The position numbers and the translations under genes are program-made. This document shows, piece after piece, positions 1 to 64,000 of a stretch of DNA of 64,000 nt (position 1 is its first letter; each line of letters begins with the position of its first letter). The notes under the pieces were generated by a model that ran no database searches, was not told the origin of the DNA, and worked only from the letters and a program-made list of their open reading frames with translations. The stretch is taken from positions 1 to 64,000 of the forward strand of contig CANGFT010000019.1 of NCBI GenBank assembly GCA_947453205.1, written 5' to 3'. The DNA comes from Beijerinckiaceae bacterium. Lineage in GTDB: Bacteria > Pseudomonadota > Alphaproteobacteria > Rhizobiales > Beijerinckiaceae.

Positions 1-48
1 CGGCAGTCGGCAGTCGGCAGTCGGCAGTCGGCAGTCGGCAGTCGGCAG
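1..48. repeat. Heptanucleotide tandem repeat (CGGCAGT)n
   Basis: Almost seven head-to-tail copies of CGGCAGT fill the left edge of the window, so the array probably continues to the left. Copies of its reverse complement lie about 60 bases downstream. No gene is seen in it. It may act as a fold-back or slippage-prone tract at the end of the adjacent minus-strand gene. Confidence 0.9.
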
Positions 49-108
49 AAGTTTCTTCGAATCAATAACTTGCTGTCAATACTAGGAAGATGCTGGATAA
101 AACCTCCC

Positions 109-135
109 GACTGCCCACTGGCGACTGCCGACTGC
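109..135. repeat. Inverted copies (CGACTGC) of the left-edge heptamer
   Basis: CGACTGC occurs at 109-115, 122-128 and 129-135. It is the reverse complement of the GCAGTCG unit in the 1-48 array. The two arrays could pair into a long stem with a loop of about 60 bases just beyond the stop codon of the minus-strand monooxygenase, where a transcription-ending hairpin would be plausible. Confidence 0.6.
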
Positions 136-142
136 CCGCAAC

Positions 143-1336
143 CTACCCCACTGCCTTCGGCGGGCGCACGCCGTCCCAGATCCAGGCGAGGCAGCGGAAG
201 AAGTCGTCTTCGCTCTGGCGGGCGCAGGCCTCGTTGCGCACCTCAGCGGCGATGCCGCGCAGGTGGTAGAATTCCCAGATGTGGCGGCTCTCCAGAATGA
301 TGCGCGCCGTGCGCAGGCATCGGGCGCGCTCATAGGTCTTGAAGGCGCTGGCGAAATCGCCATTGGAGAGCTCGATGCATTCCGCCAGCACGACCGCATC
401 CTCAATGGCCATGCAGGCGCCCTGTGCGAAGGTTTGCAGCGTGGGATGGGCGGCGTCGCCGAGCAGGGCCACGCGCCCATCGCTCCAGCCGCGGATCGGG
501 TCGCGGTCGGCGATGACCCAACGCCGCTTCAGATCCATCGTCTTCAACATTTCGATCATGCGCGGATGGGCCGAGGCATAGGTCTCCATGAGCACGCGCC
601 GATAGGTCTCCTCATCGGCCCGCTCGTAGATGTTCTCGGTCTGGAACACCGCGACGATGTTGAACAGACTGCGGTTCCGCAGGGGATACTGGACGATGTG
701 GAAGCCCGGCCCGCCCCACAGGATCACATCGTCGACGCCCACATCCCCGGACACCTGATCCATGGGCACGATGGTGCGGTGGGCGACATAGCCGATGGGC
801 CGCGGCGTCTCCTCGCCCACCATCTGACGACGCACCGCCGAGCCCAGCCCATCGGCGCCGATCACGGCGGCCGCCTCGAACTGACGGCCGTCGGTCGTGT
901 TGATGAGGACGCGGTCGGCGCGGTTCTCGTAGGAGGCGAACTCCGTGGAGGGGAGGATCTCCACATTCGGCATGGCGCGGGCAGCATCAAGCAGCACGCC
1001 ATGCAGGTCCACGCGATGGATCACCACATAGGGATCCTTGAAGCGGTCGAGGAATCGCTCGCCCGTGGGAATGCGGACGATGTCCTTGGCGCTCAGGGCG
1101 TCGAGCATCAGGATGTTCGGCGGGAAATGGGCGTGTTTGAGGACGGCCTCCTCGACGCCCAGACGCCTGAACATGGGGAAGACGTTCGGGCCGAGCTGAA
1201 TGCCATAGCCGATCACCCCCAGTTCCGGCGTCGCCTCGATGATGCGGACGCTCCAGCCCTTGCGGGCGAGGCCAAGGGCCGCTGCGACGCCGCCAAGCCC
1301 GGCGCCGACGACATAGATGGGAAGCGTCTCAGACAT
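143..1336 (-). CDS. FAD-dependent aromatic-ring monooxygenase (salicylate/3-hydroxybenzoate hydroxylase type)
   Basis: A single-component flavoprotein monooxygenase of 397 residues. The N-terminal dinucleotide-binding motif GAGLGG is at residues 11-16 and is followed by an acidic strand end (IIEA). The second FAD motif, GDAAHP, lies in the C-terminal third, followed by FAQGACMAIEDA, typical of NAD(P)H-dependent salicylate or 3-hydroxybenzoate hydroxylases. Such enzymes hydroxylate phenolic acids in the cytoplasm. ATG at 1336 (MSETLP) is chosen because a GAGGAA ribosome-binding site lies just upstream; an adjacent ATG at 1339 is equally possible. The substrate cannot be read from sequence. Confidence 0.85.
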   Translation of the reverse strand: MSETLPIYVVGAGLGGVAAALGLARKGWSVRIIEATPELGVIGYGIQLGPNVFPMFRRLGVEEAVLKHAHFPPNILMLDALSAKDIVRIPTGERFLDRFKDPYVVIHRVDLHGVLLDAARAMPNVEILPSTEFASYENRADRVLINTTDGRQFEAAAVIGADGLGSAVRRQMVGEETPRPIGYVAHRTIVPMDQVSGDVGVDDVILWGGPGFHIVQYPLRNRSLFNIVAVFQTENIYERADEETYRRVLMETYASAHPRMIEMLKTMDLKRRWVIADRDPIRGWSDGRVALLGDAAHPTLQTFAQGACMAIEDAVVLAECIELSNGDFASAFKTYERARCLRTARIILESRHIWEFYHLRGIAAEVRNEACARQSEDDFFRCLAWIWDGVRPPKAVG

Positions 1337-1607
1337 CATTTCCTCACTGACCAGCCTTGATCCGCCGGGCTCGTCCGGGGGGCCTGATGAAGGCCCCACC
1401 GCTGCGCCAGCCGCGCCGCAAAATATGCGATTGTTTTAGAGTAGACCTCGGCTTTGTTCCACTATTTGATGACCGTGAAATTCGGTCCCGCAGGCGCCCG
1501 CCTTCCCATGGCGGACCGCTGATGTGGCCGGTGATGGCGAGGGCTGCGGCCTTTGAACCGGCGCAGCAGGCGGCTAAGGTGCGCGCCGCACGACAGGGCG
1601 GACAGAC

Positions 1608-2375
1608 ATGCAATTCTTCGATGGACCGGGGGCGCGGCTCGCCTATATCGACGTGGCCCCCACAGGGCCGGACCTCCATGAGCCCATTTTGCTCATTCAT
1701 GGCTTCGCCTCGAATCATGCGGTCAACTGGGTGAACACGCTCTGGCTGAAGACCCTGACAGGCGCGGGGCGCAGGGTCATCGCCCTCGACAACCGCGGCC
1801 ACGGGCAGAGCGAAAAGCTCTACAGGCCCGAGGATTACGGCACGCCCCTCATGGCCGGCGACGCCTGCGCCCTGCTCGATCATCTGGGCGTCGAATGGGC
1901 TGATGTGATGGGCTATTCCATGGGCGCGCGCATCACGGCCTTCATGGCGCTGAACCATCCCAGCCGCGTGCGCTCGATGGTTCTGGGCGGGCTCGGGCAT
2001 CATCTGGTCGCGGGGGTCGCCCTGCCCATGGGCATCGCAGACGCCATGGATGCGCCAGCCCTGGACAGCCTCACCGATCCCATGCAGCGCATGTTCCGCG
2101 CCTTCGCGGAGCAGACGAAAAGCGACCTGCGGGCGCTCGCCGCCTGCATTCGCGGCTCGCGCCAGACCCTTGGACCCGAAGAGCTCGGCGCCATCCTGAC
2201 CCCTGCGCTGGTGGCGGTGGGCGACAAGGACGCAGTCGCCGGCGATCCCCACAAGCTCGCGGCCATGCTGCCAAAGGGCATGGCTCTGGACATTCCCGGC
2301 CGCGATCACAATCTGGCGGTGGGAGACAAGGTCTACAAGCAGGGCGTGCTTGAGTTTCTGGCCGTCCGGCCATGA
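1608..2375 (+). CDS. Alpha/beta-hydrolase fold protein
   Basis: 255 residues with the standard hydrolase layout: oxyanion strand LLIHGFAS near residue 30, LDNRGHGQS near 63, the nucleophile elbow GYSMG near 101, and a C-terminal catalytic His in GRDHNL. Likely a cytoplasmic esterase or C-C bond hydrolase. It lies 54 bases upstream of cysE in the same direction, a neighbourhood I recall from other Hyphomicrobiales. It has no signal peptide. The substrate is unknown. Confidence 0.85.
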   Translation: MQFFDGPGARLAYIDVAPTGPDLHEPILLIHGFASNHAVNWVNTLWLKTLTGAGRRVIALDNRGHGQSEKLYRPEDYGTPLMAGDACALLDHLGVEWADVMGYSMGARITAFMALNHPSRVRSMVLGGLGHHLVAGVALPMGIADAMDAPALDSLTDPMQRMFRAFAEQTKSDLRALAACIRGSRQTLGPEELGAILTPALVAVGDKDAVAGDPHKLAAMLPKGMALDIPGRDHNLAVGDKVYKQGVLEFLAVRP

Positions 2376-2429
2376 CTTCTGGCTGTCAAACAGCCGTGCT
2401 ATAGTGATGGAGTGGCAGGAGTAGAGCGT

Positions 2430-3257
2430 ATGAGCCAGGGACAATCCGCGCGGGTGATCGGTCTGGGCAAGGTCGACCCCATCTTCTCGCGCATCCGCGT
2501 CGAGGCGGAGGAGACCGTGCGCAAGGAGCCGGAGCTGGCCGGCTTCTTCATGGCCTCGGTGCTCAACCATGAGACGCTGGAGAGCGCCATCGTGCACCGC
2601 GTCGCCGCGCGGCTCGACCATCAGGACGTCGCAGGCGACCTGATCCGCCAGACCTATCTGGAGATCCTCTCGCGCGATCCCTCGATCGGCGAGGCCTTCC
2701 GCGCCGACCTTCTGGCGGTGGCCGACCGCGACCCCGCCTGCATGCGGCTCATTGAGCCCCTGCTCTATTTCAAGGGCTTCCACGCCCTGCAATGCCACCG
2801 CCTCGCCCATGCCCTTTGGAAGGCCGGGCGCCGCGATTTCGCGCTCTGGCTGCAAAGCCGCGCGTCTGAAGTCTTCCAGACCGACATCAACCCCGCCGCG
2901 CGCATCGGCAAGGGCGTCTTCCTCGACCATGCGACCGGGCTGGTCGTGGGCCAGACCTGCGTCATCGAGGACGACGTCTCGATCCTGCATGGCGTGACGC
3001 TCGGCGGCACGGGCAAGGAACGCGGCGACCGCCACCCCAAGATCCGCCGCGGCGTGCTGATCGGCGCAGGCGCCAAGGTCATCGGCAATATCGAAGTGGG
3101 CTATTGCGCGCGAATTGCCGCAGGCTCTGTGGTTCTGAGCCCGGTTCCCCACAATAAAACCGTGGCCGGCGTGCCCGCGCGAGTCGTGGGGGAAGCAGGC
3201 TGCGCCGAGCCCGCCCGCAGCATGGATCAGATTTTGGCGGAGAAGCTGGAGTCGTAA
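2430..3257 (+). CDS. cysE: Serine O-acetyltransferase
   Basis: Makes O-acetylserine from serine and acetyl-CoA, the committed step of cysteine synthesis. The protein has the helical N-terminal SATase domain followed by a left-handed beta-helix with hexapeptide repeats and the signature LHGVTLGGTGK. At 275 residues it is a normal length. ATG at 2430 (MSQGQS) is preferred over an in-frame GTG at 2412 because AGGAG at 2417-2421 is correctly spaced for it. It is followed closely by a DUF3126 gene, a usual partner in alphaproteobacteria. Confidence 0.95.
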   Translation: MSQGQSARVIGLGKVDPIFSRIRVEAEETVRKEPELAGFFMASVLNHETLESAIVHRVAARLDHQDVAGDLIRQTYLEILSRDPSIGEAFRADLLAVADRDPACMRLIEPLLYFKGFHALQCHRLAHALWKAGRRDFALWLQSRASEVFQTDINPAARIGKGVFLDHATGLVVGQTCVIEDDVSILHGVTLGGTGKERGDRHPKIRRGVLIGAGAKVIGNIEVGYCARIAAGSVVLSPVPHNKTVAGVPARVVGEAGCAEPARSMDQILAEKLES

Positions 3258-3334
3258 GTCGACCTGCCGCCTTGCGGATCACCGGCTTTTCTGGCACTCC
3301 AACGATCCAACCGCATGAGGCCGCCGGGACCATT

Positions 3335-3730
3335 ATGGACAAGACCGAACTTCGAAAACTGCAGGAATTCGTGCGGCATTCCTTTGATAATGACGCCATC
3401 CGCGTAAGCCTCGATCCAAAGGACACCGAAGCGGCTCGGGTGACGCTGGGCGAGCGCCAGATCGCAAACATCACCGTCGATGATGAAGACGGCGACAGGT
3501 CCTTCGCCTTCGAGATGAAGATCCCCGTCGGGCGCGAAGTGCTGCAGGAATATCTGCGCCGCCTCTTCGAGACCGAGAAACTCAAGATCATCGCGCGGAT
3601 GAAGAAGAACGACTCGGTCGAGCTGAACAATGGCGAGGACTTCCTCGGCGTCATTTCCGCCGACGACCCCAAGGGCAAGTCCTACACGCTGCAGATCGCC
3701 ATCCTCGATTTCGATCTTGAGGATTTTTGA
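3335..3730 (+). CDS. DUF3126-family protein with internally duplicated domain
   Basis: 131 residues of unknown function. The DUF3126 family is normally about 60-75 residues; this protein is about twice that and its halves resemble each other. Residues about 6-65 (KLQEFVRHSF ... DDEDGDRSFAFEMKIP) align with about 70-131 (LQEYLRRLF ... DDPKGKSYTLQIAILDFDLE). The second half is closer to the canonical family. The start is ATG 3335, with GGGA seven bases upstream. It follows cysE by about 80 bases and is probably co-transcribed. The small acidic fold suggests a regulator or binding protein, but no function is established. Confidence 0.75.
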   Translation: MDKTELRKLQEFVRHSFDNDAIRVSLDPKDTEAARVTLGERQIANITVDDEDGDRSFAFEMKIPVGREVLQEYLRRLFETEKLKIIARMKKNDSVELNNGEDFLGVISADDPKGKSYTLQIAILDFDLEDF

Positions 3731-3738
3731 GGGGCGCC

Positions 3739-4368
3739 TCACCGCCCCATCCCCTCCACCATCCGCACCACGCCTGCGGTCAACCGTTCCCAGTCGCCGA
3801 GCGCGCCGGGATCGAACCGCAGCCGCAGATCAAGCCCGCCGATGCGCGCTTCGCTGATGCAGGTCGCCGGCAGCTGGCCGGTGGGGGTGGCGCAGCGCGC
3901 CCAGAAGGCGCGGCCCTCGGGGGTGGCCATATAGAGCTGCTCCCCGTCATAGGGACCGCCCGGCTCGAAGCGCCGCAGGATGAGCCCGGCGGGATGGGCC
4001 TCCACGACCGGGCTCAGAAAGCGCGCATAAAGCCGCGCGGGCTTTTCGCGCGGCTCGATCTTGTCATCGACGCGGCGCAGGGTCATGAAAACCAGCTTTG
4101 CGATGGATGCGTCCCCCGCCTTCGCCCGGGCCCCTCGACCCGCAGGCGCAAAGTCCGGCATGGCGAAGACGAGGTCGATCTCCTCGAGCGCTGGGCGCGC
4201 AAGCTCGGATGGCGCGCGGGCAAGGCGCGGATCAAGGGTGAGCGGAACGCCTGCGACCGTCACCTTCACGGGCGCGAAATCCTCCGGGCCGGCGGGCGTC
4301 CGCACAGCGAAGACGACGCCGACAGCAAGCGCCAGAGCGGCCAGCATTGAAACGACGGTGGCTTTCAT
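3739..4368 (-). CDS. Hypothetical secreted or periplasmic protein
   Basis: 209 residues starting at ATG 4368; a GTG lies one codon earlier. The N-terminus is a clear export signal or membrane anchor (MKATVVSMLAALALAVGVVFA). The mature part is rich in Ala, Pro and Arg and has two cysteines (CATPTG and TCISEA) that could form a disulfide. No enzyme motif is recognised. It is convergent with the DUF3126 gene, with only eight bases between their stops. Confidence 0.65.
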   Translation of the reverse strand: MKATVVSMLAALALAVGVVFAVRTPAGPEDFAPVKVTVAGVPLTLDPRLARAPSELARPALEEIDLVFAMPDFAPAGRGARAKAGDASIAKLVFMTLRRVDDKIEPREKPARLYARFLSPVVEAHPAGLILRRFEPGGPYDGEQLYMATPEGRAFWARCATPTGQLPATCISEARIGGLDLRLRFDPGALGDWERLTAGVVRMVEGMGR

Positions 4369-4473
4369 CACAAGTGATCCGCGAATCTGCTCCGGGAATT
4401 ATAGCTTGACGCCGATGTTTCGCCCTCGGCATGAATGTGTGACAATTCTGTTATTCAGCGGAGCCCGCACCCC

Positions 4474-5004
4474 ATGGCCATTTATGCGCTCGACGGCGAA
4501 AAGCCCGACCTCCCCGAGGAAGGCCGCTACTGGATCGCGCCGGATGCCCAGGTGATCGGTAAGGTGCGGCTCGCTGAAGACGTCGGCATATGGTTCGGCT
4601 GCGTCCTGCGCGGCGACAATGAATGGATCACGATCGGCGCCCGCTCCAATGTGCAGGAGGGGACGGTGATGCACACGGACATGGGCTCGCCCCTCGACAT
4701 TGGCGAGGGCTGCACCATCGGCCACCGCGCCATGCTGCACGGCTGCACCATCGGCGACAACACCCTGATCGGCATGGGCGCCACAATCCTCAACAACGCC
4801 CGCATTGGACGGAACTGCCTCGTGGGCGCCAATGCGCTGGTGACCGAGGGCAAGGAGTTTCCTGACGGCTCGCTGATCGTCGGCAGTCCCGCCAAGGTCG
4901 TGCGCCAGCTCGACGAGGCCGCCATAGCAAGGCTCGGAAAATCGGCCGAGGGCTATGTGCGCAACTGGAAGCGTTTCGCCAAAGGCCTGACGCGCATCTC
5001 CTGA
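4474..5004 (+). CDS. Gamma-carbonic anhydrase family protein
   Basis: 176 residues forming a left-handed beta-helix with many hexapeptide repeats. The zinc-ligand histidines of the gamma class are visible in VMHTD, IGHRAM and LHGCTI, followed by LIGMGA and the C-terminal helix. The family includes Cam-like carbonic anhydrases and the YrdA/PaaY/CaiE proteins; the short length fits the latter. ATG 4474 (MAIYAL) is preceded by CGGAG at a good distance. The next gene starts 11 bases later. Confidence 0.88.
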
Positions 5005-5015
5005 GAAAGCCCCCC

Positions 5016-5825
5016 TTGCCCAGACAACCCGCCTTCAACATTCCGGCCGTGACGCTCGGGGCCATGGCCTTGCTGGCGCTCATCCATGGCCTGCGCGAAT
5101 ATGCGCTGACGGATCGGCAGGATCTCGAGACGCTGGCGGCCTTCGCCTTCACGCCCGCCCGCTTCACCCTGCTGTTTGATCCCGACGGCGTGGCGGAGGC
5201 CCTTGAAGGCTTCGCGCAGACGCAAGCGGCACTGTTCTTCCTTGGCGATGGCGAGCCGCAATGGTGGACGCTTGTCACCTACAGCTTCCTGCATGCGGAC
5301 TGGACGCATCTCGGGCTCAATGCCCTGTGGCTCGCCGCCTTCGGAACGCCGGTCGCGCGCCGGTTCGGCTGGCTGCGCTTCATCCTGTTCTGCCTCGCCA
5401 CGACGCTGGCGGGCGCGCTGGGCCATTACGCCCTGCACGCCTATGATTTCCTGCCGATGATCGGGGCCTCGGGCGCGGTGTCGGGGCTCACGGGCGCCTG
5501 CATTCGTTTCGTCTTCCAGTCCCATGGCCCGCTGGCGGGAGGATATGCCGCCACCGGGGATGAGGCCTATCGCCTGCCCGCCCTGTCGCTGGGCGGCGTC
5601 CTCAGGGATTCCCGCGCCTTCACCTTTCTCGCCTTCTGGCTCGCCCTGAACGTGCTCTTCGGCGTCCTGTCGCCGACCCTTGGGCTTTCGCAAGGTCCGG
5701 TCGCCTGGGAGGCCCATATGGGCGGTTTTCTGGCGGGGCTTCTGATCTTTGGGCTGCTGGACCCCGTGACGCCATCTTCGCGCGATCATGAAGCCGGCGA
5801 GGGGGGGCTCAGGCTTCGTCGATGA
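5016..5825 (+). CDS. Rhomboid-family intramembrane serine protease
   Basis: A 269-residue polytopic inner-membrane protein. The catalytic serine lies in GASGAVSG (about residue 152) and the catalytic His in the late helix [24 protein letters not shown] is the usual loop/TM2 motif. Rhomboids cleave transmembrane helices inside the bilayer. A TTG start at 5016 gives the usual N-terminus ([12 protein letters not shown]); the first ATG would remove part of TM1. The 3' end overlaps the convergent hisI by 17 bases. Confidence 0.88.
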
Positions 5826-6216
5826 CGAGATGGAGGCCGTCTTTCGTCTCCACGCGCCGGTAGAAGCAGGAGCGGCGGCCCGTATGACAGGCCTTGCCGT
5901 CGCCGCCCGCCACAACCTTGATGAGGATGGCGTCCTGATCGCAATCGGTGCGCATCTCCATAACGGTCTGCGTCTGGCCGGACGTGTCGCCCTTGCGCCA
6001 GAGCGCCTTGCGCGAGCGTGACCAGTAATGGGCGACGCCGGTTTCAAGCGTGAGCGCAAGGCTCTCGCGGTTCATATAGGCGACCATGAGGATGTCGCCG
6101 CTCGTCGCCTCGGTGGTGATGCAGACGATGAGGCCGTCGGCGTCAAATTTCGGCGCGAAGCCTGCGCCCTCTTCAAGCTCATGTTTGGCGCCGCGCGGGG
6201 CGAAACTGGCGGACAT
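5809..6216 (-). CDS. hisI: Phosphoribosyl-AMP cyclohydrolase
   Basis: Third step of histidine synthesis, hydrolysing the adenine ring of phosphoribosyl-AMP. 135 residues with the metal site motif [10 protein letters not shown] and the zinc cysteines in [27 protein letters not shown] is the family signature. It is a stand-alone HisI with no HisE fusion, as usual in alphaproteobacteria. ATG 6216 (MSASFAP) is the likely start; the open frame continues upstream through a palindromic repeat and is not likely coding there. Confidence 0.95.
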
Positions 6217-6254
6217 GGGATCGGACCTGAGGCTGGAAGCCACCGCTGGACGGC

Positions 6255-6347
6255 AAAGATCCAACGACCACCACCCCTCACCTCCCCTCAGAAGGGCGAG
6301 GATAAGCCGCGGCGGCGGACGGGGGTAGTCGTTGGATGCTGATCTTT
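6255..6347. repeat. Long imperfect palindrome between hisI and folE
   Basis: The left arm AAAGATCCAACGACCACC and the right arm GGTAGTCGTTGGATGC followed by GATCTTT are near-complementary, with a GC-rich centre. The whole is about 93 bases. The structure resembles an intergenic palindromic (REP/MITE-like) repeat. Whether further copies exist in the genome cannot be seen here. Confidence 0.55.
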
Positions 6348-6399
6348 GGCGGCTGCTATAAAGCAAAGTGGCCCGCGCAGAAAGCACGAGCCCCAGTCT

Positions 6400-7041
6400 T
6401 CAGCGGAATCCGCGCACCATGCTGAAGAAGCGCGCCTGCTCGGCCGGATCGTCGCGGAAGACGCCGGTGAAGCGGGTGGTGATGGTGGAGGCGCCCTGCT
6501 TCTGCACGCCGCGCATGGACATGCACATGTGCTCCGCCTCGATCAGCACTGCGATGCCCCTGGGCTTCAGCGCGTTGTCGATCGTGTCGGTGATCTGGGC
6601 GGTCATGGTCTCCTGCGTCTGCAGGCGGCGGGCGAAGACCTCGACCACGCGGGCGAGCTTCGACAGGCCGACGACGCCTTCAGCAGGGAAATAAGCGACA
6701 TGCGCCTTGCCCACGAAGGGCACCATGTGGTGTTCGCAATGGGAGGTGAAGGGAATGTCCTTCACCAGAACCATGTCGTCATAGCCTTCCACTTCTTCGA
6801 AGATGGTGGAAAGCTGGGCCTCTGCGTCCTGCTGATAGCCCTTGAACAGCTCTTCATAGGCTTTCACGACGCGCTTGGGCGTATCAAGGAGGCCTTCACG
6901 TGCGGGATTATCGCCCGCCCAGCGCAGCAGAACCCGCACAGCGGCCTCGGCTTCTTCGCGGGTCGGCCGGACGGCCGGCGCCGGGGCGACGGAAGGACGG
7001 GTCCGGGAATTCGGGTTCAAGGTCTTAACCACAGCATCCAT
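6400..7041 (-). CDS. folE: GTP cyclohydrolase I
   Basis: First enzyme of tetrahydrofolate and pterin synthesis, converting GTP to dihydroneopterin triphosphate. The 213-residue protein has the FolE motifs: [17 protein letters not shown] with the zinc Cys and His, [18 protein letters not shown], and [17 protein letters not shown] with the second zinc Cys. The first about 25 residues are a low-complexity extension. ATG 7041 is preceded by a strong AGGAGG. It lies upstream of hisI on the same strand and is divergent from the Fe-S scaffold gene, a linkage I know from rhizobia. Confidence 0.96.
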
Positions 7042-7259
7042 GGTGGCGCCCTCCTGTTCATGTGATTGACTGTTGGTGATACGGGGCGAAGCCGAAGCCG
7101 GACCACAGGCCGGACTGCATTATTTTTTCGCCCCTCGCTTGCTGCGCATTGATGACCGGCAGGCTTTTATGGCTGGTGGTTTTGAAAGCCCCGCGTCCTC
7201 CCTATATGCTAAGCATAGATGCCGCCTGAAAGCGAACGGTTGCGAAAGATCCTGCCGAC

Positions 7260-7715
7260 ATGATGAACGACGTCTACAACAAGCGGATCCTGGAGCTGGC
7301 GGCGGAAATCCCGCGCCTTGGCCGGCTCGCGCATCCCGACGCCTCCGCCACAGCCCATTCGCGGCTCTGCGGCTCGACCGTCACGGTGGATCTGGTTCTC
7401 AAAAATGGTCAGGTGGCCGATTTCGCCCATGATGTGAAGGCCTGCGCGCTGGGCCAGGCCTCCTCCTCGATCATGGCGCGCAACATCGTGGGCTCGACGC
7501 CGGAGGAGCTTCGCGCCCTGCGCGACGACGTGCGGCGCATGCTGAAGGAGAACGCCGCGCCGCCCACCTCGGGAAAATGGGCTGACATCGCGGTTCTGGA
7601 GCCGGTGCGCGACTACAAGGCCCGCCATTCCTCCACCCTTCTGACCTTCGACGCCGTTGTGGACGCGCTGGAGAAAATAGGGGCAGACAAGGGCGCCGCC
7701 GCTGCGGCGGACTGA
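7260..7715 (+). CDS. IscU/NifU-like Fe-S cluster scaffold protein
   Basis: 151 residues of the NifU N-terminal/IscU fold. Two of the three usual cluster cysteines are present, in LCGSTV and ACALGQ. At the third position, where IscU has HCS, this protein reads RHSSTLL and has no cysteine. It may therefore bind a cluster differently or have another role. ATG 7260 is immediately followed by a second ATG. It is divergent from folE, with 218 bases between them that contain the small palindrome ATGCTAAGCAT (7207-7217). Confidence 0.82.
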   Translation: MMNDVYNKRILELAAEIPRLGRLAHPDASATAHSRLCGSTVTVDLVLKNGQVADFAHDVKACALGQASSSIMARNIVGSTPEELRALRDDVRRMLKENAAPPTSGKWADIAVLEPVRDYKARHSSTLLTFDAVVDALEKIGADKGAAAAAD

Positions 7716-7777
7716 CCCGCCGCTTGCATCGGCGGCGTGCGACCGTATAGACCGGCGTTCACAAACCGGAGGACGCC

Positions 7778-8791
7778 ATGTCGATCTTGAAGCCGCTTGC
7801 TCTGGCGGCCGCCCTGAGCGCAACATTGAACAGCGCCGCCCGCGCCGACGCGATCGAGGACTTCTATAAGGGCAAGACCATGTATGCGCTGGTGGGCGTG
7901 AGCCCCGGCGGCGAATATGATTTCCAGCTGCGCCTCGTGGCGAAGCATCTGGGGGCCTATATCCCCGGCCATCCCAACATCATCGCCCAGAACATGACCG
8001 GCGCCACCGGCATGATCATGGCGAACTATCTCTACAAGGTCGCGCCCAAGGACGGGACTTACATCGGCCTCATCCAGAACGGCCTGCCGACCTCGCAGGC
8101 CGTGGGAATGGAGGGCGTGCAGTTCGACGCGTCAAAATATAACTGGATCGGCTCCATCGCGCCGACCGTCGAGACCATGGCGGTCTGGAAGACGGCGGGC
8201 GTCACCACCATCGAACAGGCCAAGCAGATCGAAATCATTGCGGGCTGCGTGGGATCCTCCGGCATCACCCTCACTTTTCCGGTGATGCTGAACGACCTGC
8301 TCGGCACGAAATTCAAGATGGTCATGGGCTACACCGGCTCCGGCCCCCTCAACCTCGCCATGGAGCGCGGCGAGGTCTCCGCGCGCAACAATTCCTGGTC
8401 GAGCTGGAACGCCTCCAAGCCCGAATGGGTGACGAACAAGGACATCCACGTCCTCGTCTATTCAGGGCCAAAGCCGCCCGATCTCAACGGCGTCCCCTCG
8501 CTTGAAGAACTCATCAAGGATCCGGAGGACCGTCAGGTCGTGGACATCGTGACCGCCGGCAACGCCCTCGGCCACCCCTTCGCCATGCCGCCCGGCGTGC
8601 CGCCGGAGCGCGTCGCCGCGATCCGCCGGGCCTTTGCGGACATGCTGAAGGATCCAGCCTTCCGCAAGGAGGCGGAAGCGGCCAAGATCGAGATCGAACC
8701 CGTGAGCGCGGAAACGCTGGAAAAGGCCGCGCTGGCCGCCATCAACGCCTCCGACAAGGCCAAGGCCCGGGCGCGGAAATATTTCCAGTGA
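7778..8791 (+). CDS. TctC/Bug-family solute-binding protein (group A)
   Basis: A periplasmic receptor of the tripartite tricarboxylate transporter (TTT) type, 337 residues. It has a signal peptide ending near ARA-DAIEDF and the Bug landmarks GGEYD, PNIIAQNMTGATG and KFKMVMGYTGSG. Bug proteins bind carboxylates and other small organics. No TctA or TctB membrane gene lies nearby. It is closely similar to the gene at 29435-30451 (shared IQNGLPTSQAVG and GSSGITL; both end in RARKYFQ). ATG 7778 has GGAGG upstream. Confidence 0.88.
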   Translation: MSILKPLALAAALSATLNSAARADAIEDFYKGKTMYALVGVSPGGEYDFQLRLVAKHLGAYIPGHPNIIAQNMTGATGMIMANYLYKVAPKDGTYIGLIQNGLPTSQAVGMEGVQFDASKYNWIGSIAPTVETMAVWKTAGVTTIEQAKQIEIIAGCVGSSGITLTFPVMLNDLLGTKFKMVMGYTGSGPLNLAMERGEVSARNNSWSSWNASKPEWVTNKDIHVLVYSGPKPPDLNGVPSLEELIKDPEDRQVVDIVTAGNALGHPFAMPPGVPPERVAAIRRAFADMLKDPAFRKEAEAAKIEIEPVSAETLEKAALAAINASDKAKARARKYFQ

Positions 8792-8798
8792 AAAAGGC

Positions 8799-8828
8799 GT
8801 GGGGGAGCGCACATGATGCGCCCCCTAC
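8799..8828 (+). terminator. GC-rich hairpin after the TctC gene
   Basis: GGGGGAGCGC and GCGCCCCCT pair around the loop ACATGAT, with one bulged A, starting eight bases after the stop codon. There is no T-run, so it may be a weak terminator or an mRNA-stabilising stem. Confidence 0.4.
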
Positions 8829-8887
8829 CCAAAAGCCTGCGCCTTCATTATGGTGCAGCGCGATTTCGCCAGTTTCAGGGACAGAGC

Positions 8888-9133
8888 ATGGCATCCGATC
8901 ACGCCACTCCGCATTTCCACAACCAGCCGGGCGTTCGCTCGGTGCGCGTCGGCGCGAAGGAATTCATGTGCATAGGCGCCCTGCCCCCCTTCGACCATCC
9001 CCATATCTTCATCGACATGGGCGATGCGGACGAAGCCGTCTGCCCCTATTGCTCGACTCTCTATGTCCATGACGCCGCCCTGCATGGCCATTCGGACCCC
9101 GCCGAATGCGAATGGACCCCGCAGGCCGCCTGA
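8888..9133 (+). CDS. Small zinc-finger (CHCC-type) protein
   Basis: 81 residues with the CHCC zinc-finger pattern: Cys in FMCIG, His residues after it, and CPYCSTLYV with two cysteines. The family is related to the mitochondrial complex I subunit NDUFS6/NUMM and is widespread in alphaproteobacteria. The start ATG 8888 (MASDHA) has AGGGAC upstream. The next gene, an FAD monooxygenase, begins 36 bases downstream, an association I have seen in other Hyphomicrobiales. Confidence 0.85.
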   Translation: MASDHATPHFHNQPGVRSVRVGAKEFMCIGALPPFDHPHIFIDMGDADEAVCPYCSTLYVHDAALHGHSDPAECEWTPQAA

Positions 9134-9169
9134 ATCTCCCCCTGACACGCGCGCGCCGGACGTGACCTG

Positions 9170-10375
9170 ATGGCGGATCAACTGCACGCCGTCATCGCAG
9201 GCGCGGGAATCGGCGGGCTCACCGCCGCCGTCGCCCTGTCGCGTGCGGGGCTGCGGGTGACGCTGCTGGAACGCGCCCGCGCCATCGAGGCGGCTGGCGC
9301 CGGCCTGCAGCTCGCCCCCAACGCCACGGGCGTCCTTGCAGAGCTTGGCCTGCTCGACCGGGTGATGCAGGCGGCGCTCACGCCTGAACATCTGCGCATA
9401 CGCCGGGCCAGCGACGGGGTGGAGTTGGCCTCGTTCCCGCTGGGCGTCATAGCCGAGGCCCGCTGGGGCGCGCCTTCGGCGGTGATTCATCGCGCGGACC
9501 TGCAACAGGCGCTGCTGGAGCGCTGCGCCGCCGATCCCGCGATCACACTGGAGGCCGACGCACCCGTGAAAGGCTTCGCGGAGACTGCAAAAGGGGTCGA
9601 AATCGCTTGCGGGCGAGCGGGCGCATCGCGCAGCATCATGGCGGACCTGCTGATCGGCGCCGATGGCTTGCGCTCGACGATCCGCTCAAGGCTCGGCATT
9701 GGGGCCGCAGACCAGCCAGTCTGGTCCGGCCGAACCGCGTGGCGCGCCCTGCTGCCCGCCAATCAGGCGCCCAAAGGCGCCCTGAAGCTCGAAACATGCC
9801 TCTGGCTGGGGCCAAAGTCGCACCTGGTCCATTATCCCCTGCGAGGCGGGGCGCTCATCAACATCGTCGCCATCACCGAAGACGATTGGCGAGGCGATGA
9901 GGCCGCAGATCTCTGGGCCATCAGCGGCAGCCCCGGCGATGTCGCGCCTCGTTTCTCGCGCTGGCACCGGGACGCGCGCCTGCTGGTCGGGGCGGCCAAG
10001 GAATGGAAGCGCTGGCCCCTCTTCGACCGCGAGCCCGCGGCGCGCTGGACCCTTGAGCGGGTGGCCCTGCTCGGCGACGCCGCCCATCCCATGCTGCCCT
10101 TTTTCGCGCAGGGCGCAGCGCAAGCCATTGAAGATGCAGGGGCGCTGGGGCGGGCCTTCCAGCGGACCCATGAGATCAGGGCGGCGCTGGCCGATTATGA
10201 AGGCGCCCGCAGGCGACGCGCGGCGGATGTCGTCATCGCATCGCGCAGGCAGGGCGCGATCTACCACATGAGCGGCCCCATGGCCTTCGCCCGCGACCTG
10301 ACCATGCGCAGCCTTGGGCCGCATTTGATGATGTCGCGGCTCGACTGGCTTTATGATCATCGGGGGCGGAGCTAG
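9170..10375 (+). CDS. FAD-dependent monooxygenase
   Basis: 401 residues. The N-terminal FAD motif GAGIGG is at 12-17, with AGLQLAPNA following and GDAAHP near 302. Layout and length match UbiH/salicylate hydroxylase-type monooxygenases. It ends about 16 bases before the tRNA-Leu gene on the opposite strand. One of three such enzymes in the window (also 143-1336 and 44194-45369). Aromatic hydroxylation is likely; the substrate is not known. Confidence 0.85.
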   Translation: MADQLHAVIAGAGIGGLTAAVALSRAGLRVTLLERARAIEAAGAGLQLAPNATGVLAELGLLDRVMQAALTPEHLRIRRASDGVELASFPLGVIAEARWGAPSAVIHRADLQQALLERCAADPAITLEADAPVKGFAETAKGVEIACGRAGASRSIMADLLIGADGLRSTIRSRLGIGAADQPVWSGRTAWRALLPANQAPKGALKLETCLWLGPKSHLVHYPLRGGALINIVAITEDDWRGDEAADLWAISGSPGDVAPRFSRWHRDARLLVGAAKEWKRWPLFDREPAARWTLERVALLGDAAHPMLPFFAQGAAQAIEDAGALGRAFQRTHEIRAALADYEGARRRRAADVVIASRRQGAIYHMSGPMAFARDLTMRSLGPHLMMSRLDWLYDHRGRS

Positions 10376-10391
10376 CCGGCGCTGTCGCTTT

Positions 10392-10475
10392 TGGTGCGGA
10401 CGGCGGGGGTCGAACCCGCACGGGAATCCCGAGAGATTTTAAGTCTCTTGCGTCTACCAGTTTCGCCACGTCCGC
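10392..10475 (-). tRNA. tRNA-Leu (anticodon TAA)
   Basis: Read on the minus strand, the acceptor stem GCGGACG pairs with CGTCCGC. The anticodon stem AGAGA/TCTCT flanks the loop CTTAAAA with anticodon TAA. A long variable arm (CGGG/CCCG) marks a class II tRNA, and the T arm GCGGG-TTCGACC-CCCGC is intact. The CCA end is encoded. It should read UUA codons, which are rare in this GC-rich genome. Confidence 0.97.
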
Positions 10476-10579
10476 AATCGGCGGAAAACCGCCGAACGGA
10501 CTGTTTGTGCCCCAGCGAGGCCTTGCGCGCAACTGAAACCGGGCGATGGCGGCGCCGCAGCGGGCCATCGCCCCCAACT

Positions 10580-10864
10580 TCAGGCCTGTTCGGCGTCTTC
10601 CTTGGCGGTCGCAGCCTTGTGGCGGCGGGCGCTGGCGACAAGGCCGCCCTTGCGGCCCGCATCCATGGCGAGCTGATTGTCGGCTGAAAACGACCGCTTC
10701 GCTTTCGGCACATTCGCCCCGCCCTTGCGGCCGGCGGTCGCCGCAAGATCCGGGTCGCGCGCGAAGCTGCGAGAATCACGCGGCACCGACTTGCCGCCCA
10801 GACGCGCGATCTCCCGGCGCCGTTCAGCCGACATGGAAGCAAAGCCGCGATTAGATATTGCCAT
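10580..10864 (-). CDS. KGG-repeat general stress protein
   Basis: A 94-residue basic, hydrophilic protein with GG-containing repeats (LGGKSVPRD, GRKGGANVPK, GRKGGLVAS). This matches the stress-induced KGG family related to E. coli YciG and B. subtilis GsiB. Such proteins accumulate in stationary phase or desiccation. ATG 10864 (MAISNRGF) has GGGAG well spaced upstream. The 256 bases upstream are relatively AT-rich and carry two inverted TAACGTAACG-like sites. Confidence 0.88.
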   Translation of the reverse strand: MAISNRGFASMSAERRREIARLGGKSVPRDSRSFARDPDLAATAGRKGGANVPKAKRSFSADNQLAMDAGRKGGLVASARRHKAATAKEDAEQA

Positions 10865-10897
10865 GAAGTCAACTCCCGTAAAAAGAACGCTACGGCA

Positions 10898-10984
10898 TAA
10901 CGTAACGTAAACAGCAACGATCACATTTTCAGCGCGAGATGCTTTACGCATCGGCAGCACTTCTATCGCTGACCGTTACGTTTA
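10898..10984. promoter_or_regulatory. Paired TAA(A)CGTAACG sites upstream of the stress gene
   Basis: TAACGTAACG at 10898-10907 and, in the opposite orientation, CGTTACGTTTA at 10974-10984. They lie between the divergent stress-protein and SDR genes. They could be an operator pair, but the assignment rests on the repeat alone. Confidence 0.3.
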
Positions 10985-11120
10985 GGTGTAGCATCAAAAA
11001 TATACAACCGCTAGTAGCGTCATTCAGGAATTTCGACTGTGTGGCGCCCGTGCTTGCGGGAAGGGGCTTCAACCCCTTAGGCTCGGCCAAAAGGAAGCGC
11101 GCGACACGGGGACCGGCCGC

Positions 11121-11963
11121 ATGAACGCAAACGATCTGACGGGAAAGACCTGCCTCATCACGGGCGCGGGAACGGGCCTGGCGCGGGCTATGGCTTTGGG
11201 CCTCGCGGAGGCCGGCGCATCGGTGCTGGCCGCCGACATAGACGCGGCGGGACTGGCGCAGACCGAATCTCTGGCGAAGGGCTTGGCGGGGCGCGTGATC
11301 GCCCACCAAGTCGACGTGCGCGATCAGGCCCAATGCGAAGCCGCCGTCGCAAAGGCCATCGCCGCCTTCGGCCACCTCGACATGCTCGTGAACTGCGCGG
11401 GCCTGGGGCCGGTCTATATGAAACGCAACTTCATCGAAGAGCCCCTGCGCTTCTGGGACGCGGACCCCGAACGCTGGTGGAACATGATCGCGGTCAATCT
11501 GCGCGGCCCCTTCCTGCTGGCGCGGGCGGCGGCGCCACATATGATCGCGCGCAAATGGGGCCGCATCGTCAACATCACCACCAGTTTCTCGACGATGATC
11601 CGGGGCGGCAACATGCCCTATGGCCAGACGAAATCAGGCCTCGAGGCTGGCTCGGCGAGTTGGGCGGATGACCTTGCGGGGACGGGCGTGACAGTGAACG
11701 TGCTGATCCCCGGCGGGGCCGCCGACACCGGCATGATACCGGTGGAATCCATGCCGGACCGCTCGAAGCTCGTGTCGCCGCAGGCCATGGCGGCGCCGAT
11801 CCGATATCTCGCAAGCGAGCAATCGAATGGAGTGACCGGCAAACGCTTCGTCGCCCAGTTATTCGATCCACAGAGCCCGCTCGCCGAGCCCGGCTGCGCC
11901 CCGGTGGCCTGGCCCGGCCTTGCGGCAGGCGCCTCACGCGGACTTGGCGAGGGGACGCGCTGA
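11121..11963 (+). CDS. Short-chain dehydrogenase/reductase (SDR)
   Basis: 280 residues, classical SDR. The NAD(P) glycine motif GAGTGLA is near residue 15, NCAG near 92, the catalytic serine segment NITTS, and YGQTK supplies the active Tyr and Lys. The Rossmann acidic residue AADID suggests NAD preference. The C-terminus is somewhat longer than usual. It stands alone, divergent from the KGG stress gene. The substrate is not predictable. Confidence 0.85.
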   Translation: MNANDLTGKTCLITGAGTGLARAMALGLAEAGASVLAADIDAAGLAQTESLAKGLAGRVIAHQVDVRDQAQCEAAVAKAIAAFGHLDMLVNCAGLGPVYMKRNFIEEPLRFWDADPERWWNMIAVNLRGPFLLARAAAPHMIARKWGRIVNITTSFSTMIRGGNMPYGQTKSGLEAGSASWADDLAGTGVTVNVLIPGGAADTGMIPVESMPDRSKLVSPQAMAAPIRYLASEQSNGVTGKRFVAQLFDPQSPLAEPGCAPVAWPGLAAGASRGLGEGTR

Positions 11964-12036
11964 CCTTCAACCCGAGGGGACCGGCGCCTTCAGCGGCGGC
12001 GCCGCCTCGCCTGAAAACTGCGAATGACGGTGAGGG

Positions 12037-12525
12037 TCAATCCTTGCCGTTGATCGGCTTGGCGTAGGACAGTTCGAGGTCCCAGGGGAAATAAATCCAG
12101 GTGTCCTGCGACACTTCGGTCACGAAAGTATCCACCAGGGGGCGCCCCAGCGGCTTGGCGTAGACCGTCGCCACATGGGCCTTGGGCAGCATCTCCCGGA
12201 CCACCTTCATCGTGGCGCCGGTGTCGACGAGATCGTCGATCACGAGGACTCCAGCGCCGTCATCGGTCAGCATTTCCGGGGCGATGCCCTTGAGAATGCT
12301 CAGGGAGCCCTGACGGCCGCCGCTGTAGCTGGCGATCGAGACCGTTTCGATGACGCGGACGCCAAGCTCGCGCGCGACGATGGCCGCTGGCACCAGGCCG
12401 CCGCGCGTGATCGAGACGATGGCGCGAAACACGCCCTGACCTGACAGGCGCCATGCCAGCGCCCGCGAATCGCGATGAAACTGATCCCAGGAAACGGGAA
12501 ACGCCTTGGCTGCCTGTTCGCTCAT
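12037..12525 (-). CDS. gpt: Xanthine-type phosphoribosyltransferase
   Basis: 162 residues with the PRPP-binding loop [13 protein letters not shown] and ITRGGLVPA. Overall length and the C-terminal FPWDLELSY resemble xanthine-guanine phosphoribosyltransferase (Gpt), which salvages purine bases. The start ATG 12525 (MSEQAAK) has GGAGGG upstream; the longer upstream open frame lacks coding character. It is divergent from the sulfatase-like gene by 77 bases. Confidence 0.88.
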
Positions 12526-12602
12526 GATGCCCTCCAGATCAGGCCTCATAGCAAGCGGCGAGCGCAGGGGAAAGCGCGCGGCGCCGGTCATCCCCATGAG
12601 CC

Positions 12603-14396
12603 ATGCGCAAACCCCGCCCATTCGCCGCGTTGTGGAAGCCCGGCTTTCGTGCGAACGTGCCGCAAATCTGTCATGAGAAGGGCCACACCCTGTTTTCGCA
12701 GCACAAACGCGCTCGTCTTCGCTTCTGGCCGCAGATCGCGGGGACGGTCGCCGCCCTGTGCTGGCTGGCGTTTCTGTGGCATGGCGAGCCCGAGCCCGCG
12801 CTGCTTTTCAGCGTCGTCGCCATAAATCTGGGCTTGATCGCCCTGCTTGCGGGCCTGCTGGGCCGCCCGAAGACCGGACTGGCGCTCGCCACCCTTTTCT
12901 TCGTCTTCGCCTTCGGCGCCGCGCGGTCGAAATATGCGCTCGTGGCGATGAATCTGCATGTCTATGACGTGCCTTTCTATCTCTTCACGGGCGCTTCGGT
13001 GGAGTTCTTCTTCTCCGCCTATCCCAGGCAGGGGATGATGGTCGCGGCGGCGCTCGCGGCCAGCGCCGCTGTCATCGTCCTGAGTTGGCGCGCTGACGCG
13101 AGCCTGCGCCTGCCCCCGCGCCGCCGCGTCGGGCTCATGGCCTGTGCGGTCGGGCTTCTGGCGCTCGGCTCATGGCCCCTGAGCGGGCGCAACGCCGATT
13201 TCTTCAACGAGCGCAATTTCGCGCTCTCCTCCTTCCTGACCTCTTTCGCTGACCTGCCCCAGCTCTTTTCCCATCACGGGCTGATCGAGGTAGCGCCGAG
13301 GGCGACGATCGCGCCAATTCCCGCTGACGCCATCGCCTGCAAACCACAGGGCGAGCCGCCGGACATCGTGATGACGCTGAACGAGTCCTCCATGCCGCCC
13401 GGCGTTTATCCCGGCCTGACCTATCCGGAGGAGTTGACGCCCTTCTTCACCTCGGCAGACGGACGCATCCATCCGCTGCGCGTCGAGACCTTCGGGGGCG
13501 GCACATGGCTGTCGGATTTCACGGCGCTGACGGGCCTGTCGACGAACGCCTTCGGCAACCTGCGAAATTTCGTCGCCAATTTCATGACCGGACGACTGCG
13601 CCATTCGCTGCCCCAGTATCTCAAGGCCTGCGGCTATGAGACCGCCATCATCTATCCGGCGTCTGCGGGCTTTGCGGGTGTCGGCCGTTTCTATGAGGCC
13701 ATCGGTTTCGACCGGGTGATCGACACCAGCGTGCACAAAGCGGCCGACCAGCGCCAGCGCGACGCCTTCTATATGGGCGAGGCCGCGAAATTCCTTGAGG
13801 CGCCAGCGCCGGGCGAGCGCAAGCCCCGCTTCGTCGTGGTGTCCAGCATGTCCACCCATTCGCCCTGGGATTTTCGCTTCTCGCCAGACGCGATCCGCGA
13901 GACGGATTCGCTGCGCTGGAACGCCGACCCCGAGTTTGACGAATATCTCTGGCGCCTGCTGCTCGCCAAACGCGACCGCGACGACTTTCGGGAGCGCCTG
14001 AGCACGAGCCTGCCGGGCCGGCGGATTCTGCATGTGGGCTACGGCGACCATCAACCGGCGCTCGCCAAGGTGCCGCTGGAGAACAACCGCGCCATCGCCG
14101 ATGAGGGCCGCTCATGGCTGCTTGACCGCGACTCCAAGGCCTTCGAGACCTATTTCACCGTGGAGGCGCAGGGCTTCACGCCAAAGCTGGCGGGCGCCGC
14201 CCACCCGATCGTGGAGATCGCCAATCTGCCGGTCATCACGGTGATTGCGGCTGGCCTGCCGCTAGACCCGGTCTTCGCCCGCCGTGAAAAACTGATGGCT
14301 CAATGCGACGGGCTCTACGCCACCTGCAAGGATCGCGCGGCGATTCTGGCGTTCCAGCGCTGGCTCGTGGACAGCCGCTGGATCGCGCAGAACTGA
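12603..14396 (+). CDS. Membrane-anchored sulfatase-fold phosphoglycerol/phosphoethanolamine-transferase-like enzyme
   Basis: 597 residues. About four to five hydrophobic helices lie in the first ~200 residues, followed by an extracytoplasmic alkaline-phosphatase-superfamily domain. [10 protein letters not shown] opens the domain, GGTW supplies a likely nucleophilic Thr, MSTHSPWDF a metal/active-site His, and GYGDHQ the conserved Asp-His. This layout matches LtaS/OpgB/Ept-type transferases that modify envelope glycans or lipids. The start is uncertain; a long N-terminal tail precedes the first helix. Its stop is six bases from the convergent CinA-like gene. Confidence 0.8.
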
Positions 14397-14402
14397 GCCG
14401 TC

Positions 14403-15146
14403 TCAGCGCGGCGAGGCCGGCATTGTCTTGAGCATGGCGCCCACGGCCTCGACCGCCGCCTGCAGCTTCGCGCCATCCTTGGACCGCACAACGATCTGGT
14501 TGCGGAAGCGCCCCTCATGGAACTGGGGATAGGAGCCGATGATCGTATCGGGGTGGGCCTTAGCGATGTCCGAGAGAGCGGCGGCATAGGTCCCTTCGGG
14601 AACGCCAGTCGCCTCCACAGTCTCCATCATCATGCGCGCGCCCGTCTGCAGGCGCGGGGCCACATCGTCCATCATGGCCTGCATGATCGAGGGCACGCCC
14701 GCCATCACGATGACATTCTCGATCTTGAAGCCGGGCACCTTGGAGATGGGATTGACCACATGTTCGGCGCCCACGGGAATGCGCGCCATGCGTCGCCGGG
14801 CCTCGTTCAAATCCTCGGGCTTGAGGCGCTCCAGCATGGCCGCGATGATGCGCGGATCCTCATAAAGCTCGACCCCAAGCGCCGTCGACACGGCGTCGGC
14901 GGTGATGTCGTCATGGGTCGGCCCGATGCCGCCGGTGGTGAAGAGATAGGTATAGCGCGCGCGCAGCCGGTTCACCGCCTCGACGATCTCATCCATCTCA
15001 TCAGGCACGACGCGGACTTCCCTGAGGTCGATGCCGATGTTGGTGAGATATTCGGCGATATAGCCGATGTTCTTGTCCTTGGTGCGGCCTGACAGAATCT
15101 CGTCACCGATGACGAGAAGGGCGGCGGTGATCGTATCCTGGCTCAT
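14403..15146 (-). CDS. Molybdopterin-binding (CinA N-terminal type) protein
   Basis: 247 residues containing only the MoaB/MogA-like domain found at the N-terminus of CinA (competence/damage-inducible protein A). Motifs are IGDEILSGRTKD and FTTGGIGPTHDDIT. The C-terminal nicotinamide-nucleotide amidase domain is absent, as in many alphaproteobacterial versions. Such domains can have ADP-ribose or NMN pyrophosphatase activity; that remains an inference here. ATG 15146 has GGAGGAAG upstream. Confidence 0.88.
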   Translation of the reverse strand: MSQDTITAALLVIGDEILSGRTKDKNIGYIAEYLTNIGIDLREVRVVPDEMDEIVEAVNRLRARYTYLFTTGGIGPTHDDITADAVSTALGVELYEDPRIIAAMLERLKPEDLNEARRRMARIPVGAEHVVNPISKVPGFKIENVIVMAGVPSIMQAMMDDVAPRLQTGARMMMETVEATGVPEGTYAAALSDIAKAHPDTIIGSYPQFHEGRFRNQIVVRSKDGAKLQAAVEAVGAMLKTMPASPR

Positions 15147-15251
15147 GTGGTCTTCCTCCGCCCCAAGGTTTAGGGAGACCGAGGCAGCCTCGCAAGGGAA
15201 AAGCCGCGCCAGCCTGTTGACCGGCGCAGGCGCAACCGGGCAGGCTGGGCC

Positions 15252-15971
15252 ATGTTCTTTCCCAAGCCTCTCATTCAGGGCCGCCTGATCCAGCGCTACA
15301 AACGGTTTCTGGCCGATGTCGAACTCGACAGCGGCGAGATCGTCACCGCGCACTGCGCCAATCCCGGCGCCATGCTCGGGCTGAAAGCGCCGGGCTCTCG
15401 GGTCTGGCTGTCGATTTCGGACAACCCGACCCGCAAGCTCAGGCATTCCTGGGAGGTTGTGGAGGCGGATTTCGGACGCGGGCCGGAATATGTCGGGATC
15501 AACACCGCCCATCCCAACGCCATCGTGGCGGAGGCCATCGCGACTGGCTTCTTCCCGGAATTCGCGCCCTGGCCGAGGCTTCGCCGCGAGGTGAAATATG
15601 GGGCGGCGAGCCGCGTCGACATTCTGCTGGAGCGCGACGACGGGCCGCCCTGCTATGTCGAGGTCAAGAATGTCCACATGATGCGCAAGCCCGGCCTCGC
15701 CGAATTTCCCGACAGCGTGACCGCGCGCGGCGCCAAGCACCTTGGCGAGCTCGCCGCCATGGTGGCGGGCGGGGCGCGGGCGGTGATGGTCTATCTGATC
15801 CAGATGGAGGCGGAGGCCTTCACGCTCGCAGTCGACATAGACCCCGCCTATGCGGCGGCCTTCGCCAGAGCCCATGCGGCAGGGGTTGAGGCGATAGCCG
15901 TCACCTGCAAGGTCTCGCCCGAGGGGATCAGCGCCAGCGGGCGCGCGCCTCTGGTTCAGTTGAGCTCATAA
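15252..15971 (+). CDS. sfsA: SfsA family DNA/RNA nuclease (sugar fermentation stimulation protein)
   Basis: 239 residues matching SfsA throughout: the N-terminal OB-like part ([19 protein letters not shown]) and the nuclease-like part ([26 protein letters not shown]). EVKN is the nuclease-fold acidic/Lys motif. SfsA was named for a stimulatory effect on maltose metabolism in E. coli; its physiological role is unsettled. The end overlaps the convergent FkbM gene by 16 bases. Confidence 0.92.
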
Positions 15972-16798
15972 GCCACATTCGTGCGGGTGCGCATGACCTC
16001 GCGATAGCCGCATTCCGCAAGAATATGGCCGAGATCAGCGGCCCAGCGGTCATGGGAAAACTCCATCAGAACCAGCTTGGGCCGCAAATGCGCGGGAGCC
16101 TCGCGGAAGAAAGGTTCGAGGATGAGATCCTCAGCGCCCTCCACATCCAGCTTGACCGCGTCGATGCGCTCGAACTGCTCTTCGTTGACGATGCTCAGCA
16201 GGGTCTTGGACGGAACGCTGATCTGCTCACCCGCAGAATCCGCGTTGACGATGCGCATGGAGGTCTCGCCCTTGTTGCCGGCCGCAACGAATAGCGTGAT
16301 CTCGCCATTGAGATCGGCCACCGCGCAGTTCAGCGCCTTCACGGCGCAGAAATCGTTCAATCCGATGTTGTAGACAAGCCGCTCGAAAATCTCTGGCTGC
16401 GGCTCGATGGAGACGATGCGGGCGCCCGGCCCGGCATGGGCGGCGACGAAAAGCGAATAACCCCCGATGTTCGCGCCGATGTCCAGAAACACGAAGTCCG
16501 GCGTGATGCGGGACTGCAGCAGCGCGCGCTCGATCGGGTCGAAATACTGGGGGGTGAAGAGAATGCGTTTCTCGCAGACATTGTTATAGGGCGACAGACG
16601 CATTCTGGCGCCGATGGACTCGATGTCCACGGGCTTGCCGGCCAGCAAGCGCACCGCGAGGCCCCGCAGCAGGAAGGCCATCCGCTTGCCGGCCCAACTC
16701 GCGTCGCAGCCCCGGGTGCAGGCGATCAGGCCCCGCATGAGCCCGGTTGGCGCGAACTGACCATAGCCCGCGGGCTCGGCTGTCTTCTGGATCTGCAT
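15956..16798 (-). CDS. FkbM-family SAM-dependent methyltransferase
   Basis: 280 residues with the SAM-binding motif [14 protein letters not shown] near residue 105 and the family hallmark [14 protein letters not shown] near 215. The FkbM family O-methylates polyketides and, commonly, sugars of surface polysaccharides. With the GT2 gene upstream on the same strand, a role in cell-surface glycan decoration is plausible. ATG 16798 is preceded by GGAG at seven bases. Confidence 0.85.
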
Positions 16799-17025
16799 TC
16801 TGGGCTCCGACCGGGGGCGGTGGGCCAGCCCCGCACGACAGGCTGGCGACTGAAGGCGGCTTTTAGCATGGGTGACGGGCGGAGGGCCACAACCTCATGT
16901 CAAAGGCCTGCTTGCGCCCCGCCTGCACCTGCAGCGCCCGCGCAGGGCGCCCCAGCCTGCTCCAGAAGGCGCCCAGGAGGCGCGGCCCAGTCATGCCCTA
17001 TGACGCTTTCGGGGGCGCCGGCGCG

Positions 17026-17766
17026 CTAAAACCCCAGAAAAATCACCAGACGCATGAAGCGCATGAAAGCGAGCACAATCGAAAGCGCGAAGCCATAGAC
17101 GCCTCCGAAACAATGACGAGCAAGAATATAATATCGGAAGAACTGCCAGGGGAACTCGATCATCAATCGAAATAGAAGCCCCAATCGGCTCTTCTGCTTC
17201 TCTGTCGCCTGGAGCTCGAAATATGTCAGCTCCTTGCGCACGACATCCGCGAGCCGACGAAAGCTCTTGTGGAGCATGCGGCCGCGCAACATCAGGCAAT
17301 CCGCCGTTTCCGGGACATTGTCGTGAACAAGACTGTTGGCGAAGCGGGCCTGACGCTTGTCATACAGGCGAAGGCAGATGGTGGAGTCGGCGAAAGGCGC
17401 GGGCTCCTCGCGATGCGGATAGACGATGGTCACGCGCATCTTGTAAGTCGCCGCGGGAAGCGAGGGTTGCGAGAACAACGACCGCAACTCGTCGCGCAAA
17501 TCGTCGGACAGCCACTCGTCCGCGTCGATGTTCAGAATGATGTCGTTGCGGGCGCAGTCTTCAGCGAAGCGCTTTTGCGGCCCATACCCGACCCAATCGT
17601 TATGGATGACCCGCGCGCCCAGAGATTCGCACAGGGCCTGCGTTCCATCCGTTGAGCCGGAGTCGATGACGATGACTTCATCGACGAGGCCGCGAACCGA
17701 GTTGATGGCGCGAGCGATCCTGTCCGCTTCATTCCTGGCGATGATGGTGCAAGAGACGGGGATCAT
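17026..17766 (-). CDS. Family 2 glycosyltransferase (WaaE/LgtF type)
   Basis: 246 residues. The N-terminal GT-A motif SCTIIARNEADRI, the strand DEVIVIDSGSTDGT and the metal-binding DADEWLS are all present, with a C-terminal hydrophobic pair of helices. This pattern matches glucosyltransferases of the lipopolysaccharide inner core such as WaaE/LgtF. Likely membrane-associated on the cytoplasmic side. It is separated from the FkbM gene by 227 bases holding no recognisable gene. Confidence 0.87.
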   Translation of the reverse strand: MIPVSCTIIARNEADRIARAINSVRGLVDEVIVIDSGSTDGTQALCESLGARVIHNDWVGYGPQKRFAEDCARNDIILNIDADEWLSDDLRDELRSLFSQPSLPAATYKMRVTIVYPHREEPAPFADSTICLRLYDKRQARFANSLVHDNVPETADCLMLRGRMLHKSFRRLADVVRKELTYFELQATEKQKSRLGLLFRLMIEFPWQFFRYYILARHCFGGVYGFALSIVLAFMRFMRLVIFLGF

Positions 17767-18286
17767 AGCCTATGCTTTCTTGGCTGGGCGATTTCGCCAG
17801 AGCTTTCCTGGGTCCCTCGCCGACCCGAGGCCTCCAGATTTCTGGCGCGACGCCCCCCAACCGACCGGGCGCAGACTCTTCGTCACGCGGATGCGGGTCG
17901 CGAAGACCATAAGCACGAGGCTTTTGCTGCACAATACGGCCCAAACCATGAAAAGTGAACTCCATGACCGAGGGTGTGGCGATGTGCGGGCAGGCGTGGA
18001 TTTGAAGAGAACTGTTTGGATGAAGGTGAGCCTCAGCCTGTTTCGACCGGCTGCTTCGAAGAACGGTCGACCTCACCTCAAAATGCGCGGCCAGGAATGG
18101 CTGGCGCAAGCTCTGGCCTTCGATGACGGTTGTTTCGGATCGAGAAGAGGCGTCTGGCGCCGCCTGAAGCAAATGGTCTGGCGATCTGACGACCGCGCCA
18201 TTTTCGACGCCCCATGTTCGACGCGCCCCGCCCCTGAGCCTGCGAACATCTTGCGCATCCCGCTCCGCCAAGGTTAAACAAGCATC
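17767..18286. other. 520-base gap with no convincing gene
   Basis: Between the divergent GT2 and DUF2946-like genes. Short open frames exist on both strands, but none gives a recognisable protein, a good ribosome-binding site or a protein-like composition. It may hold promoters for both flanks and possibly a decayed gene. Confidence 0.5.
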
Positions 18287-18703
18287 ATGCGCAAGGGGCT
18301 TTCGAAGGGATCGTGGCTTCGACAGGGCGGGATGGCTCTCGTCATGTTCGCGCTCGCCTATGCGCTGCTTTTGCGTGGGCTGGCGACGCCCCTGCCGAGC
18401 CTGCCGGGCTCCCTCACCCACGCCCTCGCCGATCCCCATTACCTCTGCCTGAACGAGGGTGGCGACGAGGGGCTTCCATCTCCGCTCTCGACCCCTTGCG
18501 GCGAGTGCTGCCTTGGTCTGACGCGGCTCGACGCTCCGCCACCTGCTGCGGCGCCGGCGCTCAACCCCTGGCCGCGCCTCGTCTGGCGCCCCGCCGCGCC
18601 TGCACCCGCCACGCGCCTCAATGGACCTCCTGAGGAGGCCTGGACCCTCGCCCATAGCCAGCGTGGGCCGCCTGAAAGCCGCACTCCGACGTCTTTCACC
18701 TGA
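18287..18703 (+). CDS. DUF2946-like Cys-containing membrane-anchored protein of the copper locus
   Basis: 138 residues. There is one N-terminal hydrophobic segment (ALVMFALAYALLL), then a Cys-containing centre (HYLCLNEG, CGECC) and a proline-rich tail. The layout resembles DUF2946 proteins, which occur beside copper-transport genes. The CGECC cluster could bind Cu(I). It precedes ycnI and copCD by 58 bases in the same direction, consistent with a copper operon. The family assignment is by layout and neighbours, not by a strong motif. Confidence 0.55.
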   Translation: MRKGLSKGSWLRQGGMALVMFALAYALLLRGLATPLPSLPGSLTHALADPHYLCLNEGGDEGLPSPLSTPCGECCLGLTRLDAPPPAAAPALNPWPRLVWRPAAPAPATRLNGPPEEAWTLAHSQRGPPESRTPTSFT

Positions 18704-18761
18704 TCGACGGGCAAGCCCGTCAGCCTCATCGCGCGCCTGCGGGCGTCATCGGAGATGAATC

Positions 18762-19289
18762 ATGACCAATTTCACGAAAAGCGGCCTTGCGGCCGCCTGG
18801 ATGGCGCTCGCCGCCAGTCCGGTCCTCGCCCATGTCACGCTGGAGACCCCTCAGGCGCCCGTCGGCGCAAATTACAAGGCGGTGCTGCGCGTGCCCCATG
18901 GCTGCGGCGCCTTGCCCACCCTTCGGGTCAGAGTGCGCATTCCCGATGGGTTCATCGGGGTGAAGCCCATGCCCAAGCCGGGCTGGACCCTTGAAACCAG
19001 CCGCGCGCCCTACGCCAAGGCCTATGAGGCCCCGCATGTGCGGCTCACGGAGGGGGTGCGGGAAATCGCCTGGAGCGGGGGCGGGCTGCCCAGCGACTGG
19101 TATGACGAATTCGTCTTCATCGGGACCATAGCCGCAGATCTCCAGCCGGGAACCACCCTCTACTTCCCGACGGTGCAGGATTGCGAGAGCGGCGCCGCCG
19201 AACGCTGGATCGAGATTCCAGCCGAAGGCGCGAGCGCGCACGGCCTCAAGGCCCCGGCGCCCGGCCTCAAGCTCCTGCCGGGCAAGTGA
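18762..19289 (+). CDS. YcnI family copper-binding periplasmic protein (DUF1775)
   Basis: 175 residues. A signal peptide ends at VLA and the mature protein starts HVTLETP, placing a His at its first position. YcnI proteins use that N-terminal His in Cu(II) binding. The DUF1775 features VPHGC, VRIPDGF and PKPGW are present. ATG 18762 has GGAG upstream. Its stop overlaps the start of the next gene in GTGA, so the two are translationally coupled. Confidence 0.92.
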   Translation: MTNFTKSGLAAAWMALAASPVLAHVTLETPQAPVGANYKAVLRVPHGCGALPTLRVRVRIPDGFIGVKPMPKPGWTLETSRAPYAKAYEAPHVRLTEGVREIAWSGGGLPSDWYDEFVFIGTIAADLQPGTTLYFPTVQDCESGAAERWIEIPAEGASAHGLKAPAPGLKLLPGK

Positions 19290-20872
19290 CGCAAGTGCGG
19301 CTTCTGCGGCTGCTGCAGCTTCTGGCCCTTTTGGCGGGACTGGTTCTGGCCAGCCCCGCCTTCGCCCATGCGGTTCTGGTCTCCGCCAGCCCGGGCGAGG
19401 GCGCGACGCTGACGAAAGCGCCGCCCATGGTTCAACTGCGCTTCAACGAACCAGTCGAAGCCCTCGCTTTGCGCCTCATCGACGCGCGGGGCGCGGCCCA
19501 CGACCTCATCCCGACTTCGCAAGGCGAACTGGTGCAGGCGGACCTGCCGCCGGGCCTGCCAGAGGGAACGCAGGTGCTGAGCTACCGCGTGGTCTCGCTG
19601 GACGGACATCCGGTCGGCGCCGCCCTGTCTTTCTCCATAGGGAAGCCCGGGCGCGCATCGGCGGCGGCGGCGCAGGGCGTCTCTGCGGCTATGACCCTCT
19701 GGGTGGTCAGGGCCATCGACCTGACTCTGCTGCTCGGCGGGGCGGGCATGGCCTTTTTCTTCGGCTGGCTCAGCCCGGCGCGCCCCTCGCCCCGCTTTCG
19801 CAGGGCCAGCATGGGCGCCTTGGTCCTGGGGATGGGGCTGGTCATTTTGTCGGTCGGGCTGCAGGGACTTGATTTGCTGGGACTGCCCCTGACGGGGCTT
19901 GCGGATCTCGCGCCCTGGCGCGCGGCCTCGCGCACCTCCTTTGCAGTCGCCGCGCTGCTTGAATTCGCAGCCTTCGCGCTCTCCTGCCTCGCCCTGCGCG
20001 GTCAGGCGGACAGCAAGATGCTGGGCCTCGCCATCCTTTTCTGCATCGGCGGCGCGCGGGCGGCCAGCGGCCATGCCGCGCTCGCTGATCCCGTCTGGCT
20101 CATGCGTCCCGCGGTTTTCCTTCACGCCCTGACGGCGGCCATCTGGGCGGGCGCTCTGCCGCCGCTTCTCTGGCTCGCCGCCACCGATGCCGAGGCCTTC
20201 AAAAGCGCGCTGCGACGGTTTTCGGCGATTGCGCTGGGGACGGTTTCAATCTTGCTGATCCTCGGCTGCGTGATCGCAGGCGTGCAGGTCAGCGACCCCA
20301 CCGCCTTGCTGGCGACTGATTACGGCCGCCTCCTCTTGCTGAAGCTTGGCCTCATCGGCGTTCTTCTGCTGCTCGCCCTTTGGAACCGGCGCGTGGGGAC
20401 GCCCCTGGCGCTCAGCGAGGCGAACGGCGCCATCCGGGGCATCAGACATTCGATCGCCGGGGAAATCGCCCTGTTGATCTGCATCTTCGCCGTGGTCGCA
20501 GGATGGCGCTTCACACCGCCCCCGCGCGCCCTTCTGGAGGCGCGAGGCATGGATCAGATGGAGATCTGGAGCGGCCATATCCGAACGGTGACGCGCATCG
20601 AGCCCGGTCGGATGGGTGAAAACCGACTGAGCGTCGAACTGCTCGACCACAGCGCCCGGCAGGTTGCGGCGATCGAACTGGCCGTCATCTTGTCTGCCCC
20701 CTGGCTTGGCGTTGAGCCGCTGACGCTGACCGCCCGGCGCTCGGAGGATGGGGTCTGGCGAGTCCCGGCCCTCTATCTGCCCGCAGCGGGCGACTGGACC
20801 CTCGCCATTGAGGCCATGGTCAGCGATTTCGACAAGGCGACCGCCGCCGGAACCTACAGAATCGCACCCTGA
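19286..20872 (+). CDS. CopC-CopD fusion, copper transport protein (YcnJ-like)
   Basis: 528 residues. A signal peptide is followed by a CopC domain (mature start HAVLVSASPGEG, about residues 22-115; HPVGAAL near its end), then about eight transmembrane helices of the CopD domain and a C-terminal extracytoplasmic beta-rich part. The fusion resembles Bacillus YcnJ, a copper uptake protein. The start is GTG 19286 overlapping the ycnI stop; a GTG at 19295 is an alternative. Together with the two upstream genes it should handle periplasmic copper. Confidence 0.9.
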   Translation: MTQVRLLRLLQLLALLAGLVLASPAFAHAVLVSASPGEGATLTKAPPMVQLRFNEPVEALALRLIDARGAAHDLIPTSQGELVQADLPPGLPEGTQVLSYRVVSLDGHPVGAALSFSIGKPGRASAAAAQGVSAAMTLWVVRAIDLTLLLGGAGMAFFFGWLSPARPSPRFRRASMGALVLGMGLVILSVGLQGLDLLGLPLTGLADLAPWRAASRTSFAVAALLEFAAFALSCLALRGQADSKMLGLAILFCIGGARAASGHAALADPVWLMRPAVFLHALTAAIWAGALPPLLWLAATDAEAFKSALRRFSAIALGTVSILLILGCVIAGVQVSDPTALLATDYGRLLLLKLGLIGVLLLLALWNRRVGTPLALSEANGAIRGIRHSIAGEIALLICIFAVVAGWRFTPPPRALLEARGMDQMEIWSGHIRTVTRIEPGRMGENRLSVELLDHSARQVAAIELAVILSAPWLGVEPLTLTARRSEDGVWRVPALYLPAAGDWTLAIEAMVSDFDKATAAGTYRIAP

Positions 20873-20972
20873 GCCCCTCGAAACCGGGCATCACAAGGAC
20901 CACATCTTTCCATGACCGCAGCTTTGTCCTAGGACTAGGGCGACCGTTTGAATGATCCATTCTGGAGACGAG

Positions 20973-21803
20973 ATGAGCTTCATCGACGCCGCTCTGGCGC
21001 CCGCCCGCAAGACAGGCCAGATCAAACTGCACGGCCCCGCCGATTTCGAGGGCATGCGCAGGGCTGGCCGACTTGCGGCCGAAGCGCTGGACATGCTGAC
21101 GCCGCTGGTGGAGCCCGGCGTGACCACGCAGGCGCTGGACAAGATCGCCTTTGAATTCGCCATGGATCACAAGGCCTATCCGGCGCCGCTGAGCTACCGG
21201 GGCTATCCCAAGTCGATCTGCACGTCGATCAATCATGTGGTCTGCCATGGCATCCCCGACGACAAGCCCATGCGGAGCGGCGACATCGTCAATATCGACG
21301 TGACCCTGATCGTCGATGGCTGGCATGGCGATTCCAGCCGCATGTATCTCGTCGGCGAGGTTCCCCGCCGGGCGGAACGGCTCGTGCAGGTGACCTATGA
21401 GTCGCTGATGCGCGGCATCGCCGTCGTGAAGCCGGGGGCCACGACAGGCGACATCGGCGCGGCCATCCAGGCCTATGCGGAAGGCGAGCGCTGCTCGGTG
21501 GTGCGCGATTTCTGCGGCCATGGCCTCGGGCGGCTCTTCCACGACGAGCCGAACATTCTGCACTATGGGCGGCCCGGCGAGGGCCCGGTGCTCAAGCCCG
21601 GCATGTTCTTCACCATCGAGCCCATGATCAACCTTGGCCGCCCCCAGGTGAAGATCCTGTCCGACGGCTGGACCGCGGTGACGCGCGACCGCTCTCTTTC
21701 AGCCCAGTTTGAACACACGATCGGCGTGACGGAGACCGGCTTCGAGATCTTCACCCTCTCCCCCGGCGGTCTGCACCATCCGCCCTTCGGCGCCTCTGCG
21801 TGA
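20973..21803 (+). CDS. map: Methionine aminopeptidase, type I
   Basis: Removes the initiator methionine from new proteins. 276 residues with all five metal ligands of the family: two Asp in [16 protein letters not shown], His in CGHGLGR, Glu in TIEPMI and Glu in [19 protein letters not shown] is the standard active-site strand. ATG 20973 (MSFIDA) is preferred over 20952 because TGGAG sits just upstream. Its stop overlaps the radC start by four bases. Confidence 0.95.
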
Positions 21804-22516
21804 CAAGGGGGGACGCCCCCTCCGGCCCGCCGGGCCCTGCCGAGGCGCCCCATTACAAGGGCCACCGCGAGCGCCTTCGCAGCCGCTTTCTGGAGACGGG
21901 CGGTCAGGGCATCCCCGACTATGAAATTCTCGAACTGCTGCTCTTCCGCTCCATTCCCCAAAAGGACGTGAAGCCGCTCGCCAAGGAATTGATCGCCCGC
22001 TTCGGCTCCCTTGCGGGCGTGCTGGGCGCGCGGCGCGAGCGGCTCATGGAGGTGAAGGGCGTTGGCGAATCGGCTGCGGCCGATCTCAAGCTGATCGAGG
22101 CCGCAGGGCGACGCCTTGCAAGACAGGCCATTCAGGACCGGCCGGTTCTGGGCTCGTGGAAGGATGTGATCGACTATTGCCACGCCGCCATGGCCAACGC
22201 CGATCGCGAGACCTTCCGCATCCTCTTTCTCGACAAGCGCAACCATCTCATCACCGACGAGGTGCAGGGCGTGGGAACCGTGGACCATACGCCCGTCTAT
22301 CCGCGCGAAGTCATCCGCAGGGCGCTGGAGGTCGGGGCGACGGCGATCATTCTGGTCCACAACCACCCCTCGGGCGATCCCACCCCCTCAAGCGCCGACA
22401 TCCGCATGACCCAGGACATCATCGCCATCGCCGGGCCCATGGGCATTGCGGTTCACGACCACATCATCATCGGCCGCAACGGCCACGCGAGCCTGCGCGG
22501 GTTGAAGCTCATCTGA
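21800..22516 (+). CDS. radC: RadC/JAB domain protein
   Basis: 238 residues. An N-terminal helix-hairpin-helix region ([12 protein letters not shown]) is followed by the JAMM metalloprotease-like domain [14 protein letters not shown], with both His, the Ser and the Asp intact. The link of RadC to DNA repair is historical and not well supported. The start is GTG 21800, in GTGA with the map stop. A map-radC pairing is common in alphaproteobacteria. Confidence 0.93.
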
Positions 22517-22591
22517 GGCGCGGCTTGCGCCAGATGCGCGCCCGGCCCATATCGAAGCCATCGACTGATTCTTCCTTGCGACAGGTCTGCC

Positions 22592-23137
22592 TTGCGTTCT
22601 TCCGACTTTGACATCCTCATCATTCCCGGCCTTGGCGGTTCGGGGCCGGACCACTGGCAGAGCCGATGGGAGGCAAAGCTCTCGACAGCCCGGCGCGTGG
22701 AGCAGGACGACTGGCGCAATCCGCGTCTTGAAAACTGGACCGCCCGGATCCTCGCCGCGACCGTATCAGCGAGCCGTCCGGTCCTGCTCATCGCCCATTC
22801 GCTTGGCGTGACCGCCGTGGCCCATGCGGCCCCTCATCTGCCTGAAGGCGTCGTGCGCGGCGCTTTTCTGGTGGCGCCACCGGCTGATTCGGTGCTGATC
22901 GAGGCGGCGGGTCCAGGCTTCCGCCCCCTGCCACGCGGGCCCCTGCCCTTTCCCTCGGTTCTGGTGGCGAGCCGCAACGACCCCTACGCCTCCTATGACG
23001 AGAGCGAGGAGATCAGCTACGCCTGGGGTAGCCGCCTGCTCGATGCAGGCGAGGCGGGTCATATCAACCTCGACTCCGGCCACGGGCCATGGCCAGAGGG
23101 GCTGATGAGTCTGGCGGGCTTCATCAAGCAGCTCTGA
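22592..23137 (+). CDS. RBBP9/YdeN-family alpha/beta hydrolase
   Basis: 181 residues, the size of the RBBP9/YdeN serine hydrolase family. The opening IIPGLGGSGPDHWQ and the nucleophile elbow AHSLG are diagnostic, the acid is likely in SRNDPY and the His in AGHINLDSGHG. Cytoplasmic; the substrate is unknown. The only plausible start is TTG 22592, giving MRSSDFDILI. Confidence 0.88.
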   Translation: MRSSDFDILIIPGLGGSGPDHWQSRWEAKLSTARRVEQDDWRNPRLENWTARILAATVSASRPVLLIAHSLGVTAVAHAAPHLPEGVVRGAFLVAPPADSVLIEAAGPGFRPLPRGPLPFPSVLVASRNDPYASYDESEEISYAWGSRLLDAGEAGHINLDSGHGPWPEGLMSLAGFIKQL

Positions 23138-23195
23138 GCCGTTTGCCTCGTGCGGGCGCCCTGCTAAGCTTGGTGAAAATCTTGCGGAGGCGCCC

Positions 23196-24131
23196 ATGAC
23201 CCGTTTCAAACTGCTCACCTATCGCGACGCATCAGGACAGGCGCGCGCTGGCGTCGAGATCGGCGGCATGGTCCATGACGCCGCGCGGCTAACAGGCCAT
23301 GCAGCGGACTTGAGCGTGCTCGCCATGGTCGAGGATTGGGCCGCCGCCGAACCCCGCCTCGCCGCCAGCGCCCAGAAGGCGGATGGGGCGACGCAGGTCG
23401 GCGCCATGGACGGACTGACCCTGCTCGCGCCGCTTCTCTATCCCGGCTCGATCTTTTGCGCCGCCGCCAATTACGCCGACCATGCCGACGCCATGGCCCG
23501 CAAGATGGGCCGCCCCGGCGAGCCCGACCCGAAATCGCTCGGCCTCAAGCCCTTCCATTTCCTCAAGCCCGTTCGGCAAAGCGTCGTGGGCACGGGGGTG
23601 GACATCGAGCTTCCCGACTTCGCGCAGAAGATCGACTGGGAGATCGAGCTTGCGGCGGTGATCGGCCGCCCGGCGCGGCATGTGAGCGTGCAGCAGGCGC
23701 TCGATCACGTGGCGGGCTACACCATCGCCAATGACGTATCGGTGCGCGACGCGCAGTTCATGCGCCGTCCCAATGTGCCGGACGGTTCGCTCTTCAAGAC
23801 CGATTTCATCGGCATGAAGGGCTTCGACAAGAGCTGCGTCCTTGGCCCCTGCATCACCCCTGCAAGCCAGATCGGCGACCCCGACAATCTCGCCATGAAG
23901 CTCTGGCTGGATGACGAGTTGATGCAGAACTCGAACACGGGCAAGATGATCTTCTCCACAGCCGAACAGATCGCCTATCTCTCCGAGCGCGTGACGCTGC
24001 TGCCAGGCGACATCGTGCTCACGGGCACGCCGGCGGGCACGGGCGCCGAGCAGGATCGGTTCCTGCGCCCCGGCCAGACCATCCGCATGTGGATCGAGAA
24101 CATCGGCGAGACCTTGAACCGCACGGCCTGA
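23196..24131 (+). CDS. Fumarylacetoacetate hydrolase family protein
   Basis: 311 residues with an N-terminal small domain and the FAH C-terminal domain from about residue 85. FCAAANYADHADAM, DWEIELAAVIG (metal Glu), GYTIANDVSVRD (metal Asp) and TGTPAGTG are family motifs. Members cleave or decarboxylate beta-diketo or hydroxy-dienoate intermediates of aromatic catabolism. ATG 23196 has GGAGG upstream. It may act on products of the ring oxygenases in this window, but that link is an inference. Confidence 0.88.
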   Translation: MTRFKLLTYRDASGQARAGVEIGGMVHDAARLTGHAADLSVLAMVEDWAAAEPRLAASAQKADGATQVGAMDGLTLLAPLLYPGSIFCAAANYADHADAMARKMGRPGEPDPKSLGLKPFHFLKPVRQSVVGTGVDIELPDFAQKIDWEIELAAVIGRPARHVSVQQALDHVAGYTIANDVSVRDAQFMRRPNVPDGSLFKTDFIGMKGFDKSCVLGPCITPASQIGDPDNLAMKLWLDDELMQNSNTGKMIFSTAEQIAYLSERVTLLPGDIVLTGTPAGTGAEQDRFLRPGQTIRMWIENIGETLNRTA

Positions 24132-24226
24132 GCATTAAGCTCTTGTTATCCAACCTCCCGAGAATACGGGTGGGCCGGCGTCGGATCGGTTAATCTGTCG
24201 GGGCTGTTCTCTCCCCGGTTCGCCTC

Positions 24227-24835
24227 ATGACCAGATCCCCCCTGCTCTGCGCCGCCGTCATCGCCCTTTTGTGCAGTCCGGGCGCGCGCGCCGCTGATTT
24301 CGACCTCCAGACCACCCCCTCGCGCGCCTCGGCGGATTTCAGCGGCGTCGGCCTTGGCGTGGACCTTGGCGCCGGGCTCGGCTCTGGCAATGGCGTCAAT
24401 GCGTCAGGCCGGGTCGGGGGCGCGCATATCGGCTATAATTTTCAGGCCTCGCGGCTCGTTGGCGGAGTGGAGACGGATTTCACCGCCTCGGGGATCAAGT
24501 CGGGAAGCCTGAACACGACCTCTTTCAAGCAGAATTTCCTGACCTCGGCGCGGGTGAAGGCTGGCTGGGCTTTTGCCGACCTGCTGGCCTATGGCACGCT
24601 GGGCTGGGGATATTCCACGTCGAAACTGACCGACGCCAGCGGCGGCTCCAGCAAGACGATCAAGGGCGCGGCCTATGGCGCGGGGGCGGAATTCGCGGTC
24701 ACGCGCAACCTGTTCCTGCGGGCGGAATATCTGCGCTTCGACTTCGGCCAGCAAAGCTATGCGACGCAGTTGACGAAAAACGCCATCACCACCAGCACCA
24801 ACCTGCTGCGCGCGGGCGCCAGCTTGCATTTCTGA
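24227..24835 (+). CDS. Outer-membrane beta-barrel protein (Omp25/31-like)
   Basis: 202 residues with a signal peptide cleaved after ARA (mature ADFDLQ). Alternating hydrophobic and polar strands and a terminal phenylalanine (RAGASLHF) mark an eight-strand OmpA/Omp25-type barrel of rhizobial outer membranes. GGAHIGYNFQ and ELAY-like strands are typical of the family. Its role is structural or porin-like. Confidence 0.85.
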   Translation: MTRSPLLCAAVIALLCSPGARAADFDLQTTPSRASADFSGVGLGVDLGAGLGSGNGVNASGRVGGAHIGYNFQASRLVGGVETDFTASGIKSGSLNTTSFKQNFLTSARVKAGWAFADLLAYGTLGWGYSTSKLTDASGGSSKTIKGAAYGAGAEFAVTRNLFLRAEYLRFDFGQQSYATQLTKNAITTSTNLLRAGASLHF

Positions 24836-24937
24836 CAGGCCAGAGACCCGGCCAGCGGTTGCCAAACGCGCGTTTGATCTTATGCTGCTCCGGAAACAGG
24901 CGGCGATCCGAGCCGCCCTCAGGGGAGGCGGGAAGAT

Positions 24938-26110
24938 ATGGCAGGGACGGCGTCAGTCCAGTCGAACAGATCCTCAACCGAGGTTGACATCGCCACCACC
25001 ATGAAGGGCACGCCCGGCGGGATCTTCATGCGCCAGTTCTGGACGGCTGTCGGCGTCTCCACTGACGTTGAAAAAGGCCGGGCCAAGCCCATCCGCATCA
25101 TGGGCGAGGACTACACGCTTTACCGCGGCCATTCGGGCCGCGCGCAGGTTATGGCTTCGCGCTGCCCCCATCGCGGCGCGCCCATGCATCTGGGCTGGGT
25201 GGAGGAGGACGCGCTGCGCTGCGTCTACCACGGGTGGAAATTCGGTTGCGACGGCGCCTGCGTCGATCAACCCGCCGAGGAGGCCGGGTACAAGGAAAAG
25301 GTGGGGATCGAGGTCTATCCGACGCGCGAGCACCTGGGGGTCATCTTCTGCTTCTTTGGCACGGGCGCCGAGCCGGCCTTCCCGCCCTTTCCCGAGCCTG
25401 CCGGGGAGGGCCTGATTGACGTCTGGCCGGTTTACAAAGTGCCCTGCAACTATCTGCAGTGCTTTGAAAACACTATGGACGAGGTGCATGTCGCCTTCAC
25501 CCACGCCCCCGGCGGCTCCCACGCCAAACTCTCGGCCGACCTGCCGATCATCACCGCCGAGGAGACCGACTGGGGGCTCATGCGCTATGGCCGCCGCAAG
25601 ACAGGCAATGTGCGCCACACCCTCCATTACGCGCCGAACATCGTGCGCGTGATCGTGCCGCCGCTGGCGGGCATGAATGGCGTTGGCGGATGGCCGGAGA
25701 TCATCTTCAGCTTCACGCCCGTGGATGACGAGAACTGCCTCTGGATCATCACGAGCAAGGTGCGGGTTTCAGGGGATGAAGCAGCGAAATTCCTCGCCCA
25801 GCGCGCCGCGCTTGATGAACTGCGCGATCAGTCGCCTGATGTGATGGACCTCGTGCGCGACATCTGGAGCGGCAAGATCGCTTATGCCGACGCCACCCAC
25901 CCCGATCTTGCGGTGGTTCAGGACATCGCCGTGCAGGCGGGGCAAGGCGCCATCGAGGACCGGTCCAACGAGTTCCTTGGCCGCTCGGACGCGGCGATTG
26001 TGGCTTGGCGGCGCATCCTGAGGCGCGAACTCAAACTCATCGCCGAGGGCCAACCGCACAAGATCTGGGCGACGCCTCCCGACAATGTGGCGCCTGCGCT
26101 CGGCGTCTGA
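24938..26110 (+). CDS. Rieske non-heme iron oxygenase, alpha subunit (phthalate/vanillate-type)
   Basis: 390 residues. The Rieske [2Fe-2S] motif CPHRGAPMHLGW followed by CVYHGWKF is at about residues 78-102. The mononuclear iron site ENTMDEVHVAFTH supplies its two His and the bridging Asp near 182-195. The single-subunit layout fits ring-hydroxylating or O-demethylating oxygenases such as phthalate dioxygenase or vanillate demethylase. No reductase or ferredoxin gene is adjacent, so electrons must come from elsewhere. The dehydrogenase gene 55 bases downstream is probably co-transcribed. Confidence 0.9.
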   Translation: MAGTASVQSNRSSTEVDIATTMKGTPGGIFMRQFWTAVGVSTDVEKGRAKPIRIMGEDYTLYRGHSGRAQVMASRCPHRGAPMHLGWVEEDALRCVYHGWKFGCDGACVDQPAEEAGYKEKVGIEVYPTREHLGVIFCFFGTGAEPAFPPFPEPAGEGLIDVWPVYKVPCNYLQCFENTMDEVHVAFTHAPGGSHAKLSADLPIITAEETDWGLMRYGRRKTGNVRHTLHYAPNIVRVIVPPLAGMNGVGGWPEIIFSFTPVDDENCLWIITSKVRVSGDEAAKFLAQRAALDELRDQSPDVMDLVRDIWSGKIAYADATHPDLAVVQDIAVQAGQGAIEDRSNEFLGRSDAAIVAWRRILRRELKLIAEGQPHKIWATPPDNVAPALGV

Positions 26111-26165
26111 GCGGCGGCCATGCCGCCAGCCACGGCGCAAGCGCCTGATCTGAAGGGAGCAAGAG

Positions 26166-27044
26166 ATGCGTGTCGGTCTTGTGGGTTTGGGGCGCATGGG
26201 CGGCGCGATGGGCCAACGCCTCGCCACCTTCGGCGTCCAGCCGCTCTGCTGGGATCAATCTGAGCAGGCCTCAACCCAGGCCGCTGCCCGCGGCCTCAGC
26301 CTGGCGTCCTGCCCCCGCGCGGTCGCCGAGGGAAGCGACCTCATCATCACCACCATCACCGAAGATGAGGGGGTGCGCGGCCTCTTCACCCAGTCCGGCG
26401 GCTTCGCAGAGGCGGACCTGGGGGGCAAGCTCTTCATCGAGATGAGCACCCTGCGCCCGCAAACCGTGCGCGATCTCCTGGGGATGCTGGAGGCCCGCGG
26501 CGCCTCGATCATGGATTGCCCTGTGCTGGGGACCGTGCAGGCCGCGCAGGCGGGCCAACTGGTCGGGCTCGTCGGCGCCAGCGAGGCGGACCTCGCCCGC
26601 GCCCGCCCTTTGCTTGAAAAGCTCACCCGCGCCTGCGCGCCCATGGGTCCGGTGGGGGCGGGCCATGCGATGAAGCTGGCCTTCAACCTCGCCATGGCCT
26701 CGTTCATCAACGGCGTGGCGGAAGGGCTCGCCATGGGAGCAGCCCAGGGACTTGATCTCAACAAGATGATGGGCGTCTTCCTGAACTCGCCGCTGACCAA
26801 TGTGGTGCTGCAGAACAAGGCCGAGAATTTTCTGGGCAATGCCGCTCCCCTGACCCTCGACATCCGCACCCTGCGCAAGGACATGCAATCGGCGCTGACG
26901 GCAGGCGCCAGCGTCGGCGCGCCCATGGGCTCGACCGCCGCCGCGCTCGCCGTGCTTTCGAGCGCGGTGGCGGCGGGCTGGGGCGACCGCGACATAGGCG
27001 ACCTCGCGCCCTTCGTTCGGGAATTTTTGATGCAAAAATTTTGA
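26166..27044 (+). CDS. NAD(P)-dependent beta-hydroxyacid dehydrogenase (3-hydroxyisobutyrate dehydrogenase family)
   Basis: 292 residues. The N-terminal Rossmann motif GLGRMGGAMG is at about residues 7-16, and the catalytic Lys lies in GAGHAMKLAFNLAMAS near 172. The helical C-terminal domain is complete. The family oxidises short beta-hydroxyacids or reduces semialdehydes. ATG 26166 has GGGAG upstream. It is in tandem with the Rieske oxygenase; a second family member is at 56860-57768. Confidence 0.88.
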   Translation: MRVGLVGLGRMGGAMGQRLATFGVQPLCWDQSEQASTQAAARGLSLASCPRAVAEGSDLIITTITEDEGVRGLFTQSGGFAEADLGGKLFIEMSTLRPQTVRDLLGMLEARGASIMDCPVLGTVQAAQAGQLVGLVGASEADLARARPLLEKLTRACAPMGPVGAGHAMKLAFNLAMASFINGVAEGLAMGAAQGLDLNKMMGVFLNSPLTNVVLQNKAENFLGNAAPLTLDIRTLRKDMQSALTAGASVGAPMGSTAAALAVLSSAVAAGWGDRDIGDLAPFVREFLMQKF

Positions 27045-27173
27045 CTAATTTAACTTAAAAAGTTACTTAAACAATAAAATATAAAATGTATTTGGACATT
27101 GAAGAGCACGAACAGTGCTTGCCGATTTGGCGGTTTTATTGTTAGACATAAGCATCTTCATTTTGCATAGGCG

Positions 27174-27749
27174 ATGGATCGCGTGTCAGCAAACACACAG
27201 CTCGACCACCACGAAGACGCCGGGCATCCGGCGCACAAAAGAGACATTGGCGCCATCATCTTCGTAGCGACCGTGATCTTCTCGCTAGTGGGGATCGCCA
27301 GTCTGGCCCGCAACATCTTCGCGGCCGCCCAGCATCTGGAATCCGCGAAACGCAACGCGGAACTCGTGGCGCGCACGCTCACCGAGGTCGGCGCGAAACG
27401 TAAGGCGGGTCAATCCGGCCTTCCCAGCTGCCAAGTGAGCGAAGAAAACGGCGGCAAGCTGACCTGGGGCCCATGCTGGGACGAAATCGCCAAAATGCCC
27501 GAGATCGCCGGCCTGAAGAACGCCATGGAGGCAGGAAACGAGGTTTTCGGGCCGCCATGCGACGGCAGCGAGGAAGCCATCGGGCGCATCACCATCGAAA
27601 AGGGAACGCCCTGGTTCTCCGCAGGCAACACTGGCGTGACCTATGCGGCCAGCGACAGTGAAGACGCCATCGCCACCGAAACGCCGCTGCGCATTCAGGT
27701 CTGCAATCGCTGGGGCGAGGCCGTTAAAGTCCAGGAGATCAAGTTTTGA
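27174..27749 (+). CDS. Predicted single-pass membrane partner of the tandem-sensor channel (copy A)
   Basis: 191 residues, family not recognised. A short N-terminal cytoplasmic tail is followed by one transmembrane helix (about 25-47), a helical neck (QHLESAKRNAELVARTL) and a globular outer domain with four cysteines at 86, 101, 129 and 177, likely two disulfides. The stop codon overlaps the TTG start of the channel gene in TTGA, so translation is coupled. Copy B at 50599-51219 keeps all four Cys and ends almost identically (NRWGE-VKVQEIKF). An accessory subunit of the channel is inferred from this strict linkage. The 129 bases upstream are unusually AT-rich. Confidence 0.75.
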   Translation: MDRVSANTQLDHHEDAGHPAHKRDIGAIIFVATVIFSLVGIASLARNIFAAAQHLESAKRNAELVARTLTEVGAKRKAGQSGLPSCQVSEENGGKLTWGPCWDEIAKMPEIAGLKNAMEAGNEVFGPPCDGSEEAIGRITIEKGTPWFSAGNTGVTYAASDSEDAIATETPLRIQVCNRWGEAVKVQEIKF

Positions 27750-29371
27750 GCGAGACCTCCTCGATCGCAAGAAATGAAACGCCGCCCGAAGCGCCGCCGC
27801 CGAGCCTCGGTCGGCGGCTTTATTCGTTTCTGCTGGACCCCGATGTCGAAGGAAACCTGCAGAAGCCGATCGAGCATTTCGTCGCCACGCTCATTCTTCT
27901 GAACGTCGGCTCGATGCTGATCGAGCAGATCCCCGAGATCTATGAACCCTACAAAAAATGGTTCCATTTCTTCGACACATTCTCGATCATCATCTTCACG
28001 ATCGAATATGTCGTGAGGTTTACGCTCTCGCCCTATCAGAAAGATCTGGCGGGCAAGCGTTTCCCGCGCTTCTCCTATGCGATCTCGCCCTTCGCGGTGA
28101 TCGACCTCCTCTCGATTCTGCCTTTCTATCTCTCCTCTTTCATCGCGCTTGATCTTCGCGTCCTTCGTATTCTGCGTCTGCTGCGACTGCTGAAACTGTT
28201 CCGCGTGCTGATTCCCGCCTGGAAGGAATTCCGCCAACTCAACAAGGGGCGCACCTTCCGTCAGCATGTGCACGCCATCGTCTGGCCATCGCGCTTTGGC
28301 GGCCAGATGCATGACTTCTTCGAACTCTTCATCATTGGCTGGGTGGTCATCTCAGTCATCTCGGTGCTTCTGGAGACCGTTGAGGCAGCGCATTACATTC
28401 TGGCCATGGAGTTTGCGGTTCTCGACTCGATCGCGGTCGCGGTGTTCACGACCGAATATCTGATGCGCATGTATTCCTGCGTCGAGGATCCGAAATTCAA
28501 GCAAGCCTATGCCGGGCGCATCCGCTACGGCCTGACGCCTGGCGCCATCATCGATGCGCTGGCGGTCATGCCCTTCTTCCTCGAAGCGCTGCTACATCAT
28601 CTCTTCGATCTCCGCTTCCTGCGAATTTTCCGCATGTTGCGCCTGCTGAAGCTGACCCGCTTCAGCGACGCGACCAAGCTTGTTTGGGACGGCATCAAGC
28701 GCGAAGCTGGCACCATCGGCGCTTCGTTCTTCGTGCTGTTGCTCGTCATCATCCTGTGCGGCAGCGTTGGTTATCTGCTTGAGCATGCGGCCCAGCCAGA
28801 TAAATTCGAGAGCATACCGGGCGCGATCTACTGGTCCGTCATCACGCTCTCGAGCGTGGGCTATGGCGACATATCGCCGGTGACCCCGGTCGGCCGCTTC
28901 ATCACCTCGCTGATGGCGCTCTTGGGCATCGCCCTCGTCGCCATTCCCTCCGGCATTCTGTCCGCCGCCTTCACCGATCAGCTTCGCATCGAGCGCGAAA
29001 ACATCGGCGCCAAGATCGCCGCGATGATGGACGACGATAATATCGACAACGATGAAAAAGCGCTGCTTGAGGCGGACGCCAAGCGCCTCCACATTTCGGA
29101 AGCCGAACTCGCGGCCATGATCAAGGCCGCGCGGCGGGCCCGCCTTATGGACAAGGACGTCAAGACGGAGTTCAACCTGAACGCCGCCAAGGAAGACCCT
29201 GAACTCGCATTCGAACAGTTCCGCGGCCTCGTCAGTCAGATGAAGCAACTCGTCTATGTCACCGGCGAGGAGATGGGCGACGCCATCAACACGGCAGGCG
29301 ACGCCTCGGGACTTGAGAAATCGCTTTACGAACAGATCGCCCAGCAAAAAGCGGCGCGCAAACCAGCGTGA
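27746..29371 (+). CDS. Ion channel with two voltage-sensor modules and one K+-type pore (copy A)
   Basis: 541 residues. Residues about 44-156 form a first S1-S4 module whose S4 has basic residues at 138, 141, 144, 147, 150 and 153. Residues about 190-308 form a second one with the same spacing (290, 293, 296, 299, 302, 305). Only the second is followed by S5, pore loop and S6 (322-410), with filter TLSSVGYGD at 367-375. The pore resembles MlotiK1-type bacterial channels but no cyclic-nucleotide domain follows; instead there is a ~130-residue helical tail (DNIDNDEKALLEADAKR). TTG start, AGGAG upstream. Potassium selectivity follows from the filter; the doubled sensor is what I see and is unusual. 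Confidence 0.85.
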   Translation: MSETSSIARNETPPEAPPPSLGRRLYSFLLDPDVEGNLQKPIEHFVATLILLNVGSMLIEQIPEIYEPYKKWFHFFDTFSIIIFTIEYVVRFTLSPYQKDLAGKRFPRFSYAISPFAVIDLLSILPFYLSSFIALDLRVLRILRLLRLLKLFRVLIPAWKEFRQLNKGRTFRQHVHAIVWPSRFGGQMHDFFELFIIGWVVISVISVLLETVEAAHYILAMEFAVLDSIAVAVFTTEYLMRMYSCVEDPKFKQAYAGRIRYGLTPGAIIDALAVMPFFLEALLHHLFDLRFLRIFRMLRLLKLTRFSDATKLVWDGIKREAGTIGASFFVLLLVIILCGSVGYLLEHAAQPDKFESIPGAIYWSVITLSSVGYGDISPVTPVGRFITSLMALLGIALVAIPSGILSAAFTDQLRIERENIGAKIAAMMDDDNIDNDEKALLEADAKRLHISEAELAAMIKAARRARLMDKDVKTEFNLNAAKEDPELAFEQFRGLVSQMKQLVYVTGEEMGDAINTAGDASGLEKSLYEQIAQQKAARKPA

Positions 29372-29402
29372 CGCAGTCCTTCAGGTGACTGAGCGGAGAT
29401 GA

Positions 29403-29430
29403 GGGCTTCGGCGACGCCGGAGCCCTTTTT
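29403..29430 (+). terminator. Rho-independent terminator after channel copy A
   Basis: GGGCTTCGGC pairs with GCCGGAGCCC around GAC, followed by TTTTT. It starts 31 bases after the channel stop codon and ends just before the 3' end of the convergent TctC gene. Confidence 0.9.
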
Positions 29431-29434
29431 CATT

Positions 29435-30451
29435 TCACTGGAAATATTTGCGCGCCCGTTGCTTCGACGCGGCCGAAGCGCCCAGCGCCCGGTTGACCGC
29501 GCCCGACAGAGCCTCGGCGCTGACGGGGTCAACCTCGAGATTGCTGGCAGCCGCCTCCTTGCGGAAATCAGCATCGCCGAGCATGTCGATGAAGGCTTTG
29601 CGCAAGGCCGCCAGACGATCGGCGGGAACGCCGGGGCCCGTCGCGAAAGGATGGCCCAGCGTGTCGCCGACGGTGACGATGTCGAGCACCTGCCGATCAT
29701 CGGGGTTGGAGATCACATCCTCGGTGCTTGGGACATTGAGAAGATCCGCAGACTTCGGGCCGGAATGAACGAGCACATTGATGTCCTTGTTGGCGACCCA
29801 GTTGGGCTTTGACGCCTTCAGGCTTGACCACGAGCCGGCGCGCCCCGAAACCTCGCCGCGCTCCATGGCCAGATCAAGAGCGCCGGAGCCTGTGTAACCC
29901 AGCACCATCTTGAACTTCGTTCCCGCGAGGTCGTTCAGCATGACGGGGAAGGAAAGCGTGATGCCGGAGGAGCCGACCGCGCCGACGATCACTTCCTTCT
30001 GGCGCGCCTGCTCGATGGTCGTCACGCCGGTGGTCTTCCAGGTGACCATGGTCTCGGTCGTTGGCGCGACAGAGCCAATCCACTGGAAACGCGTGGCGTC
30101 GAATTTGACGCCATCGACGCCAACCGCCTGAGAGGTCGGCAAGCCGTTCTGGATGATGCCGATGTAGGTCCCGTCCTGCGGCGCGACGTTGTAGAGGAAA
30201 TTCGCCATCACCATGCCGGTCGCGCCAGTCATGTTCTGTGGCACCACCGTGGGACGGCCGGGGATATGCTTGCCGATATGGCGCGCCACCAGGCGCAGCT
30301 TCAGGTCATATTCGCCCCCAGCGCTGACGCCGACCAAAGCCGTGACGTTGCGCCCCTTGTAGAAATCGGCGATCGGGTCAGCCTGCGCCGAATGGAGCCC
30401 CATGCAGGGGGCGGCGAAGACGATGGCGGCGGCGAGCGAAGATGCCTTCAT
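29435..30451 (-). CDS. TctC/Bug-family solute-binding protein (group A)
   Basis: 338 residues: a signal peptide (MKASSLAAAIVFAAP ... AQA) and then a Bug-type receptor beginning DPIADFYKGRN. Same landmarks as the gene at 7778 (GGEYD, QNMTGATGM, IQNGLPTSQAVG, RARKYFQ at the end), so the two are recent paralogues. No TctA/TctB partner is in the window. ATG 30451 has AAGGGA upstream. Convergent with the channel cassette; divergent from the TAXI gene by 125 bases. Confidence 0.88.
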   Translation of the reverse strand: MKASSLAAAIVFAAPCMGLHSAQADPIADFYKGRNVTALVGVSAGGEYDLKLRLVARHIGKHIPGRPTVVPQNMTGATGMVMANFLYNVAPQDGTYIGIIQNGLPTSQAVGVDGVKFDATRFQWIGSVAPTTETMVTWKTTGVTTIEQARQKEVIVGAVGSSGITLSFPVMLNDLAGTKFKMVLGYTGSGALDLAMERGEVSGRAGSWSSLKASKPNWVANKDINVLVHSGPKSADLLNVPSTEDVISNPDDRQVLDIVTVGDTLGHPFATGPGVPADRLAALRKAFIDMLGDADFRKEAAASNLEVDPVSAEALSGAVNRALGASAASKQRARKYFQ

Positions 30452-30576
30452 GGAGATGATCCCTTGCATTGGTGGCGGCAATGTAAGGGATTGCGCCCCG
30501 GAGCCCAAGACGCTTCGCTTCACATCCCCTCGCGAAGAGCCTATTCTTCGAGCGGATATAAAAACTGGAGATATGG

Positions 30577-31536
30577 ATGGCGACGCTCCCCACTGGCGCT
30601 AACTTCAAGCGCTCCCAGATACTCTGGGAACTCGGGCTGCATATTGCGGGCAACCCCGAAACGAAATACGGCGGCAATCGCGACATGTGCATCACCGTTG
30701 GCAGCGGCGCAGGGGAGGAGCTGAAGCCCTGGCTGCGCTTTTCGACGGGCTCGGCGGTCATGGCCCACTCAGTCGCACGGGGCGACATCGACATGGCCTT
30801 CGTGAACCCTTCTGCCTTGCTGACGCAGGCCTATCGCGGAACCGGCGTCTTCAAGGCTCCCCTGCCCCTGCGCATCATCGCCAACTATCCCAGCGTCGAC
30901 CGCTTCGTCATCATGATCCGCAAGAGCCTTGGATTCAGCTCTCTTCATGATGTGAAGAAGGCTCGCTATCCCCTGCAGATCTCGCTGCGCGAGGATCCGA
31001 CACATTCGACCCTCGTGCTGGTGGAGCAGTTGCTCGCCTTCTATGGGATGAGCCTTGAAGAGATCAAATCATGGGGCGGCGGCGTGCATCCTGCAGGCCC
31101 GCCCAATGACAAGCGGCGGCTCGCCGGCATCGCCGACGGCTCCCTTGATGCGGTCTTTGACGAAGGCATCAGCATCTGGATCGAGCAGGCCCTCGGCAAT
31201 GGCATGGCCCTCATCAATCTTGAGCCCGAGGCCTTCGCGCATCTTGCCGCCATTGGCTGGCGCAAGGTGCAGCTTCGCACAGGACGCTTCTCGCATCTGC
31301 CAGACTATGACTGCATCGACTTCAGCGGCTGGCCGCTCTATGCGCGTGCGGATCTGCCCGAGAAGGTCGCCTATGACGTCTGCGCGGCCTTCGCCGCCCG
31401 CCATGACAACATGACCTGGGAAAAAGGCACTTTCGAAGGTATCCACCAACTCGGCCGCGAGACCGAGGCGACTCCTATGGATGTGCCCATGCATCCTGGC
31501 GCGGAACGCTGGTTCCGGGAACATGGCTATATCTAA
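30577..31536 (+). CDS. TAXI-type TRAP solute receptor homologue lacking a signal peptide
   Basis: 319 residues of the TAXI family of periplasmic receptors (GNRDMCITVGSGAG, GDIDMAFVNPSALLTQAY, DGSLDAVFDEG). The N-terminus MATLPTGANFKRSQ is hydrophilic and has no export signal. The ATG at 30577 has GGAG six bases upstream, and no hydrophobic segment is encoded just before it in frame. The protein therefore seems cytoplasmic, or the signal has been lost. No TRAP permease (DctM/DctQ) is near. It could be a cytosolic ligand-binding protein or an enzyme on the same fold. Confidence 0.75.
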   Translation: MATLPTGANFKRSQILWELGLHIAGNPETKYGGNRDMCITVGSGAGEELKPWLRFSTGSAVMAHSVARGDIDMAFVNPSALLTQAYRGTGVFKAPLPLRIIANYPSVDRFVIMIRKSLGFSSLHDVKKARYPLQISLREDPTHSTLVLVEQLLAFYGMSLEEIKSWGGGVHPAGPPNDKRRLAGIADGSLDAVFDEGISIWIEQALGNGMALINLEPEAFAHLAAIGWRKVQLRTGRFSHLPDYDCIDFSGWPLYARADLPEKVAYDVCAAFAARHDNMTWEKGTFEGIHQLGRETEATPMDVPMHPGAERWFREHGYI

Positions 31537-31548
31537 AAGATGAACCGA

Positions 31549-31579
31549 GAGGCCTGCGTCTTCAAAGCGCAGGCCTTTT
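31549..31579 (+). terminator. Rho-independent terminator after the TAXI gene
   Basis: AGGCCTGCG and CGCAGGCCT form a perfect nine-base-pair stem around an eight- to nine-base loop, followed by TTTT. It lies between the convergent TAXI and acyltransferase genes and may serve both. Confidence 0.85.
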
Positions 31580-31589
31580 GCTGCAGCAG

Positions 31590-32699
31590 TCAGGCGGGCG
31601 CAAACATGGCCCGCAGCGGCGCAGCTTTCTGTTTTACGTAATCGCGGAAGCGGTGATAGTTGCGCTCCGTCGCCCAGAACCAGCCATAGCTGTAGACATA
31701 GAGGAAGACGAGGAGACCGATGGTCAACACGCCCTCTTGCGCGCCCATATGGCCGTAGGGAACGAAATTGTCCCGCAGGAGCCAGGCCGTGAACAGCATC
31801 AGCGGCGGATAATGATAGAGGTACAGGCTATAGGTGAATTTCGCGAAGAAATTCGAAACCTTGAAGCGCAGGCCTGTCTTCGGCGCGCGGTCGGAGCGGT
31901 GGCTGCTGATGATGAGCGCGACGCTGAACGCCGTCGCCACAATATGTGCGAAGCCCCATCCATTGAGCCAGAGAAAATCGTTATTGGCCGAAGCGAGCGC
32001 CGCGATCAGCAAGGACCAGGACAGCCATTTCGGCAGCACAGGCCATCGGGGGAGCCAGCACAACACGCCAAGGCACCAGATGGCGCCATATCGCAGAAGA
32101 TCGTCCGAGACGATCAGGACCGAAGCGACAAGGCCGGCGAGCGCCAGCAAGCGGTTGCGCAGACCTGCGCCGAAGAGCGCGACCAGAAAAACAGGAAACA
32201 TAAAATAGTACCATAATTCGCAGGCCAGGCTCCAAAGCGGGCCGTTGCTGCCGAATGTCGGCACGTAAATGGTCTGCAAGCCCACAATGTTGCCAAGAAA
32301 GATCAGGAACCCCATGCGCTCGCGCACATAATCGAAGTCAGTCCCGGTCGCGACATTGATCAGGGCCCAGTCCGAAAAAAAGCCGATGACCAATGCAGGC
32401 AACAGCACGACATAGATGCGGGTGGAGCGGTCGATGGCGTAATCGAACATCTTGACCCCGCCCTTGCCCGCCGCCTGAATGGCCGCGCGTCCGATCAGGA
32501 AACCGCTGACGACGAAGAGGATCATCACGGAATGATGGCCGAGATAAAGCAGTTGGAACGCGAAAAGGCTGAGGGGGTCGAGATGATCGTGAAAAAGAAA
32601 CAGGCTTTCACCGATGTGATTGACGACCACGAGAAAGGCGGCGAGGGAGCGCAGGATGTCCAGCGCATTTGAAAGAGAGGGACTGATGGAAAAATCCAT
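31590..32699 (-). CDS. Membrane acyltransferase 3 family protein
   Basis: About 369 residues from ATG 32699 (MDFSIS). The frame is open 26 codons further, to 32777, but neither start has a good ribosome-binding site. Around ten hydrophobic helices are present. The first begins DILRSLAAFLVVVNHIGES, containing the R and H residues conserved in acyltransferase-3 (OafA/NodX/OpgC-like). These inner-membrane enzymes O-acylate surface polysaccharides or glucans. It is isolated among catabolic genes. The roughly 270 bases upstream, to 32971, are AT-rich with no gene seen. Confidence 0.85.
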   Translation of the reverse strand: MDFSISPSLSNALDILRSLAAFLVVVNHIGESLFLFHDHLDPLSLFAFQLLYLGHHSVMILFVVSGFLIGRAAIQAAGKGGVKMFDYAIDRSTRIYVVLLPALVIGFFSDWALINVATGTDFDYVRERMGFLIFLGNIVGLQTIYVPTFGSNGPLWSLACELWYYFMFPVFLVALFGAGLRNRLLALAGLVASVLIVSDDLLRYGAIWCLGVLCWLPRWPVLPKWLSWSLLIAALASANNDFLWLNGWGFAHIVATAFSVALIISSHRSDRAPKTGLRFKVSNFFAKFTYSLYLYHYPPLMLFTAWLLRDNFVPYGHMGAQEGVLTIGLLVFLYVYSYGWFWATERNYHRFRDYVKQKAAPLRAMFAPA

Positions 32700-32971
32700 G
32701 CCGGACAGACGCCGCTCGAGGCTTCTGATCTCCGCGGACCAGATCAGGTTTCCTTCAGATAAGGGTTTGAGCAACATTCACATAATCGCGGTCACACCCC
32801 GGCGAGGTTGCCTGGGACGCCACGCTTATGCAGCCTGACGGGGTTGCAGCGCAAGGGTGCGCCGCTTCAATGAACGCAAGAATTATTAGTAGAGCTTAAG
32901 TCAATTTAGAATAATGTCCGCGAATGCAAGATATGGGATCGGTCGTTTCGCGGCAGAGAAGCGATGAAGGC

Positions 32972-33604
32972 TTAATCGACGAGATTGATCTTTCTATCGC
33001 CGCACAGATCGACGCCGTCATATTGCTCGGACGGCTCCTCGGAAAACTGGGTCCAGACGAGAAAGAGGCATCCCCAGTCGCGGGGAATCTCGATCGTAAG
33101 GCTCTGGCCTGGCTTGAGACTGGGCTTCACGATGAAAGGCTTGCGCCCGTCTTTGAGGGAAACGAGCTTCAATTCGTTCAGCGTCAATGCGCGCTTGTTG
33201 ACGATGTCGATCTCATCCATGAGCGGCGTGGGCTTCGGCTTGCCTGCGCGCATGGCGGGCCGCGCGGTCGGCATGGGCGCCGAGTCTGGCGGCGAGGGTT
33301 CGGCGCGCTGCGGGTCGCGATCAGGCGCGGGCGCGTCATTCACCGGCGCCGCCAAAGGGGCGGCCATGACCTGCGGCTCTTCCATGGCAGGCTCGATCTG
33401 CTGGCGCCTTTTCTGAGCGTCCAGACTTTCCACAGGCGGATAAAAAGTCGAGCCAGCCGCGCGATTGGCTGGCGCAGCATCGTGCCGCAGCCAGTCGAAG
33501 GGGAAAGGCTCTTTCGCAGGCGTCTGCGCCAAAGCGCTCGCTGATGAAAGCGCAAGGTAGACAACAAGGGCGAAGCGCTGGATTGGCAGGCTTTTGTGAC
33601 GCAC
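32972..33604 (-). CDS. Hypothetical secreted proline-rich protein
   Basis: About 210 residues from GTG 33604. That start has GAGG at a suitable distance and gives a classic signal peptide (HKSLPIQRFALVVYLALSS, cleavage near ALAQ). A start at ATG 33673 would bury the signal. The middle is proline- and alanine-rich and disordered-looking. The C-terminal part (NELKLVSLKDGR ... DWGCLFLVWTQF) looks folded and has two cysteines. The family is not recognised. Confidence 0.6.
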   Translation of the reverse strand: MRHKSLPIQRFALVVYLALSSASALAQTPAKEPFPFDWLRHDAAPANRAAGSTFYPPVESLDAQKRRQQIEPAMEEPQVMAAPLAAPVNDAPAPDRDPQRAEPSPPDSAPMPTARPAMRAGKPKPTPLMDEIDIVNKRALTLNELKLVSLKDGRKPFIVKPSLKPGQSLTIEIPRDWGCLFLVWTQFSEEPSEQYDGVDLCGDRKINLVD

Positions 33605-33771
33605 GGAAAACCTCGCTGATGCGCAAGCCTCGAACACGAATCGCGCCGCGACACCCATGTCGTAACTTAGCATGAACAGGCTTCCGCAACGTCACATTTA
33701 AGCGGCGCGACACTGGCTGGGAAAAGGCTCACGAGCCTTCCAGCGCCTCAGCAGAACAGCGTCCCGCCGGA

Positions 33772-34971
33772 TCAGGCCGCTTCGAAGAACTGGGCCTGCG
33801 CCTGCCGGTTGCGCAGACGCGGCATGACCTCCTCAGCGAAGAGACGCATGCTGTCAGCCGTGTCCTCGGGGCCGAGATGACCGCCCTGCGCCATGAGCAA
33901 CATATTGCCAAGGCCGCCGATTCCATCGGTGAAGGCGCAGATCTGGTTGAAGACCTGATCGGGCGTGCCCGCGAAGGCGATGCCGCATTCGATGAAGTCG
34001 TCGAGCGAGGCTGTCGAAAGCTCGACCGGCCGACCCTTCGGCGTGAACAGGGTGCGGAATGCGCCCGGATTTGGCGAGCGCGCAGAGCGCATGGCCGCTT
34101 CGACGCTGAAGTAGCCCGGAGGCTTGTTGAAGGGATCGGCGACTTTGGCGTTGGTGCGCAGATAGTCCGCGATGAGATCGCAGCGCCGACGCCCCTCAGC
34201 CTCATTGCGCGCGACGCCGCTCATGGCGAGATAGGCGAAGCGGTCGACGGGCACCTTGGACCCATGGCCCGCAGCCTGATAGCCCTGCGCATAGGCCTTG
34301 TGCAGCTTCACGGTCTCGGCGATGCCCCCCATGAAGCTCGCCATCACATGGCCCCGCTCGCCAATCTCGACAGCATTGGCCGGGGTGGCGGTCGAGACCC
34401 AGATCGGCGGGCGCGGCTGCTGATAGGGCCGCGGCCAGATGTTGATGTTGCGATAATGGAAATAGTCGCCCTCGAAGTTGAAGGGGCCGGTGGTGGTCGT
34501 CATCGCCTTGATGATGAGGTCATGCGCCTCCCAGAAGCGCGGCATGAGCGAGACGGCGTTGGAGTTGGCGGGCTCGATGTCATAGGGCACGCCCTTGATC
34601 ATGCCGAACTCGAGACGCCCCTTCGAGATCACGTCGATCATCGCCATTTCCTCGGCGACGCGGATGGGGTCCGGGCGATTGCCGACCGGCACGCCCAGCA
34701 CCAGCAACCGCGCACGCTTGGTCAGACGCGCGAGAATGGAGAGGATCAACGAGGCGGAAGAGGTCAGGCAGGTCGCTGTCGAGTGATGCTCGTTGAGCAT
34801 GATCTCGTAGCCAAGCTCATCGGCCAGCACCCACTCGTCGATATAACGATGGTAGAGCCGATGGGCGACATCGGGATCGCAGAGCTCGTTGGGTATGGTG
34901 ATGCGCAGGGACGAGCGTTCGGCGCCCCAGGCGTCCGGATAGGGTTCTTCGGAGAAGTGGAAAAAGCGCAT
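33772..34971 (-). CDS. LLM-class flavin-dependent monooxygenase (cassette copy 1)
   Basis: 399 residues with the bacterial-luciferase-like TIM barrel. Motifs: LNEHHSTAT, LVLGVPVGNRPDPIRVAEE and NINIWPRPYQQPRP. These enzymes use reduced flavin and O2 to oxidise an organic substrate. It lies 16 bases after an alpha/beta hydrolase on the same strand. The paralogous LLM-hydrolase pair is at 45537-47519. ATG 34971 has AAGGGG upstream. It needs a flavin reductase, none being adjacent. Confidence 0.88.
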   Translation of the reverse strand: MRFFHFSEEPYPDAWGAERSSLRITIPNELCDPDVAHRLYHRYIDEWVLADELGYEIMLNEHHSTATCLTSSASLILSILARLTKRARLLVLGVPVGNRPDPIRVAEEMAMIDVISKGRLEFGMIKGVPYDIEPANSNAVSLMPRFWEAHDLIIKAMTTTTGPFNFEGDYFHYRNINIWPRPYQQPRPPIWVSTATPANAVEIGERGHVMASFMGGIAETVKLHKAYAQGYQAAGHGSKVPVDRFAYLAMSGVARNEAEGRRRCDLIADYLRTNAKVADPFNKPPGYFSVEAAMRSARSPNPGAFRTLFTPKGRPVELSTASLDDFIECGIAFAGTPDQVFNQICAFTDGIGGLGNMLLMAQGGHLGPEDTADSMRLFAEEVMPRLRNRQAQAQFFEAA

Positions 34972-34987
34972 GTCGTGACCCCTTGTT

Positions 34988-35773
34988 CTAGCGATAGGCG
35001 TCGGCGAAAGAGATGAAAGCGTCGAGCACAGCCTGGGGTTGCTCGACCTGAGGCGCATGGCCCGCCTTGTCGATCAGCGTGAAGCTGGCGCCGGCGATAT
35101 GGCTGGCGTAGGCGCGGCCATAATCCGGCGTGACGATGCGATCCTGCGCGCCCCAGATGAACTGGGTGGGCGCGCAAATGCGCCGCACTCGCGAAAGAAG
35201 CTTGGGGTCATGCATGAAGGGCGACCAGCCATAGCGGGCCAGCGCCTCGCGCGAGCGCACCCTGCGGCCAAGCTCATCATCCGAAATCTTCTTGATGTCC
35301 GCTTCAAAGATGGAGGGATCAGCATAGGCGCGGGCGCGCAGTTCGACGTCCGGCAAACCATAGAAATCGGCGATGTCGCGGGCGAAACGATCACCGACCT
35401 TCACGCCCACCGGGTCGATCAGCGTGATCGACGAAAAGGAGGCGCAGGACTTGATCGCCATCTGCGCCGCAACCCATCCACCGAAGGAGGCGCCGACCAG
35501 CGCCACATTCGACAGCTTCAGACGGTCGATGAGGTCGAGATAGAGATAGGCGATGTCATCGACGCTGTTCCACCGCCGATTGACTGCGCCAGGGCCGAAT
35601 CCAGGCGCGATGGGCAGGATGACGCGGCCATGGGCGGTCAATCTTTGCGCGAAGGCGCTGTCGTCCACGAACCAGAGCCCGGCGGATAGATAGAGGATGT
35701 TGCGTCCCTGTCCAGATATGGCGACGGACAACTTTGACCCATCGACTTCGAATTCGATTGCTTCCTCACCCAT
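34988..35773 (-). CDS. Alpha/beta hydrolase paired with LLM monooxygenase (copy 1)
   Basis: 261 residues. Nucleophile elbow GASFGG near residue 95; the acid is likely in WGAQDRIV and the catalytic His in AGHAPQVEQP. VTPDYGRAYA is shared with the hydrolase at 46728-47519. The likely start is ATG 35773, with AGGGG seven bases upstream; a TTG lies one codon earlier. It resembles meta-cleavage C-C hydrolases and esterases. As first gene of the pair, it probably hydrolyses the substrate or product of the monooxygenase. Confidence 0.87.
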   Translation of the reverse strand: MGEEAIEFEVDGSKLSVAISGQGRNILYLSAGLWFVDDSAFAQRLTAHGRVILPIAPGFGPGAVNRRWNSVDDIAYLYLDLIDRLKLSNVALVGASFGGWVAAQMAIKSCASFSSITLIDPVGVKVGDRFARDIADFYGLPDVELRARAYADPSIFEADIKKISDDELGRRVRSREALARYGWSPFMHDPKLLSRVRRICAPTQFIWGAQDRIVTPDYGRAYASHIAGASFTLIDKAGHAPQVEQPQAVLDAFISFADAYR

Positions 35774-35984
35774 CAACCAGCCCCTTTATGGACCTTTTCA
35801 GTTTGTCGGGATCATTCAATCTTTGGTCCTGATCGTCAATTGGAAATGAACCCCGGAGGTCTCCGCCCCCTGCGTTCAGACGCCGCATCCATATTGCCCG
35901 CATCGCCCTTGATGGATAGTCTGAGGCCATGTGGCGGCAGAACAATCACGAAAGCCGTCCCGATCACAACCGCGGGAGGACGCA

Positions 35985-36761
35985 ATGACGGACGGGATAG
36001 GACGCGACGGACTGAAGGCGGGCGATGTCGCGATCATCACGGGCGGGGGCGGTGGATTTGGTCGCGCTTTCTCGCTGCGGCTTGCGAAGATGGGCGCCCG
36101 CATCGCGGTCTGGGATGTCGATGCGGCGCTCGGCGGCGAAACCGTTCGGCAGGTCCGGGAGGCTGGCGGCGAGGCGCGATTCTTCAAGGTCGACCTCGCG
36201 GATCCCGCCTCAATCGCCGCCTGTGCGCAGGAGACCATGGCGGCCATGGGCGTTCCCTATTGCATCATCAACAACGCCAGCGTTTTTCCGCGCGGCGAAG
36301 TGATTGAACTGACGCTTGCGGATTGGGAATGGACCCTCAAGGTCAATCTGACCGCGCCTTTCCTCATCGCCAAGACCCTCGGCCCAAGGATGATCGAACA
36401 GGGGCGCGGCGTCGTCATCAATCTCGCCTCCGGCCGCGCCGTAGAGGGCGCCGCCAAGGGCGCCAATTACGCCTGCACGAAGGCGGCGATGATCTCGCTG
36501 ACGAAATCGCTGGCGCTGGAATGGGCGCGCCATGGCGTCAGGGTCAACGCGATCATTCCCGGCCAGTCCCTCACCGCCATGCCGCTTGCGGCGACGCCTG
36601 AGGCGGAGCTGCACGCCCATGCGAAGCTCCGCAACCCCATGGGCCGAATCGGCTATCCCGAGGATGTGGCCGGCCTCGCCGCCTATCTGGTGAGCGCGGA
36701 CGCGGCCTATATGACCGGCCAGGGCGTCGCCATCAATGGCGGAGCCGTGATGGTGCCATGA
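35985..36761 (+). CDS. Short-chain dehydrogenase/reductase (SDR)
   Basis: 258 residues. Cofactor motif ITGGGGGFGRA near residue 18, NNAS near 97 and active-site YACTKAA near 164, with the serine in NLASGRA. Asp after the second strand (VWDVD) favours NAD. ATG 35985 (MTDGIG) has GGGAGG upstream. It is divergent from the hydrolase-LLM pair across 211 bases and ends three bases from the convergent SDR. Confidence 0.87.
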   Translation: MTDGIGRDGLKAGDVAIITGGGGGFGRAFSLRLAKMGARIAVWDVDAALGGETVRQVREAGGEARFFKVDLADPASIAACAQETMAAMGVPYCIINNASVFPRGEVIELTLADWEWTLKVNLTAPFLIAKTLGPRMIEQGRGVVINLASGRAVEGAAKGANYACTKAAMISLTKSLALEWARHGVRVNAIIPGQSLTAMPLAATPEAELHAHAKLRNPMGRIGYPEDVAGLAAYLVSADAAYMTGQGVAINGGAVMVP

Positions 36762-36764
36762 GCC

Positions 36765-37529
36765 TCAGTGGATGGTCTGACCGCCATCCACGACCATGGT
36801 CGCGCCTGTGACGAAGGAGGCGGCGTCCGAGACCAGAAAAGCGATGACGTCGCCGATCTCGTCGCACTCAGCCGGGCGGGCGAGCATGATGCGCGCCCGC
36901 ACCGCATCCATGTTCACCAGCCCCTTGTCGACATAGCCCTTGTAACGTGGCGAGAGGGTGGAGCCGGGGCAGACCGAATTCACCCGCAAGCCCTGCGGGC
37001 CATAGTCGATCGCGAGCTGGCGCGTGAGATTCACGACGCCGCCCTTCGTCGCGCAATAGACCGGCATTTTCGCATTGCCGATGACGCCGAAGGTCGAGGC
37101 GACATTGACGATGGAAGGCGCCTTGGCGCGCAGCAGCATCGGGATGAAGTCGCGGCACATGAAATAGACGCTGTCGAGGTTGGTCGCCATCAACTCGCGC
37201 CACCGCTCCGTCGGCAATTCGTGGAGGGTCGCGGAGAAATTGTTCCCCGCATTGTTCACAATGGCCTTCACTTCAAGGCCGGACTGCTCAACCCATTGAG
37301 AGAGGCGTCCGACATCTTCCTCGCGCGAGACGTCGGCGACAAAGATCTCGCATTTCCACCCCTTTGCGCGAAACTCGGCCTGCGTGGCGAGCAGGGTCGA
37401 TTCGGTGCGGCCGACGATGACCGAGGTCGCGCCCATCTCGCACAGGGCTGCGGCGGCGGCTTTGCCTATCCCCGCGCCGCCGCCGGTGATGACGACAGCC
37501 TCGCCCTGCATCTTCAGTTTTGACAACAT
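36765..37529 (-). CDS. Short-chain dehydrogenase/reductase (SDR)
   Basis: 254 residues with GGGAGIGKA near residue 17, NNAGNN near 92, NVASTFG and YCATKGG, so the Ser-Tyr-Lys catalytic set is complete. IVGRTES at the end of the second strand (Arg) suggests NADP. It lies 24 bases downstream of the enoyl-CoA hydratase on the same strand, and the two look like one operon for a hydratase-dehydrogenase step. GGAGG precedes ATG 37529. Confidence 0.88.
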   Translation of the reverse strand: MLSKLKMQGEAVVITGGGAGIGKAAAAALCEMGATSVIVGRTESTLLATQAEFRAKGWKCEIFVADVSREEDVGRLSQWVEQSGLEVKAIVNNAGNNFSATLHELPTERWRELMATNLDSVYFMCRDFIPMLLRAKAPSIVNVASTFGVIGNAKMPVYCATKGGVVNLTRQLAIDYGPQGLRVNSVCPGSTLSPRYKGYVDKGLVNMDAVRARIMLARPAECDEIGDVIAFLVSDAASFVTGATMVVDGGQTIH

Positions 37530-37553
37530 GAAAAAAAGCCTCCGTCAGGCGGT

Positions 37554-38396
37554 TCAGACGTCGTCGCGCTTGAAGTCGAGGTTGGGGCCGCCCTTCTGGC
37601 TCTTCAGATAGGCGCCGACATCACCCAGCGGATCCATGGCGCGGCGCAGGCGCTGACCCACGAGCTGGTCGAGCTGGATAGCCTGCGACAGCGTGAGGTC
37701 GCGGCCCATCTGGGCGGTGATCTTGTGGTGCTCGAGCGGGGCCAGATGGCGCGAGCCGATCTCGCGGGCGATCTTGGTGGTCTGAGCCTCCAGCTCGGCG
37801 GCGGGCATGGTCATGGAGATGATGCCGAGCTGATCGGCCTCGACGCCCGACAGGTTGCGGCCGACCAGAGCGATGAAGGACAGCTTCTTGATCGGCACGC
37901 CGCCATGGAGAAGTGTTGAAGTGACCAACTGCCCGAAACTGCCGCGCAGAATTTCGGGCATGCCAAGCTGCGCATCCTCAGCGGCGAAAACGAGATCGTG
38001 ACAATTCATGATGCCGAGGGCGCCGCCCAGACAATAGCCATGGACCTGCGCGATCATGATGCGCGGGAAGCCACGCAAGGCTTCAGCGAGCTGAATCGTC
38101 GGGGTAGGTCGATCCCAGTCGAGCAGGGGACCATCGCTGACGCTCTTCAAAAAGTTGAGGTCGAGGCCCGAGGAGAAGCAGGGGCCGGCGCCGCGCGTGA
38201 TGACGGCCTTGATCTCCTTGTCCGCACGAACGATTTCTAGCGATTGCATGAAGGCCTCGCACATCGCCTCATTCCAGCAATTGCGCTTCTCGGGGCGATT
38301 GAGGGTGATGCGCGCGACGCCCGCATCCTCAAGCCGGTCCAGGATGAGCTCAGGCCAAGTCTTGATATTGATCCAGTTATCCGCAGTGGCGGTCAT
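37554..38396 (-). CDS. Enoyl-CoA hydratase/isomerase family protein
   Basis: 280 residues, crotonase fold. LNRPEKRNCWNEAM, the oxyanion-hole segment GPCFSSGLDLN and HGYCLGGALGI are all present. A Glu in PEILRGSFG is at a usual catalytic position. It acts on a CoA thioester, with the SDR downstream as a probable partner. ATG 38396 (MTATADNW) has GGGAGGA upstream. It is divergent from a TctC gene at 38567. Confidence 0.9.
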   Translation of the reverse strand: MTATADNWINIKTWPELILDRLEDAGVARITLNRPEKRNCWNEAMCEAFMQSLEIVRADKEIKAVITRGAGPCFSSGLDLNFLKSVSDGPLLDWDRPTPTIQLAEALRGFPRIMIAQVHGYCLGGALGIMNCHDLVFAAEDAQLGMPEILRGSFGQLVTSTLLHGGVPIKKLSFIALVGRNLSGVEADQLGIISMTMPAAELEAQTTKIAREIGSRHLAPLEHHKITAQMGRDLTLSQAIQLDQLVGQRLRRAMDPLGDVGAYLKSQKGGPNLDFKRDDV

Positions 38397-38566
38397 GTCG
38401 TCCTCCCATGTTTGTTGGGCGCCATCAAAGACAAGACCGCCCCATCCGTCAATGCCGCCGCGAGGAAAAGTGAAGCATCTTGCCTGCTGCGCCTCTTGAG
38501 GCCATGATCGCTGCAAACAGCAAAGAGCGCGCGGCCGGACCAGCGCGGAATCGGTGAGGAAATGCG

Positions 38567-39619
38567 ATGAAGAATGTCTCCCTGGCGCTGCTTGCCACGC
38601 TCGCCGCCTGCCCTGCGCTGGCGGCTGATCCGGTCGCTGATTTCTACCGGGGCAAGCAGATGCAGTTCATCATCCGCACCCCGCCGGGCGGAGACTATGA
38701 TTCTTATTCTCGCATGCTCGCTCGCCATATGGGGCGCCACATACCGGGCTCGCCCACGATCTCGCCCATCAACATGCCAGGGGGTGGCGGAATCATCGCA
38801 GCCAATCACGTAGGCCAGATGGCGCCGAAGGATGGCACGATCCTGACCATGGTGAGCCAGGGCCTGCCGATCGACCAGGCGCTGCAGCTCAATCCGAGCC
38901 TGCGCGTCGACATGCGCAGCTTCAACTGGGTCGGCAATCTCGTGAACGCCAACCAGCTTCTGGTTGTCTGGCATACATCCAAGGTCAAGACGCTGGAAGA
39001 AGCGAAGAAGACTGAGACCCTGATCGGCTCGACCGGCGCAGGCTCGGTTTCGGTGCAGCTGCCCGCCTTCTATAACAATCTGCTCGGCACCAAATTCAAG
39101 ATCATCATGGGATATCCCGGCGGTCAGGAGGTCGATCTCGCCATGGAGCGCGGCGAGGTCGATGGGCGCGGCACCAACACCTATACGGGCTATCAGACCT
39201 CAAAGCCCCAATATCTCAGCCAAAAGCTCATCATCCCGCTCATCCAGGTCGGACTTGAGCGCGAGCCGGAGCTTCGCGACACGCCGCTGCTGCTTGAGCA
39301 ACCCGTGAAGGCGGAGGACAAGCCCTTGCTGGAGTTCATGTCGAAGGCGATCACCGTCGGGCGCCCCGTGGCGACGACGCCGGGCGTGCCGGCCGATCGG
39401 GTCGCCGCCTTGCGGAAAGCCTTCATGGAGACGCTCGACGACCCCGAATTCATCGCCGAAGCGAAGCAGCAGAACGCGGAAGTCCGCCCCATGACGGGCG
39501 AGGTGCTGGAGAAGACCATTCGAGAACTCATCGAAGCACCGCAATCCGTTCGCGACAGGGTCAAGATCGCGCTGCAGCCCAAGGCGAGCGACACGCTGGA
39601 ATCCGCGCCGAAGCGGTGA
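38567..39619 (+). CDS. TctC/Bug-family solute-binding protein (group B)
   Basis: 350 residues: signal peptide ending ALAA-DPVADFYRG, then the Bug fold (RTPPGGDYDSYSR, INMPGGGGIIAANH, GSTGAGSVSVQLPAFYNN). The last two motifs recur in the gene at 51342-52412, making them a paralogous pair distinct from the group A receptors. GAGGA precedes ATG 38567. The next gene, 168 bases on, is also a solute-binding protein. No transporter membrane subunits are adjacent. Confidence 0.88.
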   Translation: MKNVSLALLATLAACPALAADPVADFYRGKQMQFIIRTPPGGDYDSYSRMLARHMGRHIPGSPTISPINMPGGGGIIAANHVGQMAPKDGTILTMVSQGLPIDQALQLNPSLRVDMRSFNWVGNLVNANQLLVVWHTSKVKTLEEAKKTETLIGSTGAGSVSVQLPAFYNNLLGTKFKIIMGYPGGQEVDLAMERGEVDGRGTNTYTGYQTSKPQYLSQKLIIPLIQVGLEREPELRDTPLLLEQPVKAEDKPLLEFMSKAITVGRPVATTPGVPADRVAALRKAFMETLDDPEFIAEAKQQNAEVRPMTGEVLEKTIRELIEAPQSVRDRVKIALQPKASDTLESAPKR

Positions 39620-39787
39620 GCATCGACAGCATCCATCAACGTTCAAATCCCACAATGCAGGAGTAATCGCCTGCGATGAGGCGGCGCTTTGCATGACCGC
39701 AGTGTTGATCGTTCACGAAATGCGATAGCGCTTGCGCGCAGCTTCAAATTCCCCCTAGACTTGGCAAAAAAGCAGGGAGGGCAAAGC

Positions 39788-40846
39788 GTGGAAAACGTCA
39801 AAGCCAGTGGTTTATTTTCGATCAACCGCCGCGCCATGATGGCGATGACTGCGGCCGGAGTATTGACGCCGCGGACGGCGCTCGCAGCCGACAAGGTCAA
39901 CATCGCCATTTCCAATTCAACGGGCGACTTCGCCATTCTCGTGGCGTTGAAGAAGGGCTATTTCGCCGAAGAGGGCATCGAGGCCAATGGCGTCGTCTTT
40001 GACTCCGGCGGCAAGATGATCGCGCCGCTTGGCTCCGGCGAGATCGATGTCGCAACGGGATCGGCGAGCGCTACGCTTTTCAACGCTGTCGCGCGCGGCA
40101 TCAAGATCCAGATCGCCTGCGGCAACGGCAATGCTCGACCGGGCTACGGTCATCAGGTGCTGATCGTGCGCAAGCAGCATGTGGATTCTGGTCGATACAA
40201 GACGCTCGCGGATCTCAAGGGCATGAAGGTCGCCCTCCCCGGCCCGGGCACAGGCGCGACGTCTACGATCAATCAGGGCCTCAAGACCGTCGGCCTGTCC
40301 TTCAAGGACATCGAACCGACCTATCTCGCCTATCCCCAGCATGTGACCGCAATGGCCAATGGCGCTGTCGACGCAGGCCTCACGACCGAGCCTGCGGCCA
40401 CCTATGCTGTGGAGCAGAAGATCGCGGTCAAGATCATGACCAACGATCAATATTACCCGAACTCCGACGCCACCCACATCATCTATTCATCGCATTTTGC
40501 GGAGAAGCGGCCGGAGGTCGCCAAACGCTTCATGCGGGCGTTCATCAAGGCCATGCGCTTTTATGATGGGGCGCTCGCCGATGGCGGCCTGAAAGGCCCC
40601 AATTCAGACGAGGTCATCAAGATCCTCATGGAGTTCACCGACCTCAAGAACCCCACGCTTTATAAGACCATGCATACTCAGGGCTCGAACCCTGACGCGC
40701 GGCTCAACTGGGACAGTTTGCGCACCGACTTCGAGTTCTTCAAGACTCAGGGCTGGATCGAAGGTCAGGTCGACATCAACCAGACCGTGAACACATCCTT
40801 CGCGGACGCAGCCCTGAAAGAACTCGGACCCTACGTCCGCAAGTAA
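39788..40846 (+). CDS. NitT/TauT-type ABC substrate-binding protein
   Basis: 352 residues. The N-terminus SINRRAMMAMTAAGVL has a paired arginine and looks like a Tat-type export signal. The mature part (NIAISNSTGDFAILVALKKGYFAEEGIE) is typical of SsuA/TauA/NrtA/ThiY-like receptors for sulfonates, nitrate or pyrimidines. The start is GTG 39788, with GGGAGGG seven bases upstream. No permease or ATPase gene follows. Confidence 0.87.
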   Translation: MENVKASGLFSINRRAMMAMTAAGVLTPRTALAADKVNIAISNSTGDFAILVALKKGYFAEEGIEANGVVFDSGGKMIAPLGSGEIDVATGSASATLFNAVARGIKIQIACGNGNARPGYGHQVLIVRKQHVDSGRYKTLADLKGMKVALPGPGTGATSTINQGLKTVGLSFKDIEPTYLAYPQHVTAMANGAVDAGLTTEPAATYAVEQKIAVKIMTNDQYYPNSDATHIIYSSHFAEKRPEVAKRFMRAFIKAMRFYDGALADGGLKGPNSDEVIKILMEFTDLKNPTLYKTMHTQGSNPDARLNWDSLRTDFEFFKTQGWIEGQVDINQTVNTSFADAALKELGPYVRK

Positions 40847-40853
40847 GTCAGAA

Positions 40854-40880
40854 AATCTCCCCGCCAACGGCGGGGAGATT
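40854..40880. terminator. Bidirectional hairpin between convergent genes
   Basis: AATCTCCCCGCC pairs perfectly with GGCGGGGAGATT around AAC. It sits between the stops of the NitT-type receptor (+) and the cytochrome protein (-). Only a short T-run follows on the plus strand; the minus strand has TTTTC. Confidence 0.8.
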
Positions 40881-40891
40881 CGTTTGTGAAC

Positions 40892-43036
40892 TCATTTCGC
40901 CAGAGGATCAGGCCGCAACTGGAAGTGAGCCGCGAAGGGCTTTGTGCCCTTGCCGCCTTCCATATGCCAGGGCACGCGGTCGCCATTGGCGGCCCACAGG
41001 CCCCTGCCCTTCCAGCCAGCGTTGGGATCATCGATGCGGCCGTCAAAGCCCTTGGCGTAGAAGCCCAGGGGATAGGGCACCCGCAGCGAGACCATCTTTC
41101 CGTCCTTGCCGAGGGCGACGAGGCCGTCCATCAGATTGGCCGTGGACATAGGCACATCCTCGCCCATGCCGAAGATGTTATGTTGATCGACCCACGAGTA
41201 ATAGCTCGATTCCGCGCTGTTCTCGCCGATGCCTTTGAAGCCGGGACCGGGATATTGATAGAAGGTCCAGCCTTCAGGGCAATGATCGCCAGTGGCCTTG
41301 GGACCATTCAGCGGACCCTTGCACTTGCGACGATCGAAGGCGCCCATATGGCCGCTGGCCAGCGACGTCCAGACCACGCCCTGCTTGTCGATGTCGCCAC
41401 CGCGCGGACCAAAGCCGGGCAGCGGCACATTGTAGATTTCGGTGATGGCGGTGTTGGTGGGATCAGCCCCCAACTCCACGCGCGCCACCGCGCCGGGGAA
41501 CCCACGGAAAGTGCCCCAGATCGAGCCATCCGCAGGACTGGGCATGACGGCGTAGAAGGAGCCGTTGATGCGCTTGTCCTTACCCTCGGTGACCGGTTGA
41601 TTGGGCTCGACATATTCGCCGCGCTTGCCGTCGCCGCTTGTGTCGAGCACGAACGGCGTCCAGCCCTGCGCGCGCTTGATGTCATGGGTTTCATCGAGCA
41701 GCTTGGTGTTGATCCAGCCAGCGACATTCTGGGCGCCAGACACCCAAAGGGTCTCATTCCCGTCGAAACCGAATTGCACATGATGGGAGCCGAAGCAGGT
41801 CTGATAGGCCTCATATTTCTGCGTGGCCGGATCGAACATCGTCACGCGACGATTGGTGCGGTCGAGCGGAAAGACCTTGGCGGAGGGATGGTCGCCACCC
41901 TTCTTGCACCAGTCGGGATTCTCAGGAACATGGCCAGTTGCGGCAAGCCAGAGTCGGCCCTTCCGGTCGAACATGGAATTATGATTGTTCGCCTTGCTGT
42001 CCCAGATGTCCTCATCGCCCCAATAGGCGGAGGGCTGAAGAATATGCACCGACCCTGCATTGCCGGGACCAAGCGCCAGCGGCATCTCGGCGGTGACAGG
42101 CAGCTTGAAATTCGACGCCACATTCTTCACGGGATCAAGAATGGGCATGTCGTTGCTGGCATGTTCGCTTTGTCCATATAACGGACCGTAGGCGTTGACC
42201 GTGGGATAACGCTTGTCGGAGGCGATGAGGTCGTGCAGATATTGCTTCTCATTATGCCAGTCACGCAAAGTGACGACGATGTTGCGCTCGACGCCCTGCG
42301 GACGGGTTGGCTTTGAGTGCGGCAACTCGCCGTTGGCGACACGCTGCGTCCAGTCGCCGAGATATTTCAGCGGAACCGAATTCAACTCCCCGGCGATGAG
42401 GTTGACCATGCTCTCGCCCGCCTGCCCCGACTGAATGCGTCGCATCCAGGCCTCTTCGTGGCTGGCGAATTCGCCAAAGGCCTTTGGAATGGTGCGCGTA
42501 GCAAGCTGCCCCAACTGATGGCAGCCGACGCAGCCATTGTTCTTCATGATGTTGATATAACTGTTCTGCGTATGGTTCTTGGGAATGTCCGACGTCCCGC
42601 CGAACTGGTCGGCCGCGGGAATGTTCATCATCGAATACCAGTAGATGGCCGGATAATATTTCGCCGCCTCCGCCTCATTGGGCGCAACGACGGCCGTATG
42701 GTTGACCAGCTTGCCGGGCTCACTCTTGACCTTGGCGGAATCAACGAGGCCATAGCCGCGCACCCAGACATCGTAATTGGCCTTCGGCAGATCGGGGATG
42801 ACATAACGGCCCTGATCGTCAGTGACGACGATGCGGATGAAGCGCACGCCAAGCTCGCGCGTCTCGGCGATGACCCAGACCCCCGCCTCCGGTCCCTTGG
42901 CGCTGGTGACCACGCCGCCGATGTCGTCATCATCGATGGCGGGGGCGGGGGCCTGCGCCATAAGCGGCGAGGCCCACAGCAACGCAGCCGTGGAGATGGA
43001 GGCCGCCAGGCGGCGGATTGCAGTGGATCGGTTCAT
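40892..43036 (-). CDS. Periplasmic cytochrome c / beta-propeller protein with carboxypeptidase-regulatory-like domain
   Basis: 714 residues. Signal peptide ending LMAQ; residues about 35-105 form a carboxypeptidase-regulatory-like (Ig-type) domain (GVVTSAKGPEAGVWVIAET). A single heme-binding motif NGCVGCHQ follows near 160, then a long beta-propeller resembling virginiamycin-B-lyase repeats (GRLWLAATG, FDGNETLWVSG, SIWGTFRG, GVVWTSLASG). Such proteins may be quinoprotein-like or heme-linked dehydrogenases, but the family has no clear assignment. ATG 43036 has GGGAGGG upstream. It is the last gene of a probable minus-strand operon. Confidence 0.82.
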   Translation of the reverse strand: MNRSTAIRRLAASISTAALLWASPLMAQAPAPAIDDDDIGGVVTSAKGPEAGVWVIAETRELGVRFIRIVVTDDQGRYVIPDLPKANYDVWVRGYGLVDSAKVKSEPGKLVNHTAVVAPNEAEAAKYYPAIYWYSMMNIPAADQFGGTSDIPKNHTQNSYINIMKNNGCVGCHQLGQLATRTIPKAFGEFASHEEAWMRRIQSGQAGESMVNLIAGELNSVPLKYLGDWTQRVANGELPHSKPTRPQGVERNIVVTLRDWHNEKQYLHDLIASDKRYPTVNAYGPLYGQSEHASNDMPILDPVKNVASNFKLPVTAEMPLALGPGNAGSVHILQPSAYWGDEDIWDSKANNHNSMFDRKGRLWLAATGHVPENPDWCKKGGDHPSAKVFPLDRTNRRVTMFDPATQKYEAYQTCFGSHHVQFGFDGNETLWVSGAQNVAGWINTKLLDETHDIKRAQGWTPFVLDTSGDGKRGEYVEPNQPVTEGKDKRINGSFYAVMPSPADGSIWGTFRGFPGAVARVELGADPTNTAITEIYNVPLPGFGPRGGDIDKQGVVWTSLASGHMGAFDRRKCKGPLNGPKATGDHCPEGWTFYQYPGPGFKGIGENSAESSYYSWVDQHNIFGMGEDVPMSTANLMDGLVALGKDGKMVSLRVPYPLGFYAKGFDGRIDDPNAGWKGRGLWAANGDRVPWHMEGGKGTKPFAAHFQLRPDPLAK

Positions 43037-43129
43037 ATATCCCTCCCAGGATCGGCCCCCTTGAACGGGGACAGCAAAACAAAATGCTACACGAAGTCGG
43101 CTGATTGCCAAGAGACAAAGAGCCGGCGC

Positions 43130-44164
43130 CTAGCGGCAACCGGGCTTCTGGCTGGCCGCATTGCTCGGCTTGAAGGGCCCCAGCGCCGCGTTGGCGGCCG
43201 CGGCGAAGGAGGTGTCGAGCACCTTCGCCATAGGCTGCTTTTCCGGCAAGACGCCCTGCTCCACATACCAGGACTGGATGTCATCAAGCGATCCGGCGTT
43301 GGCCTTGCCATCGACGCTTCGCGCGCCCCAGTTATAGGTCTCCAGCGCCTTCACGTCGCGGCCGACGCCCGAGCGCACGATGCGATCGGCCATTTCCTGC
43401 CTGTTTGGACCATTGTGATAGGCGTCGCAATAATCCCGCGCGCCGCGCAGCAACGCGGTGAAGAAGGCTTGCGCCTCCTTGGGATGCTTCGTCGCCCAAT
43501 CCGTATTGTACATGACGACGGAGAGGACGAAGGGCTTGGGCGTGACGACATCATCGACATTCACCCATTGATGGCCAAGGCCCATCTGCGGAATTTCGGT
43601 CGACCAGGGGGCGGGCATGGCGAAAGCGTCAACCGCCTTGCTCTCGAAGGCCGCGAGCATCTGGGGGAAGCCGACCGTCTTGACGGTGACGTCCTTCAGA
43701 GACAGGCCGCCGCTCTCGAGCGCCCGCGCCGCCTCATAGAGGGAGATGGAGTTCGGCGCATTGGTTCCAAGCACCCTGCCTTTGAAATCTGCGATGGACT
43801 TGACCTGATCCTTGAGGTCCGACCGCAGCACGATCCAGTGGCCCACGGGCGTCGAGACATTGTCCATGGCGATGCGGACCGGCAAACCCTGGTGCACGCC
43901 ATTGAAGAAGCTCGCGCTGACGCCGCCCTCCACGATCTGCAGCTCCTCGCGCGCCAGAAGAACCACGAAGCTTGCGGAGGCGTCGAGATAATTGACCTCC
44001 ACATCAAGACCAGCCTCGCGGAAATAGCCTTTCTCAACCGCAGTGTTGGTGGCGCCCACGATCATCGTGCGCGTCAATCCCAGCTTGATCTTGGTCTGGG
44101 CGGAAGCTGTGACAGGCGCGAGCGCCAGAGCGGCCGCAAGCGCCACGCAAGGCCAGATCCTCAT
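43130..44164 (-). CDS. NitT/TauT-type ABC substrate-binding protein
   Basis: 344 residues with a signal peptide (IWPCVALAAALALAP ... ASA). Mature motifs KLGLTRTMIVGATNTAVEKGYFREAGLDVEV fit the SsuA/TauA-type receptors. The C-terminus has an isolated Cys. GGGAGGG precedes ATG 44164. It sits between the FAD monooxygenase (29 bases upstream) and the cytochrome protein (93 bases downstream), pointing to delivery of the operon's substrate. The membrane subunits are missing. Confidence 0.87.
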   Translation of the reverse strand: MRIWPCVALAAALALAPVTASAQTKIKLGLTRTMIVGATNTAVEKGYFREAGLDVEVNYLDASASFVVLLAREELQIVEGGVSASFFNGVHQGLPVRIAMDNVSTPVGHWIVLRSDLKDQVKSIADFKGRVLGTNAPNSISLYEAARALESGGLSLKDVTVKTVGFPQMLAAFESKAVDAFAMPAPWSTEIPQMGLGHQWVNVDDVVTPKPFVLSVVMYNTDWATKHPKEAQAFFTALLRGARDYCDAYHNGPNRQEMADRIVRSGVGRDVKALETYNWGARSVDGKANAGSLDDIQSWYVEQGVLPEKQPMAKVLDTSFAAAANAALGPFKPSNAASQKPGCR

Positions 44165-44193
44165 GTTTCCCTCCCTCTGTTTTATCTTGTCTG

Positions 44194-45369
44194 TCACATT
44201 CTGGCCGCCGCCGACGCCCAGTCCTGGCCGGTCGTGGCGTCATGGACAAAGATCCATTCGCGGCTGATGGGCGGCGGCGAAGGCGTCATCTTGTTATTGA
44301 GATATTGCTGGCGGGCCTGCAGGACCACGCGATTGGCGCGCGGCCGCCGCTCCGCCTCATAGGCCTTCAAGGCGGCGACGACGTCCGCGCGCCCCGCGTC
44401 GAGGTGGCGGGCGAGCGCATAGGCGTCCTCGATGCATATTGCGGCGCCCTGCGCCAGGGTCGGCATCATGGGATGCGCGGCGTCTCCGAGCAGAGCAATG
44501 CGCTCCTGCGTCCATGTCTCGATGGGATCGCGGTCATACAGGCCCCATTTGAAGACCGTATCGAACTTGTCCATCAGGGCCAGGAGCTCGGGATTCCAGC
44601 CCGCGAAAGCATCCTTCATTTCCTGAACGGAGCTTGGCACGGTCCATGATTCCTCGCCCCACTGGTCCATGAAATAGCCAGCGAAGAAATTGAGAACCTT
44701 GCCGGCGCGGATCGGATACATGATGACATGGCCCTTGGGCCCGAGGAATCCGCAATATTGAGTGCGTGGGGAAATCCCGGCGCGCCCGAAGAATTCCGGC
44801 GCCTCCTCGATCGGGATCATGCCGCGCCAGCCGATCTGGCCGGTGTAACGCGGTCGGTCGGCGCCAAACAGAAGCTCGCGCACCTTCGAGCGAATGCCAT
44901 CGGATGCGATGACCAGATCCGCCTCGATCTCTTCGCCGCTCTCGAAGCGAACCGCAGCGCCGCCCGCCGTGTTGCGCACCGCCGCCGCAGTCATGCCGAG
45001 ATGGACGTGTTTGGCGGACACCCTGTCGACCATCAGCGAATAGAGATCGGCGCGATGAGCCATGAGATATTTGGCGCCGAATTTCTTCTCTGCGCCCAGC
45101 TCTTCACGCGCGCGAACGGCGCCATCGTTCCAGTTGAGCGAGACGAACTCCTTCGCATCATAGGAAAAGGAGAAGATCTTGTCGCGAAACCCCAGCGCAG
45201 TGAGAACGCGCACCGCATTCGGGCCAAGCTGAAGGCCCGCGCCCACCTCCCTGAGCTCCGCTGAACGCTCGTAGACCTCGACGTCAAAGCCGCGTTCCTG
45301 CAAGGCGCAGGCGGCGGTCAAACCGCCGATGCCGCCTCCGACGATGGCGATCTTCAATGCACGCGCCAA
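44194..45369 (-). CDS. FAD-dependent monooxygenase (salicylate/6-hydroxynicotinate type)
   Basis: 391 residues. FAD motif VGGGIGGLTAA at about residues 10-20, GAGLQLGPNA near 44 and GDAAHPMMPTLAQGAA in the C-terminal third. Overall it resembles salicylate 1-hydroxylase and 6-hydroxynicotinate 3-monooxygenase, which decarboxylatively hydroxylate aromatic acids. The start is TTG 45369, with GGAGGAA correctly spaced; there is no ATG nearby. It follows the LLM gene by 167 bases in the same direction. Confidence 0.87.
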   Translation of the reverse strand: MARALKIAIVGGGIGGLTAACALQERGFDVEVYERSAELREVGAGLQLGPNAVRVLTALGFRDKIFSFSYDAKEFVSLNWNDGAVRAREELGAEKKFGAKYLMAHRADLYSLMVDRVSAKHVHLGMTAAAVRNTAGGAAVRFESGEEIEADLVIASDGIRSKVRELLFGADRPRYTGQIGWRGMIPIEEAPEFFGRAGISPRTQYCGFLGPKGHVIMYPIRAGKVLNFFAGYFMDQWGEESWTVPSSVQEMKDAFAGWNPELLALMDKFDTVFKWGLYDRDPIETWTQERIALLGDAAHPMMPTLAQGAAICIEDAYALARHLDAGRADVVAALKAYEAERRPRANRVVLQARQQYLNNKMTPSPPPISREWIFVHDATTGQDWASAAARM

Positions 45370-45536
45370 AGCTTTTCCTCCTGTGCGTCGGGCATTCTGG
45401 GATGCCCTTGAAACCTCGATAATCTGCGCTCACAGCCCCGCATTTGCAACCATGCGCATGCCGAACGCGCGCGCCCAACACCGAACGGGGGACCATCACG
45501 CTGACGATCCGCCTGCCTGAATTTTTTAACTGACGA

Positions 45537-46703
45537 TCACTCGGCCGCCTGCGCGGGCCAGGCACGATTGATGCAGGGGCCAAGATCCTTCAGGCGGGGC
45601 ATGACCTCCTGCGCGAACATGCGAATGTTCTTCATCGTCTTTTCATGACTGAGATAACCGCACTGCATCATCATCAAGAGATGATCGAGGCCGCCGACGC
45701 GATCATACAGCTGGCGGATCTGCAGCTCGACCTTATCTGGCGTGCCGGCGATGAGGATGTGGTTCTCCCGCAGATACTCGAGGCCCTGCGCGCGAACCGC
45801 ATCGGTGCGGCCGGTGTAGGCGCCTTTGAGGGCCTGCACATTATATTCAAGCCCGACATAGCCCGGCACATTGCGGAACTGCGGTTCGGCCTTGGTGCGC
45901 ATGTACCAGGCGATTTCATCAGCATTGGCCATGGCTTCTTCATCGGTTTCAGCAACCGAGACGAAGGCCATATAGGCGAGGCCCCCTGGCACGCCGTTGT
46001 CGACATAGTTGGCGCGATAATGGTCAAAGAGCTGACGCACCTTGGCATGGGGCTGCACAAAGGTGGCGTAGACATGCCCCTCCTGTGCGATTGTCTTCAG
46101 GTTCTCGAAATCATTCGAGCCGGTGACCCAGATGCGCGGACGCGGCTGCTGATAGGGGCGCGGCCAGATATTGATGTTGCGGCGATGCCAGAAACGCCCT
46201 TCGTAATTGAAGGGGCCATCGTGCATGGTCCAGGCCTTGGTGACCATGTCGATGCCTTCCCACAGACGCTCATTGGTCATGGTCGGGTTGGTGTTGGCGG
46301 CGAAGATCTCATAGGTCACGCCGCGCACCATGCCGCATTCGACGCGCCCGCCAGATATGCAGTCGACCATCGCCATTTCTTCGGCGACGCGGATGGGATC
46401 GTCACGATTGGCGAGGGAGTTTCCGAGCACGAGCAGCCGCGCATTCTTCGTCTGGCGCGCGAGAATGGCGAGCGACAACGGCGCCGCGACATCAATGCAG
46501 ACCACTGATGAGCGGTGCTCATTGACCATCAGGTTGAGGCCCATATCGTCGGCATAGCAATATTCGTCGAGATAGCGGTTCAACAGCTGATGGCCGATCT
46601 TGGGATCAAACAGCTTGCTGGGCATGGTCAGGCGCATGGACGACATCTCGTCATGCGGGGGCAGATGCGGATAGGGCATCTCGGTGAAGTAATAATAATC
46701 CAT
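45537..46703 (-). CDS. LLM-class flavin-dependent monooxygenase (cassette copy 2)
   Basis: 388 residues, luciferase-like. It shares VNEHRSS, LVLGNSLANRDDPIRVAEE and NINIWPRPYQQPRP with the LLM enzyme at 33772-34971. It is 24 bases downstream of an alpha/beta hydrolase, the same arrangement as copy 1. GGGGAG precedes ATG 46703. It likely performs flavin-dependent oxygenation in a pathway that also uses the downstream FAD monooxygenase. Confidence 0.88.
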   Translation of the reverse strand: MDYYYFTEMPYPHLPPHDEMSSMRLTMPSKLFDPKIGHQLLNRYLDEYCYADDMGLNLMVNEHRSSVVCIDVAAPLSLAILARQTKNARLLVLGNSLANRDDPIRVAEEMAMVDCISGGRVECGMVRGVTYEIFAANTNPTMTNERLWEGIDMVTKAWTMHDGPFNYEGRFWHRRNINIWPRPYQQPRPRIWVTGSNDFENLKTIAQEGHVYATFVQPHAKVRQLFDHYRANYVDNGVPGGLAYMAFVSVAETDEEAMANADEIAWYMRTKAEPQFRNVPGYVGLEYNVQALKGAYTGRTDAVRAQGLEYLRENHILIAGTPDKVELQIRQLYDRVGGLDHLLMMMQCGYLSHEKTMKNIRMFAQEVMPRLKDLGPCINRAWPAQAAE

Positions 46704-46727
46704 GGTGCGTCTCCCCTACTTTGACAG

Positions 46728-47519
46728 TCAGGCGAGGAAAGGATTGACGGCTGCGAAGAACGCCTCCGTCTGCTCAATATGCGGGAGGTGGCCGGCGTTG
46801 GCGACCAGCTCGAATTTTGCGCCCGATACCCCAGCGGCATAGGCGCGCCCATAGTCCGGCGTGACGATGCCGTCTTTTTCGCCCCAGACGAAAAGCGTCG
46901 GGGCCGTGATGCGATGCAGACGCCGCCTGAGTTTGGGATTGTGCATATAGGGCTCCCAGCACAATCTGGCGCAGGATTCGATGTTGCGCGCGATGATGAA
47001 CAGCTCATCATCAGGCCGGCTCACAAGATCTCGCTCGCCCTTTGAAGGATCAGCCCATTTCAAGGCTGCAAGCTTCGTCGGATGCACCATGTAGATGTCG
47101 GCGATGTCGCGATCCATCGGCCCGCCGATCTTGATCCCATAGGGATCGACCAGCACCAGCTTTGACATCAGCGCATCATTCTTGGTCGCCATCTCGACAG
47201 CGATCCAGCCCCCCAGCGAACAGCCAATGACCGGGACTTTGCTGAGGCCAAGACGCGCCATCACATCGAGGCAGAGATAGGATACATCGTCCATCGTCAC
47301 CCATTCCGGGCGGTTCGAGCGCCCGAAGCCCGGCGGCCATAGAAGAATCACTTCATAGCTTTCGGCGAGTCTTGCGAGAAAAGGCGATTCGATTTCAAGC
47401 GCATCTTCGCCAGGCAAAAGCAGCAAGGGCTGCCCGCGGCCGCGACGCTGCGCCTCTATCTCCACCTCCCCAATCCTGACGATTTCCGATGTCACCGGCA
47501 TGGTGAGCGGTTGCAACAT
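46728..47519 (-). CDS. Alpha/beta hydrolase paired with LLM monooxygenase (copy 2)
   Basis: 263 residues with the nucleophile elbow GCSLGG near residue 100, WGEKDGIV for the acid and AGHLPHIEQT for the His. It shares VTPDYGRAYA and overall layout with 34988-35773. ATG 47519 (MLQPLT) has AGGAA seven bases upstream. It probably heads the operon hydrolase-LLM-FAD monooxygenase-receptor-cytochrome. Confidence 0.87.
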   Translation of the reverse strand: MLQPLTMPVTSEIVRIGEVEIEAQRRGRGQPLLLLPGEDALEIESPFLARLAESYEVILLWPPGFGRSNRPEWVTMDDVSYLCLDVMARLGLSKVPVIGCSLGGWIAVEMATKNDALMSKLVLVDPYGIKIGGPMDRDIADIYMVHPTKLAALKWADPSKGERDLVSRPDDELFIIARNIESCARLCWEPYMHNPKLRRRLHRITAPTLFVWGEKDGIVTPDYGRAYAAGVSGAKFELVANAGHLPHIEQTEAFFAAVNPFLA

Positions 47520-47646
47520 AATCAGTTCCTACCCTGATATTTTTATTCATTCTGGAGTTTGCCCAGAACGATGTAAAGCCGAACGCCGTTGGTGTGACGT
47601 TTCAACGATCGCACGGTTTCACAAGGTTGAAGCCTCCAGAGCGCGT

Positions 47647-48792
47647 CTATTCCTGAGCAAAGCCCAGAGCCTTGCTTGCGAGCGCAGCGCCCTCCACGAG
47701 CGATTTCAGCTTAGCCCAGGCGATCTGCGGATGCGAGCGCCCGCCAAAACCGCAATCAGCGCCCGCCATCACATTCTCGCGGCCCACATGGCGCGCATAG
47801 CGTTGCAGGCGCTGGGAGACGAGTTCGGGATGCTCCACCACATCCGTCGAATGGGTGACGACGCCGGGGATGAGGATCTTTCCGTCGGGCAGTCTCACAC
47901 GCTCCCACAACGCATGCTCATGGTCGTGGCGCGCATTGGCGCCCTCGATGAGATAGGCCTGCGCCTTCACCTTGAGCATGATGTCGACGATATGTTCGAG
48001 TTCGAGATCATGGGCATGGGGCCCGTGCCATGAACCCCAGCAAAGATGATAGCGGACCCGATCCTCCGGGATATTCCGCAGGGCGTGGTTCAGCGCCTCC
48101 ACACGCATGTCGCAACGGGCGCGAAAGGCGGCCATCCCCATGCCCATGCCTATGCGGTCCCACAGCGCGGGAAGCCAGGCGTCATCCACCTGAAGGATGA
48201 AGCCGGCCTGATGGATGGCCTCATATTCCACCCGCATGGCCTCGGCGATGGCGAAGACATAGGCTTCGTCAGTCTTGTAGTGGCGGTTGCGGCGGTAGAC
48301 CTCGAGACTGGCGGGCGCGGTGGAGGTGAGAAAGACATCGTCCACGCCAGCCACATCGCGCGTGACGTCGATCTCTTGCTGCAATTCCGCATGGCCCTTG
48401 TAGCTCACAGGTCCGGTGCAGGCCTGAACGGGGCGCTTTTTCTGCATCTGCTCGCCTGGCGCAAAAAAGAGCGTGCCGCGCTCGCTTGCGTATTTATAGA
48501 ACTGCGCGAAATCTTCGCGGTCGCGACCCTGCTCGATCAGCGGCTTTTCGGCGGGCGTTTCAATATCGGCGAATCCCGCAAAGCGGTTCTGCATGTAACG
48601 CAGCCAGTCGCCGCCCTTGGCATATTCGCCCTCATTGAGGATATCGAGCCCGAGATCGCGCTGGCGCTGCACGACGCCTGCGACATCTTCCCTAAGGTGG
48701 GACTCGTCGCCAATGGCCAGACCGCTGTCGAATGTTGGAAAGGGAAGGCTGCCGACATGGGTGGTCAGAATTTTTTCGTCGCTGCGCCGCAC
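47647..48792 (-). CDS. Cobalamin-independent methionine synthase (MetE C-terminal domain) family protein
   Basis: 381 residues equivalent to the catalytic C-terminal half of MetE. The zinc ligands are recognisable: His and Cys in RYHLCWGSWHG, Glu in YLIEGANARHD and Cys in AGADCGFGG. The N-terminal folate-domain half is missing, as in the stand-alone MetE-like or methylcobamide:thiol-type family. In a catabolic island it may demethylate a substrate rather than make methionine; this is an inference. The start is GTG 48792, with GGAGAGGGG upstream. Confidence 0.82.
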   Translation of the reverse strand: MRRSDEKILTTHVGSLPFPTFDSGLAIGDESHLREDVAGVVQRQRDLGLDILNEGEYAKGGDWLRYMQNRFAGFADIETPAEKPLIEQGRDREDFAQFYKYASERGTLFFAPGEQMQKKRPVQACTGPVSYKGHAELQQEIDVTRDVAGVDDVFLTSTAPASLEVYRRNRHYKTDEAYVFAIAEAMRVEYEAIHQAGFILQVDDAWLPALWDRIGMGMGMAAFRARCDMRVEALNHALRNIPEDRVRYHLCWGSWHGPHAHDLELEHIVDIMLKVKAQAYLIEGANARHDHEHALWERVRLPDGKILIPGVVTHSTDVVEHPELVSQRLQRYARHVGRENVMAGADCGFGGRSHPQIAWAKLKSLVEGAALASKALGFAQE

Positions 48793-48931
48793 GGCCCCTC
48801 TCCATCTCCGAATTTGATCGTTGCTTTGGAAGCTATGAGGGGCGTCAGAAGAAAGCAATCGCTCTTTCTTTCCAGAACAGCCTCTGGAAAATTGAATTTT
48901 TCATGCGTTCAATGACTGAACGCGAACGCCG

Positions 48932-48970
48932 AAAAAGAAAGAGGGGCCGATCAGAGCCCCTCTTCTTTTT
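48932..48970 (-). terminator. Rho-independent terminator after channel copy B
   Basis: GAGGGGC (48941-48947) pairs with GCCCCTC (48955-48961), with A-rich and T-rich flanks giving TTTCTTTTT on the minus strand. It lies about 30 bases after the minus-strand channel stop. The A/T flanks mean it may work in both directions. Confidence 0.88.
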
Positions 48971-48997
48971 CATTCAATGGTCCGCAGACTGCCCTGG

Positions 48998-50599
48998 TCA
49001 GCCTTTTTCCTGAACGATCTTCTCATAGATCGCTCGCTCCATCGGCGTCACGATTTCACCGCGGCTGATGAAAGCGCCCAGCTTTTCATCCGACACGTCA
49101 ATGATTTCTTTCATTTGCTGCAGAATTCCCCGGAATTGATCGAGGGCCAACTGGGGATCATTTCGAGCGACGCCAAGGTTAAATTCGGTGCGCAGCGCCC
49201 GGTCCTCCGACCGTCGCCGCTGCGCGAGCGCGATCATCTGGTCCAATTCCTGATGGGTGATGTGGAGCCTGCGCGCATCCGCCTCAAGATGGGCCTTTTC
49301 GTCAGCGTCGATATTATCGTCCTCCATCATGGCGGCGATCTTGCCGCCGATGGCGTCACGCTCCATGCGCAACTGGTCAGTGAAGGCCGCAGCCAGAATG
49401 CCCGAGGGAATGGCGATGAGCGCGATGCCCAGGAGCGCCATCAACGATGCGAGGAAGCGGCCGGTGGGGGTCAATGGCGCAATATCGCCAAAGCCCACGC
49501 TGCCCAGCGTGATCACGGACCAGTAAATCGCTGTCGGAATGCTCTCGAATTTGTCAGGCTGGGCCGAATGCTCCAGCAAGTAACCGAGCGCACCGCAGAG
49601 GATGATGACGAGCAGCATCACGAAGAACGAGGCGCCGATGGTGCCAGCTTCGCGCTTGATCCCGTCCCAGACCAGTTTCGTCGCATCGCTGAAGCGGGTG
49701 AGCTTCAGGAGGCGCATCATGCGGAAAATTCGCAGGAAGCGCAGGTCGAAGAGATGATGGAGCAAGGCCTCCAGGAAGAAGGGCAAGACTGCGAGAATGT
49801 CGATCATCGCGCCTGGTGTGAACGCATAGCGCGCGCGGCCAGAATAGGCCTTGGCGAACTTCGGATCCTCGACGCAGGAATACATGCGCATCAGATATTC
49901 GGTCGTGAAGACGGCCACGGCGATGGCGTCAAGAACCGCAAACTCAACCGCGAGAATGTAATGGACGGCCTCGACGGTCTCAAGAAGCACGGACAAGACC
50001 GAAATCAGCACCCAGAAGATGATGAAAAGGTCGAAGAAGATCTGGATCTGGCCGCCATATCTGGAAGGCCAGACCATCGCATAGACATGCTGTCGGAAGG
50101 TTCGCCCCCTGTTAAGCTCGCGGAACTCCTTCCAGGCGGGAATGAGCACGCGGAAGAGCTTCAGGAGACGCAGCAGGCGCAGCACCCTGAGCACGCGAAG
50201 GTCGAGCGCGATGAAGGCGGATAGATAGAAAGGCAGGATCGACAGAAGGTCGATCACGGCGAAGGGCGAAATCGCATAGGAAAATCTCGGGAAACGCTTG
50301 CCGACATACTCCTTTTGATGCGGCGAGAGGGCGAAACGCACTACATATTCAGCGGTGAAAATAATGATCGAGACGACGTCGAAGAAATGGAACCACTTCT
50401 TATAGGGCTCATAGACCTCGGGAATGTGCTCGATCATCATGGCGCCGACATTCGACAGGATGAGGATCGCTATGAAGTTCTCGATGGGGCGCTGAAGGTT
50501 GTCCTTGACATCGGGGTCAAGCAGAAACTGATAAATGCGCTTGCCAAGGCTCGCGGGCTGCGCCGAGTTGTCTTGATGATTGGGCACAGAGGGCTCCAT
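48998..50599 (-). CDS. Ion channel with two voltage-sensor modules and one K+-type pore (copy B)
   Basis: 533 residues, paralogue of 27746-29371 along its whole length. The first S1-S4 module ends in S4 RVLRVLRLLRLLKLFR (about 135-150), and the second in RFLRIFRMMRLLKLTR (about 287-302). The single pore has the filter TLGSVGFGD (364-372), Phe replacing the Tyr of copy A as in EAG/hERG-type channels. The C-terminal tail (DNIDADEKAHLEADARRLHI) is conserved. ATG 50599 shares its A with the TGA stop of the partner gene (TGATG). Divergence in the filter suggests different conductance or gating from copy A. Confidence 0.85.
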   Translation of the reverse strand: MEPSVPNHQDNSAQPASLGKRIYQFLLDPDVKDNLQRPIENFIAILILSNVGAMMIEHIPEVYEPYKKWFHFFDVVSIIIFTAEYVVRFALSPHQKEYVGKRFPRFSYAISPFAVIDLLSILPFYLSAFIALDLRVLRVLRLLRLLKLFRVLIPAWKEFRELNRGRTFRQHVYAMVWPSRYGGQIQIFFDLFIIFWVLISVLSVLLETVEAVHYILAVEFAVLDAIAVAVFTTEYLMRMYSCVEDPKFAKAYSGRARYAFTPGAMIDILAVLPFFLEALLHHLFDLRFLRIFRMMRLLKLTRFSDATKLVWDGIKREAGTIGASFFVMLLVIILCGALGYLLEHSAQPDKFESIPTAIYWSVITLGSVGFGDIAPLTPTGRFLASLMALLGIALIAIPSGILAAAFTDQLRMERDAIGGKIAAMMEDDNIDADEKAHLEADARRLHITHQELDQMIALAQRRRSEDRALRTEFNLGVARNDPQLALDQFRGILQQMKEIIDVSDEKLGAFISRGEIVTPMERAIYEKIVQEKG

Positions 50600-51219
50600 C
50601 AGAACTTGATCTCCTGAACTTTCACCGGCTCACCCCAGCGATTGCATACCTGAACACGAAGCGGCGTCTCCGCCGCGATGGAATCTTCACGATCGCTGGG
50701 CGCATAGGTCGTGCCCGTGTTCCCGGCGGAAAACCAGGGCGTGCCCTTTTCGATGATGATCCGCCCGATGGCCTCTTCAGACCCATCGCAGGAAGCGCCA
50801 AAGACCGCATTTGCGGGCTGCATGACATTGGCGAGACGAGACATGTCCGGGCCCTGGAGGATTTCGCTCCAGCAAGGCCCCCATGTGGATTTGGCTGCAT
50901 CCTCGGAGAGTCTGCAGGCTACGATTTCGGTTTTGCCGGCCTTGCGGGTGGCGCCCATGTCAGCGAGCGTGCGCACAACCATCTCGGCGTTTCGTTTCGT
51001 CTGCTCCAACTGATGGGCTGCAGCAAAGATGTTACGCGCCAAGACCGCAATCACGGCGATGGATAAGATGACTGTCGCCATGAAAATCCAGGCGCCGAAA
51101 TCTTTCCCGCGCTCCATGGGAGCGCCAGCGTCATGAAGGCGGCGAAAGTCTGCTGTAGCGTCCACGCGATCCGTCGCATCTGAAATGATCGAACGCGTGT
51201 GGGTATCAAGAAAGGCCAT
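50599..51219 (-). CDS. Predicted single-pass membrane partner of the tandem-sensor channel (copy B)
   Basis: About 206 residues from ATG 51219; upstream ATGs at 51258/51261 are possible and no start has a strong ribosome-binding site. Paralogue of 27174-27749. It has the same transmembrane helix followed by LARNIFAAA, the same helical neck with KRNAE, and four matching cysteines in the outer domain (VACRLS, GPCWSE, SCDGSEEAIGR, QVCNRWGE). The long identical stretch around IEKGTPWFSAGNTG marks the best-conserved surface. The function is unknown; strict pairing with the channel suggests a subunit. Confidence 0.72.
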   Translation of the reverse strand: MAFLDTHTRSIISDATDRVDATADFRRLHDAGAPMERGKDFGAWIFMATVILSIAVIAVLARNIFAAAHQLEQTKRNAEMVVRTLADMGATRKAGKTEIVACRLSEDAAKSTWGPCWSEILQGPDMSRLANVMQPANAVFGASCDGSEEAIGRIIIEKGTPWFSAGNTGTTYAPSDREDSIAAETPLRVQVCNRWGEPVKVQEIKF

Positions 51220-51341
51220 GCGCTCGCAAGATGATAACAGTCTTTTGAACTGCTTCATCAAGCCAGATCATTACATTCATGCAACGATCATTTTAAAATT
51301 TAAATTTTTTGTCAATTTTACGGATAAGCGCCCTGACTCTC

Positions 51342-52412
51342 TCAATCCCCGGCCTTCGCGCCGCCGGGAATTTCTTGCGTATCGGTCTTGCGAGGTTCAA
51401 GCGCAACTTTCACGCGATCCTTCACGTCCTGGGGTGCGCCGATAAGGTCACGGTAAAGCTCCCCAAGCTTCTCGCCCGACATGGGCCGCACTTCCGCGTT
51501 CTGCCGCTTGGCGTCAGCGATGAAGTCTGCGTCTCCAAGCAAGTCATGAAAGGCCTTGCGCAGGGCGGCGACACGTTCGGCTGGGACGCCGGGCGTCGTG
51601 GCGAGCGGGCGCCCCACAGTCACCGCACGCGACATGAATTCAATGAGCGGCTTATCCTCCTCTCGAACCGGTTGGTCGCGCAGCAGCGGCACATCCGGCA
51701 AAGCAGGCTCCTTCTCCATGCCGACCTGAATGATGGGCGTGATTCGCTTCTTCGGAATCCAGTCGGGCTTCGCGGACATGTAGTCGGAATAGGGATTGGT
51801 GCCCCGCCCTTCGACTTCGCCGCGCTCCATGGCGAAGTCAACATCGACACCGCCGGGGTAACCGAAGACGATCTGGAATTTCGTGCCAAGCACATTGTTA
51901 TAGAAGGCCGGCAACTGGACAGAGGCCGAGCCGGCTCCTGTGGAGCCTATGCGCGTCACCCGCCTCTTGGCGTCTTCCAGAGTCTGGGTCGGTGAGGTGT
52001 TCCAGACAACGAGCAGTTGATTGGAGAACTCAACATTGGCGATCCAGTTGAAGGTTCGCAAGTCAGCAGTCAGTTGCGGCGACAGTCCCAGCGCCTGATC
52101 CGTCGCCAGGCCCTGGCTGATGATCGAAAGGACCGTACCGTCCTTGGGCGCCACATGCGCGAGATGGTTGGCGGCGACGATGCCGCCCCCGCCTGGCATG
52201 TTCACGGGCGTGAGCGTCGGATTGCCCGGAATATATCGCCCCATATGGCGAGCCAGAAGCCGGGAGAGCAGATCATATCCACCCCCCGGCGGGGTGCGGA
52301 TGACGAAGCGTATGACCTTGCCGGGGCCGGCGTAAAAATCGCGCACTGAATCAGCTCGGGCGACGCCCGGGGCGAGGAGCATGAGGCTGAGGGCGACGAA
52401 TGTCTTTTTCAT
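51342..52412 (-). CDS. TctC/Bug-family solute-binding protein (group B)
   Basis: 356 residues: signal peptide ending VARA-DSVRDFYAG, then RTPPGGGYD, VNMPGGGGIVAANH and GSTGAGSASVQLPAFYNN, matching the receptor at 38567. It is the last gene of a minus-strand set with an NtaA-type monooxygenase (17 bases away) and an SDR, so its ligand is probably the monooxygenase substrate. GGAG precedes ATG 52412. No TctA/TctB is present. Confidence 0.88.
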   Translation of the reverse strand: MKKTFVALSLMLLAPGVARADSVRDFYAGPGKVIRFVIRTPPGGGYDLLSRLLARHMGRYIPGNPTLTPVNMPGGGGIVAANHLAHVAPKDGTVLSIISQGLATDQALGLSPQLTADLRTFNWIANVEFSNQLLVVWNTSPTQTLEDAKRRVTRIGSTGAGSASVQLPAFYNNVLGTKFQIVFGYPGGVDVDFAMERGEVEGRGTNPYSDYMSAKPDWIPKKRITPIIQVGMEKEPALPDVPLLRDQPVREEDKPLIEFMSRAVTVGRPLATTPGVPAERVAALRKAFHDLLGDADFIADAKRQNAEVRPMSGEKLGELYRDLIGAPQDVKDRVKVALEPRKTDTQEIPGGAKAGD

Positions 52413-52429
52413 GGCTCACTCCGTTGCAG

Positions 52430-53764
52430 TTATGTCGCGTAGCGGCTGACGGGCCTCTTCAAACCGAGATGATCTCGCAGCGTCGATCCCTCATAGCGGG
52501 TGCGATAGAGGCCGCGCCTCTGCAACTCCGGGACGACGAGTTCGACAAAGTCATCGAGGCCGCCCGGCATGACCGGAGGCATGATGTTGAAGCCGTCGGC
52601 GGCGCCGTTGCGGAACCAATGCTCCATGACATCGACGACATCCGAGGGCGAGCCATGGAAATCGAAATGACCGCGTCCACCGGCGATGCGCTCCCAGGTC
52701 TGACGTATGGTGAGGCCATCCTTCATCGCCATGTCGCGGATCAGCGTGGCGCGGCTTGAGATCACTTCGCCCGGCGGCAGTTCGGGAAAAGGTCCATCGA
52801 CGTCATGGCCGGCCAGATCGAGCCCCGTGCGCTGCTCAAGCAAAGCAAGACCAACCTCTGGGTGCAGCAGGCTCTGGAGATAGGCGTGCTTCTCCTTCGC
52901 TTCATCGCGGCTGCGCGCGACCGTGATGAAGAAACCGGGCATGATCTTCAGGCCATCGGGATCACGGCCATGCCGCGCCATGCGCCCCTTCACGTCGCTA
53001 TAAAAGGCCCTGCCTTCTTCAAAGGTCGGCGCAGCCGCAAAGACGACTTCGGCGGTCTCCGCCGCAAGCTCCATGCCGTCTTCCGAGGCGCCGGCCTGCA
53101 CGAGCACGGGGCGCCCCTGCGGAGATCGCGCCACATTCAGCGGCCCCATCACATCGAAATGCTCGCCGCTATGGGCGAGCGTGTGCATCTTCTTCGGGTC
53201 GAAATAGATGCCGCTCTCGCGGTCGCGGATGAATGCGTCGTCATCCCAGGAGTCCCAAAGGCCCAGGACGACATCCGCGAATTCGCGCGCACGACGGTAT
53301 CGCTGGGTTTTCGCGGGGTGTTCGCCGCGCGAGAAATTCTGCGCCGCCGTGTGATTACCGGTCGTCACCAGATTCCAGGCCGCGCGCCCGCCGCTGACAT
53401 GATCGAGCGAGGCGAATTTGCGCGCCAGCGAAAAGGGCTCCTCATAGGTCGTGCTTGCGGTGCAGGCGAGACCGATATGAGTGGTGACGGCGGCGAGGCC
53501 GGCAAGCAGGGTGAAGGGCTCGATCCACGCGACATAATGCATGCGGCGCAGCCCATTCTCCGTGAAGACCGCATTGGCCGTGGCGGAATCTGCTGAAAAG
53601 AGCATATCGAAGAGGCCGCGCTCGGCGGTTCTGGCGACCTCTACAAAATGCCGGAAGTTCACGCCCGCGTCTGCCTGTGACTGCGGATGGCGCCAGGCCG
53701 CGAGATGATGGCCTGCGGGACGCAGGAACATGCCAAGTTTGATCTGCCGCGCCGGGTCGCTCAC
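52430..53764 (-). CDS. NtaA/SnaA/DszA-family flavin-dependent monooxygenase
   Basis: 444 residues, the longer LLM subgroup that includes nitrilotriacetate and dibenzothiophene-sulfone monooxygenases. Motifs: LGMFLRPAGHHLAAWRHP, ACTASTTYEEPFSLARKFASLDHVSGGRAAWNLVTT and PVLVQAGASEDG. Two GTGs compete for the start; 53764 has GGGAG five bases upstream, while 53770 overlaps that site. It requires reduced FMN from an unlinked reductase. It is flanked by an SDR upstream and a receptor downstream in one operon. Confidence 0.9.
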   Translation of the reverse strand: MSDPARQIKLGMFLRPAGHHLAAWRHPQSQADAGVNFRHFVEVARTAERGLFDMLFSADSATANAVFTENGLRRMHYVAWIEPFTLLAGLAAVTTHIGLACTASTTYEEPFSLARKFASLDHVSGGRAAWNLVTTGNHTAAQNFSRGEHPAKTQRYRRAREFADVVLGLWDSWDDDAFIRDRESGIYFDPKKMHTLAHSGEHFDVMGPLNVARSPQGRPVLVQAGASEDGMELAAETAEVVFAAAPTFEEGRAFYSDVKGRMARHGRDPDGLKIMPGFFITVARSRDEAKEKHAYLQSLLHPEVGLALLEQRTGLDLAGHDVDGPFPELPPGEVISSRATLIRDMAMKDGLTIRQTWERIAGGRGHFDFHGSPSDVVDVMEHWFRNGAADGFNIMPPVMPGGLDDFVELVVPELQRRGLYRTRYEGSTLRDHLGLKRPVSRYAT

Positions 53765-53794
53765 ATCCACTCCCTGTCATGTTTGGCGGCGGCG

Positions 53795-54535
53795 CTAGAG
53801 GCCCAGACTGCCGCCGCCATTGACGTTGATGATCTGCCCCTGAATGTAGCCCGCTTCGTCAGAGATCAGGAACAGCGCGACAGAGGCGATTTCGCTGGCT
53901 TCGCCCATCCGCCCCGCCAGCGTCTTCGCCCCGGCGTGGCGCACCGCTTCTTCGCTATAGTCAGCGGTCATGGCGGTTCGTGTGGAGCCGGGGCTGACGG
54001 CGTTGACGCGAATGTTGATAGGCGCCAGCGAACGGGCAAGGCCACGCGTGACGCCGATGATGGCGGCTTTCGATGAAATATAGGCGATGCCGCCGCGGCC
54101 GTGGCCGCCAAGGCCCGACACCATGATGGAGCCGGACATCGCCAGACAGATCGCGCCGCCGCCCGTCTTCTCCATCTCGAGCGCAGCCGCCTGACTCATG
54201 TTGAATGCGCCGGTGACGTTGATCCCCAGCACTTCATTCATATGGTCAGCGTCAATCTCGCGCCATGTGCGCGTCGAATGAACCGCCGCCATGTGGATCA
54301 ACGCATCGATTTTGCCGAACTTCTTCACTGCGGCGGCGACGGCGTCAGCGCAGGCCAGGGGGTCGGAGACGTCCGTGGGGACCGATAGAAGGCGGTCTGG
54401 GTCGCCGGCGAATGCGCCGTCTGGAATGGGGGCGATGTCGATGGCGCAGGCCTTGAACCCCCGCGCAAGCAACATTTCGACACAGGCAAAGCCAATGCCG
54501 CTCGCAGCGCCGGTCACGATGACGGCTCCAGACAT
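53795..54535 (-). CDS. Short-chain dehydrogenase/reductase (SDR)
   Basis: 246 residues with TGAASGIGFA near residue 8, HMAAVHS in place of the usual NNAG, the serine segment AMSGS and YISSKAA. Asp in AIDIAP suggests NAD. ATG 54535 (MSGAVIV) follows a G-rich tract. It is the first gene of a probable operon SDR-NtaA-TctC with gaps of about 30 and 17 bases, and is divergent from the TauD gene. Confidence 0.87.
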   Translation of the reverse strand: MSGAVIVTGAASGIGFACVEMLLARGFKACAIDIAPIPDGAFAGDPDRLLSVPTDVSDPLACADAVAAAVKKFGKIDALIHMAAVHSTRTWREIDADHMNEVLGINVTGAFNMSQAAALEMEKTGGGAICLAMSGSIMVSGLGGHGRGGIAYISSKAAIIGVTRGLARSLAPINIRVNAVSPGSTRTAMTADYSEEAVRHAGAKTLAGRMGEASEIASVALFLISDEAGYIQGQIINVNGGGSLGL

Positions 54536-54682
54536 AGAATTCCCCCCACCTGCTTGTTGGGGCAGAGTGAATGGCATTTCCAGCGGGGACGCAAGAGGGA
54601 ACATGGCCCCTTGCCTTCAGCCCCGCTCCAGAGCAAATTGCCCAACAACCGGGCCAGAGGCCCTGACTTCACAGGGGGGATC

Positions 54683-55525
54683 ATGAAGATCACGAAGCTT
54701 CATCCGTCGCTTGGCGCTGAAATCAGTGGCGTCGATCTCTCAAAGCCTCTGGATGAGGCCACGCGGGCGAAGATCGCAAGGGCGTTTGACGAACATATCG
54801 TCCTCGTCATTCGCGACCAGGATCTTGACGAAGCCGGTCAGCTTGAGGCCGCCGGCGTTTTCGGCAAGGTCACCATCCGTCGGCGGCCGCCCGGAAAAAA
54901 CCCCGGCGGGGCCTTTGATACGCCCTTCATGCTCGTGACCAACATCATCCAGCCCAATGGTCAGTCGCTCGGCGCCTTTGGCGATGGGGAGATGTGGTTC
55001 CACCATGACACCAGCTACTATCCGGAGCCCCATCGTGCGACGCTTCTCTACGCGATGAAGCTGCCGACATGGGGTGGCGAGACCTGCTTCTCGAACATGT
55101 ATCAGGCCTATGAGAACATCCCGCAAAAGCTGCGTGATCGGCTTGAAGGGCGGCGTGTTCTGCAGATACACGAATACAAGCGGCGCGAGAGGCTGAATCT
55201 TGACGAGGTCGATTTCGACAAGGTCCGGCATTTCGAACAGCCGATCTTCATCACCCACCCCGCCACCAGACGAAAGGCGCTCTACATCAGCCGCCTGATG
55301 TCAGCACGGATCGAGGGCCTTTCGAAAGCGGAGAGCGAAGACGCGCTGGAGCAGCTTTTCGAGATCTCCGAGGATCCCTCCATCGTCTTCGAACATGAAT
55401 GGAGGCTTGGCGACATGGTGATTTGGGATAATTGGTGCTCGATCCACGCCCGCAAGGATTTCCCGCGCGATCAGGAAAGACTGATGCGTCGCTGCACCAT
55501 CGAAGGTCAGGCCATGCAGTTCTAG
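54683..55525 (+). CDS. TauD/TfdA-family Fe(II)/2-oxoglutarate dioxygenase
   Basis: 280 residues. The facial triad's HxD is in WFHHDTSY (His107, Asp109), and the distal His lies in WCSIHARKD, followed by the 2-oxoglutarate-binding Arg in RLMRRCTIEG. Family members cleave taurine, alkylsulfates or phenoxyacetates through hydroxylation. ATG 54683 has AGGGGGG upstream. It is convergent with the aminotransferase operon and faces a hairpin at its end. Confidence 0.9.
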   Translation: MKITKLHPSLGAEISGVDLSKPLDEATRAKIARAFDEHIVLVIRDQDLDEAGQLEAAGVFGKVTIRRRPPGKNPGGAFDTPFMLVTNIIQPNGQSLGAFGDGEMWFHHDTSYYPEPHRATLLYAMKLPTWGGETCFSNMYQAYENIPQKLRDRLEGRRVLQIHEYKRRERLNLDEVDFDKVRHFEQPIFITHPATRRKALYISRLMSARIEGLSKAESEDALEQLFEISEDPSIVFEHEWRLGDMVIWDNWCSIHARKDFPRDQERLMRRCTIEGQAMQF

Positions 55526-55560
55526 GGCTGACGCTGGTCAGCCATGCCCTGGTCAGCCCT
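55524..55560. terminator. Hairpin between convergent TauD and aminotransferase genes
   Basis: AGGGCTGAC and GTCAGCCCT are perfectly complementary across a 19-base loop that itself contains GCTGGTCAGC. It overlaps the last codons of the minus-strand aminotransferase and lacks a T-run, so the terminator role is tentative. Confidence 0.5.
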
Positions 55561-56863
55561 TGGCTTCGCGCATGGCGCGGGTGGCGACATCCTCCAGCCA
55601 GCCGAAGTCCATCGAAGCGTGGGCCTCGCAGATGAACCATGGCTCGCGCGAGTCGGGCTCAAGCATCAGCCCGTGTTCGATCAATCGCCACGCGAACTTC
55701 GCGTAGAGTTCGGAATCGGTCACGCGCCAGTCGCGATAATTGTTCGGAACCTTCTGAGAGAAATGGATGCCGAGCATGGCCGGGGGGCCGGCGAAGCAAT
55801 GTTCAATTCCCGCAGCGGTGAAGACGCGGCCCAGAATGGCGCTGATCTTTTCGCCTGCGGCGTCGATTGTCTTGCAGGCGTCCGTGTGGGCGAGGATGTC
55901 GAGCGTCGCGGAGGCGGCGCTGAGCGCGATGAGGTTGGCGGTGTAGGTGCCCCCATGCACAACGCCGCCCTTGAATGAGCCGACGCTGTCCATGACATCC
56001 GCACGCCCGCCGAAAGCGGCGACGGGATAGCCATTGCCCATGGCCTTTGCGTAGGTGGTGAGGTCCGCATGGATTCCGTAAAGCTGCTGCGCGCCGCCCG
56101 GAGCGACGCGAAAGCCGGTCTTCACCTCGTCGAGGATCAGCATGACGCCATGCTTCGTGCAGAGATCGCGCAGATATTGCAGCCATTCCTGCGTCGCTGA
56201 AATGGAGCCGGCGTTGCCGATGATGGGCTCGAGAAGCACTGCGGCCAGATCATCCCCGTGGTCGCGGAAAAGCTGGTCGAGAATCTCGAAATCGTTCAGC
56301 CGGATCAAGGTGACGAGGTCGCGGGTCTTGTCGGGAATTCCTGCGCCGAAGGGAATGATCGATGGCTCGATGCGCCCGCGCGGATCCCAGTTCTCAAGAT
56401 CCGACTTCCACATCATCTCGTCATAAAGGCCGTGGAAACTGCCCTCGACGATGGCGATATGCTTGCGCTTCGTGAAGCCGCGCGCCGTGCGCACCGCGCC
56501 CATCACGGCCTCGGTGCCGGAATTGGCGAAACGCATCTTCTGGATATTGGGGCAAAGCGCCTTGATCTGCTGGACCACCTTGATGTCCAGCGGCGTCGAA
56601 AACCCCGAGAGCGTGCCGCCCGTGGTGATCTGGTCGATGACAGCCTGATCGACGCGCTTGTCGCGGTACCCAAGGATGATCGGCCCATAGCCAAGACGGA
56701 AGTCCACATAGGTCTTGCCGTCGCAATCCGTCAGTTCGCAGCCCTGCGCGCTCTTGATGAAGAGCGTGCGGTCTTCGCCCCAATAACGATAATTCTCCGC
56801 CACGCCCTGGGGCATGTGGTGATGAGCTTCTGCGAGCAGGCGCGTCTGTTCCGGACGGTTCAT
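55553..56863 (-). CDS. Class III PLP-dependent aminotransferase (glutamate-1-semialdehyde aminomutase-like)
   Basis: 436 residues. The PLP region has LILDEVKTGFRVAPGG, with the Asp that contacts the pyridine nitrogen, and the Schiff-base Lys in TYAKAMGNGYP. GSA-aminomutase features MRFANSGTEA and VEGSFHG are present. The context and lack of heme genes argue for an amino-acid transaminase or aminomutase rather than HemL. ATG 56863 overlaps the stop of the upstream dehydrogenase in ATGA, so they are coupled. Confidence 0.88.
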   Translation of the reverse strand: MNRPEQTRLLAEAHHHMPQGVAENYRYWGEDRTLFIKSAQGCELTDCDGKTYVDFRLGYGPIILGYRDKRVDQAVIDQITTGGTLSGFSTPLDIKVVQQIKALCPNIQKMRFANSGTEAVMGAVRTARGFTKRKHIAIVEGSFHGLYDEMMWKSDLENWDPRGRIEPSIIPFGAGIPDKTRDLVTLIRLNDFEILDQLFRDHGDDLAAVLLEPIIGNAGSISATQEWLQYLRDLCTKHGVMLILDEVKTGFRVAPGGAQQLYGIHADLTTYAKAMGNGYPVAAFGGRADVMDSVGSFKGGVVHGGTYTANLIALSAASATLDILAHTDACKTIDAAGEKISAILGRVFTAAGIEHCFAGPPAMLGIHFSQKVPNNYRDWRVTDSELYAKFAWRLIEHGLMLEPDSREPWFICEAHASMDFGWLEDVATRAMREAKG

Positions 56864-57768
56864 GGCTTTTGTCCACAGGGCGGGCGCAGGAGCAGGCCCG
56901 CGCTCTCTTCAATCAATCGCACGACGTGAAGTTCAGCAGCGTCGCCGCCATAGGTCTTGCGGGCCAACTCAAACCGCTCGCGCGCGAGCCCCCCCATCGT
57001 GAGCTCGACGCCTTGCTCGGCTGCGATCTCATGGGCGAGGCGCAGATCCTTGCAGCAAAGGTCAAGCGTGAAGCTGGGATCATAATGACCGGCGAAGATC
57101 GAGGGAATGTCATGGTCCGCGACCCATGAGCCGCCAGCGCTCGCCCTGATCGCTTCAGCGACCGTATCAAGGGGGATCCCGGCCTTCGCGCCAAGCATCA
57201 GCCCCTCTCCCACTGCAGCCGCATGCACGAACCACAGGAGATTGGTGATGAGCTTGATGGTTGCGCCATTGCCGTGAGCGCCGACATGGAAAATCTTCTC
57301 GCCGATGACATCGAAGATCGGCCTGTATTTCTCGAAGGCCTGCTGCGAGCCAGCGGCGAAGATCCCAAGTCGCCCTTCGCGCGCGCCATCGATGGCGTTG
57401 GTGACGGGAGACTCGAGATAATCAACGCCCAGCGCCTCGGCCTGCGCGCCAATGCGCCGCGCGAGCTCAACCGAGCTCGTCGTCGTGTCAATGAGACCAG
57501 CGCCTTTCTTCATCGCGCCGAGCAGGCCCTGCCCCAAGAGCAGCCCCTCGACCTGTGTTGGCCCCGGAAGAGACAGGAAGACGACATCAGCGCGCCGGGC
57601 GCTCGCAAGAAGATCATCAGCCCTGACCCCGCCGAGCGGCAGGAGATTGGCGAACTTCGTTTCGTCGAGATCGGCGAGCGACAGGGCGTAGCCAGCGCGC
57701 AGGAGATTGGCGGCGATGGGATTGCCCATATTGCCTGTGCCGACGAACAGGATCGATGGCTTGGTCAT
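56860..57768 (-). CDS. NAD(P)-dependent beta-hydroxyacid dehydrogenase (3-HIBADH / tartronate-semialdehyde reductase family)
   Basis: 302 residues: Rossmann motif FVGTGNMGNPIAANLLRAG at about residues 7-25, substrate-loop DTTTSSVELARR, and the catalytic Lys in GNGATIKLITNLLW near 170. ATG 57768 (MTKPSIL) is taken as the start; a TTG at 57780 would give a four-base overlap with the methyltransferase stop. It is the middle gene of a three-gene operon and second member of its family here. Confidence 0.87.
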   Translation of the reverse strand: MTKPSILFVGTGNMGNPIAANLLRAGYALSLADLDETKFANLLPLGGVRADDLLASARRADVVFLSLPGPTQVEGLLLGQGLLGAMKKGAGLIDTTTSSVELARRIGAQAEALGVDYLESPVTNAIDGAREGRLGIFAAGSQQAFEKYRPIFDVIGEKIFHVGAHGNGATIKLITNLLWFVHAAAVGEGLMLGAKAGIPLDTVAEAIRASAGGSWVADHDIPSIFAGHYDPSFTLDLCCKDLRLAHEIAAEQGVELTMGGLARERFELARKTYGGDAAELHVVRLIEESAGLLLRPPCGQKP

Positions 57769-57776
57769 GGGGATGA

Positions 57777-58487
57777 TCAAGCCTTGCGGAAGGCCAGAAA
57801 CTTCCCCTTGCCGCCGGTTTGCGGGACATGGGCGAAGCCCAGCTCGCCCAACATGTCCAGCGTCTCCGCCCAGGAATAGGTCCGGTAATCGATGGTCTGG
57901 GCCATGACCTTACGGCCGTCATCGATCAGGAAATAATCCTTCTGGAAGCCATGAGCATGAGGCGTGATCTTCTGCGCATAGGTCATGCCGTTGGAGATCG
58001 GCGTCTCATAGTCGAAATGCGGACCCTGTATGCCCAGCAACAGCATCCCGCCGGAGGAAATCTGGTCGGCCAGCTTCTTGAGGCCGGTGCGGTTTTCACC
58101 ATCGCCAGAAATGTGGCTCACCATGAAGGGCTCTTTCTCGCCATCGATGACAAAATACCAGACGCCTCCATAGGAAAAAGCGGCGTCGTATTTTTCAGTG
58201 AGCGAGAGATCAACCACATTCTGCGTGGCCAGCGAGATGAAGGGAAAGCGCTCCAGACGTTTGCGCGCCTGGGTCAGCATGGCCTCGGTGAGATCTATGC
58301 CCGTGATGCGCGCCCCGGAGTTGCGCCGACCGAACTCCTCAAGAATGAGCCCGGTGCCACATCCGATTTCGAGAACGTGCGTAAAAGGACCATGCCGCTC
58401 GAGATCATCGACAATCTGAACATAATCGTAATATCCCGATGTCATGATGACATCGTAATAAGACGACATGTTTGTATAGTCACCCAT
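57777..58487 (-). CDS. Class I SAM-dependent methyltransferase
   Basis: 236 residues. SAM motif I is VLEIGCGTGLILEEF near residue 40, with GIDLTEAML as the acidic motif II. The N-terminus MGDYTNMSSYYDVIM is Tyr-rich, as in small-molecule methyltransferases. GGGAA lies seven bases before ATG 58487. It leads the operon with the dehydrogenase and aminotransferase. A small acid or amine is a likely substrate type, but the target is not known. Confidence 0.82.
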   Translation of the reverse strand: MGDYTNMSSYYDVIMTSGYYDYVQIVDDLERHGPFTHVLEIGCGTGLILEEFGRRNSGARITGIDLTEAMLTQARKRLERFPFISLATQNVVDLSLTEKYDAAFSYGGVWYFVIDGEKEPFMVSHISGDGENRTGLKKLADQISSGGMLLLGIQGPHFDYETPISNGMTYAQKITPHAHGFQKDYFLIDDGRKVMAQTIDYRTYSWAETLDMLGELGFAHVPQTGGKGKFLAFRKA

Positions 58488-58893
58488 CGCTGTTTTCCCG
58501 AGTCAGAGCAAAGCACGCCCTGCTTGGCGGCAGGCGCGTAATGTCACGCCAAAGCTTACAGCACTCCACGGCAGGGTCAATGCTGACGCTGCTGTATGGT
58601 TTCTGGCGGCCGCGGCGTATTGCCCCTACCTCGAAGGCTCAAAGGACCGCAAGCCGACCATTTTGTCGCTGGGATGCGATCGGGCTGCCGAACCCTGTCA
58701 GCGCCGACTTCCTTTAATTCAAACGCTCGCATAAATTCGTTTTAATTAAATTAATATTTGTATTATTTTTAAATACACACCATCCTGATCGACGCCGGGC
58801 GGTTTGCGCGCCTTGCGGCAGGCGCGCAAATCGAATCCTGTTTCATTGGCCGGGGAGGCTGATAATCTGAAGACATAAATGGGGAGGGCAACC
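58488..58893. promoter_or_regulatory. 406-base divergent intergenic region with AT tract and perfect inverted repeat
   Basis: No gene is seen. An AT-rich stretch (about 58733-58780) sits in otherwise GC-rich DNA and is a good place for promoters of the methyltransferase and GST genes. TTTGCGCGCC (58803-58812) and GGCGCGCAAA (58821-58830) form a perfect ten-base inverted repeat separated by eight bases. This could be an operator for the GST gene or a hairpin. Confidence 0.5.
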
Positions 58894-59520
58894 ATGATCG
58901 ACTTCTATTTCTGGACCACGGACAATGGCTACAAAGCGCGCATGGGCATGGAGGAGTCCGGCCTTCCCCATCGGCTGAAGATCATCAACATCCGCAACCG
59001 CGACCAATTTGCGCCGGACTATCTGAAGATCAGCCCCGGCCATAAGATCCCCGCGCTCGTCGATCATGACGGACCCGGCGGCCAGCGCATCACTCTGTGC
59101 GAGTCCGGAGCCATCCTGAAATATGTTTCGGAGAAATCAGGCAACGGACTTTACCCCACAGATCCCATAGCCCGGATCAAGTGCGATCAATGGCTCTTTT
59201 ACGGCTCCGCCACCTTCACCACGCTGGCCCAGCAATTCGGCCATTGGGTCAAGCGCAACCCTGAAGCCGTGCCGCAGCCGCAAAAACACTATACCGAAGT
59301 CCTGAAGGACATGCTGACGACGCTCGACAGGCATCTTGCCGACAACGAGTATTTCACCGGCGCTTACTCCGCGGCCGACATCTCCATGTATGCCGATGTC
59401 CATCTGCACGGGGTTCAGGACATCGGTCTTGGCGATTATCCGAATGTCCGGCGGTGGCATGACGCGATTGAACAGCGGCCCGCGACCCAGCGTGCATGGG
59501 GCCCATACGAAGCGTCCTGA
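58894..59520 (+). CDS. Glutathione S-transferase
   Basis: 208 residues. The N-terminal thioredoxin-like domain contains PGHKIPALVDHD (cis-Pro) and CESGAILKYVSEK, the glutathione-binding segment. The C-terminal helical domain has SAADISMYADV. It resembles YfcG/YghU-type bacterial GSTs. ATG 58894 (MIDFYF) has GGGAGGG upstream. It probably conjugates or reduces electrophiles formed in the surrounding oxidative pathways. Confidence 0.92.
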   Translation: MIDFYFWTTDNGYKARMGMEESGLPHRLKIINIRNRDQFAPDYLKISPGHKIPALVDHDGPGGQRITLCESGAILKYVSEKSGNGLYPTDPIARIKCDQWLFYGSATFTTLAQQFGHWVKRNPEAVPQPQKHYTEVLKDMLTTLDRHLADNEYFTGAYSAADISMYADVHLHGVQDIGLGDYPNVRRWHDAIEQRPATQRAWGPYEAS

Positions 59521-59547
59521 TGATTGGACGGGTCATAGCGCCGCCGC

Positions 59548-60699
59548 TTACTGGGCAGCCACGGCGCCCTGCCTGCTCGCGGCGTAATGCCGACGCACAG
59601 CAGGCCAAACCTCGGAGCCGAGGAGCGTGAGCGACTCGCGCTCCCATTCTTCGTTTGGTCCGCTCCAGTCCATGCCCGAAACCAGCAGGTGGTCGAAGGG
59701 CCCGACGCTGTCACGCAAGGCGATCAATTTGTCCCGCACGGTCGCCGGAGAGCCAAAGATGACGCGCGACATCATCACGCTCTGGGCGGTCACATCGCTG
59801 TCGGCCATATCCGGCGCGCTTTTTAGGGCGGCGATTTTTCCTGCGCGGGTGAGAACCTGCCTGATGTAGTCATAATAAAAGAGCACGGCGCTCTCGGCAT
59901 GGCGGAGGCGTCGTTCGGCCTCAGCGTCGCTGGGGGCCACAAGCACGGTCCGCGCCACCCGCCAGTTCGAGCCATCCACGGGCCGCCCTGCCGCAGCCAG
60001 CCCCCGGCTATATTGCACCCAGTGGGTCGCAAGGCTGGAGGGGGTCAGGAGCGCGCTCGAAAGCGGCCCCCAGCCGCGCTCACCGGCCAGCAAAGCTGTA
60101 CTGGAGTTCGGCGTCGACGTCGAGACGTGGATCGGCGGCCCCTCGGGGCTATGCGGCTTGGGAAGAATCCCCATCTGCAATTCGAGATGGACATTCCTGG
60201 CGATGGCGAATTTCCAGAACTCGCCATTGAATTCATAAGGGGGCCCCTGCCGCCAGATCGCCTGCATCATGGCCAGCGATTCAAGCATCATGCGTTTGCG
60301 CGTCGGCTCATCTGCTAGCTGGAACAGCTCCCAATCCGAGGGCAGGCTCCCGGTTCCCACGCCAAAGCGAAAACGTCCCTTGGCCATCTGGTCGAACTGC
60401 GCGACCTCAGCTCCAATCACGGCCGGATGCCGGTTTGGGAGGCTGATGACGCCTGTTCCAAAGGTGAGGTTCTTCGTCTGAGGCAAGAGGCTCGCCATGA
60501 ACATCAGCGGCGAGGGAATGGCCTCGCTGGTGGCCGAGAAATGTTCGCCGAGCCAGAACTCGTCAAAGCCCGCCCTGTCGAGCAGCAGGCCCTTCTGCGT
60601 CACCTCATCCATCACCTGGCCCATGGTGCGGCCAGGCGGCGACAGGGGCATGAGGAAAATTCCGAGATTCAACGCGCCCTCCCGAGGTCTGTTTGGCAT
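59548..60699 (-). CDS. LLM-class flavin-dependent oxidoreductase
   Basis: 383 residues with luciferase-family motifs FDEFWLGEHFS, LTFGTGVISLPNRHPAVIGAE and RFRFGVGTGSLPSDW. It is only distantly similar to the LLM enzymes at 33772 and 45537. Convergent with the GST gene, 27 bases apart. A separate transcript from a promoter in the 150 bases shared with the RTX-like gene is likely. Confidence 0.87.
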   Translation of the reverse strand: MPNRPREGALNLGIFLMPLSPPGRTMGQVMDEVTQKGLLLDRAGFDEFWLGEHFSATSEAIPSPLMFMASLLPQTKNLTFGTGVISLPNRHPAVIGAEVAQFDQMAKGRFRFGVGTGSLPSDWELFQLADEPTRKRMMLESLAMMQAIWRQGPPYEFNGEFWKFAIARNVHLELQMGILPKPHSPEGPPIHVSTSTPNSSTALLAGERGWGPLSSALLTPSSLATHWVQYSRGLAAAGRPVDGSNWRVARTVLVAPSDAEAERRLRHAESAVLFYYDYIRQVLTRAGKIAALKSAPDMADSDVTAQSVMMSRVIFGSPATVRDKLIALRDSVGPFDHLLVSGMDWSGPNEEWERESLTLLGSEVWPAVRRHYAASRQGAVAAQ

Positions 60700-60849
60700 A
60701 GAACATCCGAGATTTCCGGCTGATGCAAGTCCGGGAAGGCGGTCTTATCGGGTCGCCCCTGGCGCAGCGCACAGGATGTTCTGAAAAATAATGGTTAACA
60801 AAATAAAAAAACGCCTCCTCAGACCGTCTTAGGTGGGAGGAGAGCATCA

Positions 60850-63045
60850 ATGGTTAAGTCGATCAAGGGTACGGCCGTTCAGGACACCATCCTTGGCACT
60901 CAGGATGTTGACTTTATCGAAGCCGGAGACGGGTCGGACCTGATTTACGGTTTTCTCCGCGCCGATACGATCGACGGCGGGAACGGCTATGACACGCTCT
61001 TCATCACCGGCACATCCGTCGATCTTAATGTGGCGACGAACGCGCAGTTGCTGAGCGTCGAAGAGGTCTCCGCAAAACTTGCCCTCGGTGGCGTCACCAT
61101 CAATCTGGCGAGCCAGATTGAAGGCTTCACGCTCATTGGCAGCGCCTTCAGCGACATCCTGACGGGCGGTTCGGGAACCAACAACATCGACGCAAGCGAC
61201 GGCGACGACACGATCAAGGGCTTTGGCGGATCGGATACGGTCAACGGCGGGGCAGGCGCCGATACGCTCGTGCTGACTGCAGACATCCTTGGCGCCAATG
61301 ATATTCAGATATCCGGCATTGAAAATGTCATCGCCTCCGGCGCAACCAAAGGCCTCACCATCAACCTTGGCCGGCAGTCTGAGCGATTTTATCTCATCGG
61401 CAGCGCATTTGGCGATGACATAACGGGCGGGTCCGGCGCAGATGTCATCAACACCGGCGATGGCGACGACAAGATTCAGGGATACCTTGGAAATGATTAC
61501 ATCAATGGCGGCAATGGCTCCGACACCCTCTATCTGCTCCTGACCTCGCTCAATCTGAACGGGGCGCTGGATGTTCAGTTGACGAATGTTGAAACCATCT
61601 CCGCCGCCAAGGCAGTCCTTGGGGTGGTGATCGATCTGTCCAGCCAAACCGAAGGCTTCACCATCCTCGGCAGCGATCAAAGCGATTATATCAAAGGGGG
61701 CGCAGGCGCCGACATTTTCATCGGCAGTTCTGGCATGGACACGGTGGACGGGGGTTTTGGCGAGGACCGGCTCGTTCTGACCTCAGACCTCAACAACATC
61801 ACGAATGCGCAACTGGTGAGCATCGAAACCATCTCGGCGGCGGACGCCGTCAGAGGGCTCACCATCAATCTCGTCGCGCAGAATGAACGGATCAACGTCA
61901 TCGGAAGCGCGTTTTCCGATACGGTGACCGGTGGCGTTGGCCTCGACATCATTTCATCGGGCGGTGGCGATGACGTCATCAAGGGCTTCAGCAGCGCGGA
62001 TACGATTGATGGTGGCGCAGGGTTCGATACGCTGGTCCTTACGGTGACCTCGACAAACCTCAACAGCGCGACGGACAGTCAACTGACCAATGTCGAAGCG
62101 ATCTCCGCGATTGGTTCGACCCTTGGCGTCAACATCAGTCTCACAGCCCAGACAGAGGGCTTCAAACTCACCGGAAGCGCCTATTCGGATACGCTGAGAG
62201 GCGGGGCGGGCGACGATCAGTTCTATGGTTTCAACGGCAGCGACATCGTCGATGGCGGCAAAGGAGCCGATACGCTCCTCCTCCAGGCGACCTCAGCCAA
62301 CCTCAACGGTTCTTCGGACGCTCAGTTGCTCAATTTGGAGACCATCTCCGCCTTCAACGCGACATCTGGCGTCACCATAGCCCTCTACAACCAGTCGGAA
62401 GGCTTCAATATCGAGGGAAGCAATTTTGCGGATCAGTTGAGCGGATCTTCGCAATCAGACACCTTCATCGGCTTTAAGGGAGCCGATACGATCGATGGCG
62501 GCGGCGGCGTGGACATCGTCAAAATCGACGGGACGTCGCTTAACCTGAACAATGCAAGCAACGCTCAACTCGTCAATGTCGAAAAAATCTCTGCGGCAAA
62601 CGCCTCGACTGGCGTCATCATCGACCTGTCGAAGCAGACCGAACGGATTGACATTGTCGGCAGCGGTTATGGCGATACGCTCATTGGCGGCCCGGGCGCC
62701 AACTATCTGACTGGCGGCGCGGGAGCGGACCATTTCGTTTTCAAAGGCCCCTTAGGCGTCACAAACATCGATACGCTGGTCGACTTCACGCCAAACATTG
62801 ACGTGCTGGACTTCAGCCAGACGAGTTTCGTCAGTCTGGGCGTCGTGGGCCCGCTCGGGGCATCGGCTTTCTGGTCGTCAAGCAGCGATGCGTCCGCGCA
62901 TGATGGCGATGATCGGCTTGTTTACAACACCGCGACCGGCGCACTCTATTATGACGCCGACGGGATAGGTGGGGCGGCGGCAGTCCAGATCGCCAGATTC
63001 AGCAGCCTTCCAGGACTTTCGGCGACGGATTTCTTCATCGTCTGA
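60850..63045 (+). CDS. RTX-like repeat protein with seven composite repeats
   Basis: 731 residues, acidic, Gly/Asp/Asn-rich, no cysteine and no N-terminal signal, consistent with type I secretion. Seven repeats start near residues 41, 131, 218, 299, 386, 467 and 548 (period 81-90). Each has a calcium-type GG-x-G-x-D stretch (IDGGNGYDTL) followed by a conserved insert: NLN, AQL-NVE-ISA, a GVTINL-like strand and QTEGF-I-GSA. The C-terminus (GGAGADHFVFKG, DTLVDFTPNIDVLDFSQ, DFFIV) matches the terminal region of RTX proteases and adhesins. No catalytic domain is seen. ATG 60850 has GGGAGGAG upstream. Type I exporter genes are not in the window. Confidence 0.85.
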   Translation: MVKSIKGTAVQDTILGTQDVDFIEAGDGSDLIYGFLRADTIDGGNGYDTLFITGTSVDLNVATNAQLLSVEEVSAKLALGGVTINLASQIEGFTLIGSAFSDILTGGSGTNNIDASDGDDTIKGFGGSDTVNGGAGADTLVLTADILGANDIQISGIENVIASGATKGLTINLGRQSERFYLIGSAFGDDITGGSGADVINTGDGDDKIQGYLGNDYINGGNGSDTLYLLLTSLNLNGALDVQLTNVETISAAKAVLGVVIDLSSQTEGFTILGSDQSDYIKGGAGADIFIGSSGMDTVDGGFGEDRLVLTSDLNNITNAQLVSIETISAADAVRGLTINLVAQNERINVIGSAFSDTVTGGVGLDIISSGGGDDVIKGFSSADTIDGGAGFDTLVLTVTSTNLNSATDSQLTNVEAISAIGSTLGVNISLTAQTEGFKLTGSAYSDTLRGGAGDDQFYGFNGSDIVDGGKGADTLLLQATSANLNGSSDAQLLNLETISAFNATSGVTIALYNQSEGFNIEGSNFADQLSGSSQSDTFIGFKGADTIDGGGGVDIVKIDGTSLNLNNASNAQLVNVEKISAANASTGVIIDLSKQTERIDIVGSGYGDTLIGGPGANYLTGGAGADHFVFKGPLGVTNIDTLVDFTPNIDVLDFSQTSFVSLGVVGPLGASAFWSSSSDASAHDGDDRLVYNTATGALYYDADGIGGAAAVQIARFSSLPGLSATDFFIV

Positions 63046-63421
63046 ACGCAGCCTTTGCGGCCTCAGGTCTTGCTCCTGAAAGCCTGTTCATGAGCGCTTC
63101 GGTCAAAAGTAGAATTTAAAATTTATTGCCCAGATTATGCTGCGAATTGTTGATCCAGGATCAACAGCGTCGGCCTTCGTCGATGTGGTCCAAGGAGGCA
63201 CGGTCGGCCTATCCGCCTGCTTTTTCGGTTGAGGCATGGCGTCTCCAGAGCGCAATGAACAGAAAAAGTCCGGATGATTTGCAAACAACACGCAAGGCTG
63301 ACGTAACTGACTTGATTCTGCAGCCCAAAAGATGGTCGATTGCGGATTGACCGTAAATGTGATTCGTCCCGGTGGTTGATCTTCAAACTGATGGACAATG
63401 GTCACACGTGGAGGGGTCCAG
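63046..63421. promoter_or_regulatory. 376-base gap containing a perfect palindrome
   Basis: No convincing gene. GTTGATCC-A-GGATCAAC at 63149-63165 is a perfect inverted repeat, a possible operator or the core of a short hairpin. An AT-rich patch (63110-63130) could hold a promoter for the cysteine-cluster gene. Confidence 0.45.
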
Positions 63422-63865
63422 ATGTTGTTTGACCATTGCGCAGCATGTCAGCGATGCTGCGTCGTCGATCCTGGAAGCCCCCCTCTGGAAGTATCATTGA
63501 CGACAGCGGAGTCCTCACGCATTGGCAGCGTATGCATAGAGACGTCTTGTGAAAATCTCGGCCCGAGCGGTTGTTTGATGAAGGATGAGAAGCCTTTCTC
63601 ATGCCGTCTCTATCCCCTGTCCTTCGATCCCGGTTCGCGGCGGTTCTTTTATGATAGCGAATGCCCGATCATGACCACCTACGTCGAACAATTGCACGAC
63701 AGCGAGAGCGAAGCGTCACGCCATTTGCTTTCGATAAAGTCGGAAATTCTGAAATTGGAGAAAAGCGATCCCGAATTCCTTGCCCGAAACCACGAAGTCG
63801 ACGTTGATTATTTCGACTTGATTAAACTTCCAATCAAGTCATCCCTGCAAGGTAACAAAAAATGA
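63422..63865 (+). CDS. YkgJ-type cysteine-cluster protein
   Basis: 147 residues. The N-terminal FDHCAACQRCCVVDPGSPP matches the Cys-x2-Cys-x2-CC cluster of the YkgJ family. Further cysteines (CIETSCENLGPSGCLMKDE, FSCRLYP, ECPIM) complete a probable metal or Fe-S site. ATG 63422 (MLFDHC) has GGAGGGG six bases upstream. Its stop overlaps the next start in ATGA. The role is unknown; family members often accompany enzymes that modify proteins or metabolites. Confidence 0.8.
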   Translation: MLFDHCAACQRCCVVDPGSPPLEVSLTTAESSRIGSVCIETSCENLGPSGCLMKDEKPFSCRLYPLSFDPGSRRFFYDSECPIMTTYVEQLHDSESEASRHLLSIKSEILKLEKSDPEFLARNHEVDVDYFDLIKLPIKSSLQGNKK

Positions 63866-64000
63866 ATACAAGACCGAGCTTCCTCTGTCATGTCGAGGCG
63901 CACGAAGAGTCGCCATCCGTCAATCGGGTCGGCTTTCAGACCTGGACCGATGAAAACCTGCTCGTGGAAAGCGATCATAACGACATCACCTATTACACGA
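63862..64000 (+). CDS. Unrecognised protein, truncated by the window end
   Basis: Begins at ATG 63862, overlapping the previous stop by four bases, and runs to the edge (46 codons visible, MNTRPSFLCHVEAHEESPSV ...). Translational coupling to the cysteine-cluster gene indicates a joint function. Nothing in the visible part identifies a family. Confidence 0.6.
   Translation, partial: MNTRPSFLCHVEAHEESPSVNRVGFQTWTDENLLVESDHNDITYYT

Follow-up and report, generated by a model that had tools for sequence, protein, structure and literature searches.

A gene of a freshwater Beijerinckiaceae bacterium (assembly GCA_947453205.1, contig CANGFT010000019.1) encodes a K+ channel in which two complete S1–S4 voltage sensors, here called VSD1 and VSD2, stand in front of a single pore. 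As far as searched, this tandem-sensor single-pore architecture is real, conserved and undescribed within the open-access literature covered. The gene (copy A) lies in the window analysed here, the first 64,000 nucleotides of the contig, and had been singled out in an original prediction, made from the letters alone, as coding for a K+ pore with a pair of voltage sensors; this reading is now backed by structure prediction, by conservation across 82 homologues and by purifying selection on VSD1. Three things lay outside that prediction: the wider family, the three such genes of the genome, two of them in the window, and the conserved gene directly upstream. The prediction's accompanying claim that there was no characterised example held within the same bounds, since no description of tandem sensors on a single pore was found in the open-access literature, including PMC8346283 and PMC10377628.

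Two Voltage Sensors and One Pore in a Single Chain

The features are collected in Table 1. The TTG start of copy A and the stop codon of the gene before it overlap. The paralogue on the other strand (copy B) supports this start with an ATG at the corresponding junction. Pfam Ion_trans matches the copy A protein as two stretches and Ion_trans_2 as one. In the genome profile search the VSD1 stretch alone scored 61.1 bits against Ion_trans (cut-off 25), and VSD1 aligned to VSD2 with a score of 163, where shuffles gave 31 ± 5 and the highest of 500 reached 55. The S4 of VSD1, LRVLRILRLLRLLKLFR, carries basic residues at 138/141/144/147/150/153 and that of VSD2, LRFLRIFRMLRLLKLTR, at 290/293/296/299/302/305; among 20,000 shuffles of the composition, such a ladder of six arose in 5, and the protein itself contains exactly two. 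Both S1–S4 modules of the original prediction, with S4 segments at 138–153 and 290–305, are thereby confirmed, as is its single S5–pore–S6, represented by the one Ion_trans_2 match and the filter SVGYGD. The two channel genes of the window have G+C contents of 0.579 and 0.571, below the window mean of 0.623.

Table 1. Location of the features discussed, in window coordinates unless a locus is named; residues are those of copy A.
Feature	Position	Strand	Remarks
Partner gene of copy A, 191 aa	27174..27749	+	N-terminal TM helix, stalk, four-cysteine domain; stop overlaps channel start
Tandem-VSD K+ channel copy A, 541 aa	27746..29371	+	Uninterrupted ORF, TTG start
VSD1, residues 39-165 (S1 39-60, S2 70-93, S3 115-132, S4 137-165)	27860..28240	+	Helices from AlphaFold2 model
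S4 of VSD1, residues 137-153	28154..28204	+	Six basic residues; from sequence
VSD2, residues 186-304	28301..28657	+	AlphaFold2 helices
S4 of VSD2, residues 289-305	28610..28660	+	Six basic residues; from sequence
S4-S5 linker helix, residues 308-319	28667..28702	+	AlphaFold2 model
Pore (S5, pore helix, filter, S6), residues 321-412	28706..28981	+	Ion_trans_2 at 331-409; helices 321-346, 357-369, 381-430
K+ selectivity filter SVGYGD, residues 370-375	28853..28870	+	Sole K+ filter in the protein
Cytosolic helical C-terminal region, residues 413-541	28982..29368	+	Helices in AlphaFold2 model
Tandem-VSD channel copy B, 533 aa	48998..50599	-	75% identical to copy A; ORF and sequence comparison
Partner gene of copy B, mechanical ORF 220 aa	50599..51261	-	Second partner match in source genome
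L058 pair of 6TM genes (six1, six2)	6671-7582 and 7551-8540		Altered filters; downstream of tandem channel
L058 BacNaV-like gene	10726-11556		LESW filter; best PDB match 5hvx_A (4.7e-73), a solved bacterial sodium channel

The structure of the monomer was predicted with AlphaFold2 from the alignment of 82 sequences (mean pLDDT 82.1, pTM 0.69), and the model shows four helices in each VSD followed by an S4–S5 linker helix, S5, a pore helix and S6, with pLDDT below 50 at residues 1–13 and 371–373; a run on copy A without an alignment reached a pLDDT of 46. The original prediction had hinged on the first 160 residues forming four helices, and in this model they do so, at the positions listed for VSD1. 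The charges of the loops agree with the helices, in that K+R-rich loops alternate with K+R-free ones in a pattern that fits ten TM helices with both termini inside, and the ten-residue P loop contains one lysine. The 50 matches listed by Foldseek were KCNQ and other Kv channels, with a whole-chain TM by query of at most 0.33, and in view of these low values against solved channels the packing of VSD1 in the model is provisional. In a PDB sequence search the best listed matches, KCNQ5 (1.5e-24) and Kv4, spanned residues 180–413, and the 60 listed of 218 matches had one matched stretch each, none of them spanning VSD1 plus VSD2. The C-terminal region reached Pfam TerB at E ≤ 0.001 in one of the 82 homologues.

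Conservation of Both Sensors

The alignment of 82 tandem-channel proteins, numbered here after copy A, allowed the two sensors to be compared residue by residue. In VSD1, F84, E87, D120, R144, R147, K150 and R153 are identical in all 82, and the same holds in VSD2 for F234, E237, D270, R290, R293, R296, R299 and K302. R138 and R141 are conserved in 79/82, and R305 in 77/82, with Lys in the remaining five. Six basic residues are found between positions 136 and 155 of the first S4 in 79 homologues (five in the other 3), and six in the second S4 of every homologue. The filter pattern TL[ASTG]SVG[YF]GD is likewise present in 82/82. Mean column entropy amounts to 1.08 for VSD1 and 0.95 for VSD2, as against 1.77–2.23 for the C-terminal tail.

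VSD1 is under purifying selection: its dN/dS was 0.018–0.181 in 8 of 10 pairs, near the values for VSD2, while of the remaining pairs one was saturated and one, with a dS of 0.09, gave 0.405 for VSD1 and 0.49 for VSD2.

Occurrence among Bacteria

Ion_trans matches four genes of the source genome, namely three tandem channels and one ordinary 6TM channel (contig C10); the third tandem copy, of 548 residues on contig C4, is 42% identical. The two partner-plus-channel units of the window (27174–51261) face opposite ways some 20 kb from each other, amid catabolic-looking genes and NMT1/TctC-like binding proteins. Elsewhere in the window, at 60850–63045, a 731-residue protein with many GGxGxD-like repeats looks RTX-like by eye.

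The taxonomic spread, which the original prediction had left to be mapped, was followed by a scan of species genomes, and the family was found to span Betaproteobacteria and some Alphaproteobacteria. At least 591 stretches matched, 497 of them encoding relatives, of which the best 80 were retained; these loci are not independent. A full-length tandem ORF is present in all 80, and by their titles 72 are from Betaproteobacteria, mostly lake or reservoir MAGs, and 8 from Beijerinckiaceae or Rhizobiales. Two loci (L037, L090) are titled Bordetella parapertussis, and both are MAGs with tandem channels like those of the other betaproteobacterial MAGs, so that the titles may be wrong.

The distribution is patchy. 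Full-length tandem proteins occur in 5 of 41 near genomes, the source included (G000, G005, G016, G018, G019), and in a series of larger draws, which overlap one another, the tandem channel was found in 1/385 genomes of the class (at E ≤ 1e-50), in 2/398 of the phylum, in 3/399 of the order to which G766 belongs (with one further match, to a single-VSD gene), in 5/299 of the family of G766, all within one of 25 genera, and in 9/399 of the family that includes Limnohabitans sp. Rim11 (with three further matches, to single-VSD or broken genes). A plasmid of Gemmobacter aquarius encodes a tandem protein that is more distant and carries no annotation beyond “ion transporter” (WP_159082572.1; 38% identity over residues 17–414); the first S4 of this protein, read by eye, is poorer in charges. 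It was the only tandem-like match in the plasmid and phage collections, where no record covered 80% of the query.

These occurrences also bear on the most prosaic explanation, that the double sensor is an artefact of a frameshift, a misassembly or a recent, decaying duplication. The window does come from an assembly of 109 contigs, but the ORF is uninterrupted, the layout is the same in 80/80 best loci and recurs in genomes assembled as one contig, G766 and G1096 among them, and VSD1 is old and under purifying selection; independent assemblies refute this explanation, which can be set aside with near certainty.

Origin of the First Sensor

A midpoint-rooted tree was computed from 25 VSD1, 25 VSD2 and 32 single VSDs over 141 columns. 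All VSD1 sequences formed one clade, apart from the 32 single VSDs sampled, with a support of 100/100. VSD2 grouped with the single-VSD family that has a similar pore and tail (L164, L154, L143, L138), and two single-VSD rows, L142 and L163, nested among the VSD2 rows, which suggests that VSD1 may have been lost in places. The simplest reading of the tree would be one old acquisition of VSD1 followed by later losses, although the rooting and the 141 columns allow other orders. The separate placement of VSD1 and VSD2 in the tree led us to reject the idea that VSD1 was recently copied from VSD2 within the gene. Near relatives with a single VSD, whose pore and tail are of the same type (L138, L143, L154, L164 and others), indicate that VSD1 is dispensable for a working channel.

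The Upstream Partner Gene

The small gene upstream of copy A has a counterpart at nearly every tandem locus. It was found directly upstream in 74 of the 77 testable loci (74/80 of the best scan loci), 73 of them by the position rule and one, L036, with a mechanical channel start that extends into the partner; the untestable ones (L057, L090, L092) each begin less than 70 nt from a contig end. The three exceptions, L028, L046 and L096, are second tandem copies, and the companion copies in the same genomes (L026, L102 and L089) have the partner. The four cysteines of the partner are invariant in 74/74, and the domain that they mark would be periplasmic. The true start of the copy B partner may lie later than that of its mechanical ORF.

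Beyond the best 80, the partner also stands upstream of the tandem genes L136, L140, L141, L144–L146 and L155–L161; that of L158 is split by a stop. No partner adjoins the distant tandem copies on contig C4 of the source genome and at L015, nor the second copies L018 and L166–L168. Seven single-VSD relatives (L138, L142, L143, L147, L154, L164, L169) are without the partner. Immediately upstream of a further one, L163, one profile gave a weak partner-like match (E 5e-6) that was not found with the other profile. Among 55 genomes, the partner was present in 22/22 with an intact tandem channel, always adjoining the tandem gene, and in 1/33 without, where the profile was partly built from genomes later counted as positive and the 33 negative genomes were hand-picked rather than random. 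The one partner-positive genome without an intact tandem channel is G1616, in which channel and partner (L165) are both interrupted.

Small single-TM accessory subunits, of the KCNE type and others, go with animal channels, and the putative partner resembles the KCNE type in being a small single-TM protein tied to one channel type. It differs in its four invariant cysteines, and no sequence relation was found: in a Pfam scan of 37 members (0.1 search) no family matched more than 2/37 and none was KCNE, and a PDB search gave no match below E 0.07. One pairing of this type is that of KCNE1 with Kv7.1 (PMC2275793). A pilin or type II secretion subunit was considered and rejected, as T2SSM appeared only at E 0.1 in one sequence and the 37-member scan gave no support. 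A search with PADLOC returned a weak match of the channel's C-terminal region (E 0.011) and none of the partner, and hence no link to defence.

Adjacency and co-occurrence suggest that the partner is an accessory subunit. The strict co-occurrence of partner and tandem channel could also be taken to mean that VSD1 is a real four-helix bundle that serves only as a platform on which the partner, adjacent subunits or some other membrane protein dock or assemble, with its charges kept for folding and no part in gating. VSD1 has no S4–S5 linker to the pore, and single-VSD relatives manage without it, both of which would fit such a platform; however, the invariance of the S4 ladder and of F/E/D in 82/82 exceeds what folding by itself would be expected to need, and L163 has its weak partner-like neighbour without any VSD1. 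We regard a mere platform as unlikely, though as an alternative to be taken seriously, and favour a sensor that takes part in gating.

Neighbouring Ion Channel Genes in Burkholderiales

At 28 of the 80 loci, two 6TM genes on the same strand (six1 and six2) follow directly downstream of the tandem channel; two of these loci are cut by contig ends, and at L104 six1 is in fragments. Their filters are altered, to G[YFW]GN in six1 and GWGN in six2, in tallies that also include tandem genes with GYGD. The position and filters of the pair raise the question of whether the tandem subunit co-assembles with six1/six2 where these are present, so that the complex would have fewer VSD1 modules. Against this, most loci lack the pair even where the downstream sequence extends to 2,200 nt or more (26/64 have it), and the source genome, whose Ion_trans genes are accounted for above, has no six1/six2. 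Such mixed assembly is therefore improbable, and a complex built from tandem subunits is retained as the working model.

At L058 a histidine kinase, a response regulator, a Kup-type K+ transporter, the partner and the tandem channel are followed by six1/six2 and a DUF4337 gene, then by a Kv-like gene in reverse orientation, one that is BacNaV-like and the beginning of another tandem gene. Six of the 80 loci (L048, L049, L058, L064, L091, L101) have a BacNaV-like gene with an LESW filter close to the tandem channel; nothing comparable is present in the source genome. Directly upstream of the distant tandem copy at L015 (19–1257), a gene was read by eye as an MscS-type channel with a cyclic-nucleotide-binding-like tail.

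Comparison with Known Channels

The marks of Kv-like channels include an S1–S4 module with an every-third basic S4 and the charge-transfer residues F/E/D, which copy A has twice, and an S5–pore–S6 with a TxGYG-type filter, which it has once; the rule of one VSD per pore repeat is broken. Its VSD2, S4–S5 linker, S5–pore–S6 and K+ filter are like those of the one-repeat Kv channels (KCNQ, Kv4, bacterial KvAP type), from which it differs by an extra complete S1–S4 in front. It falls outside NCBIfam K_channel_Meth (hyperpolarization-activated K+ channel), scoring 63.8 bits against a curated cut-off of 300.

Like Hv1 and other stand-alone VSD proteins, VSD1 is a VSD without an S4–S5 linker to a pore of its own, but it is fused to a K+ channel. 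Since isolated VSDs, such as Hv1, can conduct protons, VSD1 might be thought of as an independent proton (Hv1-like) or gating-pore pathway attached to the channel. The S4 motif of Hv1, RxWRxxRxxN, occurs in 0/82 VSD1 sequences, and the conserved mid-S1 Asp is absent as well, position 53 being Asn in 82/82, which makes such a pathway very improbable.

Two voltage sensors in one chain are described for TPC (PMC4879148) and for tandem Kv-like channels (PMC7576140). These comprise two 6TM repeats and two pore repeats per chain, whereas copy A has one Ion_trans_2 stretch, one filter and hence only one pore. PMC7576140 also describes the fungal TOK channels, in which a 6TM and a 2TM unit are fused in one chain. 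TOK shares with the tandem channel the fusion of unequal modules, but it doubles the pore where the tandem channel doubles the sensor.

A Probable Channel with Eight Sensors

The anatomy of the chain suggests how the channel might work. Each subunit would have ten TM helices, made up of VSD1, a cytosolic linker, a Kv-like six-TM unit and a helical cytosolic tail. With one pore repeat per chain, four subunits would form one K+ pore, as they do in other Kv channels of the one-repeat type, and the complex would carry eight sensors. VSD2, being joined to the pore by the S4–S5 linker, would be the main driver of the gate. VSD1, which has retained a full set of gating charges and the charge-transfer residues, most likely moves with voltage and would act allosterically on VSD2 or the pore, which would shift or steepen the opening curve. 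The partner would bind the channel as a dedicated accessory subunit, the four-cysteine domain lying on the outer face, and the whole may serve to set or reset the membrane potential. As a whole, this explanation, of an eight-sensor tetrameric K+ channel gated by VSD2, modulated by VSD1 and accompanied by the partner, is drawn from sequence and predicted structure and is, in our judgement, probably right, though well short of assured.

A wider and decidedly tentative idea, which we would sooner expect to fail than to hold, is that the eight-sensor tandem channel and its accessory subunit belong to a dedicated electrical-signalling set of some freshwater bacteria, to which some Burkholderiales would add the 6TM pair, the Kv-like channel and BacNaV; such cells might start and terminate regulated spikes of membrane potential, the second sensor determining at what threshold, or how steeply, the K+ channel resets the potential.

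If the partner does bind, we know of no earlier dedicated accessory subunit for a voltage-gated K+ channel of bacteria. The effects of sensor number and of extra gating charge are usually studied with engineered concatemers. The tandem family offers a natural experiment on the same matter, with eight predicted sensors per pore and single-sensor relatives (L138, L143, L154, L164) for comparison, and its hosts with cultures or complete genomes include Limnohabitans sp. Rim11 (L053) and Gemmobacter aquarius (WP_159082572.1).
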